Positions 1 through 58,897 of a stretch of 58,897 nt of DNA are shown here, in pieces. A program made the position numbers and the translations under genes. Each line of letters starts with the position of its first letter. The stretch's first letter is position 1. The notes below the pieces were generated by a model that worked only from the letters and a program-made list of their open reading frames with translations, ran no database searches and was not told where the DNA came from. Origin of the DNA: Bacteroidales bacterium (GTDB lineage: Bacteria > Bacteroidota > Bacteroidia > Bacteroidales > UBA932); NCBI GenBank assembly GCA_017398335.1, contig JAFQGK010000054.1, positions 1 to 58,897 of the forward strand. The letters run 5' to 3'.

Positions 1-96
1 GAAGACAGGAAGGCTGCAATCCTACACGATGCTCTTGCATATCTGGACGGTAAGGGATTTTTCTCTTTCAAGCTTCATGCTCTGAGCAGCAGTTGA
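1..96 (+). CDS. C-terminal end of an unidentified protein (partial)
   Basis: The window opens inside an open frame that runs 31 codons to a TGA at 94-96. The peptide is rich in helix-forming residues (EDRKAAILHDALAYL) and ends HALSSS. Its codon use resembles that of the clear genes here, and the intergenic repeats begin soon after the stop, which supports a real gene end. The start and most of the protein lie outside the window, so no family can be assigned. Confidence 0.5.
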   Translation, partial: EDRKAAILHDALAYLDGKGFFSFKLHALSSS

Positions 97-134
97 ATTC
101 CAATTTACCTGTCGGGAATCGCCTTTTCATGTAA

Positions 135-193
135 CTCCTAAGCACGGTAATATGTTCTTGAGAGCATATGGATTAGATCTGTGTGCTTAGGAG
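135..193. repeat. CCTAAGCACG-type palindromic element, copy 1
   Basis: The arms CTCCTAAGCAC (135-145) and GTGCTTAGGAG (183-193) are perfect 11-base inverted repeats around a 37-base loop. The left flank from about 113 (TCGCCTTTTCATGTAAC) is nearly repeated at 7907-7940, so the element may extend to about 113. It belongs to a family with five copies in the first 8 kb. Confidence 0.75.
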
Positions 194-205
194 TAGCAAA
201 GATTA

Positions 206-267
206 CACCCCTAAGCACAATAGCCATGAGTGCAGCATATCAGTGGTATGTTACCGTGCTTGGGGTG
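206..267. repeat. CCTAAGCACG-type palindromic element, copy 2
   Basis: CACCCCTAAGCAC (206-218) pairs with GTGCTTGGGGTG (256-267) with a single bulged T. The loop is 37 bases, the same size as in copy 1, although its sequence differs. This fits a transcribed hairpin or a palindromic mobile element better than chance. Confidence 0.7.
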
Positions 268-471
268 GAAAATCATCTCCCACGCCCGATGCACAGCCTG
301 TTCCCGATGGGTCGCAGATGGTACTGAAAGTACCGGAAAAAGGGGAAAATGCATCGTATCTGATGACAGAAGGTAGTATATTCCGGTATCTGTAGCGGAA
401 TAGCCGTATGATGATTATCTGTCTTTGATAATTCTGCTATAAATAATCAGCTAGCCGCAAGTCCTGAGATG

Positions 472-1809
472 TCATTCCGGGGTGTCATCTTTTTTGAATT
501 CCTGCAGAAACCAGGAGATTTCTTCCCATCCGGTATCCTGCTCGATATGATATTCGAAGTCTCTGGTCTGGTCGTTTCTTGAGATTATGCCGTCCATGTA
601 TTCAATTGCCGTATCCGGATTATTGAGCATCCAGATCATCTGGCATGTCCCTTTTTGTGTTACTCGAGCAACAAATAATGCGTTCGGGTGTTCCGTATCT
701 CCCTTGAGTGCCTTGTCAAAGGTCTCGACATAATCATGCATGACTGAAAATTCTTCTGATGTCGGCCAAAGGGATTCGTCTATATCCTTATACTCGAATA
801 TGACGGAACAATAATAACCGAATACCTTCCTCAAGGCTTCATCGTCCTTGTGTTCATTCAGACTGGCATTGACTACCATAAGAGCTTTAGCCCCTTCGGA
901 ATCCGTGGATTCGACAAGTGCAAAACTCTCTTCAGGAATTGTTACCGACAGAGTCCTACGGCTGAATATCTCCCTTAGTTTCTTTAAAGATAATGACCTG
1001 ATCACCAGATTGTGGCAGTCAAACTCAGACTTCTTGTCAGCCGGCACTTTTTCCAGGAATGCGTTGTAATCCATTCTGCTCGTTTTTTCCTCAGGGAAGA
1101 GCCCGGATATGATGACATATGCCTTGCTGCAGACAGTTTCCTCTCCGTTGACTATGCACTTCATATCCGGCACTTTAGGAAGAATGATTTCACTGCCGTT
1201 AAATATAATGTAGTGCGAGCAGATCTCATCCGCAAATTCACCGAACAATGCGACGGACAGATATGCATCGAGTCTTTGCCTTTTGTGAAGAAACTGCCCG
1301 AAACTTTTATAATCAGCAGCAAAACCTGCCAGATCCTCTTTGTTGACGCATATAGGAAGAACTGCGCAGAACAAAGTGATATATTCTGACTGCAATTCAT
1401 TCTTGAGTGTGTCGAAAAGTCCTGCATTTGCGTTCAGACATCTCTCTATGTGGACAGCTGTATCAGAAATCATTACCTCTTCCTCATCGACGATCATATT
1501 TTTGGCTTTCCACAAAGATGCAATCCTTTCAGCTGTGCTGAAAAGCATCCTGACGTCATCCTCAGTAGCCGGCAGCGGCAGTGACAGCTGTATTTCTTTT
1601 TTGTTCCCGATATTCAGCACCTGAATGCCTCTGCCGATGCTTGACGGATTGTATATGACCAGAGGACCGCTGCCGTCATTCTTGCCTTCTTCCATACGTC
1701 CACTGTCATCCGATGTTCCAAATACCCAGTTCTCCTTGCCGATGATGTCAGAGATGCTGAGAGGACTTTTGAAAAGTCTGGAGTTCTTTATAGATATGTC
1801 GCAAGCCAT
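472..1809 (-). CDS. DUF4299/DUF695-like protein, possible immunity protein
   Basis: This 445-residue soluble protein has no signal peptide. The N-terminal part (ISIKNSRLF, then IYNPSSIGRG and LSLPLP) resembles DUF4299 as I remember that family. The last ~110 residues (FVARVTQKGTCQMIWML, then FEYHIEQDTGWEEISWFL) fit DUF695, whose members end in a similar aromatic D-x-W motif. The gene starts 3 bases after the stop of the SUFU gene upstream, so the two are surely co-transcribed. Proteins of both families turn up among immunity genes of polymorphic toxin systems, which suggests that role here; no toxin gene is adjacent. The domain names come from memory and the function is inferred. Confidence 0.6.
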   Translation of the reverse strand: MACDISIKNSRLFKSPLSISDIIGKENWVFGTSDDSGRMEEGKNDGSGPLVIYNPSSIGRGIQVLNIGNKKEIQLSLPLPATEDDVRMLFSTAERIASLWKAKNMIVDEEEVMISDTAVHIERCLNANAGLFDTLKNELQSEYITLFCAVLPICVNKEDLAGFAADYKSFGQFLHKRQRLDAYLSVALFGEFADEICSHYIIFNGSEIILPKVPDMKCIVNGEETVCSKAYVIISGLFPEEKTSRMDYNAFLEKVPADKKSEFDCHNLVIRSLSLKKLREIFSRRTLSVTIPEESFALVESTDSEGAKALMVVNASLNEHKDDEALRKVFGYYCSVIFEYKDIDESLWPTSEEFSVMHDYVETFDKALKGDTEHPNALFVARVTQKGTCQMIWMLNNPDTAIEYMDGIISRNDQTRDFEYHIEQDTGWEEISWFLQEFKKDDTPE

Positions 1810-1812
1810 AGT

Positions 1813-3033
1813 TTATCTGTTGAATCTGCTTAATATTGTTTCCATTATATCGCATTCCTTTGGAAATAGACTTTCAATGAATTCAGGTGTGCCATGTTCG
1901 TATTTGTAATCCAGTTCTTCCTGAGTTATCGGCAGAATCTGATGGAATGCAATGGTCTTGCCGCTTGAAAGATTACAATGTGAGATCACACCTGTCAGAT
2001 ATGGGGCAGGAAAAAGAAGCAGAGAATTGTTGTAAGGCAGTTTATCTGAATATGGTTTTCCGCTCTCTGATCCTATGGTGTGGCCTTTCCCAAGCCAGGA
2101 ACCAGTGCGTCGCGAAAGTCTTGCTGTGTTTTTCAAAAGCCTTATAGGCCAATAATTGGATTCATCCTTGAGGGATTCGTCATCAAGTTTCCAGTCGGCC
2201 GGGAGGTATATCATGAATTCAGAATGCTCCGGTTGCTGATGTTTCACCCTGGACTCTGAGTCGACATTCATTCTGTATGCTCCTGCTCCTATGGTGCATA
2301 GCGTATAATAGTTACGACCTTCATGAGGTGGAATCATTGCTATGTCGATATGCATGTCTGTAGAAAGGAGTTCATGGTAAACGTGGTTGAACGGACCGAA
2401 TTCATCCTCAATGAACCCACTGACTTCAGCTTCATCCTTTTCTGAATAAAGAATTAGTCTTTCGGATTGCGTCTCGCTTTTGCTCAGCGCCCTTTTCCAT
2501 CTGTAAAGTATCTGTTCAGTCAGAGCCGTAATATCATCATCCCATATGTAAGCGAGGCCAATGTCATCCTTAACAGATCTGATGTTCTTTATTTCAAGGC
2601 TCACGAAGTTCCTATAGACCCTTAGCGTCTTGACATCCTCCCAGCGCATTGTCGAAAGCCTTATATACTTCTTCCATCCTTGACAGATTGTAAACATATG
2701 TGTTATGCCCTCATTTGTCACGACAGGGAATATACCTGCTTTCCTGTATTTGCGGAACATCTTTACCATATTCACGATGAGAATACCTTTAAGTACTCCC
2801 ACTATAAGAACACATTTGACCAGCCGGGATATGTCGCCATTAAATATGGCAAGCAGTACTCCGCAGAATATCAGAAGCAGATATGCGATATTGGCAACAC
2901 GATAGACAAACAGGTTATCCCACAGGGCATCTTTCAGAAAGGTCAGGATGCTTACCGGTATTTCAGTCCTGATGTCTTCTTCGGCATTTACACCATTTAT
3001 TTCAGGTAATTTGTCAAATGAATAACTTTTCAT
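1813..3033 (-). CDS. membrane-anchored SUFU (suppressor of fused) domain protein
   Basis: The 406-residue protein has two hydrophobic helices at about residues 46-66 and 71-90, followed by a region like the YcxB/PH-type membrane-proximal domain (TNEGI, then WEDVKTLRVYRNFVSLEI). The C-terminal half (about 195-395) is a bacterial SUFU domain: FGPFNHVYHELLS, then HIDIAMIPP, YYTLCTIG, FMIYLPADWKL, WPIRLLKNTARL, LGKGHTI and ITQEELDYKYEHG. Bacterial SUFU proteins are known immunity proteins in polymorphic toxin systems; the membrane anchor would place it at the inner face of the cytoplasmic membrane. It is the first gene of a two-gene unit, with a TATATTTG box on this strand 36 bases before the start. 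Confidence 0.8.
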   Translation of the reverse strand: MKSYSFDKLPEINGVNAEEDIRTEIPVSILTFLKDALWDNLFVYRVANIAYLLLIFCGVLLAIFNGDISRLVKCVLIVGVLKGILIVNMVKMFRKYRKAGIFPVVTNEGITHMFTICQGWKKYIRLSTMRWEDVKTLRVYRNFVSLEIKNIRSVKDDIGLAYIWDDDITALTEQILYRWKRALSKSETQSERLILYSEKDEAEVSGFIEDEFGPFNHVYHELLSTDMHIDIAMIPPHEGRNYYTLCTIGAGAYRMNVDSESRVKHQQPEHSEFMIYLPADWKLDDESLKDESNYWPIRLLKNTARLSRRTGSWLGKGHTIGSESGKPYSDKLPYNNSLLLFPAPYLTGVISHCNLSSGKTIAFHQILPITQEELDYKYEHGTPEFIESLFPKECDIMETILSRFNR

Positions 3034-3068
3034 GGTCTATATATCTTTTGCTTGATTCGTAACCATTG

Positions 3069-3076
3069 CAAATATA
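3069..3076 (-). promoter_or_regulatory. -7 promoter box for the SUFU gene pair
   Basis: On the minus strand this reads TATATTTG, matching the Bacteroidota -7 consensus TAnnTTTG. The ATG of the SUFU gene lies 36 bases downstream. I see no good TTG at -33. Confidence 0.5.
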
Positions 3077-3154
3077 CTGAAAATTTTATGGATTCCGTCA
3101 TGTTTATCCTGTTCTGCCGGAATCAGGAACTCTGTTGACGTTGCTGCTGTATAA

Positions 3155-3292
3155 GATTGCCGGTCAAGCCGGCAATGACGTCATCCCCGACTTTTCACCC
3201 TCATCCTTAACCGTCGTTCTCTGTCATCCCCGACCGTAGCTTTACGTTATCCCTGACCGTAGCTTTACGTCATCCCCGACCTGATCGGGGAT
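3155..3292. repeat. TTGCCGG palindrome and GTCATCCCCGACC repeat cluster
   Basis: The unit at 3155-3180 (GATTGCCGGTCAAGCCGGCA plus ATGACG) is a near-perfect palindrome and recurs as an array at 8041-8186. It is followed by several copies of TCATCCCCGACC, including two tandem units ending in GTAGCTTTACG, and closes with the palindrome CCCCGACCTGATCGGGG (3273-3289). Such modules are short interspersed repeats of the REP type. Confidence 0.75.
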
Positions 3293-3354
3293 CTCATTGC
3301 TGAACAGTTACAGAGATCTGTAGGAGATGCATCTATTTGTTTTGCAGCACATCT

Positions 3355-3417
3355 CACCCCCTAAGCACGGTAATGTGTTATGTTGGCCATATATGACTGA
3401 TTCATGTGCTCAGTGGT
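3355..3417. repeat. CCTAAGCACG-type palindromic element, copy 3
   Basis: CACCCCCTAAGCAC (3355-3368) pairs imperfectly with GTGCTCAGTGGT (3406-3417). GGTAAT follows the left arm as in copy 1. The mismatches keep most pairing, so this is a diverged member of the family. Confidence 0.6.
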
Positions 3418-3429
3418 CACATCCTCGGT

Positions 3430-3490
3430 ACCCCTAAGCACGTCACCCCTAAGCACGGCGCAATAGAGATAAATTTACGTGCTCAGCGGT
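3430..3490. repeat. CCTAAGCACG-type palindromic element, copy 4, with doubled left arm
   Basis: The left arm CCCCTAAGCACG occurs twice in tandem (3431-3442 and 3446-3457) and can pair with CGTGCTCAGCGG at 3478-3489. The doubling also occurs in copy 5. Confidence 0.6.
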
Positions 3491-3574
3491 TTACCATGAG
3501 AACATTATCGCACCCAATGAGCGGCTGTCTTTGTTGGGTTGCAAATGCTCACACTGATTCGTAAAGAGAAAACC

Positions 3575-3605
3575 TTTGTAATTCATACGGATTTATCTAA
3601 CTTTG
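3575..3605 (+). promoter_or_regulatory. promoter for the 3736 lipoprotein gene
   Basis: TTTG at 3575-3578 and TAACTTTG at 3598-3605 are separated by 19 bases, a full match to the Bacteroidota -33/-7 promoter. Transcription would begin near 3612 and leave a leader of about 120 bases. Confidence 0.6.
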
Positions 3606-3735
3606 GACAGATGAATCGGAATTTGTCAAATTGATTCCTTTTTGAGATATGCTGGTAAATTCCAGTCCTATTGGTGTTTACTGAAAATAATCAGTAGCTA
3701 TGCGAAGATGGATTTAAGGCAAAAGGATATTAGAT

Positions 3736-4866
3736 ATGGATATCAGGCTTATAGTTAAAGCGGCATTTCTGTCAGCAGTATTCATATGGGGGACAGGCTG
3801 TGCCGGTACATATGATGAGTCACCATTGAGAATCAGGACAGGTACTGATGATATGGGGACCACATATGCTATTGTGGATAGTGCGACCGACAGCCTGATC
3901 TATTACGGTGGTAATAATGAAATCAGGTTAGATACTGTTATAAATGGTAATTATATCTTTTATGAGGATTTTTGGAGTGAGGAATGTTCCGGACGTTTAG
4001 TCGTATATGATCCTGTTGATTCTCTTTTGCTGGTAGCTGCTACTTGCTGGGATTGTAACTTTGATCGGCATGATAGGGAACTGCTCAACAGCGGGGTTGA
4101 AAAACTGTTTGAGATAGAATCACTTGATGTCGAAAACAGAAGTATCATAGTCAAACTCTTCAATGACCGTATCTGGCCTTTGGATCTGAAAGGAGAGAGA
4201 TATGGTGATTTTTGGGTTGAGTATACTGTCAGGCCCAATTCAATGGTTGCCGACACGTTAGTGCTGACTCCCGGTGATACGACGTTGATAATGAACAATT
4301 CCGTTTTTCTAACAGTTTATCATAATGGAAAACTTCTGGCAGAACCTCATATACAATCCACATCATTTGATGGTATAGTAAATCCAGAGCAATACATTCT
4401 TGCACCTACAGATAAGGTGTGGTTCAATCTGGAAGGAGATAGGCTGGTAGCTTTTACCGGTATGTTCATGAACGAGACCGATTGCGGATACTGGACGGAA
4501 ATGATAATCGAACCTAATGGAAATTTCTCCCTGCATTATGGGGACTCTGAATCCTTGCTGGGATTTGATGACTTGCTGTATGACCTACGCGAAGAAATCA
4601 CACAAGAAGAACTTGCTGACTATATAGTACACATGGACTTTTATAATGAGCCTTCTTCATCCCCGGAAGAGTACGCACATCTCTTTATATTCTGTCTGGA
4701 TAATAAGGATGCAAATGCCAGAGAGACAGTTGGCTGTAAATTCAATGAAATGCTGGACCGTTATCCTGGCAAGGTACGGGAATTGAAGCAATATCTCAAT
4801 TCATTTTCTTCTGATTTTAAAAAGGAAATCAAGGAGAGTCTGATGAGGTGTGCGGATCTTGAATGA
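3736..4866 (+). CDS. lipoprotein of unknown function
   Basis: The 376-residue protein begins with a lipoprotein signal peptide whose lipobox ends at Cys22 (WGTGC). The mature protein has no repeat or known motif that I recognise; its middle is rich in beta-type segments (a stretch ending FWVEYTVRP, then LVLTPGDTTL) and the C-terminal ~80 residues look helical. It stands alone behind its own promoter and 123 bases before the small gene at 4990. Since an acidic, membrane-anchored protein in this setting could be another immunity protein, that role is possible but not shown. Confidence 0.6.
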   Translation: MDIRLIVKAAFLSAVFIWGTGCAGTYDESPLRIRTGTDDMGTTYAIVDSATDSLIYYGGNNEIRLDTVINGNYIFYEDFWSEECSGRLVVYDPVDSLLLVAATCWDCNFDRHDRELLNSGVEKLFEIESLDVENRSIIVKLFNDRIWPLDLKGERYGDFWVEYTVRPNSMVADTLVLTPGDTTLIMNNSVFLTVYHNGKLLAEPHIQSTSFDGIVNPEQYILAPTDKVWFNLEGDRLVAFTGMFMNETDCGYWTEMIIEPNGNFSLHYGDSESLLGFDDLLYDLREEITQEELADYIVHMDFYNEPSSSPEEYAHLFIFCLDNKDANARETVGCKFNEMLDRYPGKVRELKQYLNSFSSDFKKEIKESLMRCADLE

Positions 4867-4989
4867 TGAATGAACGGAAAAACAGGACTCTACAACTCGA
4901 AATGTCCTGTCTCTCAAAATAATAGGTAAAGTTAATCCGACAGAGGCATATCTCCAAAGTATATAGAAGCCTCATAAAAAATCGAGAAG

Positions 4990-5409
4990 ATGAAAGAATT
5001 ATATTATCTGAATCAGGATGTATTGCCTGCAATGCCTGTTCCTCACGATTGCATAATCAAAAGCATTGCGCTGGAGGGGGAGTCGCTCGTATTTTCGTTT
5101 GCAGACGATATCAGCAGGTATGATCCAGTGCGCCATATCAGACCGGATGCCAAGTCGTTGATTATCCGATACCATCTTATTGATGAAGTTTACAGTCTCT
5201 ATAGATTTGTCAATCCTGGCAAAATATTCTTCAGGGAAGGGGCTTATAAAGGTTTGCCACAAGACGCTCTGTTCAGGCTGGCTGATGGAAAATTAGAATA
5301 TCTATATCATTTTGTTAGTTATGAATCAATTATAATAAAGATGTATTCCGAACGTGAAATAATACTGGATGCTGACGTGGATTACGTCGAGTATGAATGG
5401 ATATACTAG
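4990..5409 (+). CDS. small soluble protein, immunity-like, function unknown
   Basis: This 139-residue protein has no signal peptide or membrane segment. The stretch PHDCIIKSI, then LVFSFADDISRYD and PDAKSLIIRYHL reads like the compact alpha/beta immunity proteins seen next to polymorphic toxins, but I cannot name a family. Its last codons overlap the ATG (5397) of a 46-codon ORF with an HEIGH protease motif, so the two may be a cognate pair or the remains of one. Function is inferred from context only. Confidence 0.55.
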   Translation: MKELYYLNQDVLPAMPVPHDCIIKSIALEGESLVFSFADDISRYDPVRHIRPDAKSLIIRYHLIDEVYSLYRFVNPGKIFFREGAYKGLPQDALFRLADGKLEYLYHFVSYESIIIKMYSEREIILDADVDYVEYEWIY

Positions 5410-5537
5410 AACGTCTTCTGGCACATGAAATCGGCCATTGTACCGATTATGCAAGAGGTTTGCTGAACAGCCGTTCAGGCTACAAAGAGGAAAATTTTGC
5501 AGATAATTATGCATATGGATACGACAATGAGGAATAA
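5397..5537 (+). CDS. 46-residue ORF with HEIGH zinc-metalloprotease motif, probable toxin-domain remnant
   Basis: The frame opens directly after a stop (TGA 5394-5396) with ATG at 5397 and ends TAA at 5535-5537. It encodes MDILERLLAHEIGHCTDYARG, split here for length, then a basic linker, YKEENFADNYAYG and an acidic end. HExxH plus a downstream Glu-Glu-x-x-Ala-Asp segment is the layout of the zinc site and third ligand in gluzincin-like proteases. It overlaps the upstream gene by 13 bases and the likely start of the TonB receptor by 11. It is far too short for a whole protease. I read it as the C-terminal end of a metalloprotease toxin domain whose front was deleted, or as a real micro-protein. 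Confidence 0.45.
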   Translation: MDILERLLAHEIGHCTDYARGLLNSRSGYKEENFADNYAYGYDNEE

Positions 5538-7881
5538 ATATATCATAATAATATCAGTCCTTTTACTCATTCATAGTGCCGGAGTGTATGCGCAGAACTC
5601 ATGCAGCATCTCGGGAACTGTGCTTGATGCTGAAGGTGAAACGATTTCATATGCAACTGCAGTCCTGTATGATGGCGATAAAATCATTGCAGGAACTCTG
5701 TCAGATGAAAACGGAAGATTTCAGCTGAGTACAGGTAGATCATCCGGTAAGCTGACCCTATCCGTGGAATACCTCGGATACTATAGAAAAGATATCGGGA
5801 TTTCAGTGTCAGCGCCTTCTGTGACCTTAGGGAATATAGTACTTGAAGAAAATTCCCGTCTTTTAGGAGAAGCTGTCGTAACCGCTGTTACAGAGCCGCA
5901 GAAAAAAGCAGTGGAGCGTACCAGTATCAATGCCGCTGCCAACATGACCTCATCCAAGGGCTCGGCAATAGATGTGCTTCGTTCAGCTTCATCGGTGACG
6001 ATATCGAACGATGTCATCTCCATCAGAGGCAACTCCAACATCCTCGTACTGATGGACGGTATTCCGACCACAGTAAGCGACCTTTCAGCAATTCCTGCAG
6101 CCAACATAAAGACTATTGACATCATAACCAACCCTGACGCCTCATATGATTCAGGCGGAACCGGAGGAATCATAAATATCGTATCTAAGAAAATAAGCAC
6201 CAAAGGGTTCAGCGGTGTGGTTGCCGCCAATTACGGATTCAACCATTTCGTGACCGGTAATGCAGCATTCACATTCAACCGCCCGAAAGTCTCATACAGG
6301 TTCACATACAACACCAGGTACGAGGACGATGTCGTCAATACGGTTCTCGACCGCACTATGCACCAGACTGGCAGTCAGACTCTGCAGAGGATGGAAGCCA
6401 CAAGATATACCTTCAACAACAATATCGGTCTCGGAGCGGACTTCAGGTTCAACAATCGAAATACGCTGAATGTCGACCTGAAATGCATCATTCCACGTCT
6501 TAATGTCAGACAGAATCTCCAGAATACATTTGTCGTCCAAGGCACTGACAAAGTGGAGAACAGACATAATGACGTGACCTGGAACAGAGAGAATATCGAA
6601 GCCTCAATCGCCTACAAGCATGTCATCAGGCCGGAAGTCTCAGACATTTCCATCAAAGGATCCATCTCAAAGATCTGGGGCCACAGGCCGTCATACTACT
6701 TCCATGAAGGCAACGAGGTCAATCGTTCCAATTCAGGAGGCAGTCCGTTCATAACTGCTCTGCAAGGTGATTATACACATAAATACAATGTCGGAATCCT
6801 TAGTGCAGGAGCAAAGGTTACTTACAGAAGCAATGACATATATCACCGGTTTTATACTATGGATAATGGTGAATGGGCGTATTCGGAGTCGTTCAGCAAC
6901 GACCTTATGCATACGGAACTTGTACCGGCGGCCTACGTGATGTTCGCCTCTGGAATCGGAAAGAAGTTCTCATACAAAGCAGGTCTTCGAGGCGAGTTCA
7001 GCACTGTGACCCTCAGCAGTACTCACGAGAATCTCCACAAAAGGAACAACGGATTTTTCCTCGCTCCATCACTTTCCGGTACTTATAAAGTATCTGCCGG
7101 TGATGAGCTTGCGGTGGCTTTTTCGCGCAGAATAGGACGACCTTCATATCCTCAGCTCAATCCGTATATGAGCATGGTGGATGCCACTACCTATGAACAA
7201 GGAAACATGAACCTCACTCCTGAGCAATCAAGCAAGCTGGACTTAAGCTACAGTCATAACGGCAAGTCATTCAAACTCTTTGCAGACGTATACCTGAACC
7301 ATACTTCGGGGTATATATCACAGATCACGAAGTTCCAGGATGACATTCTGGTTACAACATATATAAATGCAGAGTCGGATCTGAAGACGGGCCTTGACTT
7401 GTCACTTACCGTCAGTCCGTTCAAATGGATGAACGCCACATTGAACGCAAACACATTCTATGTGAACACCAAAGGAAATTTTGACGGTGCTGACATAGAC
7501 AACAGAGGCTGGTCAAATAACAGCAATATCCTCTTTGATTTTGCTCCGGGCAAGACTACAGACATTCAGCTGCAATACTTTCTCACTACACCGCAGTACT
7601 ACCCTCAGCTTACAACATCGCTTACTCACTATATGAACTTAGGATTGAAGCAGAGGTTGCTCAAAGGTGCTATGAGCATATCCGTCCTGCTTACTGATGT
7701 GTTCAATACCTATGTGTGGGAGGTGCACTCATATAATAAAGTGTTTGACCTGACAAATATCAGTACCCGTAAAAGCCGGATGCTCTGGCTGGGTATCACA
7801 TATAACATCAACTCATTCAAGCAGAAGAAATCTCAGGGCAAATCAGAAAACGACAGAAGCCTTATAAAGCTTGGCCTCTAG
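5527..7881 (+). CDS. TonB-dependent receptor of the outer-membrane beta-barrel family
   Basis: The protein is about 784 residues. It has a signal peptide (ending VYAQ), a carboxypeptidase-regulatory-like domain (SISGTVLDAEGETISYATAVLYD, written here only to show the fold: SISGTVLDAEGE), a plug domain with SIRGNSNILVLMDGIP and the glycine-rich SGGTGGIINIVSKK, and a long barrel ending in a beta-strand region before a basic tail. The plug motif LVLMDGIPT marks the SusC-distant 'OMP_b-brl_3' group rather than SusC, and no SusD gene follows. In-frame starts also exist at 5497 (TTG), 5509 and 5515; 5527 gives the cleanest signal peptide. The substrate is not evident. Confidence 0.85.
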   Translation: MRNKYIIIISVLLLIHSAGVYAQNSCSISGTVLDAEGETISYATAVLYDGDKIIAGTLSDENGRFQLSTGRSSGKLTLSVEYLGYYRKDIGISVSAPSVTLGNIVLEENSRLLGEAVVTAVTEPQKKAVERTSINAAANMTSSKGSAIDVLRSASSVTISNDVISIRGNSNILVLMDGIPTTVSDLSAIPAANIKTIDIITNPDASYDSGGTGGIINIVSKKISTKGFSGVVAANYGFNHFVTGNAAFTFNRPKVSYRFTYNTRYEDDVVNTVLDRTMHQTGSQTLQRMEATRYTFNNNIGLGADFRFNNRNTLNVDLKCIIPRLNVRQNLQNTFVVQGTDKVENRHNDVTWNRENIEASIAYKHVIRPEVSDISIKGSISKIWGHRPSYYFHEGNEVNRSNSGGSPFITALQGDYTHKYNVGILSAGAKVTYRSNDIYHRFYTMDNGEWAYSESFSNDLMHTELVPAAYVMFASGIGKKFSYKAGLRGEFSTVTLSSTHENLHKRNNGFFLAPSLSGTYKVSAGDELAVAFSRRIGRPSYPQLNPYMSMVDATTYEQGNMNLTPEQSSKLDLSYSHNGKSFKLFADVYLNHTSGYISQITKFQDDILVTTYINAESDLKTGLDLSLTVSPFKWMNATLNANTFYVNTKGNFDGADIDNRGWSNNSNILFDFAPGKTTDIQLQYFLTTPQYYPQLTTSLTHYMNLGLKQRLLKGAMSISVLLTDVFNTYVWEVHSYNKVFDLTNISTRKSRMLWLGITYNINSFKQKKSQGKSENDRSLIKLGL

Positions 7882-7928
7882 ACTTCTAATGTAAACATGT
7901 TTTCTGCCGGAAATCGCCTTTCATGTAA

Positions 7929-8004
7929 CCCCTAAGCACGACAACCCTAAGCACGCAGATATCAAGTACTTGTCAGATTTTTGGTATTTACGTGCGCGAA
8001 GGTT
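7929..8004. repeat. CCTAAGCACG-type palindromic element, copy 5, with doubled left arm
   Basis: CCCCTAAGCACG (7929-7940) is followed by a second arm CCCTAAGCACG (7945-7955). The right arm is decayed to CGTGC (7991-7995) and GGTT (8001-8004). The 20-odd bases before it (CGCCTTTCATGTAAC) nearly match the bases before copy 1 at about 113-134. Confidence 0.6.
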
Positions 8005-8040
8005 ATAGTCATGCATGCCTGACACCATGTCATCCACACA

Positions 8041-8212
8041 GATTGCCGGTCAAGCCGGCAATGACGTTGCACCATAGAGATTGCCGGTCAAGCCGGCAAT
8101 GACGAATGGCCAAGCAGGCCATGACGAATGGTCAAGCCGGCAATGACGTTGCACCACAGAGTTTGCCGGTCAAGCAGGCCATGACGTCATCCCCGACCTG
8201 ATCGGGGATCTC
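8041..8212. repeat. array of five TTGCCGGTCAAGCCGGCAA-type palindromes
   Basis: Units lie at 8041-8066, 8079-8104, 8105-8126, 8127-8148 and 8161-8186, each ending ATGACG. The first two are identical; the third and the fifth change the core to AAGCAGGCC. The array ends with TCATCCCCGACC and the palindrome CCCCGACCTGATCGGGG. The units are nearly self-complementary and lack unique spacers, so this is not a CRISPR. Confidence 0.8.
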
Positions 8213-8225
8213 AGTCCCAAATAGA

Positions 8226-8258
8226 AAAAGACTCCAGGAATGGCTCCGTGAGTCTTTT
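8226..8258 (+). terminator. terminator-like hairpin
   Basis: AAAAGACTC (8226-8234) pairs with GAGTCTTTT (8250-8258) around a 15-base loop. The A-rich and T-rich ends make it work in either direction. It separates the repeat region from the acetyltransferase promoter. Confidence 0.5.
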
Positions 8259-8318
8259 GATTACGCTGCCTGTATGTCATTCTGCTGTGTGATTATGTGA
8301 ATACAACGTTAATTTCAC

Positions 8319-8326
8319 TATCTTTG
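8319..8326 (+). promoter_or_regulatory. -7 promoter box for the acetyltransferase operon
   Basis: TATCTTTG matches TAnnTTTG and lies 24 bases before the ATG at 8351. No clear -33 TTG is present. Confidence 0.5.
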
Positions 8327-8350
8327 TGTCTTGTGTAAGGATTTTGAATT

Positions 8351-8908
8351 ATGACAGAAAAGGAAAAAATGCTGGCGGGGATGATGTATTCGGCAGTTGA
8401 TGCACAGCTGCTTGAAGAACTCAACGCTGTAAAAGAGATAATACACAAGTACAATGCAATGTCTCCGGCTGACAATGTCGGACGACTGGAAATCCTTAAA
8501 GGACTGCTGGGGCACATCGGTGATGACGAAATCATAATTAATCAGCCGTTCTATTGCGACTACGGTAAACAGATTTCAGTCGGAAAGAGATTCTTTGCCA
8601 ACTTCCATTTTACAGTCCTGGACGAAGCGATGGTCTCCATCGGTGATGACTGCTTCATCGGCCCGAATGTGAGTATATACACAGCCTGCCACAGTACGGA
8701 TCCGGTGGAAAGAAACACGCGTGACGAATGGGCGGAACCGGTGACTATCGGCAATAATGTCTGGATCGGAGGCAGCGTGACCATACTTCCGGGAGTCACT
8801 GTCGGTGATAATGTCACGATAGGGGCAGGTTCAGTCGTAACAAAGAACATCCCATCCGATGCAGTTGCGGTAGGCAATCCTTGTCGGGTGATTAAAAAAT
8901 TAAGATGA
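8351..8908 (+). CDS. hexapeptide-repeat sugar O-acetyltransferase (maltose/galactoside type)
   Basis: The 185-residue protein has the N-terminal maltose-acetyltransferase helix region (EKEKMLAGMMYSAVD) and a left-handed beta-helix with hexapeptide repeats (VSIGDDCFIGPNVSIYT, then VTIGNNVWIGGSVTILPGV). The catalytic His lies in YTACHSTDP. It would transfer acetyl from acetyl-CoA to a sugar hydroxyl in the cytoplasm; the acceptor cannot be told. It overlaps the next gene by 4 bases (ATGA), so the three genes 8351-9816 form one unit. Confidence 0.85.
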   Translation: MTEKEKMLAGMMYSAVDAQLLEELNAVKEIIHKYNAMSPADNVGRLEILKGLLGHIGDDEIIINQPFYCDYGKQISVGKRFFANFHFTVLDEAMVSIGDDCFIGPNVSIYTACHSTDPVERNTRDEWAEPVTIGNNVWIGGSVTILPGVTVGDNVTIGAGSVVTKNIPSDAVAVGNPCRVIKKLR

Positions 8909-9405
8909 GAGATATGGTAAAGTTGATTTTTCTATGCCACGGCAATATCTGCAGGAGTCCGATGGCAGAGTATGTGATGAAGGACCTTGTGCGCAAGGCT
9001 GGTGTGGAAGACCGTTTCCAGATTACCTCCGGTGCTGTTTCCGATGAGGAATGGTTCAACCCGATCTATCCGCCTGCCCAGCGCAAGCTGACGGAGAAGG
9101 GCGTCCCTTTCGGCAACCACAGCGCTCATAAGATATCTAAGGAAGAATTTGATTCACAGGATCTTGTGATTGTGATGGACCGGTCCAATCTGAAGTGGCT
9201 GTCCCGTATTGTGGGAGAGAGTATGGATGCTCAGGCAGGTGAGTCTTTGGAAGGCTCCGGCATTTCCGGAAAGGTGCATATGATGATGGAATTCGCAGGG
9301 AATCCTCGTGATGTCGCTGATCCATGGTATACCGGAGATTTCGAAAAGACTTATCAGGATGTTCTTGCCGGCTGCACCGGACTTCTGAAACTTATAAAGC
9401 TGTAA
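8905..9405 (+). CDS. low-molecular-weight protein-tyrosine phosphatase
   Basis: The P-loop CHGNICRS (Cys11 to Arg17) near the N terminus is the CX5R signature of the LMW phosphatase family, and the general-acid aspartate is in VADPWYTG near residue 138. The length (166) is usual for the family. The ATG overlaps the preceding stop; a second ATG at 8914 is possible. In bacteria these enzymes often control exopolysaccharide tyrosine kinases, but no such kinase is nearby, so the substrate is open. Confidence 0.9.
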   Translation: MRDMVKLIFLCHGNICRSPMAEYVMKDLVRKAGVEDRFQITSGAVSDEEWFNPIYPPAQRKLTEKGVPFGNHSAHKISKEEFDSQDLVIVMDRSNLKWLSRIVGESMDAQAGESLEGSGISGKVHMMMEFAGNPRDVADPWYTGDFEKTYQDVLAGCTGLLKLIKL

Positions 9406-9408
9406 GGT

Positions 9409-9816
9409 ATGAAGAAGGTCTATTTCGCAGGCTCTATACGTGGAGGGCGCATAGATGCTGAACTCTATGCGAGGATAATAAGATATATCCAGAAGACGGA
9501 TATTGTCCTGACCGAGCATATCGGAAATCCCGACCTGAACCTGAAGGAGCAGGGAAAGAGGGATGTGGAAATATATGAAGAGGATATGGCGTGGCTCCGT
9601 GAGAGTGATGTGGTAATTGCCGAATGTACATGCCCTTCCCTTGGTGTAGGCTACGAACTTGCATATGCCGAAAAGATCGGAAAGCCATGTCATATATTCT
9701 ACGACAGGACTAAGACCCATCTTTCTGCGATGCTTACCGGAAATCCATATTTCCAGATACATCCGTATGAAGATGCGGAATCGATATTCAGGACAATCGA
9801 CGAGATATTGGCTTAG
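9409..9816 (+). CDS. DNPH1/RCL-like 2'-deoxynucleoside 5'-phosphate N-hydrolase
   Basis: The 135-residue protein matches the nucleoside 2-deoxyribosyltransferase fold: YFAGSIRGGR at the N terminus, VLTEHIG, then WLRESDVVIAECT and SLGVGYELAYA. SIRGGR, LTEH and SLGVGYEL are the strongest features of the DNPH1 (Rcl) branch, which cleaves the N-glycosidic bond of dNMPs instead of transferring deoxyribose. This suggests a nucleotide-pool cleaning role. It starts 3 bases after the phosphatase gene. Confidence 0.8.
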   Translation: MKKVYFAGSIRGGRIDAELYARIIRYIQKTDIVLTEHIGNPDLNLKEQGKRDVEIYEEDMAWLRESDVVIAECTCPSLGVGYELAYAEKIGKPCHIFYDRTKTHLSAMLTGNPYFQIHPYEDAESIFRTIDEILA

Positions 9817-9833
9817 GTGGCGTTCATTAACGA

Positions 9834-9868
9834 CAATCCCCTGAAAGTCAGTCACTTTCAGGGGATTG
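9834..9868. terminator. bidirectional terminator
   Basis: CAATCCCCTGAAAGT (9834-9848) pairs perfectly with ACTTTCAGGGGATTG (9854-9868). It lies between the converging genes ending at 9816 and 9891 and would serve both. Confidence 0.85.
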
Positions 9869-9890
9869 CTTGTGCTATGTCTTATAAGGT

Positions 9891-10640
9891 TTAGAAGTTA
9901 TATGCTACGCCGATCTGGAATACATTTGTGTGAGAAATCCTGTTGTAGCCTTCAACCTTTTCTGTCATCCTGTCGAGAAGACCGATGTTGTATGCGATAC
10001 GTACGTCAAACATCTCGAAGAGTGTAGCCGAGATACCGAGACCTAATTTGAGGTCGAACATGCTGTAGTTTGTATCTCCATCTCCGCCGGACTCAGTGAA
10101 TTTGTTTCCTGCAAGCTTGCCGGTAGTCTTGAACTTTCCTGTGTACATGTTGAAACGTGTGTTGGAATAATTGTCGCCGCTTTCTTCTCTTTCAATAAGA
10201 GTGGCTCCAAGTCCAAAAGAAAATACAGGACCTGCAAATGCAGAAAGCTTCAATGTGCCCGGAACAACGTCATACGCGTATTTTACATGAACAGGAACAT
10301 CAAGATAATGGTCTCTTCTTGAACCCTTATATGAAGCTTCAAAGCCTTCGACGTTAGTGTTCTCTTGCTCCATGCACTTTCCATAGAATGAATATGTAAG
10401 TCCAGGCTGAAGTGAAAGATCTCCCCAGTTTCTTGAAAGGAAGTTCCATTCATATGCTGCTCCAACATAAAAACCGCTCATGTTGGTCGGGTCTGCTTTT
10501 GTCACTGAGTTTGGTGTCTTGTCAACTGCCGTGTGACTTGCAAGTCCGTAACCGGCACCTACGCTGAGCTGCGCGCTTGCATTTGCTGCCATAGCCATCG
10601 CTGCGATTGCTGTGGCAAGGGTAATAATAATCTTCTTCAT
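9891..10640 (-). CDS. outer-membrane beta-barrel protein (porin-like)
   Basis: The 249-residue protein has a signal peptide ending ANASAQ, then alternating beta strands (LSVGAGYGL, GFYVGAAYEW, VPVHVKYAY, LKLGLGISATLF) and a C-terminal strand ending in Phe (IGVAYNF), as expected for a barrel inserted by the BAM machinery. It fits the PF13568-like family. Its role may be structural or as a small porin. It has its own -7 box at 10678-10685. Confidence 0.8.
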   Translation of the reverse strand: MKKIIITLATAIAAMAMAANASAQLSVGAGYGLASHTAVDKTPNSVTKADPTNMSGFYVGAAYEWNFLSRNWGDLSLQPGLTYSFYGKCMEQENTNVEGFEASYKGSRRDHYLDVPVHVKYAYDVVPGTLKLSAFAGPVFSFGLGATLIEREESGDNYSNTRFNMYTGKFKTTGKLAGNKFTESGGDGDTNYSMFDLKLGLGISATLFEMFDVRIAYNIGLLDRMTEKVEGYNRISHTNVFQIGVAYNF

Positions 10641-10677
10641 ATAATTATCTTTTAGATTAATTTTACATTTTGTTCTC

Positions 10678-10713
10678 CAAAGGTAAGAATTTTTTTATAA
10701 AGGTGTATCTTTG
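10678..10713. promoter_or_regulatory. divergent -7 boxes for the 9891 barrel and the 10738 gene
   Basis: TACCTTTG on the minus strand (10678-10685) serves the barrel gene, and TATCTTTG on the plus strand (10706-10713) serves the secreted toroid-fold protein. Their transcripts would diverge from about 30 bases apart. Confidence 0.55.
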
Positions 10714-10737
10714 TATGTCAAGTAATGATTTTATAGT

Positions 10738-12759
10738 ATGAAGGAGTTTCTGTTGTCTATATGCTTTCTTGCCTGTTTGTCAGCTATTTCTGATGCTCAG
10801 ATCACGTTTGTCGATAAACGTCCGGTCTTCGGTGTCCGAGGAGAATTTACCGTCACTGCTCCTGATGATGGCCTCTGGTCCGTTGCGACCGGTTGGGAGA
10901 ATGACTGGATGTGTGAGTGGAAGCATGCGGACCCGCAGGAGATGGAGAAAAGCGGGGAGTGGACAATCCTCTCCGGACGGATGACTCTGGAAGGGGGAGA
11001 CCTTCTGCTCCGGGATTCCTATCGTCAGGTCAGGGATGGATTGGTGCAGTGTGTCAGACGTTACGAATGGACTGGAAATCAAGTACTTCCAGATGTGACT
11101 TTGTCCGTGCGCATGAAGATGGACGGCGAAAGGATGATGCCTCTTCTTCCGGGAATCCTCTACTATGGCAACAAGAACGGAGCGAAGGTGAATCCCGAGA
11201 TAATACCGGTATATAACGGAGAACCGGGTGAGTTCGCGATTTTTGAAGAACATCGTTATCCAATGCCTTTTGCGATGCTTGAGAATGCGGAAAAAGGATA
11301 TGCTGCTGCGGTCCACACAGTTCCCAGTCCTGTGCGCGGCGCTGTACTGGCGGATCAGTGGTGGTCGTTGGGTGTCGAGGCTAAGGAAGACTGTAGCGAG
11401 TTTGTAATGTACTCAGGCCCAATAGGATATAACGGAAGGCACAGCGTGGCGAAGGCTCTTCAGAAGACTCCGATGCGCTATTCGGACACATATCTTGACC
11501 TGGAGCCGGGACGTATAATCGAAAAGACTTTCTACATAGAGGTCTATCCTATAGACAAGGCTGGAACAGGCTTCCAGACCCCTGTCTACACATCGCTTGA
11601 CCTTCATCGTCCCTACGATGCTGACCGTTTCCCTTCGTATGAGGAAATTGTCAGGGGAAAATACAATTTTGCAAAGAGCAGATGGATCGATCTCGGAAAC
11701 GGGGCGGTCGGATTCAATATGTATGACAGTTCTCTGCGCAAAGAACTGGTCATGGGATGGTGCGGTCAGGCAGATTCACCGGGATATTCATTGCAGGTGC
11801 TTTCCAAAATGCTGGATGATAATGATATAGAGAATATGGTCCAGTCTTCGATGGATTTCCTGACTACGTATGAAGTAAATCCGGAGACAGGCTTCTTCCC
11901 TGTGCGGTTTGATGGAAAGGACTATAGTCAGGGAGACCCTGTGTCATGCGGCCAGGCGATGTATAATTTTGCAAAAGCTATCGAGACGGCGCGGAAATCG
12001 CGGAAATATGATACGGTGAAGTGGGAGGAATTCCTGCGCAAGGCGGCGGATGCTGCAAGTGCCCGTATCCTCTCGCCGGAGTGGAACCCTGAATCGACAG
12101 CAGAGGGCTTTTATATTGCTCCGCTTGCCATTGCGTCGCGCCTGTTCAAGAACACTGCATACCGGACTGCGGCTGAAAAGGCAGCTCAACTATATGCAGA
12201 CCGCCATCTTGATATGGACGGATGCTATTGGGGTGGAACGCTTGATGCTACCTGTGAGGACAAGGAGGGTGCCTGGGCAGCGTTTCAGGGCTTTCTGGAG
12301 ATGTATGAACGTTTCAAGGATGAGAAGTATCTCCAGTGGGCGAAGCATGCGATGGATGTGTGCCTGAGTTATGTTGTCGTGTGGGATATACCTCTTCCTG
12401 CAGGACGAATGGCTGACTATAATTTCAAGACCACGGGATGGACGGTGGTCTCAGCTCAGAATCAGCATATCGATGTCTATGGCGTCCTGTTCGCTCCCGA
12501 GGTCTACAGGATGGGAATCTTGCTGAAAGACGAACGTCTGTGCTCTCTGGCAAAAGTGATGTACCGTTCCTGCTACCAGCTTACAGACGCATATGGTTCT
12601 CAGGGAGAACAGCTTCAGCAGACGAATTTCGCTCAGAGAGGTGATATGAGTGATGTTTATAAGCTTCGTGGAGGATATGCCGAGAGATGGACTGTCTTCT
12701 GGATAACTGCCCATTTCCTGAATGCGGCAGCCAGATTCGAAGAAATGGGGGGAATGTAA
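10738..12759 (+). CDS. secreted protein with six-hairpin (alpha/alpha toroid) glycosidase-like domain
   Basis: The 673-residue protein has a signal peptide (ending SDAQ). Residues ~25-270 are a beta-sandwich-like N-terminal part with many Trp. Residues ~300-670 are helical with a periodic pattern: FAKSRWIDLG, GWCGQADSPGYSLQ, then DGCYWGGTLDATCEDKEGAW and TGWTVVSAQNQHIDVYG. That pattern is the six-hairpin toroid seen in several glycoside hydrolase and lyase families. I cannot name the family; conserved acids in WGGTLDATCEDKEG are candidate catalytic residues. The neighbours do not include a SusCD pair. Confidence 0.6.
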   Translation: MKEFLLSICFLACLSAISDAQITFVDKRPVFGVRGEFTVTAPDDGLWSVATGWENDWMCEWKHADPQEMEKSGEWTILSGRMTLEGGDLLLRDSYRQVRDGLVQCVRRYEWTGNQVLPDVTLSVRMKMDGERMMPLLPGILYYGNKNGAKVNPEIIPVYNGEPGEFAIFEEHRYPMPFAMLENAEKGYAAAVHTVPSPVRGAVLADQWWSLGVEAKEDCSEFVMYSGPIGYNGRHSVAKALQKTPMRYSDTYLDLEPGRIIEKTFYIEVYPIDKAGTGFQTPVYTSLDLHRPYDADRFPSYEEIVRGKYNFAKSRWIDLGNGAVGFNMYDSSLRKELVMGWCGQADSPGYSLQVLSKMLDDNDIENMVQSSMDFLTTYEVNPETGFFPVRFDGKDYSQGDPVSCGQAMYNFAKAIETARKSRKYDTVKWEEFLRKAADAASARILSPEWNPESTAEGFYIAPLAIASRLFKNTAYRTAAEKAAQLYADRHLDMDGCYWGGTLDATCEDKEGAWAAFQGFLEMYERFKDEKYLQWAKHAMDVCLSYVVVWDIPLPAGRMADYNFKTTGWTVVSAQNQHIDVYGVLFAPEVYRMGILLKDERLCSLAKVMYRSCYQLTDAYGSQGEQLQQTNFAQRGDMSDVYKLRGGYAERWTVFWITAHFLNAAARFEEMGGM

Positions 12760-12770
12760 TTGTTTTTTCG

Positions 12771-12778
12771 TAACTTTG
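12771..12778 (+). promoter_or_regulatory. -7 promoter box for the phosphoesterase gene
   Basis: TAACTTTG matches TAnnTTTG. It lies 63 bases before the ATG at 12842. Confidence 0.45.
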
Positions 12779-12841
12779 TCTTGATGTGGCTTTCGAGGAT
12801 ATGTGAAAGTCTGTAATTGATAATGCTAAAATATTTATATT

Positions 12842-14491
12842 ATGTTGAACACTAAATCTTTAATTGCATCTGCCTTGAGTGCAGTGCTTTTCTTGTCGTC
12901 ATGCTGCCAGGAAGGCAGAATCAATGGCACCAGGATTCAGGAAGGAAACAATCTTGTCGGTCTCATTACGGATTCCAAGACCGGAAAGGGAATCGAGGGA
13001 GTGGCTGTCTCAGACGGTTACACAATTACAACCACAGATAAGAACGGTGTATATCAGTTCGTGGGAAATCCTCTTACAAGAGTCGTTTATTATACAACTC
13101 CGGCGGAATATGAAATCAATCTTGACGAGCAGACCAGGCTGCCTCTTTTCTACAGGCACTGCAAGTTCAATCCGGATACGCTCAACCGTAACGACTTCAC
13201 TCTCACGCCTATGGACCGCGTTGAGGACGAATTGACCCTTATCGTCATCAGTGACCCACAGTGCAAGAATGACAGACATGTCAAGAGATTCCGCACGGAA
13301 AGTATTCCGGATATGCAGAGAACCATCAACGCAGGCGTTGAGAGCGGAAAGTATAAGAATGTCTACGCGCTCGTGCTCGGCGACCTCGTGTACGATTATC
13401 TCGACCAGTGGGACAACATGAAGGATGTGATGTCTAATGTCAAGATCAATGATGGTCAGGGCTATCTGCCTTTCTTCAATTCTATCGGTAACCATGACCA
13501 CTATGAGGACTGTGTGGATGACTATGCCGGTTGCCAGAACTATGTAGACCGTTTCGGCCCTACAGATTATTCATTTGACAGAGGAAACGTTCATTTCGTT
13601 ACAATGGACAATGTATTCTATAAGAAGCATAATACCTATGACTCTGGTTTTACAGATGCACAGGTAGAGTGGCTCAAGGCTGATTTTGACCTTGTGAAAG
13701 ACAAGGAAAACAAGATGCTTGTGTTCTATGCTCATGTGCCGTTCAGAGGAGGTGCAGAGAAAGGTGGCGGAAATGTCAACTATGACAAGCACTATGATGA
13801 CGTTCTCAAGCTCTTCACCCAGTTCAAGGAAGTTCACGTGATGATCGGTCACACTCATCATCCGGAGAACTATATGCACCACAACTACATCACAAAGAGC
13901 GGTCATCCTGTGTATGAGCACGTCCTTGGAGCGGTAAGCGGTGCATGGTGGCATACAAACACATGTACAGACGGAACACCTAACGGATATGCGATCTTCA
14001 CAGTCAATGACAATAGTGTGGATAATTTCATATATAAGCCGGTCGACCTTGACGAGAGCTATCAGATGAGAGTGTACAACGGCAGCCAGAAGTATACCGG
14101 CTCGAAAAAACTCACTTTCGGATGGCCTGAGCAGTACCACGGATGCTTCATCGCAGATGTGTTCAATGATGATGCAGAGAACTGGAAGGTGGAATTCATC
14201 CAGAACGGTGTGGCGACTCCTATGACCAGAGTGACTGAGAAACTCATAGATTGGTGTATGTTTGCATATTTCATCAATGAGAATGGCAGAAGCCCTAAGA
14301 ATACAGCTTATCATACAGGGAAACTGCACTACTGGACACTTCCGGCACCATGTGGAGACCCTGCTAAGGAGAAGGATTGGGAGATCCGTGCTACCTATAC
14401 AGTTCCGACCAGTGGCAAGGTTAATGTATACACAGTGAACAGCCTCCAGGTGGACTACACCGGATTCCCTGCAACATTGGCTGATGAATAA
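12842..14491 (+). CDS. calcineurin-like phosphoesterase lipoprotein
   Basis: The 549-residue protein carries a lipobox at about Cys21 (FLSSCC). Residues ~35-125 form an Ig-like/carboxypeptidase-regulatory domain (GLITDSKTGKGIEGVAVSD). The metallophosphoesterase core follows with ISDPQ, LGDLVYD, GNHDHYED, FYAHVPF and GHTHHPE, which supply the two-metal ligands. The last ~150 residues are a beta domain (MetallophosC type). This N-core-C layout is common in Bacteroidota and the enzyme faces the periplasm or cell surface. Its phosphoester substrate is unknown. Confidence 0.85.
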   Translation: MLNTKSLIASALSAVLFLSSCCQEGRINGTRIQEGNNLVGLITDSKTGKGIEGVAVSDGYTITTTDKNGVYQFVGNPLTRVVYYTTPAEYEINLDEQTRLPLFYRHCKFNPDTLNRNDFTLTPMDRVEDELTLIVISDPQCKNDRHVKRFRTESIPDMQRTINAGVESGKYKNVYALVLGDLVYDYLDQWDNMKDVMSNVKINDGQGYLPFFNSIGNHDHYEDCVDDYAGCQNYVDRFGPTDYSFDRGNVHFVTMDNVFYKKHNTYDSGFTDAQVEWLKADFDLVKDKENKMLVFYAHVPFRGGAEKGGGNVNYDKHYDDVLKLFTQFKEVHVMIGHTHHPENYMHHNYITKSGHPVYEHVLGAVSGAWWHTNTCTDGTPNGYAIFTVNDNSVDNFIYKPVDLDESYQMRVYNGSQKYTGSKKLTFGWPEQYHGCFIADVFNDDAENWKVEFIQNGVATPMTRVTEKLIDWCMFAYFINENGRSPKNTAYHTGKLHYWTLPAPCGDPAKEKDWEIRATYTVPTSGKVNVYTVNSLQVDYTGFPATLADE

Positions 14492-14546
14492 GCCTTCGTT
14501 CTGGCTCTGAATTTGTCATAGGTTTTCTGAATAAATATGTAATGTT

Positions 14547-14993
14547 ATGTTGAAGATAGGTGACAGAATGCCGGATTTCACTGTCCTTGACCAGGACGGA
14601 AATACGGTGAGCAGCAAGGATCTGCTTGGCAAGAAGACAATAATCTATTTCTATCCGAAGGATAATACAAGCGGATGTACGGCAGAAGCCTGTAATCTCA
14701 GGGATAATCATGAAGCCTTGATGGCCAAAGGATACAATGTGATAGGAGTAAGCAAGGACAGCGCTGCTTCGCATAAGAAGTTTGCAGAAAAGTATGAACT
14801 GCCTTTCACTCTTCTCGCAGATACCTCGACAGAAATGCTTCAGGCTTTCGGAGCATGGGGCGAGAAGAAGATGTATGGCAAGACAGTCATGGGAACATTG
14901 CGCAGGACCTTCATTTTTAATGAAGAAGGGGTTCTTACGGAGATCATAGAGAAGGTAGATACGAAGAATCACGCTGCTCAGATTCTCGGCTGA
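14547..14993 (+). CDS. bcp: thioredoxin-dependent peroxiredoxin, BCP type
   Basis: The 148-residue cytoplasmic protein has the AhpC/TSA fold with the peroxidatic Cys44 in DNTSGCTAEACNLRD and a second Cys49 five residues later, the atypical two-Cys arrangement of BCP. TVMGTLRRTFIFNEEG near the C terminus also fits. It reduces hydroperoxides with electrons from thioredoxin, useful for an anaerobe exposed to air. It stands alone before the OmpA gene. Confidence 0.9.
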   Translation: MLKIGDRMPDFTVLDQDGNTVSSKDLLGKKTIIYFYPKDNTSGCTAEACNLRDNHEALMAKGYNVIGVSKDSAASHKKFAEKYELPFTLLADTSTEMLQAFGAWGEKKMYGKTVMGTLRRTFIFNEEGVLTEIIEKVDTKNHAAQILG

Positions 14994-15050
14994 TAAGCCC
15001 GAAACTTCGTCGTTTAGAAATTTTTTTTCGTTTCGGACGCAGTTTTACAC

Positions 15051-15058
15051 TAAATTTG
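15051..15058 (+). promoter_or_regulatory. -7 promoter box for the OmpA-family gene
   Basis: TAAATTTG matches TAnnTTTG. The ATG at 15096 lies 37 bases downstream. Confidence 0.55.
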
Positions 15059-15095
15059 TATTAGGACGTTTCAGACACATTTAATATTAGTGGTT

Positions 15096-16328
15096 ATGAA
15101 ACGTCTTAATTATTTTATTGGAGCTGCGGCTCTAGTGGCTGTCGCGATGACAGCATCTCCAGCTTTGAATGCTCAGGAGAACGGAAACAGGGATGAGAAC
15201 GGTAAGGTTGTTCGAGGCCCATATGAAACAAACCGCTTCGGCGACAACTGGTTCATTGGAGTCGGAGGCGGTATCAACCTCTTCTGGAATGAAGGCTATG
15301 AGCCTGCAATCGGTCCAAGCATTGATGCCAATTTCGGAAAATGGTTCACACCATCAGTCGGCATGAGGGTCGGCTATCAAGGCATCAGTTCAAAGGTCTG
15401 GGCTGATGAAGCTTCAGTACTCGGCCCGCAGAGGGATGCGGAACAGGGCAAGTATGCTCAGAAGTTCGGATATATGTATATCCACGGAGACATCCTTTGG
15501 AACATTTCCAATGCCTTCAGCGGCTATAAGGAGACCCGCTTCTGGAATTTTGTCCCTTATATGCACGCCGGCTATTTCCGTACATACGGTCTTGATGGAG
15601 TGAATTTCGCAGACAATGAGATCGCCGGAGGTGTCGGCCTTCTGCATAATCTTCGTCTTGTAGACAGGCTTGACCTTATCGTAGACATGCGTGGAACAAT
15701 TGTTAACGGCAGTGTACACGGCGATAATGGTGTTGCCATCCTTCCGTCTGTAACAATGGGACTCGCCGTTGACCTCGGATGGCCGAATTTTGTAAGGACG
15801 TCTACTGTAGTCGGAGCTCTGGAAGTTGCAAATGCTGAGAAATTCGCGATTCTTGAGACGGCTGCAATCGCTCTGGAAGCTGCAAATCTTGCTCTAGAAG
15901 AGGAGAATGCAAGTCTTGAGAAGGCAAATGCCGCTCTGACCAAGGAGAATGCCGAACTGAAGAAGAAGCCGGCAGGAATGGATTACACGACATTCTTTGA
16001 CTCAATGTCTCCTGCTACCGTATATTTCGAAATCGGTCAGACCGTCTTGACAGACAAAGAGATGGAGCATCTGGACTTCATTGCAAAGAATCTCATTGCC
16101 AGTGCTGACAAGAATACCAAGATTTATCTGACTCTGCTTGGAACAGCTGACGGCAATACAGGTACTGTCCGTCGCAACCAGCATCTGAGTGAGGCGAGAG
16201 CCAAGTATGTATATGACATGCTTACTGATAAGTACGGAATCTCAAAGGATCGTCTGGTCATCAAGTCTGAGGTCGTGAAGGATGCTGCGAAACCTGAATT
16301 GAGCAGAGCAGTGGTTGTTTCTTTCTGA
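15096..16328 (+). CDS. OmpA-family outer-membrane protein with coiled coil
   Basis: I start at the ATG at 15096; a GTG two codons earlier (15090) gives the less usual MVMKR start. The 410-residue protein has a signal peptide ending LNAQ, an eight-strand-like barrel to about residue 235, a coiled coil with repeats of [20 protein letters not shown] to about 290, and an OmpA C-terminal peptidoglycan-binding domain ([15 protein letters not shown], then [13 protein letters not shown]). It anchors the outer membrane to the wall. The bases TTAGTGGTTATGAAACG around the start recur at the DUF4251 gene (55613). Confidence 0.85.
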
Positions 16329-16337
16329 TTTTTCGTT

Positions 16338-16367
16338 TTGAGAAGTCAAATAGCCTTCTTATCTTTG
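16338..16367 (+). promoter_or_regulatory. promoter of purT
   Basis: TTG at 16338-16340 and TATCTTTG at 16360-16367 are 19 bases apart, a full match to the Bacteroidota promoter. The -7 box overlaps the upstream GTG at 16367, which rules that codon out as the start and supports the ATG at 16388. Confidence 0.75.
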
Positions 16368-16387
16368 TGAATGCAAAATTCACAGTT

Positions 16388-17572
16388 ATGACAAAGATAG
16401 GAACTACATTCACAAAGTCAGGTAAGAAGGCCGTTCTCTGCGGATCTGGCGAGCTTGGAAAGGAAGTTGCACTCGAACTCCAGCGTTATGGAGTTGAAGT
16501 AGTCGCTCTTGACAAGTATGCAGATGCTCCGGCGATGCACGTGGCTCATAAGAGTCACGTGTTGTCTATGTTGGACGGAGAGGCACTTAAGAAGGTAATA
16601 AAGGAGGAGAATCCGGATTATATCATCCCTGAAATAGAGGCGATTGCTACAGACAAGCTTGTGGAACTTGAAGCAGAGGGCTTCAATGTCGTTCCTACAG
16701 CTAATGCTACAAAACTGACAATGAACAGAGAGGGAATCAGGAGGCTCGCAGCCGAGACGCTCGGAATCCCGACCTCTCCTTATCGTTTTGCCGAAACCAG
16801 AGAAGAATTCGATAAGGCTGTGGCGGAAATCGGCCTGCCATGCGTTGTGAAGCCTGTAATGAGTTCTTCCGGACACGGCCAGAGCACAATCAAGACTCCT
16901 GATCAGATAGATGAAGCATGGAAAGTCTCTCAGGAAGGCGGACGTGCCGGCGGTGGCAAAGTCATAGTTGAAGGTTTTGTAAAGTTTGATTATGAGATAA
17001 CTCTCCTGACTGTACGACATTCGGCAGGAACAACATTCCTTAAGCCTGTAGGACATCATCAGGTGGACGGAGACTATCGTGAGTCATGGCAGCCTCAGGC
17101 TATGTCACAGGAGGCTATCGAGCTTGCTGAGGCCATTGCAAAGGCTATAACTGATGCATTGGGAGGATATGGAATATTCGGCGTCGAGCTCTTCGTAAAG
17201 GGAGACGAAGTAATCTTCAGCGAAGTATCCCCACGCCCGCACGACACGGGAATGGTTACTATGATATCTCAGGATATGTCGGAATTTGCACTTCATGCCC
17301 GTGCAGTCCTCGGCCTTCCTATACCGGAAGTGAAATTTTATGGCCCATCAGCATCCAAGGCCATCGTAGTGGAAGGTAATACCAAGGAATATGAATTCTG
17401 CAACCTCGACAAAGTACTTGAGGAGCCGGGGGTGCAGATCCGTCTCTTCGGAAAACCTGAGATTGCCGGTCACAGACGCGTAGGAGTCATCCTTGCAACA
17501 GATGATTCGGTTGCAGGAGCTTTGGCGAAGGCAGAAAGAGCTTATGCCAAACTTGAAGTTAAGGTTTATTGA
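16388..17572 (+). CDS. purT: formate-dependent phosphoribosylglycinamide formyltransferase (GAR transformylase 2)
   Basis: The 394-residue ATP-grasp enzyme has the N-terminal [19 protein letters not shown], the ATP-grasp loop [49 protein letters not shown] and a C-terminal hybrid domain. It makes formyl-GAR from GAR, formate and ATP in purine synthesis and does not need 10-formyl-THF. The length is normal when the start at 16388 is used. Converging with the HAD gene, its stop is only 2 bases from that gene's stop. Confidence 0.95.
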
Positions 17573-17574
17573 TC

Positions 17575-18414
17575 TTACTTGAATCTTGCGAGATTCGCCA
17601 GGTCGAAATCAATCTTGATCTTATCAATTATAGAGCAGACGACTTCGTACGTTCTGCTCTCTTTTGTATAGTCAGCCGGAGTTATGAAATTGACCCTCTG
17701 CTGTCTGAGCAGTCTGCGTGCAGTGTTCTTCTTGCGTGGTATGTTCGGATTATAAACGGCGATCGAATTACCTCCGAACATTTTTACGATCTTCATGCAT
17801 GGCACGTCCGTCTCACCGTCTCCGAAATATATCATATGAGGGAAAGGAATCCTCTTCTTTTCTTCCATCTTGCTTTCATTGACCTTCTTGTTGTCCCTTA
17901 TACTCAAGATGCCCTTGTTTATCTTGAAAAGGAACTGGGTCTTTGCCGTATAGTCAACAGCTACTCCCGGCCACTCTGCCTCTCCTTCGCTGTTGTATAT
18001 GAAGGAGCATGCGAAGATGCGCTTGAATTCCTTGCCGATCGGCGTACCTTCGATCATCTCTGCCAGACCTGATGAGTTGATGTAGTGCTCGACTTTCACG
18101 CCCCTCTGCTTTCCATAGTCATTGATAAGGCCGAACCATTCCTTGACACCTTTGAACAATTCTACAGATTCTCCGAATTTGTAGAAGTCTTCGCGGCGAA
18201 GCTTGATTCCTGATTTCTTCGCTTCGTCGAACATCAGTTTCATATAACTTAGAATGTTGCTGGCATCCTGACCGACTGCGATATCGTCACTCTCCTTCCA
18301 GAATTCGCTGATCTCTTTACCGATTGCCTGAATGAAGCCGAATTCCTGCATGTTGCCGGGCGACAAGGTGCCGTCGAAATCATATACCAATGCTACGATG
18401 GGACGTTTTCTCAT
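17575..18414 (-). CDS. HAD-superfamily phosphatase
   Basis: The 279-residue protein begins RKRPIVALVYDFDGTLSPGN, with the nucleophile Asp and acid Asp in DFDGT, then NSSGL (motif II Ser/Thr), a conserved Lys region, and GDGETDVPCMK (motif III/IV metal ligands). It fits the HAD phosphatase family of Bacteroidota with an unknown phosphorylated substrate. The ATG at 18414 is better than the upstream TTG at 18453. It diverges from the acyl-CoA synthetase gene. Confidence 0.85.
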   Translation of the reverse strand: MRKRPIVALVYDFDGTLSPGNMQEFGFIQAIGKEISEFWKESDDIAVGQDASNILSYMKLMFDEAKKSGIKLRREDFYKFGESVELFKGVKEWFGLINDYGKQRGVKVEHYINSSGLAEMIEGTPIGKEFKRIFACSFIYNSEGEAEWPGVAVDYTAKTQFLFKINKGILSIRDNKKVNESKMEEKKRIPFPHMIYFGDGETDVPCMKIVKMFGGNSIAVYNPNIPRKKNTARRLLRQQRVNFITPADYTKESRTYEVVCSIIDKIKIDFDLANLARFK

Positions 18415-18468
18415 AATCAGATCCTTTGAAAATTGTAAAATATCACCCCTCAAAAAGGTATTTCACCA

Positions 18469-18496
18469 CAAATATAATAAATATAATACGCTACAA
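18469..18496 (-). promoter_or_regulatory. promoter of the HAD phosphatase gene
   Basis: On the minus strand TTG (18494-18496) and TATATTTG (18469-18476) are separated by 17 bases. It faces away from the TATTTTTG box at 18509-18516 that serves the synthetase gene. Confidence 0.6.
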
Positions 18497-18508
18497 GCCA
18501 TATTTTCA

Positions 18509-18516
18509 TATTTTTG
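18509..18516 (+). promoter_or_regulatory. -7 promoter box for the acyl-CoA synthetase gene
   Basis: TATTTTTG fits TAnnTTTG and lies 32 bases before the ATG at 18549, which supports that start over upstream in-frame TTG codons. Confidence 0.55.
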
Positions 18517-18548
18517 CGACCGGAAAACTAAAAACTGTCCTAAATAAG

Positions 18549-20183
18549 ATGAAGCATTATTTTTCAAGACTTGAAGAGGCGATGAAGGCCAACTGGGAGC
18601 GTCCGGCACTCGCCAATTATCGTGGAGAAACATTCACTTTCGGTGAACTCGCAACCCAGATTGCAAAGTTCCATCTTTTCTTTGAATCAATCGGTCTTAA
18701 AAAGGGAGATAAGGTCGCTCTTTGTGCAAAGAACTCAGCACGCTGGGGAGTGACATTCTTTGCAGCCAATACATACGAGGCTGTTCTCGTTCCTATCCTG
18801 GCTGACTTTCATCCGGACAGTGTCAATTCGCTTGTTGACCATTCTGAAAGCAAGGTCCTTCTGACTGACTCTGATATATGGGCCAAACTTGATATAACCA
18901 AGATGCCTACGGTCAAGGCTGTCATTTCATCCAGTGACTTTTCGCTTCTTTATGCTGCAGAAGAGAACATTCAGTCTGCTAATGACAATCTTCAGAATCT
19001 TTTCAATGAGAAATATCCGTCGGGTTTTTCGGCATCTGATATCTCATATCCTATAGATAACGACAAGGAACTTGCAATCATTAATTATACATCAGGTACT
19101 ACAAGTGCCCCTAAGGGTGTCATGCTCCGCCACGAGTGCATCTCGGCAAATGTGGAGTTCGGCCAGAAGAGACTTCCTTCCTATCCTGAAGACAAGATTG
19201 TTTCAATGCTCCCGATGGCTCATATGTACGGAATGATGTTCGAACTTATCTATCCTCTTTGCGGCGGTTCTTCAGTCTATTATCTTGGAAAGACTCCTAC
19301 TCCGGCCCTTCTCCTTGGAGCAATGGCTGAGGTCAAGCCTTACCTTGTGATCACAGTTCCTCTCGTTATGGAGAAGATTTTCAAGAGCAAGGTAGCTCCT
19401 GTAGTCAATAAGCCTGTTATGAAGGCAATTTGTGCAATCCCTGGTCTCAATCAGGTGATTTTCAAGAAGATCCGCACTCAGCTCCTTAACGCTTTCGGTG
19501 GCAAGGTGAGAGAGATCGTGATGGGTGGCGCAGCTCTTAATCCTGATGTTGAGAAGTGGTTCAGAAAATTCAAGCTTCCTTTCACAGTTGGTTATGGTAT
19601 GACAGAGGCCGCTCCTCTTCTCGCTTATGAAGACTGGTGGGAGTTCAAGTCAAAATCTTGCGGAAAGGGCGTGGACAGCGTCGAGGTACGTATAGATTCC
19701 GAGGATCCTATCAATATCGTAGGCGAAATCCAGGCAAAAGGTATCAGCCTTATGAGCGGATACTACAAGAACGAGGAGGCTACAAAGGCAGCATTTACAG
19801 AGGACGGCTGGATGCGTACCGGTGACCTCGGTGTCCTTGACTCACTTGGAAATATCTATATACGTGGCCGCAGCAAGAATATGATTCTTTCTGCAAACGG
19901 TCAGAATATCTATCCGGAAGAGATTGAAGCAGCGATCAACAATCAGGATTATGTTATTGAATCTGTGGTGGTTGACAGAGGTGCAAGCCTTGTTGCCCTT
20001 GTATATGTCGATAAGGACAAGATTGCTGCAGATGGCCTTGAACTGGAGGCTCAGATGAATCATATGAAGGCTGAAGTCAACAGATCAATGCCGTCATACA
20101 GCAAGATCGCAAAGGTTGAGGTCATGGACCAGCCTTTCGAGAAAACTCCTAAAATGAGTATCAAGAGATTTATGTATAAATAA
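18549..20183 (+). CDS. long-chain acyl-CoA synthetase / AMP-binding enzyme
   Basis: The 544-residue enzyme carries the AMP-binding P-loop YTSGTTSAPKGVML near residue 190, VGYGMTEAAPLLAYE near 340, and the GDLG / RGRSKNMILSANGQNIYPEEIE block that closes the active site, followed by a C-terminal swinging domain ending at the catalytic-Lys region (KTPKMSIKRFMYK). It activates fatty acids as acyl-adenylates and then thioesters. A strong terminator follows. Confidence 0.9.
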   Translation: MKHYFSRLEEAMKANWERPALANYRGETFTFGELATQIAKFHLFFESIGLKKGDKVALCAKNSARWGVTFFAANTYEAVLVPILADFHPDSVNSLVDHSESKVLLTDSDIWAKLDITKMPTVKAVISSSDFSLLYAAEENIQSANDNLQNLFNEKYPSGFSASDISYPIDNDKELAIINYTSGTTSAPKGVMLRHECISANVEFGQKRLPSYPEDKIVSMLPMAHMYGMMFELIYPLCGGSSVYYLGKTPTPALLLGAMAEVKPYLVITVPLVMEKIFKSKVAPVVNKPVMKAICAIPGLNQVIFKKIRTQLLNAFGGKVREIVMGGAALNPDVEKWFRKFKLPFTVGYGMTEAAPLLAYEDWWEFKSKSCGKGVDSVEVRIDSEDPINIVGEIQAKGISLMSGYYKNEEATKAAFTEDGWMRTGDLGVLDSLGNIYIRGRSKNMILSANGQNIYPEEIEAAINNQDYVIESVVVDRGASLVALVYVDKDKIAADGLELEAQMNHMKAEVNRSMPSYSKIAKVEVMDQPFEKTPKMSIKRFMYK

Positions 20184-20206
20184 TCAAGGTACTATCCCTA
20201 AACCTC

Positions 20207-20237
20207 GGGGCGGACTGTGCGAGAGCATGGCCGCCCC
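20207..20237 (+). terminator. terminator after the acyl-CoA synthetase gene
   Basis: GGGGCGG (20207-20213) pairs with CCGCCCC (20231-20237), followed by TTTCTT. Confidence 0.75.
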
Positions 20238-20298
20238 TTTCTTATGCAACGAATTATCGCATTATTGCATCTTAAAGCCATTACAAAACCGTATGATT

Positions 20299-20928
20299 AT
20301 GAAAAGAATGCTTTTTGCCGTTCTTCTGATGGGAATGCCATTCCTCCTTTCTGCTCAGGAAAGGCGTATGACCCGTGAGGAAAGATTCAGGGAACGCTTC
20401 CCTTATCGTTATGAGGTAAGGATCGGATATGGTGGCACTCCGATGTATGACGAGGAAAATTTCCTGTATTCAGGTTGCGGATGCTGGGATATATATGATA
20501 ACACTCCGAAACTCGACAACCTGTATCGGGTCCAGGACGGTCCGGAATATGTCACTGGCGTGTTTTCTGCTGAATTCAGCATGCATCTGAGAAGGTGGTT
20601 CACGCTTGGATTCAATCTGGGAATCAATGGAATGTGGGGGCAGCAGTACGATCCCACTGCCGGTATATATACCAGAAAGTCCGGCGCATCATTCAATATC
20701 ATGCCGGTAGCCCGCTTCAATTGGTTCACTACTTCAGTGGTAAGGATGTATTCTTCTGTAGGACTTGGTGTCTATGCCGGTTTTTATGACGATGAGAGGG
20801 AATGTACAGCAGCAGCAATGTGTGCACCGGTGGGTATAACAATCGGACGCAAGTTCTTTTTCTTTGGTGAAACGGTGCTGAGTACTGCTTCATTCGGTGG
20901 AAATATAGGTATAGGTTACAGATTCTAA
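20299..20928 (+). CDS. small secreted, outer-membrane barrel-like protein
   Basis: With the ATG at 20299 the protein has 209 residues, a signal peptide ending LLSAQ, a short basic stretch rich in Arg (RRMTREERFRERFPYR), then strands such as YEVRIGYGG, FTLGFNLGINGM, VRMYSSVGLGVYAGFY and a terminal strand GGNIGIGYRF. The final Phe and the strand pattern suggest a small outer-membrane barrel. An ATG at 20293 is an alternative. It leads a two-gene unit with the lipoprotein at 20941. Confidence 0.65.
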   Translation: MKRMLFAVLLMGMPFLLSAQERRMTREERFRERFPYRYEVRIGYGGTPMYDEENFLYSGCGCWDIYDNTPKLDNLYRVQDGPEYVTGVFSAEFSMHLRRWFTLGFNLGINGMWGQQYDPTAGIYTRKSGASFNIMPVARFNWFTTSVVRMYSSVGLGVYAGFYDDERECTAAAMCAPVGITIGRKFFFFGETVLSTASFGGNIGIGYRF

Positions 20929-20940
20929 AAGCAGACGGTT

Positions 20941-21711
20941 ATGAAAAGGTTATTTATAGCTTTCATTATATGTGCAGGATTTGTATCCTGCCAGATCAGT
21001 GATTCGTCTATCAGACCGGTGGACGGTCATCAGCTCTTCAATTATTCATCCGGTCTCTGCGGCAATTATGTGACCGTGCCGGTGGAGCTTATGGAAATGC
21101 TTATAGGTTTTGATGAATATATGAACAAGTCATTGGCTGACAAGGAGGCAGATGCCCGTTTCTATGGAAAGATCGACGAAATGTCGGATAATGTATACAG
21201 ATTCAATGACAATGCCGAGAGGAAGATTCAGTGTACGGTCGATACCCAGGGAAAATCCATCCATGACAAGGATGCCGTGTGGATCATAGCTCATCTGTCA
21301 TCTTGGGGATATAACGAGGCTGACGTGCTGACCAGCTATTATGATTATAGTCTTCCTGAATATACAGAAATCAGAATGACGGATGTCGAAAATTCAGTGT
21401 GGACTATTTCATATGAGGACTTGTTCGAGACGGTCCTCAAGTATAAGGGCCAGGATGAAGGACGCAATATCTGGGAGGTGACCGCTACAGGAAAGGACGT
21501 GTCGTCAAAGTCTGATCTGACCGCATATTTCAGTACAGGTGATGCGCCGCTTGAGGTTAAGGAAAGAAAGATGAACGAAGATAAGGTATATCTCGGTAAT
21601 GCATATAAGGGAAACTTCAATGTGGACATATATTCAGGTAAAGAACTGAAGGATTGGTGCCATATCACTTTCCGTCCGGGATTCACGACGAAATACGAAA
21701 CAAACCAGTGA
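20941..21711 (+). CDS. lipoprotein of unknown function
   Basis: The 256-residue protein has a lipobox at about Cys17 (FVSCQ). Its mature part has no motif I recognise; it holds several Tyr- and Asp-rich segments (YGKIDEMSDNVYRFNDN) and ends in a beta-rich region (WCHITFRPGF). It follows the small barrel gene by 12 bases, so the two probably act together at the outer membrane. Confidence 0.65.
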   Translation: MKRLFIAFIICAGFVSCQISDSSIRPVDGHQLFNYSSGLCGNYVTVPVELMEMLIGFDEYMNKSLADKEADARFYGKIDEMSDNVYRFNDNAERKIQCTVDTQGKSIHDKDAVWIIAHLSSWGYNEADVLTSYYDYSLPEYTEIRMTDVENSVWTISYEDLFETVLKYKGQDEGRNIWEVTATGKDVSSKSDLTAYFSTGDAPLEVKERKMNEDKVYLGNAYKGNFNVDIYSGKELKDWCHITFRPGFTTKYETNQ

Positions 21712-21772
21712 TTTGTCAGTCCTGACTGACTATTTGTCAGATTTAAGGGCTTGGAACATAATTTGACTATAT

Positions 21773-21798
21773 GGGTTGTCCTTCGGGATGACCCTTTT
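21773..21798 (+). terminator. terminator before htpG
   Basis: GGGTTGTCC (21773-21781) and GGATGACCC (21785-21793) can pair with one mismatch, followed by TTTTT (21794-21798). Confidence 0.65.
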
Positions 21799-21846
21799 TC
21801 GTCTTACCCGTGACATCAGATGTGAAATATTTAAAAGTGATATAAA

Positions 21847-23844
21847 ATGGCAACAAACGGAAAAATTGGAGTTACAACCGAGAATATATTCCCGGTGATC
21901 AAGAAGTTTCTTTATTCGGACCATGAGATCTTTCTGAGAGAGCTTGTGGCAAATGCTGTGGACGCTACCCAGAAGATGAAGGCTCTGGCAGCGTCTGGAG
22001 AATATAAGGCAGAGTTGGAGGATCTTGCTGTCAGGATAGAACTCGATGAAGCTGCCAGGACCTTGAAAATCATTGATAACGGCATAGGTATGACCGAGGA
22101 GGAGGTTGACAGGTATATCAACCAGATTGCCTTCTCGTCAGCCGGTGAGTTCCTTGAGAAATACAAGGATCAGCTCAGCAGCATTATCGGTCATTTCGGA
22201 CTTGGTTTCTATTCAGCTTTCATGGTCGCTGAGAAGGTGACTATCGAGACTCTTTCATGGAAGGAAGGTGCAAAGGCGGTGAAATGGACCTGCGACGGTT
22301 CTCCTGAGTACGAGATGTCTGAATGTGACAAGTCTGACAGAGGAACAGTCATCACTCTTTACATTGCTGAAGATGAGAAGGAGTATGCTGAAAGGGGACG
22401 TATCCAGAACCTTCTGAATAAATACTGCAAGTTCATGCCGGTGCCTGTGATTTTCGGCAAGCAGCAGGAATGGAAGGATGGAAAATATGTGGATACGGAC
22501 AAGGATAACGTGATCAATAAGGTCGAGCCACTCTGGACAAGGATGCCGTCAGACCTCAAGGATGAGGACTATAACGAGTTCTACAGGGCTCTGTATCCTA
22601 TGGCGGAAGAGCCTTTGTTCCATATTCATCTGAACGTGGACTATCCGTTCAATCTTACCGGTATCCTATATTTCCCTAAGATCAGGAACAATGTAGAGAT
22701 CCAGCGTAACAAGATCCAGCTTTACTGCAACCAGATGTTCGTTACGGATTCAGTTGACAATATCGTTCCGGACTTCCTCACTTTGCTCCATGGAGTGATA
22801 GACTCTCCGGATATCCCTCTGAATGTGTCCAGAAGCTATCTTCAGAGTGATTCAAATGTAAAGAAGATTTCTACCTACATCACAAAGAAGGTGGCTGACC
22901 GTCTGGACGAGATCTTCAGGAACGAGCGTCAGCAGCTTGAGGAGAAATGGGACAATCTTAAGCTTTTCATCGAGTACGGAATGCTTTCGGACGAGAAGTT
23001 CTGTGACAGGGCCATGAAGTTTGCTCTGCTCAAGAATGTGGACGGCAAGTATTTCAGCATCGAGGATTACAGAAAGGCGATAGAAGGGGAGCAGACAGAC
23101 AAGGACAAGAAGACAGTCTTCCTTTATGCGAGAGATGCAGATGCTCAGTATTCGTTCATCGAGGCGGCAAGGTCCAAAGGATATGACGTTCTGATAATGG
23201 ACTGCCAGCTTGACAGCCATTTCGTGAATCTGCTTGAGTCAAAGTTGGAGAATACCCGTTTCGCACGTGTTGATTCAGACAGCATTGATAACCTTATACC
23301 TAAGGAGGATAAGATCCGTCCGGAACTTTCGGAGGCAGATCAGGAAGACCTTTCAGTAATCTTCAAGTCTGTTCTTCCTAAGGAGAACGAGTACTATGTG
23401 CAGGCAGATAACCTTGGTGAGGATGCAGCTCCTATTCTTATCACTCAGAGCGAGTTCATGCGTCGATATCGCGAGATGTCTGCCATGGGCGGAGGTATGA
23501 ATTTCTATGGAGAGATGCCTTCGATGTACAACATCACAGTCAATATGCAGAATCCTCTGGTAGCAAAGGTAATGGCTTCAAAGGCTGCTGAGGTGGCTCC
23601 CGCTCAGGTGATTCCGGATGCTGCTTCAGATGCGTCAGAGGATGTGAAGAGGACTGTGACAGAGGCAAAGGAAACTGCTGCAGCTTCTCATAAGGCTGAT
23701 CTTGAGGCATTTGCAGGTGATAACGAGATCCTTAAGCAGATAACTGACCTTGCGCTTCTTGCAAACGGTATGCTTAAGGGCAAGGAACTCAGCGACTTTA
23801 TCGCACGCAGTGCCAAGGTTGTCGAGGATGCGTATCTTAAATAG
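21847..23844 (+). CDS. htpG: molecular chaperone HtpG (Hsp90)
   Basis: The 665-residue protein has the Hsp90 ATP-binding (Bergerat) motifs: RELVANAVDATQKM, IDNGIGMTEEEVD and IIGHFGLGFYSAFMV, then the middle domain with RNNVEIQRNKIQLYCNQMFVTD and LNVSRSYLQSD. The region near residue 570-600 (AAEVAPAQVIPDAASDASED) is a low-complexity linker before the C-terminal dimerisation domain. It is an ATP-driven chaperone of the cytoplasm. A large cruciform follows immediately. Confidence 0.95.
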   Translation: MATNGKIGVTTENIFPVIKKFLYSDHEIFLRELVANAVDATQKMKALAASGEYKAELEDLAVRIELDEAARTLKIIDNGIGMTEEEVDRYINQIAFSSAGEFLEKYKDQLSSIIGHFGLGFYSAFMVAEKVTIETLSWKEGAKAVKWTCDGSPEYEMSECDKSDRGTVITLYIAEDEKEYAERGRIQNLLNKYCKFMPVPVIFGKQQEWKDGKYVDTDKDNVINKVEPLWTRMPSDLKDEDYNEFYRALYPMAEEPLFHIHLNVDYPFNLTGILYFPKIRNNVEIQRNKIQLYCNQMFVTDSVDNIVPDFLTLLHGVIDSPDIPLNVSRSYLQSDSNVKKISTYITKKVADRLDEIFRNERQQLEEKWDNLKLFIEYGMLSDEKFCDRAMKFALLKNVDGKYFSIEDYRKAIEGEQTDKDKKTVFLYARDADAQYSFIEAARSKGYDVLIMDCQLDSHFVNLLESKLENTRFARVDSDSIDNLIPKEDKIRPELSEADQEDLSVIFKSVLPKENEYYVQADNLGEDAAPILITQSEFMRRYREMSAMGGGMNFYGEMPSMYNITVNMQNPLVAKVMASKAAEVAPAQVIPDAASDASEDVKRTVTEAKETAAASHKADLEAFAGDNEILKQITDLALLANGMLKGKELSDFIARSAKVVEDAYLK

Positions 23845-23845
23845 A

Positions 23846-23938
23846 ATATGTCCGGTAGAATTCCGGTGACCCCTGTCTGCCTATGGCAGACACCCCCTAG
23901 CCGGGGGTGGCATGTCACCTATATTCTACCGGACATAT
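23846..23938. repeat. 93-bp three-stem palindrome (terminator region of htpG)
   Basis: Outer arms 23846-23861 and 23923-23938 are a perfect 16-bp inverted repeat (ATATGTCCGGTAGAAT). GGTGAC (23865-23870) pairs with GTCACC (23914-23919). Inside lie two hairpins: TGTCTGCC/GGCAGACA (23874-23881, 23885-23892) and CCCCC/GGGGG around TAGCC (23893-23907). The inner 55 bases have the same plan as the insert in argC (37116-37169). It could form a cruciform and probably ends htpG transcription. Confidence 0.85.
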
Positions 23939-23939
23939 C

Positions 23940-23989
23940 CGTCATCCCAGACCAGTCATTGTCATCCCCGGCTCGATCGGGGATCCCTA
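23940..23989. repeat. GTCATCCCCGACC-type repeat reaching the folE stop codon
   Basis: The sequence has GTCATCCC twice and the palindrome CCCCGGCTCGATCGGGG, as in the clusters near 3273 and 8187. Its right edge contains the folE stop, so the repeat and the gene end share bases. Confidence 0.6.
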
Positions 23990-24574
23990 GCGGATAAGGT
24001 TGAGGAATTCGTTACGGGTACGTTCATCTTTGAGGAAAATTCCACTGAAGGCCGATGTGGTGGTTACCGCATTGGCCTTTTGCACGCCTCTGAGGGTCAT
24101 GCATGTGTGAGAAGCCTCTATGACTACTGCGACACCAAGAGGATGAAGTGTGTCCTGGATGCAGTCACGTATCTGCGTCGTCAGTCTTTCCTGCACCTGA
24201 AGACGGCGTGCGAATGTCTCCACGACGCGTGCGATCTTGCTGAGGCCGGTAATCGTCCCGTTAGGTATATATGCGACATGAGCCTTGCCGATGAAAGGCA
24301 TCACGTGGTGTTCACAGGTAGAATAAAGTTCGATGTCTTTGACAAGCACCATCTGCTGGTACTCCTCTTTGAACATCGCACTTCTCAGGATCTCTGCTCC
24401 GTCCTGATGCGCACCATGTGTAAGGAACTGCAGAGCTTTGGCCACTCGCTCTGGGGTCTTTACAAGTCCTTCGCGTTCCGGATCTTCGCCAAGAAGCTTG
24501 AGTATTTCCTTATAATGCTCAGCTATTGCGGCTGTTGTCTGCTCGTCGTATCTTTCGTCCTTAAAATATGCCAT
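23987..24574 (-). CDS. folE: GTP cyclohydrolase I
   Basis: The 195-residue enzyme has [22 protein letters not shown], with zinc ligands Cys and His, [22 protein letters not shown] and the third ligand in [13 protein letters not shown]. It opens the GTP ring to dihydroneopterin triphosphate, the first step of folate (and of some other pterin) synthesis. It stands alone on this strand, and its stop lies inside a palindromic repeat. Confidence 0.95.
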
Positions 24575-24716
24575 CTTGCAGGAATTTTATGTATAAATGT
24601 AGCAAAAATCGTGATATCTGTCCGGCTGGTATGGTCCTTGTGCCTTAAATCACAGCATTATGCAAAAAAATCTGTGCAAAAATACTAAAAAGAAATGCAT
24701 TATTGATTTTTTTGTC

Positions 24717-24724
24717 TATATTTG
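24717..24724 (+). promoter_or_regulatory. -7 promoter box for the 24787 gene
   Basis: TATATTTG fits TAnnTTTG and is 62 bases before the ATG at 24787. Confidence 0.5.
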
Positions 24725-24786
24725 CGCCCCCTTTTAGGGAAGTATTTGCTTAAACGTTGATAATTAATAATTTAAAGAATAAAACT

Positions 24787-25008
24787 ATGTATTGGACACT
24801 TGAACTTGCGTATAGGCTTGAGGACGCTCCCTGGCCTGCAACCAAAGAGGAACTGATCGACTATGCAACCCGCTCAGGAGCACCCCTCGAGGTTGTCGAG
24901 AACCTTGAAGAACTTGAAGACGACGGTGAAATCTACGAGAGCATTGAAGACATCTGGCCAGACTATCCGTCAAAAGACGACTTCTTCTGGAACGAAGAGG
25001 AATATTAA
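24787..25008 (+). CDS. small conserved protein, DUF2795 family
   Basis: The 73-residue acidic protein (start ATG 24787; an in-frame ATG lies at 24757) reads WPATKEELIDYATRSGAPLEVVENLEEL followed by an acidic tail DDGEIYESIEDIW and a Trp/Tyr-rich end, split here to stay short: APLEVVENLEEL is the most typical part. The family is short, soluble and common in Bacteroidota, with no known biochemical role. A strong hairpin terminator follows at 25048. Confidence 0.75.
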   Translation: MYWTLELAYRLEDAPWPATKEELIDYATRSGAPLEVVENLEELEDDGEIYESIEDIWPDYPSKDDFFWNEEEY

Positions 25009-25047
25009 TAGGATATCTTCTTGAGAATCAATAGGATGAATGATATG

Positions 25048-25072
25048 ATCGGGCAGCCTTTGGGCTGCCCGA
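25048..25072 (+). terminator. terminator after the DUF2795 gene
   Basis: ATCGGGCAGCC (25048-25058) pairs with GGCTGCCCGAT (25062-25072) around a 3-base loop. T-rich sequence follows. Confidence 0.8.
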
Positions 25073-25132
25073 TTGTTATTTGGATTTTTTTTGATATCTT
25101 TACTCTGTTTGATAAATCAAATATCAGGGAAT

Positions 25133-26995
25133 ATGATTATATCGGTCAGGAAATTTGTTCTGTGTGTGTCCTGCGCTTTGTTGTGTCTGTCTTCTTGCGT
25201 AAGGACGGAGCAGGTGGATGTGTTGATTGTAGGAGGTGGAGCCAGCGGAATATCAGCAGGTATCCAGTGTGCCAGGATGGGAGTCCCGGCCATGATTGTA
25301 GAGGAAACACCTTGGGTGGGAGGAATGCTAACTGCAGCAGGTGTCAGCTGTATTGATGGTAACTATAATCTTCAGAGCGGTATCTTCGGAGAGTTTGCAG
25401 ATTCGCTCGCACGACGCTATGGAGGATGGGAAGCCCTCCAGACAGGCTGGGTAAGCTATATCAATTTCGAGCCTCAGGTAGGTCAGGAGGTGCTTGCCAA
25501 TATGGCGGAAGGATGCGAACTTCTGGAGGTGAGGCGTGAAACCATTATGCTTGATGTTGCCAGAAAGGAAGGAAGATGGGTCGTGCTTTTCAAAAATGCC
25601 GAGGGCAGGAAGTATAAGGTCGCTGCCAATATCCTGATTGATGGAACCGAATTGGGTGATGTCGCTAAGGCTTGCGGTGTGGAATACAGGATAGGTATGG
25701 AAGCCGCTTCGGATACCGGTGAGTCCATCGCTCCTGCGGAGGCTAACGATGTGATTCAGGACCTTACTTTTGTCGCTACGCTCAAGGACTATGGCCCTGA
25801 TGCTGATATGACGATAGAGAGACCGGAAGGATATGATCCGTCATGCTTCGCCAACTGTGCGGTGAATCCGCTCAATACCCTTCCGGAGACTGGGCAGACT
25901 ATCTGGGAACCGGGGATGATGATCACTTACGGAAAGACTCCTAACGGAAAGTATATGATCAATTGGCCGATCTATGGAAATGACTATTATGTCAATGCCA
26001 TAGAAATGACCCGTGAAGAAAGAGAGGAGGCATATCGTAAGGCAAAGAACTTCACCCTCTGTTTCATATATTTCATCCAGACTGAACTTGGCATGAAGCA
26101 TCTGGGACTTGCAGATGACGTCTTCCCTACAGAGGATAAGCTTGCCCTTATTCCATATCACAGAGAGTCTAGACGCATTGCAGGTGAGGCTTTCTTTACT
26201 CTGGATGCTGCAGCCGCACCGTATGAATATGAACTTCCATATTACAGGACAGGTGTCGCAGTCGGAGATTATGCAGTAGATCACCATCACTTCCGCCATC
26301 CGGATTGGAAGAATCTTCCAGACCTGCATTTCTATCCTATCCCGTCTTTCAACGTGCCGATGGGAGTGCTTATACCGAAGCAGAATGATATAGAGAACCT
26401 TATTGTTGCAGAAAAGTCTGTGTCTGTGTCGAATCTCATCAATGGAGCGACAAGACTTCAGCCTGTCGTGATGCAGCTCGGACAGGCAGCAGGTGCAATC
26501 GCAGCCCTTTCCCAGCTGGATGGCAGGACTGTCAGAAGGGTGCCTGTACGTAAGGTACAGCTGGCCCTCCTCAAGTCCGGGGGCTATATAATGCCGTATC
26601 TGGATCTTCCGAAGGACCATAGGCATTTCATCGCCATACAGAAGATCGGCGCCACAGGCATTCTCCGTGGAGAAGGACGTAATGTAGGCTGGACAAACCA
26701 GACTTGGTTCCGTACCGATGATCCGTTGATGATGGAAGATATTTATCCGGAAGGCTTCTATGACGGTCCTCTCGGTCTGGACAAGGGCCCTATGAAGGTC
26801 GGACAGTTCCTTGGAGTATTAAGAGGAATGGGAGCCTTGATCCCTTCCGAGCCTGCTGGTTGGTGGGAAAGCATAGGTCTCAACGCTTTCGATGAGAACC
26901 GTGTCATTACAAGACTTGAGGCCGCGGTGATAATTGATTCATCCATCGATCCGTTCCTTATGTTCGATGTGGACTTTGACGGAAATATAATCTGA
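25133..26995 (+). CDS. secreted FAD-dependent oxidoreductase, lipoprotein
   Basis: With the ATG at 25133 the protein has 620 residues and a lipobox (CLSSC). The dinucleotide motif VDVLIVGGGASGISAG directly follows, then VGGMLTAAGVSC, ILIDGTELGDVAKACGVEYR and GATRLQPVVMQLGQAAGAI near the C terminus. This is the FAD_oxidored (PF12831-like) family, often in polysaccharide loci; the substrate is unknown. It is followed at 14 bases by a small membrane protein and then the sialidase, all on one strand. Confidence 0.75.
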   Translation: MIISVRKFVLCVSCALLCLSSCVRTEQVDVLIVGGGASGISAGIQCARMGVPAMIVEETPWVGGMLTAAGVSCIDGNYNLQSGIFGEFADSLARRYGGWEALQTGWVSYINFEPQVGQEVLANMAEGCELLEVRRETIMLDVARKEGRWVVLFKNAEGRKYKVAANILIDGTELGDVAKACGVEYRIGMEAASDTGESIAPAEANDVIQDLTFVATLKDYGPDADMTIERPEGYDPSCFANCAVNPLNTLPETGQTIWEPGMMITYGKTPNGKYMINWPIYGNDYYVNAIEMTREEREEAYRKAKNFTLCFIYFIQTELGMKHLGLADDVFPTEDKLALIPYHRESRRIAGEAFFTLDAAAAPYEYELPYYRTGVAVGDYAVDHHHFRHPDWKNLPDLHFYPIPSFNVPMGVLIPKQNDIENLIVAEKSVSVSNLINGATRLQPVVMQLGQAAGAIAALSQLDGRTVRRVPVRKVQLALLKSGGYIMPYLDLPKDHRHFIAIQKIGATGILRGEGRNVGWTNQTWFRTDDPLMMEDIYPEGFYDGPLGLDKGPMKVGQFLGVLRGMGALIPSEPAGWWESIGLNAFDENRVITRLEAAVIIDSSIDPFLMFDVDFDGNII

Positions 26996-27009
26996 TAAAA
27001 CAATATATT

Positions 27010-27249
27010 ATGGAATCACAAGATACGGCTTTAATCATCATTGCCGCGGCAGGTATTTTGTTCATATTGATTTTCTGGATATATATTCCAGCAAGAATGG
27101 CTATAAGCAGAGAACGCAGTGCGTTGGGCTGGGTATTGCTGACGTGGGTCCTGTCCCCATTATGGACAATAATATTGCTGCTTATATTAGGAGACAGTAA
27201 GGAAAAAGTGGCCCGCGAAGTCGTGGAACGCTATAAACGTGAATCATAA
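27010..27249 (+). CDS. small membrane protein with two predicted TM helices
   Basis: This 79-residue protein has a hydrophobic helix at about residues 6-28 (ALIIIAAAGILFILIFWIY) and another at about 40-60 (WVLLTWVLSPLWTIILLLIL), with a basic C-terminal tail. Its stop overlaps the ATG of the sialidase by one base (TAATG), which implies translational coupling. Function unknown; it may be a membrane anchor or a holdover of a small phage-shock-like protein. Confidence 0.7.
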   Translation: MESQDTALIIIAAAGILFILIFWIYIPARMAISRERSALGWVLLTWVLSPLWTIILLLILGDSKEKVAREVVERYKRES

Positions 27250-28490
27250 TGAGAAGATACCGGGTACTGTGCGCCGTGGTCATATCAATCCTGACTGGAT
27301 GTGTACGGAATGCAGCTGAGAGGCAGATCCTTCATCTGAGCTGCCAGACTGACAGCATCCCTTACAGGATACCGGCTGTGGCACAGCTCAGAGATGGCTC
27401 TCTGATGAGTCTGGCAGATTACAGACATTGCCTGACGGATATCGGATTCGGCAGGGTGGATATCAGAGGACGCATCCTGGACAGGTGGGGCCGTAAATGG
27501 GGAGAGGAGTTCGTGCTTGTCGAGGGCACGGGTGTGCCAGATGCTGTAGATTGTGGATATGGTGACCCTGCAATTGTAGCAGACAGGGAAAGTGATGAAA
27601 TCCTTGTTTCACTGGTCTGCGGCAATACTATATATTGGCATCCTTCCACGACAAGACAGAATCCGAACAGAGCCAGTCTGATGCGAAGCATGGACGGAGG
27701 AGAGACGTGGAGCCTGGAAGAAGTTACGGAAGATATTTATTCTCTCTTTGACGATGCACCGCAGGGATGCGTACAGAGCTGTTTCATTGCATCAGGAAGC
27801 ATCTTTCAGAGTGAAATCATCAAGGTGGGTTCACATTATAGGATATATGCTGCCTTGACAGCCAGACCCAATGGCAACAGGGTGCTCTATAGTGATGATT
27901 TCGGACGGACATGGTCAGTTCTGGGAGGGCTCGATGCTCTTCCTGCTCCATATGGTGATGAGGCGAAGTGTGCAGAACTTCCGGACGGAAGGGTAGTGCT
28001 GAGCAGCAGGACGATGGGAGGAAGATATTTCAATATATTTACTTATACCGATATCGGGACAGCTGCCGGCACATGGGGAGAGGCAGCTCCGTCCGGAAGA
28101 AGGGTCAACGGTTGCGCATCCGTCGAAAATGCGTGCAACGGTGCTCTTCTGATTGTGCCGGCACTGCGCAATAGTGATGGAAAACAGGTCTGGCTGGCTC
28201 TGCAGTCAGTGCCGTTCGGGCCGAAGAGGGCGAATGTAGGCATATATGCAAAGGAACTCCCGGAGGATTTGTCTGCAATATCACCGGAAAGCTTTGCCGC
28301 AGATTGGAATATGAAATATCAGATTTCTGACACATGGTCAGCATATTCCACAATGATCCAGCTCCGCAATGGTGACATCGCCTTTTATCATGAGGAAAGC
28401 CATAACGGAATGGATGATACTTACGATATGATCTATCAGGAATTATCTGTCGACACAATCACATCTGGTCGTTATACTGCTGTTAAATAG
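27249..28490 (+). CDS. exo-alpha-sialidase (GH33) lipoprotein
   Basis: The 413-residue protein has a lipobox at about Cys18 (LTGC). YRIPAVAQLRDGSLM carries the YRIP Arg of the arginine triad. Asp-box repeats are visible as SMDGGETWS and YSDDFGRTWS, and ALTARPNG and SSRTMGGRYFNIF carry further candidate triad arginines. It cleaves terminal sialic acids from host glycoconjugates at the cell surface. It follows the small membrane protein with a one-base overlap. Its stop is 3 bases from the converging maturase gene. Confidence 0.85.
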   Translation: MRRYRVLCAVVISILTGCVRNAAERQILHLSCQTDSIPYRIPAVAQLRDGSLMSLADYRHCLTDIGFGRVDIRGRILDRWGRKWGEEFVLVEGTGVPDAVDCGYGDPAIVADRESDEILVSLVCGNTIYWHPSTTRQNPNRASLMRSMDGGETWSLEEVTEDIYSLFDDAPQGCVQSCFIASGSIFQSEIIKVGSHYRIYAALTARPNGNRVLYSDDFGRTWSVLGGLDALPAPYGDEAKCAELPDGRVVLSSRTMGGRYFNIFTYTDIGTAAGTWGEAAPSGRRVNGCASVENACNGALLIVPALRNSDGKQVWLALQSVPFGPKRANVGIYAKELPEDLSAISPESFAADWNMKYQISDTWSAYSTMIQLRNGDIAFYHEESHNGMDDTYDMIYQELSVDTITSGRYTAVK

Positions 28491-28493
28491 ACG

Positions 28494-29771
28494 TTAACGC
28501 ATTCTTGCCCAGGGGATTATGAGTGAAGGAGGTGCTTGCTTTTCAAGCAGTTCCTTCATTTTTTCCATGTAAGGAGCACTATGTTCGTAGAATTTCTGAT
28601 AGCCGCTGCATAATGCATTGAGACCGGTGTCTCCGTTTTCTGTGCGGTTGAAACGGTGCTTAGGACATTCTCCATGGCATACGAACTCCCATTTGCACCT
28701 CAGGCATTTCGACGGCAGGCTGCTGCGTTTGTCCAGTCCGAATTTCACTTGTTCGGATGACTGCATCATTTCCCTCAAAGACTTGTCCTGGATGTTTCCG
28801 AGCTTATATTTGGTGTATACGAAGTGGTCACATGGATATACGTCTCCGTTATGTTCAATGATTGAGTTGCCTCCGCAGACCTTTGCATATACGCAGCTGC
28901 CGGGCATTACTCCGCAGTAATTCGCCAGTGTGCAGTCAAACAGATTTACGAAATAGCTGCCTACGTCGTTTCGTACCCACCAGTCGAAGATGTCGCACAT
29001 GAATTTCCCGAAACCGAGGGACGAAACGGACCAACGGGCCAGTTCTGCACCGTCTTCCGCAGGGTCGACTATATATGGCCTTGCCTTCTTCAGGACCTTT
29101 CCTGATGCGTCTACAGGGTATTTCACGTGCTCGACCACAGGCATGAACTGCATATAGCGGCTTCCGATATATTTAAGGAACTGATAAGTCTCGAGCCCGC
29201 GGCCTTCTGAAGCTTTGTTGACGGTGGACATCGTGTTGAATTCCACACCGCATCTTCTGAGTATCTGCAGGCCTTTCATTACTCTTTCGAATGTAGGAAA
29301 ACCGCCTTTGTCCTTTCTGAATTTGTCATGGATGTCCTGTGGACCGTCGATTGATATGCCGATCAGGAAGTTGTTCTCTCTGAAGAAGTCGGCATATTCA
29401 TAATTTATGAGTGTGCCGTTGGTCTGCAGGGTGTTGTGAATCACTTTGCCGTCGGCGTACTTCTTTTCTAATTCGATGGCTTTGCGGTAGAAGTCCAGAC
29501 CGAGTACCAGAGGCTCTCCTCCATGCCAGTTGAATGTCACTTCAGGCACGTCATTGGCCTTGATATATTCGCGGATGACGGTTTCAAGCATCTCAGGACT
29601 CATCTTCGGCTCTCTTCCACCATATATTTCAGCCTTGTCGAGATAGTAGCAGTAGTGGCAGTCAAGGTTGCACAATGAGCCTGCCGGTTTCATCATGAGA
29701 TTGAAGGCGACCGGCCCCGTGATGCGTCCGGCGTCTTCAAATGATATCGTGTCTTTGAGCGGATGTCCCAT
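28494..29771 (-). CDS. anaerobic sulfatase-maturating radical SAM enzyme
   Basis: The 425-residue protein has the radical-SAM cluster motif CNLDCHYCYYLDK, then GGEPLVLGLDFYR and LQTNGTLI, and SPASM-type C-terminal cysteines (CGGNSIIEHNGDVYPCDH, then CLRCKWEFVCHGECP). It oxidises the active-site Cys or Ser of sulfatases to formylglycine without oxygen. No sulfatase gene is in this window. It starts 2 bases after argH and is probably the last gene of the arginine transcript. Confidence 0.9.
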   Translation of the reverse strand: MGHPLKDTISFEDAGRITGPVAFNLMMKPAGSLCNLDCHYCYYLDKAEIYGGREPKMSPEMLETVIREYIKANDVPEVTFNWHGGEPLVLGLDFYRKAIELEKKYADGKVIHNTLQTNGTLINYEYADFFRENNFLIGISIDGPQDIHDKFRKDKGGFPTFERVMKGLQILRRCGVEFNTMSTVNKASEGRGLETYQFLKYIGSRYMQFMPVVEHVKYPVDASGKVLKKARPYIVDPAEDGAELARWSVSSLGFGKFMCDIFDWWVRNDVGSYFVNLFDCTLANYCGVMPGSCVYAKVCGGNSIIEHNGDVYPCDHFVYTKYKLGNIQDKSLREMMQSSEQVKFGLDKRSSLPSKCLRCKWEFVCHGECPKHRFNRTENGDTGLNALCSGYQKFYEHSAPYMEKMKELLEKQAPPSLIIPWARMR

Positions 29772-29773
29772 AG

Positions 29774-31099
29774 CTAGAATGCGGATGCGATGTCCATCTT
29801 GACCTTGACCCTGTCATTGCAGAGATTTCCGAGGCTACCTATCGATGTATGTCTGAGGTCTTCAGGTGTAAGCTGACCATTGGTCTTTCCCTCTGCGCCC
29901 TGATATCTGAAACGGCCTTCGTTCACTTCGATTCCTACAGTTCTGTAGGCATCACGGAATGGCATTCCCTCAAGGGTGCGGCGGTTGACTTCCTCCACAG
30001 TGAACAGATATTCGTATATAGGAGCATCAAGGATGCCCTCCTTTATTATGATATGCTGGAGCATGTAGTCAGCCATATAAAGGCATTTGTGCATGTTTTC
30101 AAGGGCAGGGAACAGAACGTCCTTCAGCAGCTGGAAATCGCGGTGATAGCCATGCGGCATATTGCTGCACATGAGCGAGATTTCGTTCTCGACAGACATG
30201 ATCCGGTTGCAGTTGCCCCTCATGATCTCCCATACGTCAGGGTTCTTCTTATGAGGCATGATGCTGGAACCTGTGGTGAGCTCGTCCGGGAACTTTATGA
30301 ATCCGTAGTTCGGACTCATATACATGCAGCAGTCTGAGGTAAATTTATTGAGTGTCAATGCAATAGCTCCAATGGCTGATGCTACGGCCCTTTCTGCCTT
30401 GCCCCTGCTGAGCTGAGCGGCTACGACGTTATGGTCAAGGCTTGCAAAGCCGAGAAGATCTGTCGTCATCTGACGGTCGAGAGGGAAGGAACTGCCATAT
30501 CCGGCGGCAGACCCAAGAGGGTTCTGGTCTGTGACGCCATATGCTCCTCTGAGCATGTACATGTCGTCGGCAAGGGCCTCCGCATATGCGCCGAACCATA
30601 GTCCGAATGATGAAGGCATCGCCACCTGGCCATGAGTATATCCAGGCAGGAGTACGTCCTTATGCTTCTCACTGAGAGTCTGCAGAGTTGTGAACAGGGT
30701 GATGACTTCTTCTCTGAGCTTCAGAACCTCATCTTTCAGGTACAGCTTCAGATCCACGAGCACCTGATCGTTACGCGAGCGTCCTGAATGTATCTTCTTG
30801 CCGATGTCACCGAGGCGGCGGGTAAGAAGAAGCTCCACCTGTGAATGAATGTCTTCAACGTCATCTTCCAGAACAAAGTCACCTTTCGCGATTTCTTCAA
30901 GAATTCCGTCAAGCCCATCAGTGAGTATTTCAAGCTCTTCTGCCGTAAGCAGTCCGATGCTTTCCAGCATCTTTATATGTGCCTTTGAACCAAGTACGTC
31001 GTACCTGGCAAGCCTCATGTCAAGAATTCTGTCATTGCCTACCGTGAAATCATCTACAAGCTCAGTAGCCTGTGTTCCTTTGCTCCAGAGTGTACTCAT
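29774..31099 (-). CDS. argH: argininosuccinate lyase
   Basis: The 441-residue protein has LDMRLARYDVLGSKAHIKML near the N terminus, SGRSRNDQVLVDLKLY, and the family signature GSSIMPHKKNPDV. It cleaves argininosuccinate to arginine and fumarate, the last step of arginine synthesis. The upstream gene ends 3 bases before it, so it is part of the operon. Confidence 0.95.
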   Translation of the reverse strand: MSTLWSKGTQATELVDDFTVGNDRILDMRLARYDVLGSKAHIKMLESIGLLTAEELEILTDGLDGILEEIAKGDFVLEDDVEDIHSQVELLLTRRLGDIGKKIHSGRSRNDQVLVDLKLYLKDEVLKLREEVITLFTTLQTLSEKHKDVLLPGYTHGQVAMPSSFGLWFGAYAEALADDMYMLRGAYGVTDQNPLGSAAGYGSSFPLDRQMTTDLLGFASLDHNVVAAQLSRGKAERAVASAIGAIALTLNKFTSDCCMYMSPNYGFIKFPDELTTGSSIMPHKKNPDVWEIMRGNCNRIMSVENEISLMCSNMPHGYHRDFQLLKDVLFPALENMHKCLYMADYMLQHIIIKEGILDAPIYEYLFTVEEVNRRTLEGMPFRDAYRTVGIEVNEGRFRYQGAEGKTNGQLTPEDLRHTSIGSLGNLCNDRVKVKMDIASAF

Positions 31100-31102
31100 T
31101 TC

Positions 31103-32491
31103 TTATTCTCCCAATACTATTTTTTCTGCTGTTTCTCTCAGATATCTTGCCTTTTCTGCGTCGATTCCGCAATTGGCTGCATTCTCGTTGAATGGCTCAC
31201 CTGTAATCATAAGATAGTTCACGCAGGATTTGAGATATGAACCATAATATGACTGATGGTGTTTGTCAGATGCGTGGAGAGAGTTGCCTAGCTGCTTTGT
31301 ATCTACTGCAAGGAATGCGTCTCCGATATGGGAAATCTCTGCATCTGCAAGCGGAGCGATGATGTTGCATCCTTCCTTGAGTTTCGCATTGAAATTCTCT
31401 ATAGTCTGGAATCCTTTGCAGTCATCCTTGCTATATCCCCAGGTGTGCTCCAGGATAAGCTCACATTCAGGAGAATGTACAAGTATCATCTCGCAGAGCT
31501 TTTCAAAATCTTCCGGTACATATGCATATTTGGCTTTATCTGTCACATAGTTGGCTGCTGCCATGCTCTGGTCCTGCAGTACGGCGTAGTCGTATACCTG
31601 TGCTTCAATCGCATCGTGGGTGAGAGAAAGTGCAGTGTGCTGACCGAATGTCTGTCCGCCCTTCAGATGCGCGAATACATCGAAATAATGTCCCTGGCTC
31701 CATGCGATTTCCTTAAGCATGGACGGTGCGTTCCAATAATATGTGAACGAGTTGCCGAGACAAAGCACAGAAGTGGTGTCCTTTGGAGTCTCTGTGCCGT
31801 AGTTCTGGATATATGCACCAGTAAAGCCACCTCCTACAAGTCCTATCCATGCATTTTCTGCATCGGCAGACTGAGGCTCTCCGCTGCATGTGATGTCGCC
31901 GACCGCTCTGAAACGGATCTTCAGGTCGGATTTGCATACTGGCTTTTCCAGACGGAATGTCTGATAGATGGAGTTGTACTGATATTGATTAGAACCTGTT
32001 CCTGAGCACTCGAATGTATATCTGATTTCAGGATTTTCCTCGGCAGTGCGGAGGTCAGCTTCAGAAGCTTTCCATTCTCCATTGTCATATATCTCGGCAA
32101 TGAAGTATTTAGGCGAGTTAGGGTAGCTCATGACAACTGCGTCGATCTCTATGTTGCTGCCTTTTGCAATATTGGCAACCGGAGTGCTGAAAAGAATATA
32201 GTCATTCTCTGTCAATGTGCTGACTTCCGGTCTGTTGCCCTTCATTCTGTATGAAAAAGGCACGTCTTCCCTGTCTTCGGATCTGACCACGGTAATTTTT
32301 GCGGGAGAACCGGTCATGGCTCCAAGATAGTGGTCTTCTCCTGTCCAGTTCGATTCGTAGAGCGGAATGTTGTCTGTGTTGAACATCCATTTCGCAGGGA
32401 ATGGATTATAATCGTCCGTCTGTGCGTTGTTGCAGCATGAGGAGGCCATTATGACCAGAATTGCCGAAAGAAGAAGGTTAAAGCGTGTCAT
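31103..32491 (-). CDS. SGNH-hydrolase-like lipoprotein inside the arginine operon
   Basis: With the ATG at 32491 this is 462 residues with a lipobox (MASSCC). Residues ~20-235 are a beta-rich N-terminal domain. From ~245 the SGNH-like part begins: VLCLGNSFTYYWN holds the nucleophile Ser, GGQTFGQH, AVLQDQSM and a C-terminal NSLHASDKHHQSYYGSYLK with an Asp-x-x-His pair. It may be an esterase acting on sugars or peptidoglycan. Its place between argE and argH is odd, as its role has no clear tie to arginine. Confidence 0.6.
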   Translation of the reverse strand: MTRFNLLLSAILVIMASSCCNNAQTDDYNPFPAKWMFNTDNIPLYESNWTGEDHYLGAMTGSPAKITVVRSEDREDVPFSYRMKGNRPEVSTLTENDYILFSTPVANIAKGSNIEIDAVVMSYPNSPKYFIAEIYDNGEWKASEADLRTAEENPEIRYTFECSGTGSNQYQYNSIYQTFRLEKPVCKSDLKIRFRAVGDITCSGEPQSADAENAWIGLVGGGFTGAYIQNYGTETPKDTTSVLCLGNSFTYYWNAPSMLKEIAWSQGHYFDVFAHLKGGQTFGQHTALSLTHDAIEAQVYDYAVLQDQSMAAANYVTDKAKYAYVPEDFEKLCEMILVHSPECELILEHTWGYSKDDCKGFQTIENFNAKLKEGCNIIAPLADAEISHIGDAFLAVDTKQLGNSLHASDKHHQSYYGSYLKSCVNYLMITGEPFNENAANCGIDAEKARYLRETAEKIVLGE

Positions 32492-32531
32492 TGCAGTATG
32501 TGTTGTTTCTGTAAAAATATACAATTGATTC

Positions 32532-33707
32532 TTATTTGCCAAAGTTTTCGATGAAACTTATGTATGTCTGTATACCGTTTTCAATCTCATCCTTGAGTAT
32601 GAATTCATCTTTTTTATGCGAACGGGAAGATTCTCCCGGACCCATCTTTATGGTGTCACAGCTGACTCTCATCCAATCTGAGGTGGTTGGAGAAGAGAAT
32701 GTATCGATTTCAAGACTTTCCAGTGTTTTCTGAAGAGGAGACTCTTCGAATGTTGCACTTGAACTGTTTTTAAGGTTTCTTGGTGTCAGACGGCTTCTGC
32801 ATATCCCCTGCAGTTCATTGAGGATTTCCTCGTTGCTGTATTTCTCTGTAGGACGTATGTCAATCACGAATGTACATCTGTCCGGAATCACGTTGTGGGC
32901 AGTACCGGCATTGATCTGAGTGACATTTACATTCACTTCTCCCATACGGGCAGAAGTCCTGCTGAACTTATGCCTGCGTATGGCTTCTATATCTTCCAAT
33001 GCGATATATAGGGCATTCACACCTTCATTTCTTGCCGCATGTCCGCTGATGCCTTCCGCCACGGCATCTATAACCAGAAGCCCTCTTTCAGACGTAGCGG
33101 CACGCATGCCTGTCGGTTCTCCGATGATTGCATAGTCCACCTTTCCTTTCAGATCTTCCCACAATCCTGTCATTCCTCCCTTGCCGGATCGTTCCTCTTC
33201 GCATGAAAGCACAAGCAGGAGATCTGTTGCGCATTCTTCCGGGTTCTCCATAAAATACCTATATGCGGCAAGCATTGCAACGACAGACCCTCCATCATCA
33301 TTGCTGCCAATTCCAGCTACGAAATCTTCTTCGCCCATTGCTCTGCCTGAGATCTGTCCTATGATCTTTGCAGCCTCTTGATAATCAGGTGAATATGGAT
33401 TGAATCCATAGTCTTCCGACGGACTCACGGTGTCGATATGCGCGCATAGCATCAGGCATTTCCTCCTTTCTCCGCCGTCCCGTGACTCATCACCGACACT
33501 CCTGACGACCTGCTCAGGACCACAAAGAATGTTGTTACCTATCCTCTTGTAGCTGATGCCTCTCTCTCTCATCCAGTCGCAGATGTGTGAACACACAGCA
33601 TCCTCCTCGAAAGACGGTGAAGGTATCGCCACCATTCCTTTGAGCAGGACTGTCGCTTCTGCTGTCAACCTATCGATATATGCTTTTCTGTGTGGGACGT
33701 AATCCAT
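32532..33707 (-). CDS. argE: M20-family deacylase, N-acetyl/succinyl-ornithine (citrulline) deacylase
   Basis: Starting at 33707 it has 391 residues. CAHIDTVSP supplies the zinc His and Asp, GSNDDGGSV the bridging Asp and SCEEERSGKGG the base Glu; EPTGMRAATSERG and GISGHAARNEGVNAL are the dimer domain, with TSDWMRVSCDTIKMGPGESSRSHKKDEF near the end, split as TSDWMRV and GPGESSRSHKKDEF. In Bacteroidota this gene removes the acyl group (succinyl or acetyl) from acylcitrulline or acylornithine. It lies 14 bases after argB, where that activity is expected. Confidence 0.8.
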   Translation of the reverse strand: MDYVPHRKAYIDRLTAEATVLLKGMVAIPSPSFEEDAVCSHICDWMRERGISYKRIGNNILCGPEQVVRSVGDESRDGGERRKCLMLCAHIDTVSPSEDYGFNPYSPDYQEAAKIIGQISGRAMGEEDFVAGIGSNDDGGSVVAMLAAYRYFMENPEECATDLLLVLSCEEERSGKGGMTGLWEDLKGKVDYAIIGEPTGMRAATSERGLLVIDAVAEGISGHAARNEGVNALYIALEDIEAIRRHKFSRTSARMGEVNVNVTQINAGTAHNVIPDRCTFVIDIRPTEKYSNEEILNELQGICRSRLTPRNLKNSSSATFEESPLQKTLESLEIDTFSSPTTSDWMRVSCDTIKMGPGESSRSHKKDEFILKDEIENGIQTYISFIENFGK

Positions 33708-33721
33708 TGTGTTCAAGTGTT

Positions 33722-34585
33722 TTATTCGCGTGTCAATGTGGTGCCTATATTGTTGTGCAGATTTCGGGCATGCTTGATTATGACCTTGTCTACTCCACAC
33801 TCCATTGCCCTGAAGGCATTTGTCAGTTTCGGGATCATACCGTCCGCTACTCGTCCTTCATCTTTCAGATTTTCAAAGTCTTCACGGCCTAGTTCTGCTA
33901 TCACGCTTGAATCATCATCCTTGTCATACAGCACTCCGTCCTTTTCAAAGCAATATACAAGGTCAACCAGATGGGTGAGTCTGCCATCATCACTGCAGTG
34001 TGTGCATTCCTCGCATCTGCAGCAGACCTCGCGTGGCGAGCGGTAACGGTAGTTTGCCATGGCCATGGCTACCGATGAAGCTATAGTATCTGCGTTGGTG
34101 TTCAGCAGATTGCCGTTTCCGTCGTGATTGATCGCGCATAAAACCGGGGTGATTCCTCTTTCAAGCAGGGAATATAGAAATCCGGCATTTACGCTTTCTG
34201 CAGTCACGTCACCTACGAAACCGTAGTCCACCATAGCTCCGTTGACCGGCATGGGGGCCCTCTTCGCAGCTTTAATGACATTGCCGTCTGCCCCGCTGAG
34301 ACCGATTGCATTGCAACCTTCAGCCTGCAGTAGTGCAGTGATATTCTTGTTACACCATCCGGCATATACCATTGTAACTACTTTCAGCGTATCTTCGTCC
34401 GTCACTCTTCTTCCTTCGATCATCTGCGGTACCATACCCATGGATTTCTGCATCTGACTCGCCATCACACCACCTCCGTGCACAAGGATCTTCATCCCTG
34501 GTACAGCGGAGAAATCTTTTGCAAACTGCTTGAGCAGCAGTGGGTTGTCTACGATGTTGCCACCTATTTTGATTACTTTGATCAT
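33722..34585 (-). CDS. argB: N-acyl-L-glutamate kinase
   Basis: The 287-residue protein starts MIKVIKIGGNIVDNP (the kinase Lys-Gly-Gly start), has ILVHGGGVMASQMQKSMG for the ADP/substrate loop, VTMVYAGWCNKNITALL, and an amino-acid-kinase end (LGREDFENLKDEGRVADGMIPKL). It phosphorylates N-acylglutamate. A Cys-rich segment (VCCRCEECTHC) near residue 200 is unusual for ArgB and could bind metal. It sits between argF' and argE. Confidence 0.9.
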   Translation of the reverse strand: MIKVIKIGGNIVDNPLLLKQFAKDFSAVPGMKILVHGGGVMASQMQKSMGMVPQMIEGRRVTDEDTLKVVTMVYAGWCNKNITALLQAEGCNAIGLSGADGNVIKAAKRAPMPVNGAMVDYGFVGDVTAESVNAGFLYSLLERGITPVLCAINHDGNGNLLNTNADTIASSVAMAMANYRYRSPREVCCRCEECTHCSDDGRLTHLVDLVYCFEKDGVLYDKDDDSSVIAELGREDFENLKDEGRVADGMIPKLTNAFRAMECGVDKVIIKHARNLHNNIGTTLTRE

Positions 34586-34613
34586 GGTCTTGTTTATATT
34601 GCAGACTGAACTT

Positions 34614-35567
34614 TTACAGATCCAGAAGAATCTGTTTGAGGACGGTCTGAGCAGATACGACTCTGTTTGCAGCCTCAGGAATTACGATTGACTGAGGACT
34701 TTCTATGACATCGTCTGTGACAATCATGTTTCTTCTTACAGGAAGACAATGCATGAAATATGCGTTGTCCGTAAGTGCCATCTTCTCGCTGTCAACCGTC
34801 CAGTCGCGGTCCGTCGAGAGTACTTTTCCGTAGTTCTCTCCTGTGTATGCTGACCAGTTTTTTGCATATATGAAGTCTGCACCCTCAAAAGCCTTGCGCT
34901 GGTCATATTCGACTGCTGCACGTCCTACGAATGCCGGATCCAGCTCATATCCCTCAGGATGAGTGATTACGAACTCATAATCAGTCATATTGATTCCTTC
35001 GGCGAATGAGTTAGGCACCGCCTGAGGTAGTGCCTTGGGATGCGGAGCCCATGTCATCACTATCTTCGGCTTCTCGACCTTCTTGAATTCCTCTATTGTT
35101 ATCAGGTCTGCAAATGTCTGGAGAGGATGGCGTGTGGCTGCCTCCATGCTGAACACAGGTTTGCCGCTGTATTTGATGAACTGGTTGATTATCACTTCGT
35201 TGTAGTCGTCTTCCTTGCTTTCGAATCTTGCAAATGAGCGTACTCCTATCACATCACAGTAACTACCCATCACAGGTATTGCCTCGAGAAGGTGCTCCGG
35301 TTTGTCGCTGTCCATGATCACTCCACGTTCTGTCTCAAGCTTCCATGCACCTTGGTTGACGTCAAGAACGATAACGTTCATACCAAGATTCAGGGCCGCC
35401 TTCTGAGTGCTCAGTCTGGTTCGCAGACTTGAGTTGAAGAAGATCATAAGCAGGGTCTTGTTACGTCCCAGTTCCTGATCGGCAAATGGGTTCTCCTTTA
35501 CATATTTTGCCGCTTCCAGAGCGTTTGAAAGGTCGCCAAGTTGAGTAATAGATGTGAAATGTCTCAT
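34614..35567 (-). CDS. argF': N-succinylornithine carbamoyltransferase
   Basis: The ATG at 35567 gives a 317-residue protein whose start overlaps the argD stop by 4 bases (ATGA). FFNSSLRTRLSTQKAALNLG is the carbamoyl-phosphate motif. MDSDKPEHLLEAIPVMG has Pro at residue 90; in the Bacteroides fragilis enzyme Pro90 marks the succinylornithine type while Glu at this place marks the acetylornithine type. HCLPVRRNMIVTDDV and a conserved Lys in the active-site loop complete it. It makes N-succinylcitrulline; the substrate call rests on residue 90 and is inferred. Confidence 0.9.
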   Translation of the reverse strand: MRHFTSITQLGDLSNALEAAKYVKENPFADQELGRNKTLLMIFFNSSLRTRLSTQKAALNLGMNVIVLDVNQGAWKLETERGVIMDSDKPEHLLEAIPVMGSYCDVIGVRSFARFESKEDDYNEVIINQFIKYSGKPVFSMEAATRHPLQTFADLITIEEFKKVEKPKIVMTWAPHPKALPQAVPNSFAEGINMTDYEFVITHPEGYELDPAFVGRAAVEYDQRKAFEGADFIYAKNWSAYTGENYGKVLSTDRDWTVDSEKMALTDNAYFMHCLPVRRNMIVTDDVIESPQSIVIPEAANRVVSAQTVLKQILLDL

Positions 35568-36688
35568 AATGTCAGTTCTTTCCAAGCGTTAACGAATGAT
35601 TCAGCTGTTTCCATGGAAACGGTCAATGAAGGCAGAAGTCTTATGACATTCGCACCTGCTGCTCCCGTAAAGAAATGTTTCTCGAAAAGCAGTCTGTCTC
35701 TCAGACCGATATATCCCTCATTAAGTTCCAGTCCTATCATCAGGCCTTTGCCGCGATATTCCTTGACAGCCTTGTCGTTTGCCAGAGCTTTGCGGAAATA
35801 TTCTCCCATCTTCTCTGCATTTTCCACAAGGTGTTCATCTTCAATGATATCCAGTACGGCGAGAGCTGCGGTACATGCCAGATGATTGCCTCCGAATGTC
35901 GTGCCGAGCATTCCATATGATGCCTTGATAGACGGGCTGATCAGCACTCCTCCGATAGGGAATCCGTTACCCATTCCTTTCGCCATGGTGATGATGTCGG
36001 CTCTTACGTCGCAGTGCTGATGAGCGAAGAAGCGGCCTGTCCTTCCATATCCTGACTGTATCTCATCAAGTATTAGGACGCAGCCATATTTGTCGCAGAG
36101 AGATCTTAATCCTTTGAGGAAATCGGCGGTAGGTTCATATATTCCTGCAACACCTTGTATGCCTTCTATTATGACAGCTGCAAAATCTCCTTTCGAAAGT
36201 TCCTTGTCGACAGCCTCTATATCATTCAGGGGAACAAAGACAATGTTTGATGTCGCGTTGAACGGGGACTGGATCTTCGGGTTGTCTGTCGCAGCGACAG
36301 CTCCTGATGTCCTGCCATGAAAAGCCTTTCTGAATGCCAGGACCTTGGCCTTTCCTGTGTGGAAAGATGCGACCTTCAGTGCATTCTCATTGGCCTCAGC
36401 TCCACTGTTGCACAAGAAAAGGGAATAGTCGTCATATCCGCAGACCTTACCCAGCCTGACTGCCAGCTCCCTCTGCAGGGAGTTCTGCACGGCATTCGAA
36501 TAGAAGCCAAGGTTTCCCAGCTGCTCTGACAGCATCTTAACATAGTGAGGATGACAATGACCGACAGAAATTACTGCATGGCCGCCATAAAGGTCGGTGT
36601 ATACTTCACCTTCCTTGTCCCAAAGTGTGGTGTCCAGACCCTTTATAGGCTCTATATCCCACAGTTTATATACTTCAAATAAATTCAT
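35564..36688 (-). CDS. argD: N-acylornithine aminotransferase
   Basis: The 374-residue class-III aminotransferase has FLCNSGAEANENALKVA, AFHGRTSGAVAATD, ILDEIQSGYGRTGRFFA and the PLP lysine in IITMAKGMGNGFPIGG. It transaminates N-acylglutamate semialdehyde to N-acylornithine. It overlaps argF' by 4 bases and starts 31 bases after argC. Confidence 0.9.
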   Translation of the reverse strand: MNLFEVYKLWDIEPIKGLDTTLWDKEGEVYTDLYGGHAVISVGHCHPHYVKMLSEQLGNLGFYSNAVQNSLQRELAVRLGKVCGYDDYSLFLCNSGAEANENALKVASFHTGKAKVLAFRKAFHGRTSGAVAATDNPKIQSPFNATSNIVFVPLNDIEAVDKELSKGDFAAVIIEGIQGVAGIYEPTADFLKGLRSLCDKYGCVLILDEIQSGYGRTGRFFAHQHCDVRADIITMAKGMGNGFPIGGVLISPSIKASYGMLGTTFGGNHLACTAALAVLDIIEDEHLVENAEKMGEYFRKALANDKAVKEYRGKGLMIGLELNEGYIGLRDRLLFEKHFFTGAAGANVIRLLPSLTVSMETAESFVNAWKELTL

Positions 36689-36719
36689 ATTGCTGTTTTC
36701 TAAACCGTCCCTTAAACAT

Positions 36720-37835
36720 TTAGAATGCCGAAGGCTTCAGACGAAGTCCTGTGTCCTCCGGGAGACCGAACATAAGGTTCATATTCTGAACTGCCTGACC
36801 TGCAGCACCTTTTACCAGGTTGTCGATGCACGAAGCTATATGCACATATCCGTCGTGCAGTTCGACATGTACCAGACCCTTGTTTGTGTTGACCACCTCT
36901 TTCATGGATATGCCCTCTGTGCTGTGGAAGACAAACGGAGATTCAGCGTAATAATCCTCGAACAGCTTCCTGTAATCCTCTTCTGTCATACCCTCGGCTG
37001 CCCTGGTATATACGCTCGCAAAAATACCTCTTGCAAAATCTCCCCTCAGCGGAACGAAATTCACTTTAAACTCTACACCTTGTCCGTCAGGAGTAAGGTT
37101 TGTCTGGTTGATGGAGTTGGCATGCCACCCCCGGCTAGGGGGTGCCGGCGCGAGCCGGCGGGGGCCAACGGAATCAATAGACAAACCGTATACCTTCTGA
37201 AGATTCTGCTTGATCTCCGCAAGGTGCTGATGGGTAAACAGTTTATAAATGGAAATATTGTCGGTGCGATAGCTGAAATGTGTGGTCTCTCCTGGCTTCT
37301 TGCCGGCTCCTGTAGAGCCTGTGATGGCTGTCACGTGGATTTCGTCCTGAATCAGTCCGGCTGCTGCAAGAGGAAGTGTAGCAAGCTGGATGGCTGTCGC
37401 GAAGCAGCCCGGATTTGCCACGTCATGAGCCTTGCGTACAGCTTCTCGGGCACTTTCACACAAACCATAGACGAAATTTCTGCCGGCGTAGTCTCCTTCA
37501 AGACGGAAATCGTTTCCCAGGTCTATGATCCTGCATTCCGGCTTGATGTCGTGGGTATCGACGAACTGACGCGAAATGCCGTGACCCAAGCACAGGAAGA
37601 TTACATCCGGATCGTTAAGATCCTTGCCGAAGCAAAGATCTGTTTCTCCGATGAGGTCTCTGTGGACGGATGCGACCGGCGTACCCTCCGACGAAGTCGT
37701 CGTCGCAGCGACGATCTCCACATCCGGGTGATTCAGCAGAATCCTGAACAGCTCGCCTCCGGTGTATCCCGTACCTCCGGCAATGGCCACTTTTATTTTT
37801 TTATTATCAACATTCATAAACAATTCTTTAGCCAT
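36720..37835 (-). CDS. argC: N-acyl-gamma-glutamyl-phosphate reductase with an in-frame palindromic insert
   Basis: The 371-residue protein has VAIAGGTGYTGGELFRILLNHPDVEI, split as GGTGYTGGEL, and HDVANPGCFATAIQL with the active-site Cys, SYRTDNISIYKLFTHQHL, and GLRLKPSAF at the end. Bacteroides ArgC is about 322 residues; this one is longer. Part of the excess is an 18-codon insert between the HQHLAEIKQNL helix and NFVPLRGDF (residues encoded at 37116-37169, VGPRRLAP...WHAN), which is a palindromic element with a twin near 23865. The insert is in frame and the catalytic parts are intact. The start at 37835 or 37817 is possible. Confidence 0.9.
   Translation of the reverse strand: MAKELFMNVDNKKIKVAIAGGTGYTGGELFRILLNHPDVEIVAATTTSSEGTPVASVHRDLIGETDLCFGKDLNDPDVIFLCLGHGISRQFVDTHDIKPECRIIDLGNDFRLEGDYAGRNFVYGLCESAREAVRKAHDVANPGCFATAIQLATLPLAAAGLIQDEIHVTAITGSTGAGKKPGETTHFSYRTDNISIYKLFTHQHLAEIKQNLQKVYGLSIDSVGPRRLAPAPPSRGWHANSINQTNLTPDGQGVEFKVNFVPLRGDFARGIFASVYTRAAEGMTEEDYRKLFEDYYAESPFVFHSTEGISMKEVVNTNKGLVHVELHDGYVHIASCIDNLVKGAAGQAVQNMNLMFGLPEDTGLRLKPSAF
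37116..37169. repeat. 54-bp palindromic element inserted in argC
   Basis: The element is closed by GTTGGC/GCCAAC (37116-37121, 37164-37169) and contains, read on the argC strand, a hairpin GCCGGC-TCGC-GCCGGC then CCCCC-TAGCC-GGGGG and TGGCAT. It is 54 bases, a multiple of three. The inner plan equals the unit at 23865-23919 downstream of htpG, where the outer and first stems have different but still paired sequence. It resembles the Rickettsia palindromic elements (RPE) that insert into genes in frame, though the sequence is different. Confidence 0.85.
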
Positions 37836-37859
37836 TTCTGTCTGTAAAAAGCCACTTTT

Positions 37860-39053
37860 TTACTCCTCAGTCATGCCGTTTACTGAATAATATATCTTCA
37901 ACGGGTTAGCGATAACCTTTGTGAAACCAACAACGTCACGTCCTGTGTATGAATTGTTTATCTCGCCATATGCTCCGAACTTCGAACTCATCAGGTCGTG
38001 CTCGCTTGTACATCCAAGGACTGAGAAATGATATGGCATGAGAGCCACTTCAACCTCGCCTGTGACGTTCTGCTCGATGCTGTCCATCATGGCTTCCATA
38101 TCCCTGCAGACAGGGTCAAGGTACATTGCCTCATGCATCTGCTGGCCATACCAGCCTGCAATCTGGTCTTTCCAGTAAAGCTGGCCCTTGGTGAGAGTGT
38201 GCTTTTCAAGAAGGTGGTGAGCCTTGACTATGATCAGAGGTGCTGCAGCCTCGAAGCCTACGCGGCCCTTGATGCCGATGATGGTGTCACCGATATGGAT
38301 GTCGCGACCGATTCCGAACGGACCTGCAACGTCGCGCACTGCCTTGATCACGTCCACAGGATTCATTTCGACACCGTTGAACGACACCGGCTCACCTTTG
38401 CGGAAGCCGATCTTGATGTGCTCAGGAGTGCTTTTGGTGACTTTTGTCGGATAAGCCTCCTCTGGCAGATATCCGTCGGATGACAAAGTCTCGACACCTC
38501 CGATGCTGGTGCCCCAAAGACCCTGGTTGATCGAATATTTCGCCTTCTCCCATGAGAAATCGAATCCGTGCTTCTGAAGGAAATCTATCTCGAACTGACG
38601 GGTGAATCCCTCGTCACGTACCGGTGCAATGATCTTCACTTCCGGTGCCAGAATCTCGAACACGATGTCGAAGCGCACCTGGTCGTTTCCTGCTCCTGTG
38701 CTTCCGTGCGCCACAGCTCCTGCTCTCAGCTCCTTGACATGATTCAGGACTTCGAGTGCCTGGAAAACCCTCTCTGAGCTTACAGAAAGGGGATAAGTTG
38801 CGTTCTTGAGTATGTTCCCGTAGATAAGATACTTTATACCTTTTGTGTAATATGTCCCGACCGCGTTCACATTCTTATGGGATGTGGCTCCGAGGGCAAG
38901 CGCACGCTCCTCGATGGCTTTTTCCTCCTCTGCAGAAAAACCTCCGGTGTTGACCATTACAGTATGTACTTCGTATCCTTTTTCCTTAAGGTAAGGGACA
39001 CAGAATGATGTGTCAAGTCCGCCGCTGAAGGCGAGTACGACTTTATTGTTCAT
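37860..39053 (-). CDS. argG: argininosuccinate synthase
   Basis: From the ATG at 39053 it has 397 residues. VLAFSGGLDTSFCVPYLKEKG is the PP-loop ATP site; AHGSTGAGNDQVRFDI and the WKDQIAGWYGQQMHEA region fit the synthase family, and NNSYTGRDVVGF closes it. It makes argininosuccinate from citrulline and aspartate. It follows the GNAT gene by 7 bases. Confidence 0.95.
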   Translation of the reverse strand: MNNKVVLAFSGGLDTSFCVPYLKEKGYEVHTVMVNTGGFSAEEEKAIEERALALGATSHKNVNAVGTYYTKGIKYLIYGNILKNATYPLSVSSERVFQALEVLNHVKELRAGAVAHGSTGAGNDQVRFDIVFEILAPEVKIIAPVRDEGFTRQFEIDFLQKHGFDFSWEKAKYSINQGLWGTSIGGVETLSSDGYLPEEAYPTKVTKSTPEHIKIGFRKGEPVSFNGVEMNPVDVIKAVRDVAGPFGIGRDIHIGDTIIGIKGRVGFEAAAPLIIVKAHHLLEKHTLTKGQLYWKDQIAGWYGQQMHEAMYLDPVCRDMEAMMDSIEQNVTGEVEVALMPYHFSVLGCTSEHDLMSSKFGAYGEINNSYTGRDVVGFTKVIANPLKIYYSVNGMTEE

Positions 39054-39060
39054 ATGTTTT

Positions 39061-39618
39061 CTATTTTTGATTTTCAATGATTATATGCTCTGAAGGATCG
39101 TAGAGGAGTCCGGTACATAGGCACATCCTGAATGAGTTGGACTCCAGAATAGGGTAGTTGCGGCATCCCTGACATCCTTTCCAGAATTCAGGATCGTCTG
39201 TCAGAAGAGCAAACGGAACCGGACGGAATCCAAGTTCGTAATTCATCTTCATGACTGCCGCACCAGTGGTGATGCTGAATATCTTTGCTTCAGGAAAAAG
39301 TTCCTGAGAAAGCTGGAAAATACGTCTTTTGATTCTCATTGCAAGTCCCTGGCCTCTGTATGGATGAGCCACGATAAGTCCGGAATTGGCGACGAACTGC
39401 TTGTGCCCCCATGTCTCTATATAAGAGAATCCGGCAAATTTCCCGTCTTCTGTAATGGCGATTACGGCTTTTCCCGCCATAATCTTTTCGGTAATATACT
39501 CAGGAGTTCTACGGGCGATACCCGTTCCGCGCTCTCTGGCGGATATGAATACTTCTTCGCAGATTTCGTCTGCATATTTTGTATGGCTTTCATCAGCCAC
39601 GACTACATTAAACGTCAT
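39061..39618 (-). CDS. GNAT-family acyltransferase at the head of the arginine operon
   Basis: The 185-residue protein has the GNAT acyl-CoA loop in LIVAHPYRGQGLAMRIKRRIF and TTGAAVMKMNYELGF. It ends with a Cys-rich part, WKGCQGCRNYPILESNSFRMCLCTG, written as CxxC and CxC pairs (GCQGC, CLC), which may bind a metal. A gene of this type sits before argG in several Bacteroidota arginine operons. No argA or argJ is in this window, so it may supply the missing N-acyl (succinyl?) glutamate step. That is inference from position. Confidence 0.6.
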   Translation of the reverse strand: MTFNVVVADESHTKYADEICEEVFISARERGTGIARRTPEYITEKIMAGKAVIAITEDGKFAGFSYIETWGHKQFVANSGLIVAHPYRGQGLAMRIKRRIFQLSQELFPEAKIFSITTGAAVMKMNYELGFRPVPFALLTDDPEFWKGCQGCRNYPILESNSFRMCLCTGLLYDPSEHIIIENQK

Positions 39619-39630
39619 AACAGAACTTTA

Positions 39631-39643
39631 CACGTTTTACGTG
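39631..39643. promoter_or_regulatory. palindrome before the arginine operon, candidate operator
   Basis: CACGTTTTACGTG is a perfect palindrome around a T-rich centre, 13 bases upstream of the GNAT start on the minus strand. It could be a repressor site or a short mRNA hairpin over the start. No repressor of the operon is encoded here. Confidence 0.35.
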
Positions 39644-39659
39644 ATATTTAAAAAGGGAT

Positions 39660-39814
39660 ATGGTACGGATTGTCCCGAATGCGGGAATCGTAGGGATCCT
39701 AACGGCAAGACAAACCGAGATTGTCAATTGCAATTGGGAGGGAATTGCTTCGAGAGCCCCTCCTAGAGTCGGACAAATATGATCCCTGATTTCTTCATAA
39801 CTTGACAAAGTTAA
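39660..39814 (-). promoter_or_regulatory. promoter and structured leader of the arginine operon
   Basis: A TAACTTTG box on the minus strand lies at 39807-39814, which gives a leader of about 190 bases. On that strand the leader has GGAGGG...CCCTCC (at 39765-39739), the palindrome CAATTGCAATTG (39725-39736), CCCG-CATT-CGGG (39674-39685) and a T-run before ATAT. It could be an attenuator or a regulatory RNA; I recognise no known riboswitch. Confidence 0.4.
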
Positions 39815-39836
39815 ACAATTATCTGGATTTAATTGC

Positions 39837-39844
39837 TAACTTTG
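39837..39844 (+). promoter_or_regulatory. -7 promoter box for the 39878 gene
   Basis: TAACTTTG fits TAnnTTTG and lies 33 bases before the ATG at 39878. With the minus-strand box at 39807-39814 it makes a divergent promoter region. Confidence 0.5.
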
Positions 39845-39877
39845 CCGAAAATTTTATCCCGAAAACCGTCAATTTAA

Positions 39878-40114
39878 ATGGCCAGAAAGAAAAAAATATC
39901 TGTCTCAGGCGTCGATCCTGAATATCTGAAGAAGCAGAAGGCTGCTCTTGTCAGGAAGCATAGGCAGATAATATATCTGAATGACAGTGAAGTAGCTGCC
40001 ATCAACCGGTATTGCGAGAGGTTTCGTGTAAACGCAAAAGCCTCGCTGTATCGCGAGGCCATTATGCAGAAAGTTCTTTCCGAACTGGATGATAATCCGC
40101 CGACTTTGTTCTAG
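39878..40114 (+). CDS. small basic protein, ribbon-helix-helix-like
   Basis: The 78-residue protein begins with a basic stretch (MARKKKISVSG), then RQIIYLNDSEVAAINRYCERF and KASLYREAIMQKVL, a strand followed by two helices as in ribbon-helix-helix proteins. It may bind DNA or form an adaptor; homologues are common in Bacteroidota without a named role. Its stop overlaps that of the converging zinc peptidase in the palindrome CTAG. Confidence 0.7.
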   Translation: MARKKKISVSGVDPEYLKKQKAALVRKHRQIIYLNDSEVAAINRYCERFRVNAKASLYREAIMQKVLSELDDNPPTLF

Positions 40115-40785
40115 TCCCTGCTTCTTGCTATTCCGATGTAGTAGAGAAGTGTTGCAAGAGATCCCAAGGCAGCAATGACATATGTGTATGCTGCCCATTT
40201 GAGTGCGTCTATAGCCATAGGGCGTGTCTGTGAGTCTGTCACTCCTGCGTTCTCCAGCCATGAAATAGCCCTGACGCTTGCATTTATCTCCACGGGAAGA
40301 GTAATGAAACTGAATAGTGTAGTTGTCGCGAAAAGTGCGATGCCGAGCCAAAGAAGGCCAGGGAAAGATTGAAAGAATATCACTCCTGCAAGCAGCACCC
40401 ATTGTACGATGTTTGATGCAAAGTTTACCACAGGAACGAGTGCCGAACGCATTCTAAGAGGAGCATATCCGTAAGCATGCTGTACAGCGTGTCCGCATTC
40501 ATGTGCGGCAACGGCAGCCGCTGCAACGCTCCTGCTTGCATAAACACCCTCGCTGAGGTTGACAGTCTTTGTCTGAGGATTGTAATGGTCTGTCAACATA
40601 CCTCTTGTCGCAACAACCTTTACGTCATTGATACCATTGTCACGAAGCATCTTCTCAGCCACTTCCGCTCCGGACATACCGTTGCTTACAGGAATCTTAG
40701 AATACTTGTTGAAACGGCTCTGCAGCATACTCTGGACGAGGAAGCTCAAGGCCATGATGGCAATCATTATTACCCAAATGCTCAT
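40111..40785 (-). CDS. membrane zinc metallopeptidase, YugP type
   Basis: The 224-residue protein has a first helix (WVIMIAIMALSFLVQSML), the zinc motif AAHECGHAVQHAYGYAPL near residue 95, and two more hydrophobic segments in the C-terminal half (VQWVLLAGVIFF, LLWLGIALFA). It fits the Zn_peptidase_2 family of single-gene membrane proteases. The physiological substrate is unknown. It converges with the small gene at 39878. Confidence 0.85.
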   Translation of the reverse strand: MSIWVIMIAIMALSFLVQSMLQSRFNKYSKIPVSNGMSGAEVAEKMLRDNGINDVKVVATRGMLTDHYNPQTKTVNLSEGVYASRSVAAAAVAAHECGHAVQHAYGYAPLRMRSALVPVVNFASNIVQWVLLAGVIFFQSFPGLLWLGIALFATTTLFSFITLPVEINASVRAISWLENAGVTDSQTRPMAIDALKWAAYTYVIAALGSLATLLYYIGIARSRD

Positions 40786-40927
40786 TTTCTATCTTTTTTA
40801 AATGTTTATTAAAAGCAGTACTGACATTTTGTCCGGTTCTTTTCGTAAAACCGGCTTATAAATACGGCCGCATATATATGCAAAAACTATGCAGTAGTTA
40901 TAAATGTATTTTTTCGGGAATATTTAG

Positions 40928-40935
40928 TAAATTTG
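40928..40935 (+). promoter_or_regulatory. -7 promoter box for alr
   Basis: TAAATTTG fits TAnnTTTG and lies 40 bases before the ATG at 40976. Confidence 0.5.
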
Positions 40936-40975
40936 CAGGTTGCCTTATGGGAAGGTGACAGATTGTACTGATAAG

Positions 40976-42085
40976 ATGGAAAGAAACGAGGATTTCTCAA
41001 GACTGGAGATAAGCCTTCCGGCTTGTCTGGATAATTACAGATATTTCAGGTCGAAGCTTGAACCTTCGACCAGACTGCTTGTGCTGGTAAAGGCAAATGC
41101 ATATGGACATGGTGCAACGGAATTCGCATCACTTATGGAAAATGCAGGTGCTGACTATCTGGCGGTGGCGTATCCTGTTGAGGGTGTGGAACTTAGAGAG
41201 GCCGGAATCAAGACTCCCATTATGGTGCTTACTGCCGGAACGGACTTCTTCAATGAGATAATCGACTATGGTCTTGAGCCAGGTATTCCGAATCTGAGTT
41301 CCCTCAAGGTCCTTTGCGAGGTGCTGAAGGGAAGGGGAGTGACAGATTTCCCTATCCATATAAAGCTTGACACAGGCATGCACCGTCTTGGCTTCATGAC
41401 AGAAGAGATACCTTCGCTGACAGAATTTCTGTCAGGATGTCATGAGGTAAAGGTCAAATCTGTTTATTCTCATCTGGCTGCGGCTGACGATCCTGAAAAC
41501 GATGGCTTTACCATAGGACAGGCTGAGTTGTTTGTCCGTAATGCAGATATGGTGTCTGCTACGCTCGGCTACAGGCCGCTGTACCATCTTCTTAATTCTG
41601 CAGGTATCGAAAGATTTCCTCAGTATCAGTTCGATATGGTTCGTCTTGGCATCGGAATCTATGGCGTCAGTGCCATACCCGGAAATAGATTGAGTCCGGT
41701 AGCATCGTTTAAATGTAAGGTGCTGCAGATCAAGACTCTCAAGCCTGGTGATGGAACCATCGGCTATGGCAGACATGGTCATATAGCTCCTGAAGGGACG
41801 GTTATTGCGACTATTCCTGTGGGATATGCTGATGGTGTAGACCGTCATCTCAGCTGTGGCAAGGGCTTCTTTACTGTCAATGGACACAGAGTGCCGACAA
41901 TCGGTAATATTTGTATGGATATGTGTATGCTTGATGTAACAGGTCTTGACGTGAAGGTAGGAGATACGGTCACAATCTTCGGAGAGGATCCTTCCATTAC
42001 TGAACTTGCGGACATCCTCGGCACCATCCCTTACGAAATTCTTACTTCCGTTCCTCGTCGTATCGAGCGCGTCATAGTACGATAA
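40976..42085 (+). CDS. alr: alanine racemase
   Basis: The 369-residue PLP enzyme has the lysine in LLVLVKANAYGHGATEFA, VKSVYSHLAAAD, FDMVRLGIGIYGVS, GTIGYGRHG, and TIPVGYADGVDR with the catalytic Tyr region. It makes D-alanine for peptidoglycan. It is a stand-alone racemase rather than the MurF-fused form of many Bacteroidota, although such a fusion may exist elsewhere. A strong bidirectional terminator follows. Confidence 0.95.
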   Translation: MERNEDFSRLEISLPACLDNYRYFRSKLEPSTRLLVLVKANAYGHGATEFASLMENAGADYLAVAYPVEGVELREAGIKTPIMVLTAGTDFFNEIIDYGLEPGIPNLSSLKVLCEVLKGRGVTDFPIHIKLDTGMHRLGFMTEEIPSLTEFLSGCHEVKVKSVYSHLAAADDPENDGFTIGQAELFVRNADMVSATLGYRPLYHLLNSAGIERFPQYQFDMVRLGIGIYGVSAIPGNRLSPVASFKCKVLQIKTLKPGDGTIGYGRHGHIAPEGTVIATIPVGYADGVDRHLSCGKGFFTVNGHRVPTIGNICMDMCMLDVTGLDVKVGDTVTIFGEDPSITELADILGTIPYEILTSVPRRIERVIVR

Positions 42086-42090
42086 ATAAG

Positions 42091-42118
42091 AAAAACGGAG
42101 CTTCAGGGCTCCGTTTTC
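42091..42118. terminator. bidirectional terminator after alr
   Basis: AAAACGGAGC and GCTCCGTTTT pair around a short loop. It separates alr from the converging VOC gene. Confidence 0.85.
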
Positions 42119-42126
42119 TGTTGTCG

Positions 42127-43200
42127 CTATTTCTGTTTCATGAATCTCAGGCATTTGAGAATCCAGCTTGGCAGCGGCTTCTTGTCATCCCTGTTCTCAA
42201 GATTGAGATAGATTCCGAACTTCTTCAGGATAGGAATTCGGAATGTCTCCACAAACTCGATGAGAGTTCCGTCAGGATCTTCGATATATGTGAAGTGACC
42301 GTTGGCCTCTCCCATCTTGAAATCCCTTCCGCCGTCGCATACGAACTCATGCCCGAATTCTGCTGCAGCTTTCCTGATTTCCTCCATATTACGGATGTCG
42401 AAGCAGAGGTGAATGAAGCCGGGGTCTCCCCAGAGACGGCCTTCATAGAGCTTACGTGCCTGATGAGGACCAGTCTTTGCTACTCTCTCGACAAGCTCGA
42501 TATGTGATGTACCCATGATTTCAGAGAGCGGGCCTTCTATAGGCTTCGATCTGCTGAGCATGACTCTTCTGAGCTTGTACTGGCTTCCCGGTACGCCTTC
42601 AAAATCAGCAAAAGTGTCGGTTATGTCATATTCAACCTTGTCATAGTCAAGGATGGAACTGTAGAACTTGATGGACTTGTCCATATCTGAGACTCCGAGG
42701 ATTGCACCGTTGTTACCGCCAGTGTTCTTGTCTTCGTCGATGAAGCAGTAATCATCGCTCTCCACATCGAAGATATTGTTCCAAGGATCCATTACGAAGA
42801 AATGCTCCTTCCCTGCTGGATTTGCGGCAGGCTGTGTGAGTATGTTTACACCTTTAGCCTTCATTTCCTCATATGCTGCCCGTACATTGCGTGACTTCAC
42901 CTTGCAGGCAAAGATACCGTAATCACCGAACTGTGGAGTGAAATCAATGTAGTTGAGTTCACGCTCACGTGGTTCCCACACCTCGAATCCACCGCCTCCG
43001 CGAAGGTTGAGGACTAGGATGGCATATCTTGGCTGAGGCTTTCCGCCTGTGTATGGAAGCATCCTTTCGGCAACACCCACGTCGCCGAACATCTTGAGGT
43101 CAAATCCGAAGACATCCTTGTACCATGCCCAGGATTCTTCTACGTTACGAACTCCGATTCCGACCTGCTGTACACCGCAGATCACTTTGTCTTTACTCAT
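42127..43200 (-). CDS. two-module VOC (glyoxalase fold) protein
   Basis: The 357-residue protein has two VOC domains, about residues 8-150 (VGIGVRNVEESWAWYKDVFGF) and 165-325 (GVSDMDKSIKFYSSILDY), with metal-ligand candidates in SHIELVERV and EDPDGTLIEFVETF. The four-module-like arrangement resembles glyoxalase/dioxygenase proteins such as methylmalonyl-CoA epimerase or extradiol dioxygenases. The substrate is unknown. The SDR gene begins 30 bases upstream, and these genes share one strand. Confidence 0.7.
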   Translation of the reverse strand: MSKDKVICGVQQVGIGVRNVEESWAWYKDVFGFDLKMFGDVGVAERMLPYTGGKPQPRYAILVLNLRGGGGFEVWEPRERELNYIDFTPQFGDYGIFACKVKSRNVRAAYEEMKAKGVNILTQPAANPAGKEHFFVMDPWNNIFDVESDDYCFIDEDKNTGGNNGAILGVSDMDKSIKFYSSILDYDKVEYDITDTFADFEGVPGSQYKLRRVMLSRSKPIEGPLSEIMGTSHIELVERVAKTGPHQARKLYEGRLWGDPGFIHLCFDIRNMEEIRKAAAEFGHEFVCDGGRDFKMGEANGHFTYIEDPDGTLIEFVETFRIPILKKFGIYLNLENRDDKKPLPSWILKCLRFMKQK

Positions 43201-43230
43201 ATTGGTCTGGTTTAAGTTATTGCTGGAAAT

Positions 43231-44019
43231 CTATCGTGCCGATACATTGCGTGCTATCAGACGGAAGAGGCACGGAATATATTTATAGAAAGGAACCATG
43301 ATTGTGTCGAATCCTCCGATCACCTTCTGGTGCTTTCCTCTTGCGATGGCTCTGATTGCCACCTTGGCGCATTTGTTCACGTCATATCCGTTTGCCTGAC
43401 CCGGATCCATCACTCCTGTAGCCTTTCCGTTGCCGTCCAGAGCGTTCTTGGATACTTCAGTATGGATGCGTCCCGGAATTATGATGGTGGTCTTGATCTG
43501 CGGATATTCGAGTGCTATGGTCTCGTAGAAACCGTGGATGGCATGCTTGGATGCGCAGTATGCTGAACGTACAGGAAATCCGAAAACTCCTGATACAGAA
43601 GATACTACGGCGATATGGACTCCTCTTTCAATGAACATGTCCTTGAGTGATTTCACAAGGTAGATGCCTCCGAAATAGTTCACTTCCATAAGTCTCCTGT
43701 CCACGCTGATGTCTGTTTCAAGCGTGAGTGCTCTCTGTGAAATACCGGCATTGAGCAGAAGGAAATCTATCATATGTCCTTCGCTGCGGATCCACTCCAC
43801 CAGTTCGTCTATTGATTCAGGCTTCTCCACGTCGACTGTCTTGCACCATGATTTTACTCCGAGTGCCAGACAATTCTTCTGTACCCTTTCAAGAGCCTCA
43901 AGACGTCTTCCTGTCAGGATGACATTAGTGCCTTTCTTAGCGTACTGATAGGCCATTGCCTCTCCAATGCCGCTGCCGCCTCCGGTGATGAGGACGGTCT
44001 TGTCTTTAAATTGTAACAT
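43231..44019 (-). CDS. SDR-family oxidoreductase
   Basis: The 262-residue protein has the Rossmann motif VLITGGGSGIGEAMAYQYA, LLNAGISQRAL, VVSSVSGVFGFPVRSAYCASKHA with the catalytic Ser, Tyr and Lys, and a hydrophobic C-terminal tail. It resembles the membrane-associated DHRS7-type group. It is an NAD(P)-dependent dehydrogenase of unknown substrate, in a row with the VOC and DJ-1 genes. Confidence 0.8.
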   Translation of the reverse strand: MLQFKDKTVLITGGGSGIGEAMAYQYAKKGTNVILTGRRLEALERVQKNCLALGVKSWCKTVDVEKPESIDELVEWIRSEGHMIDFLLLNAGISQRALTLETDISVDRRLMEVNYFGGIYLVKSLKDMFIERGVHIAVVSSVSGVFGFPVRSAYCASKHAIHGFYETIALEYPQIKTTIIIPGRIHTEVSKNALDGNGKATGVMDPGQANGYDVNKCAKVAIRAIARGKHQKVIGGFDTIMVPFYKYIPCLFRLIARNVSAR

Positions 44020-44063
44020 ATCAGGTTTGATTTTAGTACGGTTTGTCTAAGGCAGGAAGGACA

Positions 44064-44639
44064 TTAAAGCATAAGTGCGGCCTTTACCTTGTCTGCGGTT
44101 TCCTGGCCCTTTACATGAGCCAGAATGGCAAGTCCGAACTCGACAGCCCAGCCAGGACCGCGTCCGGTTATCATGTTGCCGTCGACCACGACCCCTTCCT
44201 TTACATATTCTGCTCCTTTGGCTGTGATCGCTTCCTCGAACCCGTCGTAGCAGGTCATCTTCTTGCCTGTGATGTCAGCAAGGAGAGTGAGGACTACGCT
44301 CGGTGCAGCACAGATGGCGGCAACGGTACCGCCTTCTGAGTAATGCTGCTGCATGATGTCCATGAGTTTGCCGAATGCAGCCAGATTGGCTGAGCCGGGC
44401 ATTCCTCCAGGGAAAATCATTATGTCGCTCGGCAGGCATGGACCGAATGAGGTCGAAGCCTTGAATTCTCCGAAAGCCATATCTGCAATGACAGGAATCC
44501 TGTTGGAACTTGTCACGATCCTGTCATCATAGATCGATACGGTCTTTACATTTATTCCGCCTCTGCGGAGCATATTGACTGTTGTGAGGGCTTCGGAAAT
44601 CTCGAATCCGTCAGCAAGGAATACGTATGTGCCTTTCAT
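44064..44639 (-). CDS. DJ-1/PfpI (YajL) family protein
   Basis: The 191-residue protein has FLADGFEISEALTTVNMLRRGG with the conserved Glu, IMIFPGGMPGSANLAA, and AAICAAPSVVLTLLADITGKKMTCY with the nucleophile Cys, split as AAICAAPS. These residues define the DJ-1 family, which acts as a deglycase or chaperone against oxidative damage. It follows the C11 peptidase gene by 3 bases. Confidence 0.85.
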   Translation of the reverse strand: MKGTYVFLADGFEISEALTTVNMLRRGGINVKTVSIYDDRIVTSSNRIPVIADMAFGEFKASTSFGPCLPSDIMIFPGGMPGSANLAAFGKLMDIMQQHYSEGGTVAAICAAPSVVLTLLADITGKKMTCYDGFEEAITAKGAEYVKEGVVVDGNMITGRGPGWAVEFGLAILAHVKGQETADKVKAALML

Positions 44640-44642
44640 ATA

Positions 44643-46013
44643 TCAAAGTAATTCATTATCGGTTATCAGACCGGTTGCCCGGTTCCATTTCAGTGTCTTA
44701 TAATGTTCGTTGACAATTTCTCTGTCCCAGTCCGGCAGATACATGCTCAGACCGCAATGATGATCGATCTTGAGCCCTCCGAGAAAATACTCGGTGGCGT
44801 GCTTGCTTATCACGCACGCTTCAAGAGCTTTTTTCAGCTCTGCGAGGTCTGCTTCAGATGCTCCAGCCTTTATGACTATATCTTCCAGATCGAAGAAGAG
44901 ACCGTGTGGTCGTGAATTGTTCGGCTGGAAATACTGCTGGACGCCCGACCTCCTGCTGCTCTTGGAAAGAGTCGTTATCAGGCCTGCATTGCGTGCGACG
45001 ACATCAACCAGACCATCGATGTACCTGCAGTCGACCACCGAAACTGTCGCATATCTGTAGCCGCTGTTCGGGTGTTCGGCGTACATCTTATAATAGTCGA
45101 AGGCAAATGATTCAATATCAGGAACTTCCCCTTCAAGAACGTAGGATAGCAGATTCTTGTAATCCATTCCTCCGGACAGGATCTCGGTCTGGGAAAAACA
45201 TATCTTGTCGCATTTGTCCTTAAGCTCGTAAGCGACTTCTATGCCGCCCATAAGGCAGCAGTCGAAGATGAGGTAGTCCAGATGGAATGGTACTGCCGAA
45301 GCGAAATCCGTCAGTTCGATTTCTCTGGAGTTGGATGGTCTGCCGTCGAAATGTGCGCCGATGCTTTTAGTAAACGGATGAAGGTCGGTATATTTTTCCA
45401 GTGGCTTGAAGTCAAGACCTAAGGCCCTGTATAAACCTGAAACAGACTTGTCTGGGACCTTGTAGCAATATAATTCCGGAGCCCATCCTGTAGCATGCGA
45501 GGATATAAGCATGCCATAATGTTCGGCCGGGAACGTTTCCTTGACATATGTCAGGGCATCGTGCATTATATCTTTCGATGCCGCTGCAGAACCTTCGGGA
45601 TATACGATGAGAGTGTCTCTGGTGAGCGTGCCGTCTCCTGCTGTATATGCTTTGTAAAGGACTGGGGATGTAGGTGTCTTGTAGTCTCCGCTGCCGGCTG
45701 TAGAGTGGTTGAGGATAAGTACTGCGTCATCATATGGATGGAATCCAGGCACATACCCTGTCAGCATTTCGTTGATGTCGGCTTTAAGGTCGGATGACAG
45801 ATTGTTGTATCCCATGGAATAAACAATGAATACGTTTTTCCTGCATCCGTCGCTTATCCTGTCAGGATAATGCTTTGAGCCGTTTCTGTCATTATGGGTC
45901 GTGTCAGGGTAAAGGTCATCTTCCGGAAATGGGCTGCAGGACCATGCGAGAGCGGCCGCAGCGATGGCAATAATCCATCTTCCATACTTCGATATTATAC
46001 CTTTTATTGCCAT
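44643..46013 (-). CDS. clostripain-like C11 cysteine peptidase, lipoprotein
   Basis: The ATG at 46013 gives 456 residues with a lipobox (LAWSC). MLISSHATGW holds the catalytic His and IFDCCLMGGIEVAYEL the catalytic Cys, the pair of the C11 (clostripain) family. These are secreted cysteine proteases of gut Bacteroidales. The promoter TATCTTTG on this strand at 46034-46041 lies upstream, which rules out the extended start at 46055. Confidence 0.8.
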   Translation of the reverse strand: MAIKGIISKYGRWIIAIAAAALAWSCSPFPEDDLYPDTTHNDRNGSKHYPDRISDGCRKNVFIVYSMGYNNLSSDLKADINEMLTGYVPGFHPYDDAVLILNHSTAGSGDYKTPTSPVLYKAYTAGDGTLTRDTLIVYPEGSAAASKDIMHDALTYVKETFPAEHYGMLISSHATGWAPELYCYKVPDKSVSGLYRALGLDFKPLEKYTDLHPFTKSIGAHFDGRPSNSREIELTDFASAVPFHLDYLIFDCCLMGGIEVAYELKDKCDKICFSQTEILSGGMDYKNLLSYVLEGEVPDIESFAFDYYKMYAEHPNSGYRYATVSVVDCRYIDGLVDVVARNAGLITTLSKSSRRSGVQQYFQPNNSRPHGLFFDLEDIVIKAGASEADLAELKKALEACVISKHATEYFLGGLKIDHHCGLSMYLPDWDREIVNEHYKTLKWNRATGLITDNELL

Positions 46014-46033
46014 AATGACTTTATTTAAACAGA

Positions 46034-46069
46034 CAAAGATAATTATTTTTGTCATAATTCGTATATTTG
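46034..46069. promoter_or_regulatory. divergent promoter boxes for the C11 peptidase and DPP III genes
   Basis: TATCTTTG on the minus strand (46034-46041) and TATATTTG on the plus strand (46062-46069) fit TAnnTTTG. They serve the genes starting at 46013 and 46115. Confidence 0.6.
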
Positions 46070-46114
46070 TAGGCTTTCATTGGCAGGCGAATTGACAGAT
46101 CAAATACAATACAT

Positions 46115-48127
46115 ATGAAATTTTCGGTAAAAATGATTACAACAGTGGGCCTGGCCGCGGCCCTGGTTTCCTGTTCGGAGAATGCGGCAGAGAAAGAAAC
46201 TGCTGTTCAGGACGGTACTTTCAAGTATCTTGTGGATGAATTTGCAGACCTGAAGATAATGAGATATCAGGTGCCTGGATGGGATGATCTAACCTTGAAG
46301 CAGAAGAAATATGTGTATCATCTTGCTGAGGCTGCCAAATATGGCCGTGACATCATCTGGATGCAGAATTGCGAGGAAAATCTCAGGATCCGCAAGGTTC
46401 TTGAAAACATCATCGAAAACTACGCCGGTGACCGCACTTGTGAGGAATGGGCGAAGTTCGAAGAGTATGCAAAGAGAGTGTTCTTCAGCAACGGCATCCA
46501 TCATCACTATGCTGAGGACAAATTCTATCCGGAGTGTTCGCAGGACTATTTCAGCACCTTGATGAATGCGGTTGGAGTTGATGACTCCGAGCTTGAATAT
46601 GTAATATACGATCCGTCAGTATATCCTGCAAGAAAGGATATGCATGCGGATGACATCGTGGCGGCTTCAGCTGTGAACTTCTATGAGAATGTGACTCGCG
46701 AGGAAGTTGATGCTCTATATGCTTCAATGGTTGATCCGGAAGACAAGACTCCGGTATCATACGGCCTCAACAGCCGTGTCGTGAAGGGTGCAGACGGCGT
46801 TGTACGCGAAGAAGTCTACAAGGTGGGCGGACTCTACGGCCCGGCTCTCGAGAAGATCATCGCAGAACTCAAGAAGGCGGCAAAGTATGCAGAAAACGAT
46901 ACTCAGAAGGCTTATACTGCCGATCTTATCAAATATTATCAGACCGGTGACCTGAAGCTATGGGACAAATACAACATCCAGTGGGTGAAGGATACTCTCG
47001 GAACCATCGATTATGTGAACGGTTTCGTTGAGGATTATAACGACCCTCTCGGACGCAAGGCTACATGGGAAGGACTTGTGAATTACAAGGATTACGAGGC
47101 GTCGAAGAGGACTGAGCTTATCAGCGAGAATGCTCAGTGGTTCGAGGATAACTCACCGGTTGATGCGCGTTTCAAGAAACCTCAGGTGAAGGGCGTGACC
47201 GCCAAGGTAATCAATGTGGCAGTGCTTGCCGGTGACTGCTATCCTGCAGCACCTATCGGCATCAACCTGCCGAATGCGGACTGGATCCGTCGTGAACATG
47301 GTTCCAAGTCTGTTACTATTGCAAACCTGACTTCTGCATACAGCAAGGCAGCGGAAGAGTCGCCTTCAAGCATGCTTTCTGAATTTGCATGGTCACAGGA
47401 GGAAATCGACCTTCAGAAAAAGTACGGTGACATCACAGGTGACCTTCATACAGACCTTCATGAGTGCCTCGGCCATGGCTCAGGACAGTTGCTTCCAACA
47501 ACATCTCCTAATGCTCTTGGCGAGTACAGCTCTGCTCTTGAGGAGACCCGCGCAGACCTCTTCGGACTTTATTATATCGCCGATCCAAAGATGGTAGAGC
47601 TCGGAATCCTTCCTGACCAGGAGGCTTATAAGGCAGAATATGCAAGCTTCATCCGCAACGGTATCTTCACTCAGTTCACACGCGTAGAGCTCGGCAAGAA
47701 GAATATGGAGGCTCATATGCAGAACCGCAAGCTCATCGCTGACTGGTGCTATGAAAAGGGCCTTGCGGACAATGTGATCGAGAAGAAGGTGCGTGACGGC
47801 AAGACTTATTTCGTGGTCAATGATTATGAGGCTCTCCGCGGTCTTTTCGGACAGCTCCTTGCTGAGGTCCAGAGAATCAAGTCAGAAGGTGATTATGAAG
47901 CTGGAAAGGCTCTGATTGAGACATATGCAGTGAATATCGATCCGGAACTTCATAAGGAAGTGAAGGAACGTTATGCAGCCCTCAATCTCAAACCTTACGG
48001 TGGTTTCCTCAATCCTGAGATTGTCCCTGTCAAGAAGGGTCTCAAGGTGGTTGACTACAAGATTGTCTATGCAGACAGCTTCCTCAACCAGATGATGGAG
48101 TACGGAAAGAAATATTCAACACTTTAG
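46115..48127 (+). CDS. dipeptidyl-peptidase III (M49), lipoprotein
   Basis: The 670-residue protein has a lipobox at about Cys20 (LVSCSE). The M49 zinc motif is HECLGHGSGQ (HExxGH form), and the third ligand is in SALEETRADLFGLYY. It cuts dipeptides from the N terminus of short peptides. The length matches the Bacteroides enzyme. This group is often mislabelled as a dihydrofolate reductase; the motifs here are those of DPP III. The xerD gene starts 17 bases after its stop. Confidence 0.9.
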   Translation: MKFSVKMITTVGLAAALVSCSENAAEKETAVQDGTFKYLVDEFADLKIMRYQVPGWDDLTLKQKKYVYHLAEAAKYGRDIIWMQNCEENLRIRKVLENIIENYAGDRTCEEWAKFEEYAKRVFFSNGIHHHYAEDKFYPECSQDYFSTLMNAVGVDDSELEYVIYDPSVYPARKDMHADDIVAASAVNFYENVTREEVDALYASMVDPEDKTPVSYGLNSRVVKGADGVVREEVYKVGGLYGPALEKIIAELKKAAKYAENDTQKAYTADLIKYYQTGDLKLWDKYNIQWVKDTLGTIDYVNGFVEDYNDPLGRKATWEGLVNYKDYEASKRTELISENAQWFEDNSPVDARFKKPQVKGVTAKVINVAVLAGDCYPAAPIGINLPNADWIRREHGSKSVTIANLTSAYSKAAEESPSSMLSEFAWSQEEIDLQKKYGDITGDLHTDLHECLGHGSGQLLPTTSPNALGEYSSALEETRADLFGLYYIADPKMVELGILPDQEAYKAEYASFIRNGIFTQFTRVELGKKNMEAHMQNRKLIADWCYEKGLADNVIEKKVRDGKTYFVVNDYEALRGLFGQLLAEVQRIKSEGDYEAGKALIETYAVNIDPELHKEVKERYAALNLKPYGGFLNPEIVPVKKGLKVVDYKIVYADSFLNQMMEYGKKYSTL

Positions 48128-48144
48128 TATCTGCACCATATAGG

Positions 48145-49041
48145 GTGGAAGGACTGCTTAAAGATTACGAATTTTATCTTCGTATAGAACGTGCGATGTC
48201 GCGGAATACCGTGGCATCGTATTGTTCTGATGTGCGTAAGTTCCTGTCTTTTATAGATGTACGCCCTGATCAGGTTAGCCCTGATGATGTCACTGAATAT
48301 CTGGCTTCACTCTATATGCTTTCGGAACGTAGCCAGGCGCGGCTTTTAAGTGCCCTGAGGAATTTCTATGATTGGATGTTTCTGGAAGGGACTGTAAGTG
48401 CCAATCCGTGTGAACTGGTGGATATGCCCAAGATCGGACGATATCTTCCGTCAGTCCTTACGGTCGAAGAGGTCGAAGCGGTCATTGATTCTGTGAATAC
48501 GTCCGATTGGCTGGGGATACGTGACCGTGCCATACTTGAAATCCTGTACGGATGCGGTCTGCGTGTCTCGGAAGCAGTAGGACTCAGGATATCCGGCCTT
48601 TATCCGGAAGAAGGCTTCATACGCGTGATTGGAAAAGGTAACAAGGAGAGGCTTGTCCCTTTCTGTGGAATGGCTCCGGATGCGGTAATGAAATATCTGG
48701 AGGTGCGGCCCCAACCTGCTGATGCTGCATCTGATGATATCCTCTTTCTTAATAATCGGGGACGTGGCTTGAGCCGTGTCTCCATGTTCAAGATGGTCAA
48801 GCGTCAGGCTCTTCTTGCCGGCATACGAAAGGATATATCCCCTCATACATTCAGGCATTCCTTTGCTACCCATCTTGTCGAAAACGGTGCAGACCTGCGT
48901 GTGGTCCAGGAAATGCTCGGGCACGAGAGCATAACCACGACAGAGATTTATACACATATAGAGACCCATACATGGCAGAAGGAGGTGATGGAACATCATC
49001 CGCGCAGGGAAACCGCTTTGCCTGAACCGAAAAAATGTTAA
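48145..49041 (+). CDS. xerD: site-specific tyrosine recombinase XerD-like
   Basis: The 298-residue protein starts with GTG at 48145 and has the SAM-like N-terminal domain (YLRIERAMSRNTVASYCSDV) and catalytic residues in GCGLRVSEAVGL (Arg), IGKGNKERLVPF (Lys), SPHTFRHSFATHLVENG (His, Arg) and LGHESITTTEIYTHI (His, Tyr). It resolves chromosome dimers at dif with XerC. It begins 17 bases after the DPP III gene. A GTG start is used because the first ATG would remove part of the domain. Confidence 0.9.
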   Translation: MEGLLKDYEFYLRIERAMSRNTVASYCSDVRKFLSFIDVRPDQVSPDDVTEYLASLYMLSERSQARLLSALRNFYDWMFLEGTVSANPCELVDMPKIGRYLPSVLTVEEVEAVIDSVNTSDWLGIRDRAILEILYGCGLRVSEAVGLRISGLYPEEGFIRVIGKGNKERLVPFCGMAPDAVMKYLEVRPQPADAASDDILFLNNRGRGLSRVSMFKMVKRQALLAGIRKDISPHTFRHSFATHLVENGADLRVVQEMLGHESITTTEIYTHIETHTWQKEVMEHHPRRETALPEPKKC

Positions 49042-49046
49042 ATTTG
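49039..49046 (+). promoter_or_regulatory. -7 promoter box overlapping the xerD stop
   Basis: TAAATTTG overlaps the TAA of xerD and lies 28 bases before the FKBP ATG, so that gene could have its own start of transcription. Confidence 0.5.
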
Positions 49047-49074
49047 CGGAACTTATATAGTAAACGATAGAATT

Positions 49075-49680
49075 ATGGATAAGAACAGTTATGCATTGGG
49101 CATGAGCATTGCCCACAATATGATGTCATCAGGCATCAAGGAAGTGAATTTTGATGATTTTGCAGCTGGAGTAAAGGCAGTGCTTACAGGTGCGGAGCCT
49201 GCAGTATCTTTCCAGGAGGCCGGCCAGCTGCTTGACAAATATTTTGCAGAACTTGAGGCTGAACAGAAGGCTCAGGCAGAGGCCATGAGCGCAATGATGC
49301 GTCAGGAGGGAGAAGAGTTCCTCGCAGCCAAGGCGAAGGAGGAGGGAGTCGTAGTGCTTCCGAGCGGCCTCCAGTACAAGGTCATCACAGAAGGAACCGG
49401 CAAGAAGCCGCAGGCTACCGATAAGGTAAAGTGTCACTACGAGGGTACATTCGCGAACGGTAGCATCTTCGACAGCTCTTACAGGAGAAACGAACCTGCA
49501 GTATTCGGTCTGAATCAGGTGATTGCAGGATGGACAGAAGGTGTCCAGCTTATGTCCGAAGGCTCGAAATATGAGTTCTATATCCCTTATAACCTCGCAT
49601 ACGGCGAGCAGGGTGCTCCAGGAGCCATCCCTCCATATGCTGCTCTCAAGTTTGTTGTTGAACTCATAGAGGTGCTCTAA
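49075..49680 (+). CDS. FKBP-type peptidyl-prolyl isomerase with N-terminal helical domain
   Basis: The 201-residue protein has no clear signal peptide. Residues ~1-85 are helical (dimerisation type; KNSYALGMSIAHNMM, then AELEAEQKAQAEAM) and the last ~110 are the FKBP domain: LPSGLQYKVITEGTG, VKCHYEGTFANGSIFDSSYRR, and IPYNLAYGEQGAPGAIPPY. It isomerises proline bonds and is of the FklB/Mip group. pnuC starts 3 bases after its stop. Confidence 0.85.
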   Translation: MDKNSYALGMSIAHNMMSSGIKEVNFDDFAAGVKAVLTGAEPAVSFQEAGQLLDKYFAELEAEQKAQAEAMSAMMRQEGEEFLAAKAKEEGVVVLPSGLQYKVITEGTGKKPQATDKVKCHYEGTFANGSIFDSSYRRNEPAVFGLNQVIAGWTEGVQLMSEGSKYEFYIPYNLAYGEQGAPGAIPPYAALKFVVELIEVL

Positions 49681-49683
49681 GAT

Positions 49684-50265
49684 ATGGACTGGATGCAGGT
49701 ATTCACCCTCGTCACGGGAGTGATCTACATCGTTCTTGAAATAAGGCAGAAGAACTTCATGTGGGTGGTCGGGATCGCTACCAGCCTTGCCGCAATGTGG
49801 GTCTTCTTCCGTCAGGGACTTTATGCATCCTTCGGTCTTAATACCTATTATCTGATAACGTCATTCATCGGTCTATGGCATTGGAGCAGAGACAGAAAAC
49901 GTCTCTCCGATGAACAGCAGGCTGATGATGTCATTCATCTTAATCGGCTGAACGTCAGGGTTGCAGCCTTAAGCGCAATCCTGGCCATAGTCGGTATTTT
50001 TGCTTTGGCACATCTGATGGAACTGGTGGAGAATCCGATGTCATATCTGGATGCCACCGTTACCGTCCTGAGTGCGATAGCCACATGGTGGCTTGTGAAA
50101 TGCTATCTTCAGCAGTGGTGGCTGTGGATTGCCGCGGACTTCCTGAGCACCGTACTATGTGCATCTCAGGGAATGTGGTGGATGACAGCACTTTATGCTG
50201 CATATACGCTTTCAGCCGTGTATGGCTATATACATTGGAAAAGAAAAGGTCAGTATGTCATATAA
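49684..50265 (+). CDS. pnuC: nicotinamide mononucleotide/riboside transporter PnuC
   Basis: The 193-residue membrane protein has several TM helices and the family pattern: IYIVLEIRQKNFMWVVGIATSLAAMWVFF, split as IRQKNFMWVVGI, then LNTYYLITSFIGLWHW and WWLWIAADFLSTVLCASQGMW. It imports nicotinamide riboside for NAD salvage. It overlaps recR by 11 bases, so the four genes from xerD form one unit. Confidence 0.9.
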   Translation: MDWMQVFTLVTGVIYIVLEIRQKNFMWVVGIATSLAAMWVFFRQGLYASFGLNTYYLITSFIGLWHWSRDRKRLSDEQQADDVIHLNRLNVRVAALSAILAIVGIFALAHLMELVENPMSYLDATVTVLSAIATWWLVKCYLQQWWLWIAADFLSTVLCASQGMWWMTALYAAYTLSAVYGYIHWKRKGQYVI

Positions 50266-50881
50266 GGAAAATTATCCGTCAAAGCTGCTTGAAGAAGCTG
50301 TCGATGCCATCAGTTCTCTGCCCGGTGTCGGCCGCAGGAGCGCCCTTCGTCTTGCCCTGCATCTTCTGAAGCAGCCTGCTGAAAACGTGCATCATTTCAC
50401 GTCTGCGATCGACAACCTTCGTGATGAAGTGAAATATTGCAGGCAGTGCAGGATGATCTCCGACGATGATATATGTTCGATATGCTCGGATAAGTCGCGC
50501 GACGCAAATACAATCTGTGTGGTGGAGACTGTCAGGGATGTCATGAGCATAGAAAACACCGGACAGTACAGGGGAGTATATCATGTGCTTGGAGGTATAA
50601 TCTCACCTATCAATGGCGTAGGACCGTCAGACCTTACTATCAGAGAACTTACATGCAGAGTAGCCGCACTGTCGACAGAGGCGGATGTCGAGGTCATTCT
50701 GGCCCTCAGCGGCGATGTTGAAGGTGAGACTACTTCGTTCTATATCTACAGGCAGCTGGCTCAATACAATGTCCGCGTCTCGACTCTTGCGCGAGGCCTC
50801 GGCTTCGGTGATGACCTTGAATATGCGGATGAACTGACCCTCGGCCGTTCGATAATCAATCGTCAGATTTTCAAACCCTAA
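50255..50881 (+). CDS. recR: recombination protein RecR
   Basis: The 208-residue protein has an N-terminal helix-hairpin-helix (AISSLPGVGRRSALRLALHLL), a four-Cys zinc finger (YCRQCRMISDDDICSICSD), and a Toprim domain with VVETVRDVMSIENTG and GGIISPINGVGPSDLT. It loads RecA with RecFO in gap repair. The start at 50255 overlaps the end of pnuC. Confidence 0.95.
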   Translation: MSYKENYPSKLLEEAVDAISSLPGVGRRSALRLALHLLKQPAENVHHFTSAIDNLRDEVKYCRQCRMISDDDICSICSDKSRDANTICVVETVRDVMSIENTGQYRGVYHVLGGIISPINGVGPSDLTIRELTCRVAALSTEADVEVILALSGDVEGETTSFYIYRQLAQYNVRVSTLARGLGFGDDLEYADELTLGRSIINRQIFKP

Positions 50882-50912
50882 GAACTGAAAACACTAATTA
50901 ATTACCGATCAT

Positions 50913-53237
50913 ATGAAGAAACTTCTGTTGTTAACCGTTGTCCTGGCTGCAATTACAGGCTGCAACGAAGTAAAGGAAATTACTGTCATACCTTATCCAA
51001 ATGAGGTGCAGTTGAATTCAGGCACATTCAATGCTGCCGGTGCTGATGTCCATTATGCTCAAGGCATAGATGAGGCATCACTCAATCTTATCAAGGCTTT
51101 TGCCGCACAGCTCTCTCTTGTCACTGCAAAGGAAAGCAAGGTCGCCGAGGGCGTTTCTGAGGAAGGATTTGTCTTTGTGCTGAACCCTGAGATAGCAGAA
51201 GAGGCGTATGCTCTTGATGTCACAGGAAAGTGCGTGAAAGTGGAGGCGTCGTCTCTCAGAGGCTTCAATTATGCAATCCAGACCATCAAGCAGATGCTTC
51301 CGGTCGAGGTCTTCGGAAAGGCTCCTGTAAAAGGCGTGAAATGGACCATGCCTTGCGCATCCATCAGCGATGCACCTCGTTTCGGCTATCGCGGACTTCA
51401 TCTCGATGAGGCTCGTCATTTCTTTGGAATGGACGAGGTCAAGAGATACCTTGATATCATGGAGGTACATAAGCTGAATACCCTCCATTGGCATCTTACG
51501 GACGATCAGGGATGGAGAGTCGAGATCATGAAGTATCCTGAACTTACGACCATCGGTTCAAAACGTACCGGTACCTGCGTCAAGAAGGATTTTAACTCTA
51601 CTGACGGCATACCTTACGGTGAAGGCATGTGGTATACTCAGGACCAGATCCGCGAGGTCATCGCCTATGCAGCAGCAAAAGGAATCACGGTCATTCCGGA
51701 GATCGACCTCCCGGGACATATGCTTGCAGCTCTTACCGCTTATCCGGAACTAGGATGTACAGGCGGACCATATGCCGTGTGGACACGCTGGGGCATTTCT
51801 GATGATGTGCTTTGTGCAGGAAACGAGAAGGTGTATGAGTTTCTTGAGAACGTTCTTGGTGAAATCTGCGAACTTTTCCCTTCCGAGTACATCCATATCG
51901 GTGGTGACGAATGCCCGAAGGTGAGATGGGAGAATTGTCCTAAATGCCAGGCCAAGATACGTCAGCTCGGATATAAGGACAAGGACGGACATAAGGCTGA
52001 GCACTTCCTTCAGAGCTACGTGATGGCCCGTATGGAGAAGTTCATCAATTCCAAGGGCAAGAGAATCATCGGATGGGATGAAATCCTTGAGGGTGAAGTG
52101 GCTCCGAATGCTACCATCATGTCGTGGAGAGGTGAGAAGGGAGGTCTGCAGGCAGCCCGCATGGGACATGACGCCATCATGACTCCGAACACATATTTCT
52201 ATATCGACTATTATCAGTCGATGGACACCAAGAACGAGCCTTTCGGAATCGGAGGTTATCTTCCGGTGGAAAGATGCTATTCATATGAACCGTACGTTGA
52301 AGGCATGACAGATGAGGAAAAGGCACATATCCTTGGAGTACAGGCTAATCTATGGACAGAATATATCGCTACGCCTGAGCATCTTGAATATATGCTCCTG
52401 CCGCGTCTTGCCGCCCTTGCTGAAGTGCAGTGGTGCAATGCCGACCGTAAGGATTGGGACCGTTTTTACGATGCTGCAGATGAATTCTGCAAATTGTATG
52501 AGACAATGGAATATAATTATGCTACCCATGTTCTTCAGGTGAAGGGTGAAGTGATCCCTGATCTTGAGAACAAGTGTGCGAAGGTTGTGCTGACATCGCA
52601 GGGAGGTACCCCTATAAGATATACTCTTGACGGTTCGCTCCCGGACAAAGGTTCTGCTCTTTATAAGGATACACTTGTAATCAGTGAAACATGTGTACTG
52701 ACCGCTGTTTCCGAGAGGGAAGGTCTTGAACCTAAGTACTTTGTGAAGGCTTTCGATTTTCATAAGGCATCAGGAAGACCGATCACTATGCTGACCAAGC
52801 CGCACAGTAAATTTGTATTTAATTCCCCATATAATCTTCTGGACGGTGTCAGGGCGGCTGATGTCTACAAGAGCGGAGAATGGGCAGGCTGGCGTACAAG
52901 ACCTTTTGATGTGGTGATCGACATGGAAGGCTCGGATCCATACAGCTCAGTCACCCTGGGAACTCTGATTGTAAAGGCCTCGTATATGTTCAATCCGATG
53001 GAGATGACAGTGATGACATCGGAAGACGGTAAGGAATATGTTGAGGTCGCACATGAAAAATATGAACCTTTAGCTCAGGGGACTGAGGACGGAATACTTG
53101 ATGTGACAATAAGCTTCCCTCAAACTTCTGCCCGTTATCTCAAGATTACAGCAAAGGCTCTTGACAAGCTTCCTGACTGGCATTTCGCTCCAGAGAGATC
53201 GGGAGAGCTTCTTATAGATGAGGTTATGGTAAGATAA
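50913..53237 (+). CDS. beta-N-acetylhexosaminidase (GH20), lipoprotein
   Basis: The 774-residue protein has a lipobox at about Cys17 (AITGC), an N-terminal GH20b domain, and the GH20 barrel: HLDEARHFFGMDEVKRYLDI, HWHLTDDQGWRVEI, IPEIDLPGHMLAALTAYPEL and IHIGGDECPK with the catalytic Asp-Glu pair. A C-terminal chitobiase/galactose-binding-like part follows (LTSQGGTPIRYTLDGSLPD, then a discoidin-like end). It removes terminal GlcNAc or GalNAc from glycans at the surface and would work with the sialidase. Confidence 0.9.
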   Translation: MKKLLLLTVVLAAITGCNEVKEITVIPYPNEVQLNSGTFNAAGADVHYAQGIDEASLNLIKAFAAQLSLVTAKESKVAEGVSEEGFVFVLNPEIAEEAYALDVTGKCVKVEASSLRGFNYAIQTIKQMLPVEVFGKAPVKGVKWTMPCASISDAPRFGYRGLHLDEARHFFGMDEVKRYLDIMEVHKLNTLHWHLTDDQGWRVEIMKYPELTTIGSKRTGTCVKKDFNSTDGIPYGEGMWYTQDQIREVIAYAAAKGITVIPEIDLPGHMLAALTAYPELGCTGGPYAVWTRWGISDDVLCAGNEKVYEFLENVLGEICELFPSEYIHIGGDECPKVRWENCPKCQAKIRQLGYKDKDGHKAEHFLQSYVMARMEKFINSKGKRIIGWDEILEGEVAPNATIMSWRGEKGGLQAARMGHDAIMTPNTYFYIDYYQSMDTKNEPFGIGGYLPVERCYSYEPYVEGMTDEEKAHILGVQANLWTEYIATPEHLEYMLLPRLAALAEVQWCNADRKDWDRFYDAADEFCKLYETMEYNYATHVLQVKGEVIPDLENKCAKVVLTSQGGTPIRYTLDGSLPDKGSALYKDTLVISETCVLTAVSEREGLEPKYFVKAFDFHKASGRPITMLTKPHSKFVFNSPYNLLDGVRAADVYKSGEWAGWRTRPFDVVIDMEGSDPYSSVTLGTLIVKASYMFNPMEMTVMTSEDGKEYVEVAHEKYEPLAQGTEDGILDVTISFPQTSARYLKITAKALDKLPDWHFAPERSGELLIDEVMVR

Positions 53238-53276
53238 TTTCTTCCGAATAATCTTGTTGTTTTAATCTAAAAACAA

Positions 53277-53312
53277 TAAATTTGCAGGCTTGCGTTTATG
53301 TACGCAAGCCTG
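53277..53312 (+). promoter_or_regulatory. promoter box and adjoining hairpin before corA
   Basis: TAAATTTG (53277-53284) has TTG 17 bases upstream (53257-53259). It is followed directly by a 10-bp hairpin: CAGGCTTGCG (53285-53294) and CGCAAGCCTG (53303-53312), then TTTCG. The hairpin would be at the very 5' end of the corA mRNA, or it may terminate the upstream gene. Confidence 0.55.
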
Positions 53313-53355
53313 TTTCGTAACTATAAGTCGAACCTTTTAAAGCGGGAGGTAGAGT

Positions 53356-54309
53356 ATGATCGAGATCTTCTACAAGAAAGACGGACAGATGATGGTTTCC
53401 CAGTCGGAAGCCGATTTCGCTGAAATCTCCTATGATAGCGTTGTTTGGATTGACCTTTTTACACCGTCGGGTGATGAGAAAAGGGCAGTGGAAATGTATC
53501 TCGGAACGACGATTCAGAATCGTGCACAGGCCGAAGAGATTGAGATTTCATCCCGCTTCTCGGAGACAGAGAAGGCTATTTTTGCGAATACAAGCTTCCT
53601 CATTCCTGGTCCGGAGGAATATAATGAAGAGACTGTTTCCTTCATTCTTACGGACAATATCCTTACAACCCTCCGCGAATCTCCTCTCAAGAGTTTCACA
53701 GACCTTCAGAGAAGGATGATGGCTTTCCCGAAGATGTACGAATCCGGACATGTTGCATTCCTCAGTATTCTCGAGCAACGTATCGACCTCGATGCAGATA
53801 TGGTGGAGCTGGTTTCAAAGGAAATCAATCAGTATAACAGGAAGGTCAGCGTCGGTGAAGATATCAGCGAAGAATTCCTCATTGATATCAATATACTTCA
53901 GGAGAATACAATGCTCATCCGTGAGAATATCATCGACAAGCAGAGGGTTATTTCAAGTATCCTGAAGAGTGCTAATTATCCTAAGGAATACCAGCCACGT
54001 CTAAATGTCCTTCTAAAGGATATTTCATCTCTTATAAACCACACTGACTTCGGTTTCGAGAGGCTCGAGTATCTTCAGAATACTGTTCTCGGTATCATTA
54101 ATCTCGACCAGAACAAGATCATGAAGGTGTTCACCCTTGTCTCACTGATGCTTATGCCTCCGACACTCATAGCCAGCTTCTTCGGAATGAATGTTCCTTT
54201 CGGAAAATTCTTCCAGAATTCAGGCTGGGCATGGGTGATAATCGTCGTGATGATGCTTGCATCATTCTATGTCATATTCCGCGTCTTCAAAAGCCGGAAA
54301 ATGTTCTGA
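53356..54309 (+). CDS. corA: CorA-family divalent-cation (Mg) transporter
   Basis: The 317-residue protein has a long cytoplasmic N-terminal part and two C-terminal TM helices, the first ending in the pore motif FFGMNVPFG (GMN). The second helix (WAWVIIVVMMLASFYVIF) ends in a basic tail (FKSRKMF). It forms a pentameric Mg channel. The PHP gene starts 18 bases after it. Confidence 0.9.
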   Translation: MIEIFYKKDGQMMVSQSEADFAEISYDSVVWIDLFTPSGDEKRAVEMYLGTTIQNRAQAEEIEISSRFSETEKAIFANTSFLIPGPEEYNEETVSFILTDNILTTLRESPLKSFTDLQRRMMAFPKMYESGHVAFLSILEQRIDLDADMVELVSKEINQYNRKVSVGEDISEEFLIDINILQENTMLIRENIIDKQRVISSILKSANYPKEYQPRLNVLLKDISSLINHTDFGFERLEYLQNTVLGIINLDQNKIMKVFTLVSLMLMPPTLIASFFGMNVPFGKFFQNSGWAWVIIVVMMLASFYVIFRVFKSRKMF

Positions 54310-54327
54310 TCACTAACTGATAACAAT

Positions 54328-55479
54328 ATGAAAATAAGATTTTATCTGATGGCAGCCCTTGCCATTTTCTGCGCTCAGTCAATGAGAGCTCAGAACCGTA
54401 TCGTCATTCCTGATACCAAGGATTATCTTGTGCTGACAGGTGACATGCATATGCATACAATATTTTCAGATGCCAATGTGTGGCCGGAGACCCGTGTTGA
54501 GGAGTGCGCAGCGGAAGGTGTCGAGGTTCTCTGTATTACTGACCATATGGAAGACCGCCATAACAGGATGGTTAATCAGGGTCTTTTCCACTGTGACCGC
54601 AACAAGTCTTATGAAATAGCAGCAAAGCGCGGCAAACAGCTTGGTGTCACAGTAATCCATGGTGGCGAGGTGACCCGCAGAATGCCTCCGGGACATTTCA
54701 ATGTGCTTTTCATCGACGATGTAGAGCCTATAGCCAAGGTTGATGATTCACACAAGGATCATCTCGAAGGCGCGCTTGCATCGCTGGCAGAAGCAAGAAA
54801 GCAGGGTTCCTTCAATGTATGGAACCATCCTCATTGGGCTGCCCAGGCTCCAAATGAGGTGAAGTGGTTCAAGGAGCACACCAAGATCTACAAGGAAGGA
54901 CTTCTTGATGCTGTCGAGGTGTATAACAGCTGTGACGGTTTCTCAATGGAAGCATTCCAGTGGTGTATTGACAAGAATCTGACCCTGATCTGCGGAACAG
55001 ACTCGCACAAGCCAATGTTCATGGAACTTAATACCAATGCCGGCGAACTTCGTCCTGTAACCCTGATTTTCGCTAAGGAAAACACAGTCGAGGGTGTGCA
55101 GGAGGCATTGGAAGCAAGACGTACAGCTATCTTTGCTGACGGAAAGGTCTATGGTAATGCAGAGCTTCTCAAGATGCTGGTTGACAGCTGTCTTGAAGTC
55201 GTAAGCGTAAAGCAGAGCGGCAATTCGACCAAGGTAACTGTAAGGAACAACAGCTCTATTCCGATGATCCTTGTAAAGGGTGAAGGCGGAGAGCAGGCGG
55301 CCTACACAAGATATAATATCATCGAGCCGTTCGAGACTTACACTTACGGATGCACCGGACTTGAATACAAGACCCCGGTGGCGGTGGATTCGTTTGTTCT
55401 TTCGTTTGACTTCGAAAACTTCTATACGGCTCCTGGACAGCATTTTAATTATAAGATAAATGTGACCAAGCCAGAGTAA
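54328..55479 (+). CDS. secreted PHP-domain phosphoesterase
   Basis: The 383-residue protein has a signal peptide (ending MRAQ), then DMHMHTIFSDANVWP, ITDHMEDR, HGGEVTRRMPPGHFNVLF, VWNHPHW and CGTDSHKPM, which are the PHP metal ligands in order. The C-terminal ~100 residues form a beta domain. It is a periplasmic metal-dependent phosphoesterase of unknown substrate. It probably shares a transcript with corA. Confidence 0.8.
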   Translation: MKIRFYLMAALAIFCAQSMRAQNRIVIPDTKDYLVLTGDMHMHTIFSDANVWPETRVEECAAEGVEVLCITDHMEDRHNRMVNQGLFHCDRNKSYEIAAKRGKQLGVTVIHGGEVTRRMPPGHFNVLFIDDVEPIAKVDDSHKDHLEGALASLAEARKQGSFNVWNHPHWAAQAPNEVKWFKEHTKIYKEGLLDAVEVYNSCDGFSMEAFQWCIDKNLTLICGTDSHKPMFMELNTNAGELRPVTLIFAKENTVEGVQEALEARRTAIFADGKVYGNAELLKMLVDSCLEVVSVKQSGNSTKVTVRNNSSIPMILVKGEGGEQAAYTRYNIIEPFETYTYGCTGLEYKTPVAVDSFVLSFDFENFYTAPGQHFNYKINVTKPE

Positions 55480-55505
55480 TATAAGCTGTTGATATATAAT
55501 GATAT

Positions 55506-55536
55506 ACGGCCCGTGCTGAAAGCATGGGCCGTTTTC
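55506..55536 (+). terminator. terminator after the PHP gene
   Basis: ACGGCCCGTGCT (from 55506) pairs with AGCATGGGCCGT (to 55532), followed by TTTTC. Confidence 0.8.
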
Positions 55537-55612
55537 TTTTTGTCCTATAGGATAGGGAATGGCGCGCAGTTTGCCATATTCTGTTTTGAATGATTAAAAA
55601 TTATTAGTGGTT

Positions 55613-56242
55613 ATGAAACGAATATTGACAACCTTAATGGTACTGGCTGCAGGGCTTATAATGATGGCCCCTGCCATAAATGCGCAAACCGATAACGGCA
55701 ATGCGCGTGCCGCTCAGCGGCAGAAGAATATGGAGGCTTGGAAAGAAGATATGGCAAAGTTCAAAGAGAAGATTCATGAAGATCATCAGCTCAATGAACT
55801 CGCTGACTCCATCGCATCGATTCAGGCCATTGCTGCAATCCGTAACAAGGATTTTGTCCTTGAAGCCGATAATGTTACATTCCGTAATGGCAGCACTGTG
55901 CTTGTAAACTCTACAACTAACTTCATTTCTGTAAAAGGCAACAGGGCCGTGGTCCAGATTTCCCCAAGCAATTATGCTTCAGGACCTAACGGTGTCGGAG
56001 GTGTGACAGTTCAGGGTCAGATTTCAGGCTATCAGATCCAGACAGACAAGAAAGGACGCGTATATCTTTCCTTTAATGTCAATGGCATCGGAATCAGTGC
56101 GCAGATCGAGCTCTCGATAGTGCCGGGTTCAAGTCAGGCTCAGGCTACAGTCTACCCGAATTTCAATTCCAACACAGTCTGGCTAGATGGAACCGTTGTG
56201 CCTTATGAAAACTCAAACGTATTCGAAGGAAGCTCTTTATAA
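55613..56242 (+). CDS. secreted DUF4251 protein
   Basis: From the ATG at 55613 the protein has 209 residues, a signal peptide (ending INAQ), a charged helix and a DUF4251 body (VLEADNVTFRNGSTVLVNSTTNFISVKGNRAVVQI, split as NSTTNFISVKGNRAVV). Its product is periplasmic or outer-membrane associated with unknown role. The start site TTAGTGGTTATGAAACG is identical to that of the OmpA-family gene. It leads the three-gene group 55613-57563. Confidence 0.75.
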   Translation: MKRILTTLMVLAAGLIMMAPAINAQTDNGNARAAQRQKNMEAWKEDMAKFKEKIHEDHQLNELADSIASIQAIAAIRNKDFVLEADNVTFRNGSTVLVNSTTNFISVKGNRAVVQISPSNYASGPNGVGGVTVQGQISGYQIQTDKKGRVYLSFNVNGIGISAQIELSIVPGSSQAQATVYPNFNSNTVWLDGTVVPYENSNVFEGSSL

Positions 56243-56264
56243 ACGGATTTAATAATATTTAGGT

Positions 56265-56918
56265 ATGAAAAAGATTAGTATATTTCTGGTTTCAGCAATG
56301 ACACTTTTTGCAGTGGCATCATGCCACAAGGAACCATCGCCACAAGATAGAGATAATGAATATCTCGTCTATACGGCACCATCCAAGGATGTGGATTTTT
56401 CTAAGTTCAAGACATTCGATATTGCAGACAGCGTTCTGGTCATCGGTCAGTCCGACAAGCCATATTACTCTAAGTCGAACAATGCTCTTGCTCTGATCCA
56501 GCAGTACAGGGTGAATATGGAGAAGAGAGGATATATCTATACTCCGTCCAATCCGGCTGCAGAACTTGGCGTACAGCTTACATATGTCGAGAAGACTGAA
56601 AGATTCGTCCGCTATTACTCTGATCCTTACTGGTGGCTTGATTATCCAGGTTATTGGCCATCTAACTACTGGGGTAACTGGACAGGCTGGTACTATCCGT
56701 ATCCAGTATCGTACACTTACACAACAAATGCTCTGATTACTGACATTGTCGACCTTACGCCAGCAGCTTCAGACGATGATTCAAAGCCTCTTACAATTGT
56801 ATGGTCAGCATATATCGGAGGCCCGGCAAGCTCAAGCATCTCGCTTGATGTCAAGAGGATGCAGGAGTCCATCGATCAGGCATTCGCGCAGTCGCAGTAT
56901 CTTAAAAGAGCCGAGTAA
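56265..56918 (+). CDS. DUF4136 lipoprotein
   Basis: The 217-residue protein has a lipobox at about Cys20 (AVASCHK), then VDFSKFKTFDIAD and ITDIVDLTP, and IVWSAYIGGPAS, typical of DUF4136. A Trp/Tyr-rich segment (YWWLDYPGYWPSNYWGNW) lies in the middle. It is probably outer-membrane anchored; its role is unknown. It is 22 bases after the DUF4251 gene. Confidence 0.8.
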   Translation: MKKISIFLVSAMTLFAVASCHKEPSPQDRDNEYLVYTAPSKDVDFSKFKTFDIADSVLVIGQSDKPYYSKSNNALALIQQYRVNMEKRGYIYTPSNPAAELGVQLTYVEKTERFVRYYSDPYWWLDYPGYWPSNYWGNWTGWYYPYPVSYTYTTNALITDIVDLTPAASDDDSKPLTIVWSAYIGGPASSSISLDVKRMQESIDQAFAQSQYLKRAE

Positions 56919-56951
56919 CCGGATTCTTGAAACAATTAAAAGTGAATTAAT

Positions 56952-57563
56952 ATGAAACAGTTTATATATATATTGGCGGCCTGCACAGCAATGATCTTCG
57001 CTGCAGGAGAAGCCAATGCTCAGATGAGCAAGAGGTATTATGTCAACGGTGGCTGGCAGTTCAATGGCACACTTGCCAATGAGGTCGCGCAGAGTGCACA
57101 GGGATATGGTGCCTACATTGAAGGAGGATATTTCGTTACGCCTATGCTAGCAGTCGGAGGATTTGCCAGCTTCGGTACAAATGACGAATATCATGGTAAG
57201 CAGACTTACTATTTTGAAGATAAATCGGCTCTGACTACCGATATCGACAGGTCACTTTATCAGGTGCCTTTCGGTGCAACCCTCAGATGCCGTTTTCTTA
57301 GGACCCAGTTCCAACCGTACATTGAGGCCAAAGTCGGTACTGAATACTCCAGCCAGAGTACATATATGTCAACATTCGTCAGCAGACACGATAATTGGGG
57401 CTTCTATGTTTCTCCTGAAGTCGGTTTCAACTGGTTCCCGTTCCAAAGGACAGATTTCGGTTTCCAGATGGCGGCATACTATAGCTATGCCACCAACAGG
57501 AATAAGGCATACGGAATGGACGGAATCAATAATCTTGGTTTCAAGTTAGGTATCGCCTTCTGA
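56952..57563 (+). CDS. outer-membrane beta-barrel protein
   Basis: The 203-residue protein has a signal peptide (ending ANAQ) and eight strand-like segments (YYVNGGWQF, YGAYIEGGYFV, FQPYIEAKVGTEY, WGFYVSPEVGFNWFPF, LGFKLGIAF), ending in the Phe needed by the BAM complex. It is of the small OmpW/OmpX-like group. It is co-transcribed with the two genes before it. Confidence 0.75.
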   Translation: MKQFIYILAACTAMIFAAGEANAQMSKRYYVNGGWQFNGTLANEVAQSAQGYGAYIEGGYFVTPMLAVGGFASFGTNDEYHGKQTYYFEDKSALTTDIDRSLYQVPFGATLRCRFLRTQFQPYIEAKVGTEYSSQSTYMSTFVSRHDNWGFYVSPEVGFNWFPFQRTDFGFQMAAYYSYATNRNKAYGMDGINNLGFKLGIAF

Positions 57564-57593
57564 TAAGTCCCATACAGGGTTCTTCTGAATCCG

Positions 57594-57676
57594 GCCTTTA
57601 CATCCGGTCTGACATTCGTCGGCGCTCATGTTCCCATTAGCAGTCAGGGGGAAAGAGCTGGATGTAAAGGCTTTTT
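57594..57676 (+). terminator. long hairpin terminator after the barrel gene
   Basis: GCCTTTACATCC (57594-57605) pairs perfectly with GGATGTAAAGGC (57660-57671), then TTTTTC. The 54-base loop has a second stem CTGAC/GTCAG. It may also be a small RNA end. Confidence 0.65.
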
Positions 57677-57696
57677 CTGAAAAAAGTTGATAAATG

Positions 57697-57728
57697 TTTT
57701 GCACCTTAAGAAAAAAAATGTACCTTTG
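57697..57728 (+). promoter_or_regulatory. promoter of the tRNA-Lys operon
   Basis: TTTTG (57697-57701) and TACCTTTG (57721-57728) are 19 bases apart, a canonical Bacteroidota promoter. The first tRNA starts at 57781. Confidence 0.85.
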
Positions 57729-57780
57729 CAATCCCAATTCGAGAAAGGCTCAAGTGAGACCCGAGCTGGGACCACGGATT

Positions 57781-57853
57781 GATTCGTTAGCTCAGTAGGT
57801 AGAGCACAACACTTTTAATGTTGGGGTCTTGGGTTCGAGCCCCAAACGAATCA
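57781..57853 (+). tRNA. tRNA-Lys (anticodon UUU)
   Basis: Acceptor GATTCGT/ACGAATC, D stem GCTC/GAGC, anticodon stem CAACA/TGTTG with loop CTTTTAA (anticodon TTT), and T arm TTGGG-TTCGAGC-CCCAA all pair. The discriminator is A and CCA is not encoded. Confidence 0.98.
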
Positions 57854-57875
57854 CAAGACAAGTTCTTTTAATATT

Positions 57876-57948
57876 GCTTCCCTAGCTCAGTTGGTAGAGC
57901 ACGACACTCTTAATGTTGGGGTCCAGGGTTCGAGCCCCTGGGGGAGCA
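57876..57948 (+). tRNA. tRNA-Lys (anticodon CUU), copy 1
   Basis: Acceptor GCTTCCC/GGGGAGC (one G-T pair), anticodon stem CGACA/TGTTG with loop CTCTTAA (anticodon CTT), and T arm CAGGG-TTCGAGC-CCCTG. The discriminator is A, followed by CAA, so CCA is not encoded. Confidence 0.98.
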
Positions 57949-57983
57949 CAAAGGCGCAAGCCCCAAAATACATACGAAGCAAT

Positions 57984-58056
57984 GCTTCCCTAGCTCAGTT
58001 GGTAGAGCACGACACTCTTAATGTTGGGGTCCAGGGTTCGAGCCCCTGGGGGAGCA
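57984..58056 (+). tRNA. tRNA-Lys (anticodon CUU), copy 2
   Basis: The 73 bases are identical to the copy at 57876-57948. Here the discriminator A is followed by CCA (58057-58059), unlike in the two other copies. This gene is the one nearest to the integrase and so the likely integration target. Confidence 0.98.
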
Positions 58057-58091
58057 CCAGGACAGTTTGATAGAGTCCAATAAAGTATGGC

Positions 58092-58125
58092 AAATCGGTC
58101 TTTGAGATAACTCAGAGGCCGATTT
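58092..58125 (+). terminator. terminator of the tRNA-Lys operon
   Basis: AAATCGG (58092-58098) pairs with CCGATTT (58119-58125); the inner TGAG/CTCA extends the stem. A T-rich stretch (AGTCTTTTA) follows. Confidence 0.65.
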
Positions 58126-58168
58126 AGTCTTTTAGGGTACGATAGAGTTTGAAAGTTGATTTTGGCAA

Positions 58169-58492
58169 AAGTGTTTGCTTTTCTGTTTGTCGAACTGTTT
58201 GCTGTTTATTTATGGACGTACTTGAAGCCATAAATACCGGTAAAATTTTGACAATTGAAAATGCTGTTAGAACTTTGTTAGCATAACGCTTAAAATAAGC
58301 AAACAGTTTGACAAACACTTTGGGGCAAAACAACAAACAGTTGACTGCAAAAAAGCAAACAGTTGGTTAAGAAAAACAGCAAACAATTACCCCTGTTTTG
58401 CCGATGTTTTTAGAACGAAATTGGTCGTTTGGGAAAAAGCAAACAGTTTAACCCCAAAACAACAAACAGTTGTTCAAAAAAAACAAACAGTT
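58169..58492. repeat. array of CAAACAGTT repeats before the integrase
   Basis: Exact CAAACAGTT copies start at 58300, 58334, 58356, 58440, 58463 and 58484, with variants CAAACACTT at 58312 and CAAACAATT at 58380. Inverted copies are AACTGTTTG (58193-58201), AAGTGTTTG (58169) and TTCTGTTTG (58181). Neighbours are often 21-24 bases apart, two helical turns. The last copy touches the ATG at 58493. These fit arm-type integrase sites. Confidence 0.8.
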
Positions 58493-58897
58493 ATGGCAGT
58501 ACAATTCTATCTCTTTCCGAGGGGCTTGAAATCCGGCGAAAAGCCCATCACGATGTCTGCACACATCGCCAACACCCGTATCCAGACCACCATCGGCATC
58601 TCCGTCAATCCAGATTACTGGCTCGACGCCAAACAGAAAGTAAAGAAAGGAACCGTCAATGCCAAAGGATTGAAATTCAGTGAAATAAATGAGAAACTGG
58701 ATGCAATCTCAAAAGCCTTCAGCACCTTCGAGACTAAGAATAACGGAGCTCCTACGAATAAACAGGTTTTGAAGGACCTTCTTCACGATGCCCTCTATGG
58801 CGACACCGGCAAGCCAAAGAAGGAACAGCACGACTTCTACGAGACTTTTGACAAGATCGTAGCCACAGCAAGAGTGGAACGCCAGTGGTCAGACAGC
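58493..58897 (+). CDS. tyrosine-type integrase, N-terminal part (partial)
   Basis: The frame starts with ATG at 58493 and is open to the window end (135 codons). The N terminus VQFYLFPRGLKSGEKPITMS is followed by TIGISVNPDYWLDAKQKVKKG, the arm-DNA-binding (AP2-like) domain of Bacteroidales integrases, and by the start of the SAM-like core-binding domain (FYETFDKIVATARVERQWS). The catalytic half lies beyond the window. Position next to tRNA-Lys suggests that the element integrated there. Confidence 0.85.
   Translation, partial: MAVQFYLFPRGLKSGEKPITMSAHIANTRIQTTIGISVNPDYWLDAKQKVKKGTVNAKGLKFSEINEKLDAISKAFSTFETKNNGAPTNKQVLKDLLHDALYGDTGKPKKEQHDFYETFDKIVATARVERQWSDS

Follow-up and report, generated by a model that had tools for sequence, protein, structure and literature searches.

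In the available parts of the published description, Rickettsia palindromic elements (RPE) are small palindromic elements of 105-146 bp with terminal inverted repeats, which also occur in frame inside conserved protein genes and are tolerated there (PMC2229807). REP hairpins are found near the 3' ends of genes, mostly between convergent or unidirectional genes (PMC3733652, in part). Long inverted repeats inside protein genes, with both arms coding, occur in the mitochondria of Nematomorpha; the accessible sections of that report do not mention a repeated mobile tip for them (PMC6649704). Finally, in template-switch (quasipalindrome) mutation, fold-back copying makes or mends perfect stems and inverts loops, much as we propose for the element treated here, but no repeated mobile tip figures in the accessible sections, and neither "mobile" nor "transpos" appears in the main text (PMC8794818).

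The element reported here has a conserved tip of about 50 nt, made of two hairpins, on a long outer inverted repeat. Small, mobile double-hairpin elements occur in organelle DNA, and the terminal hairpins of parvoviruses have a long stem with two small hairpins at the tip, prime their own synthesis and invert the tip between flip and flop. To our knowledge, stems copied from the locus are not known for the organelle elements, and we know of no mobile element that inserts by fold-back synthesis copying its target. The likeness to parvoviruses is an analogy of working only; the present element is a dispersed chromosomal repeat.

Like the RPE, the element lies in frame within conserved genes (argC, murB and prmC). 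It differs from them in that its long stems vary by locus and mirror host DNA, with terminal repeats shared between copies in one lineage only. A preliminary description of the argC copy had ascribed to it the behaviour of the Rickettsia elements. This holds for an in-frame, dispersed palindrome but not for a fixed 54-nt module with terminal repeats of its own. In encoding no protein and being shorter than 200 bp (91 nt in argC, 93 nt after htpG and a 107-nt insert at trkA), the element is like a MITE, but its terminal inverted repeats are not common to the copies except in that one lineage. With REP/RAYT systems it shares the position of a hairpin at gene 3' ends and the presence of Y1 genes in the same genomes. 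However, REPs are 20-40 bp long without target-copied arms. The GTAG tag at the 5' foot of the hairpin was not seen by eye in the consensus of 72 distinct tips; on the 3' side of the conserved hairpin there is a GTGG.

Copies in the Window

The window is the whole stretch of 58,897 nt that was analysed, contig C50 of a Bacteroidales genome of 2.2 Mb in 73 contigs. It contains two copies of the element (Table 1). The preliminary description had placed two units of one plan, 54 and 55 bases long, in argC and after htpG; both are present at the positions claimed, and NCBIfam confirms both gene names. The window has exactly two occurrences of the 19-mer CACCCCCTAGCCGGGGGTG, where shuffles give an expectation of 0.00, by which chance similarity of the two units is rejected. 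The longest inverted pair in the window is a pair of 35-nt arms common to both units. Each unit also extends outward into long locus-specific arms that pair within their own copy. In Rfam, only tRNAs score above gathering in the window and nothing at the argC copy comes near threshold, so the element is rejected as a member of an Rfam family.

Table 1. Coordinates of the two copies and their host or neighbouring genes in the window.
Feature	Position	Strand	Basis
argC, 371 aa, host gene of the insertion	36720..37835	-	NCBIfam TIGR01850
Whole argC hairpin, arms and tip, in frame	37097..37187	-	Sequence; absent in empty allele G016; diverged ortholog in G021
5' outer arm of argC copy (coding strand), locus-specific	37170..37187	-	Sequence; pairs with 37097-37115
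argC tip: two-hairpin core, inner stem GTTGGC/GCCAAC	37116..37169	-	Sequence, genome search, shuffle test
Conserved hairpin and tail CACCCCCTAGCCGGGGGTGGCATG	37121..37144	-	Exact match
3' outer arm of argC copy (coding strand), locus-specific	37097..37115	-	Sequence
htpG, upstream neighbour	21847..23844	+	NCBIfam NF003555
Whole hairpin directly after the htpG stop codon	23846..23938	+	Inverted-repeat search; G322 ortholog with compensated arms
Left outer arm of htpG copy	23846..23864	+	Pairs with 23920-23938; tip-less G193 has a sequence resembling the G322 ortholog's left arm
Tip of htpG copy	23865..23919	+	Sequence, genome search
Right outer arm of htpG copy	23920..23938	+	Inverted-repeat search

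The NCBIfam match to argC is interrupted at the insertion, and its best stretch covers residues 13-215. Between the same anchors, ArgC has 41 residues here and 5 in the empty allele of G016, which is about 36 extra. The earlier figure of 18 added residues falls short because it overlooked the two outer arms, which belong to the insert. That description had proposed aligning ArgC of relatives. Among 27 sequences aligned from 30 loci, 20 have no insert, 2 carry it, 1 is truncated and 4 have unrelated longer loops. The orthologous copy in G021 has arms that differ from those of the window copy yet match each other, and its tip is read in a different frame (APPSRGW in one ortholog, LPLAGGG in the other). 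Therefore, what is conserved in the tip is the nucleotides and not the residues. In other species, the same loops of argC (L166, L176) and murB (L193, L194) hold other repeats, with CHPERSEG or SHFERK-like peptides, so those loops take insertions repeatedly.

The window has further repeats. A cluster of 38-nt direct repeats AGATTGCCGGTCAAGCCGGCAATGACG, at 3154-3191 and 8040-8197, represents another intergenic palindromic repeat family. Short repeats ACCCCTAAGCACG lie at several intergenic places (119-234, 3430-3457 and 7913-7955). Three consecutive tRNA-Lys genes at 57781-58059 include two that are identical over a 75-nt repeat unit (CTT anticodon).

Distribution of the Tip

In a search of the genome with a 24-mer that allowed up to 3 mismatches, 6 copies of the tip were found, none with more than 1; a 19-mer matches at 2 further, weaker places, which have 2 and 3 mismatches. 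The preliminary description had proposed searching this genome and close relatives for the inner hairpin, and the copies found speak against a chance resemblance of the two units. At up to 2 mismatches, the tip is present in 8 of 61 genomes, this one included, and all 8 belong to one genus; it was found in none of 196 genomes from other genera of the order, and among 198 genomes of the order only in this one. Within the genus, 41 of 300 genomes match at up to 3 mismatches, of which a few single 3-mismatch matches may be chance, and one genome has up to 29 places. An exact scan of genome contigs matched at least 115 stretches. The 80 titles among the matches listed are of assemblies named as Bacteroidales, Bacteroidia or Bacteroidaceae, and many of these come from the guts of ruminants. 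Viral contigs gave no exact 22-mer of the tip, and plasmids and phages no match to its consensus, on which grounds carriage of the tip by phage or plasmid is rejected. Since all these tip searches were by pattern only, diverged copies are missed.

A Common Tip on Locus-Specific Arms

We collected 119 distinct copies with full flanks. An inner stem was recognisable in 113, and these were tested; the other 6, with a tip stem below 4 pairs, were left out of the arm, mismatch, mirror, hairpin-1 and edge analyses. From 72 distinct tips of 48-60 nt, the consensus of the core is GACCCCCG, a variable hairpin and CACCCCCTAGCCGGGGGTGGCATGTC. Three otherwise typical hairpins (L031, L035 and L141) have a much longer first hairpin in the tip.

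The arms behave differently from the tip. Scored for pairing, the left and right arms of one copy average 16.9, versus 5.7 with the arms of other copies. Of the 113 copies, 97 score no lower than the 99th percentile of the cross pairs, and 94 have no better partner than their own arm; the percentiles of the cross pairs are raised, here and in the second tip family below, because orthologous copies stayed among them. The arms are thus inverted repeats mostly unique to the locus, and the tip is common to the copies. The exception is a lineage of GC-rich contigs (18 of the 113 copies) with short arms common to its copies. It supplies 12 of the 15 weakest arm scores, the other three being L122, L045 and L048. 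Seventeen loci of this lineage were dropped by name from the arm-mismatch, gene-end-mirror and edge counts. Among the 95 copies outside it, TTCC stands directly left of the core in 60, TACA or TCCA directly right in 55, and both edges are present in only 51.

One alternative is that the whole hairpin moves, arms included, as a classical miniature element and that the arms diverge later under selection for pairing. The shared arms of the one lineage would suit this, as would an insert of about 150 bp between tyrS and a gene that we take to be rbfA. It is 97-98% identical in G000, G026 and G322 (L250, L251, L254) despite diverged flanks, which in 90-base windows are 82-91% identical upstream and 58-89% further downstream. 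Its edges are sharp and lie near the stop and start codons, and the near identity suggests either exchange between species or strong constraint. Against movement of the whole hairpin, tips within single genomes are alike and their arms mostly unrelated; L117 and L140, both at trkA, have unrelated arms with flanks 84-86% identical; and the arms match host flanks, as described below. We consider this course very improbable.

Gene Context

The copies tend to lie at the ends of genes. Of the 119, 31 are between convergent genes and 1 between divergent genes (P=1.5e-8 for convergent versus divergent), 25 and 10 are between genes of one direction, 2 are at contig edges and 50 are inside or overlap a frame. 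Many of these 50 are doubtful; context was taken from greedy open frames, and many of the "inside" calls made in GC-rich contigs are probably false. Among the coding insertions with NCBIfam names are those in argC, murB, prmC (two loci scanned), hemW and a shikimate kinase, the last a match below the curated cut-off in a gene cut by the end of the locus. The earlier claim of a dispersed palindromic element that enters a coding gene in frame thus extends from argC to other conserved genes.

This setting invites the alternative that the tip enters the loop of a hairpin already in place, in most cases an intrinsic terminator, and that the arms are the old terminator stems of the host. Many copies do stand directly after stop codons and between convergent genes. 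By eye, several intergenic arms look like A-tract/T-tract terminators, some with a T run, and G193 has a short hairpin at the htpG site. However, stop codons and coding 3' ends lie within arms, as does the start codon of the following gene at trkA, and copies sit inside argC, murB and prmC. Empty sister alleles with no hairpin are seen at two sites: there is no room for one in the tip-less trkA allele of G270 or in the 8 tyrS alleles with overlapping stop and start. Taken together, we find the terminator origin quite improbable.

A related alternative is a selected regulatory RNA or terminator module that is exchanged between species at fixed gene ends, with mobility secondary. Besides the location after stop codons, it can point to strongly conserved pairing: across 92 copies, 1871 of the 2097 arm pairs are Watson-Crick. 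It does not account for the copies inside coding genes, the patchy presence among genomes or the presence of both orientations at one locus (the L018 group). Nor is G.U in excess on the transcript strand. For copies whose neighbouring genes run in one direction, the wobble count is 10 on that strand versus 21 on the other, and RNA selection on the transcript as the sole cause of arm pairing is rejected accordingly. We regard such a module as the most improbable of the alternatives. In the same 92 copies, A.C mismatches outnumber G.T relative to tip orientation (71 vs 34, P=0.0004), independent of gene direction. This excess may come from strand-biased damage or a misaligned internal loop.

Filled and Empty Alleles

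For the origin of the arms, the clearest case is trkA, where the empty allele of G270 runs from the trkA stop codon through four bases to the start of the next gene, presumably an ABC-F gene. Aligned over 33 columns, the left arm of L140 agrees with it in 31, with 1 mismatch and 1 gap, and takes in both the trkA stop codon and the start codon of the following gene. The right arm, when reverse-complemented, agrees with this stretch in 24 of 29 columns (score 17, 0/3000 random); as it stands, the right arm gives P=0.029. After the 107-nt insert, the intact start of the next gene follows again. About 12 nt of host sequence are present as a direct repeat, and a separate host stretch of about 28 nt as an inverted one. 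The comparison of the two alleles shows the left arm to be old host DNA and the right arm its inverted copy. This is the only clean pair of filled and empty alleles, and its flanks are 79% and 88% identical; therefore, insertion is not seen at strain level. The preliminary description had proposed a check for target duplications, and by eye no constant short duplication was seen.

Weaker support for a host origin of the arms comes from alignments at htpG, tyrS and murB. Of 30 genomes at htpG, only this one and G322 have the element, and their arms are compensated. The left arm of G322 is found in the tip-less allele of G193 (score 22, 0/3000 random), which has that arm with only a short remnant and may be a pre-insertion site or a deletion scar. 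At tyrS, the left arm of the second-family copy in G261 is found in tip-less G007 (score 16, 0/3000 random), and this allele, like that of G193, could be a deletion scar. The right arm as it stands also scores in these tip-less alleles (P=0.019 at htpG, P=0.005 at tyrS). At murB, the left arms of three filled species match tip-less G007 (P=0.010, 0.034 and 0.010). The reverse complements of the right arms do not match that allele (P=0.35-0.69), and the right arm of L192 as it stands gives P=0.039. Among 30 genomes at tyrS-rbfA, 5 have this tip, 4 have the second tip family and 8 have the overlapping stop and start without a spacer. By eye, the left arm of G160 is mostly missing from the G032 allele. 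In G160 at this site (L268), a further tip-less inverted repeat adjoins the element and is perhaps an older hairpin that lost its tip.

Mirroring of host sequence was also examined across the set, for copies called other than "inside" and for genes at a distance of up to 45 nt. For 91 gene ends, the score against the opposite flank averages 7.13 versus 6.26 against other flanks (P=2.7e-6). At or above the 95th percentile are 24 ends (5.0 expected), and 6 are at or above the 99th (1.1 expected). The average effect is modest and the rows are not fully independent. The mirrored host features are gene ends, stop codons and, once, a start codon.

Change of the Arms and Orientation of the Tip

The claim that pairing is kept while sequence drifts is borne out among orthologs, whose arms change in step. 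Compensated arms are found at htpG (G000/G322), at argC (G000/G021) and in L111/L140, where 13 of 19 positions are the same and all 6 transitions are matched in the other arm. In L001/L015, the arms are kept or changed in step. The tip may turn around as well: between L054 and L109 it is inverted inside conserved arms, with flanks 97-99% identical. At tyrS, L053 has a new left arm and an old right arm, and L126 combines that new left arm with a right arm that matches it.

These cases bear on a further alternative, in which the tip is inserted armless. The stems would be built and corrected later by ordinary template-switch mutations acting between imperfect inverted repeats, whether or not an RNA hairpin is selected for. 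Such mutations are known to produce perfect stems, restore pairing and turn loops around (PMC8794818, in part), L053 and L126 fit stepwise rewriting, and the mismatches have no wobble bias towards the transcript strand. Copies with weak arms, which may be the intermediates, are few outside the shared-arm lineage, however (the three named above), and at trkA one event explains the tip, the inverted copy and the direct repeat together. We consider armless insertion rather unlikely.

The variable hairpin 1 has a similarity of 0.556 within genomes (178 pairs) versus 0.291 between them (2903 pairs), the pairs not being independent. Spread of the tips inside individual genomes would give this pattern.

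A Second Tip Family

A 19-mer of the TGAAAACTAAATCCCTCCC type matches 26 of 200 genomes of the genus at up to 2 mismatches, some perhaps by chance. It marks a second family, AAAACTAAATCCCTCCC ... GGCGGCCACGGTTTT, also with locus-specific arms (L252, L255, L257, L266 and L310-L339), and with one copy in this genome (G000:C10:69156). The loci examined include 24 copies with a full tip, some of them orthologous. Their arms score 19.0 with their own partner versus 7.1 across copies, and 11 of 24 reach the cross 99th percentile. The two tips were compared for relatedness only by eye. The two families have the tyrS-rbfA insertion site in common. Since the second has the same plan, the plan is not bound to one tip sequence.

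Candidate Enzyme

At E 0.001, Y1_Tnp matches are present in 17 of 17 genomes with the element and 10 of 17 tip-less genomes (Fisher P=0.007); at the curated cut-off, the counts are 15 and 9 of 17 (P=0.057). These statistics are uncorrected for descent, and one tip-less comparison genome, G008, has a single 3-mismatch match. In REP systems the repeat flanks the RAYT gene. Here, no tip was found by pattern beside Y1 genes at any of 30 loci, up to about 1.5 kb on each side, and a RAYT gene flanked by this tip as its repeat is rejected on that basis; additional Y1 matches came without a locus. When the flanks of 27 of the 30 were read by eye (3 had no frame), other hairpins were seen at several. 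As candidates for the enzyme, RAYT-type Y1/HUH transposases are weak.

Proposed Mechanism and Meaning

We think it probable that this is a family of non-autonomous palindromic mobile elements that insert by fold-back copying of the target. The mobile part would be the foldable tip of about 50 nt, often edged by TTCC and TCCA/TACA. On insertion, a growing DNA strand would reach the tip or be joined to it. The complementary ends of the tip would then fold back, and the polymerase would copy the strand just made for tens of bases before returning to the host template slightly upstream. The product would be host sequence, tip and inverted host sequence, together with a short stretch duplicated directly. 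Subsequent template switching within the hairpin, possibly with selection, would keep the arms matched and flip the tip. The wider reading is more tentative, and we would put it a little short of even: a new class of mobile DNA in one genus, with at least two tip families, whose self-priming tips fold back on the target, copy it and so build their own long stem.

As far as the open-licence PMC literature shows, stems copied from the target of a mobile element appear to be new. Repeats inside genes are usually read as fixed modules with their own stems, whereas here the stem appears to be copied from the target, and this suggests that insertion proceeds through fold-back synthesis. The compensatory change inside coding genes is not explained by selection on the protein. 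The element family offers many natural examples of template-switch copying in bacteria, and with it the origin of long perfect stems becomes directly testable.
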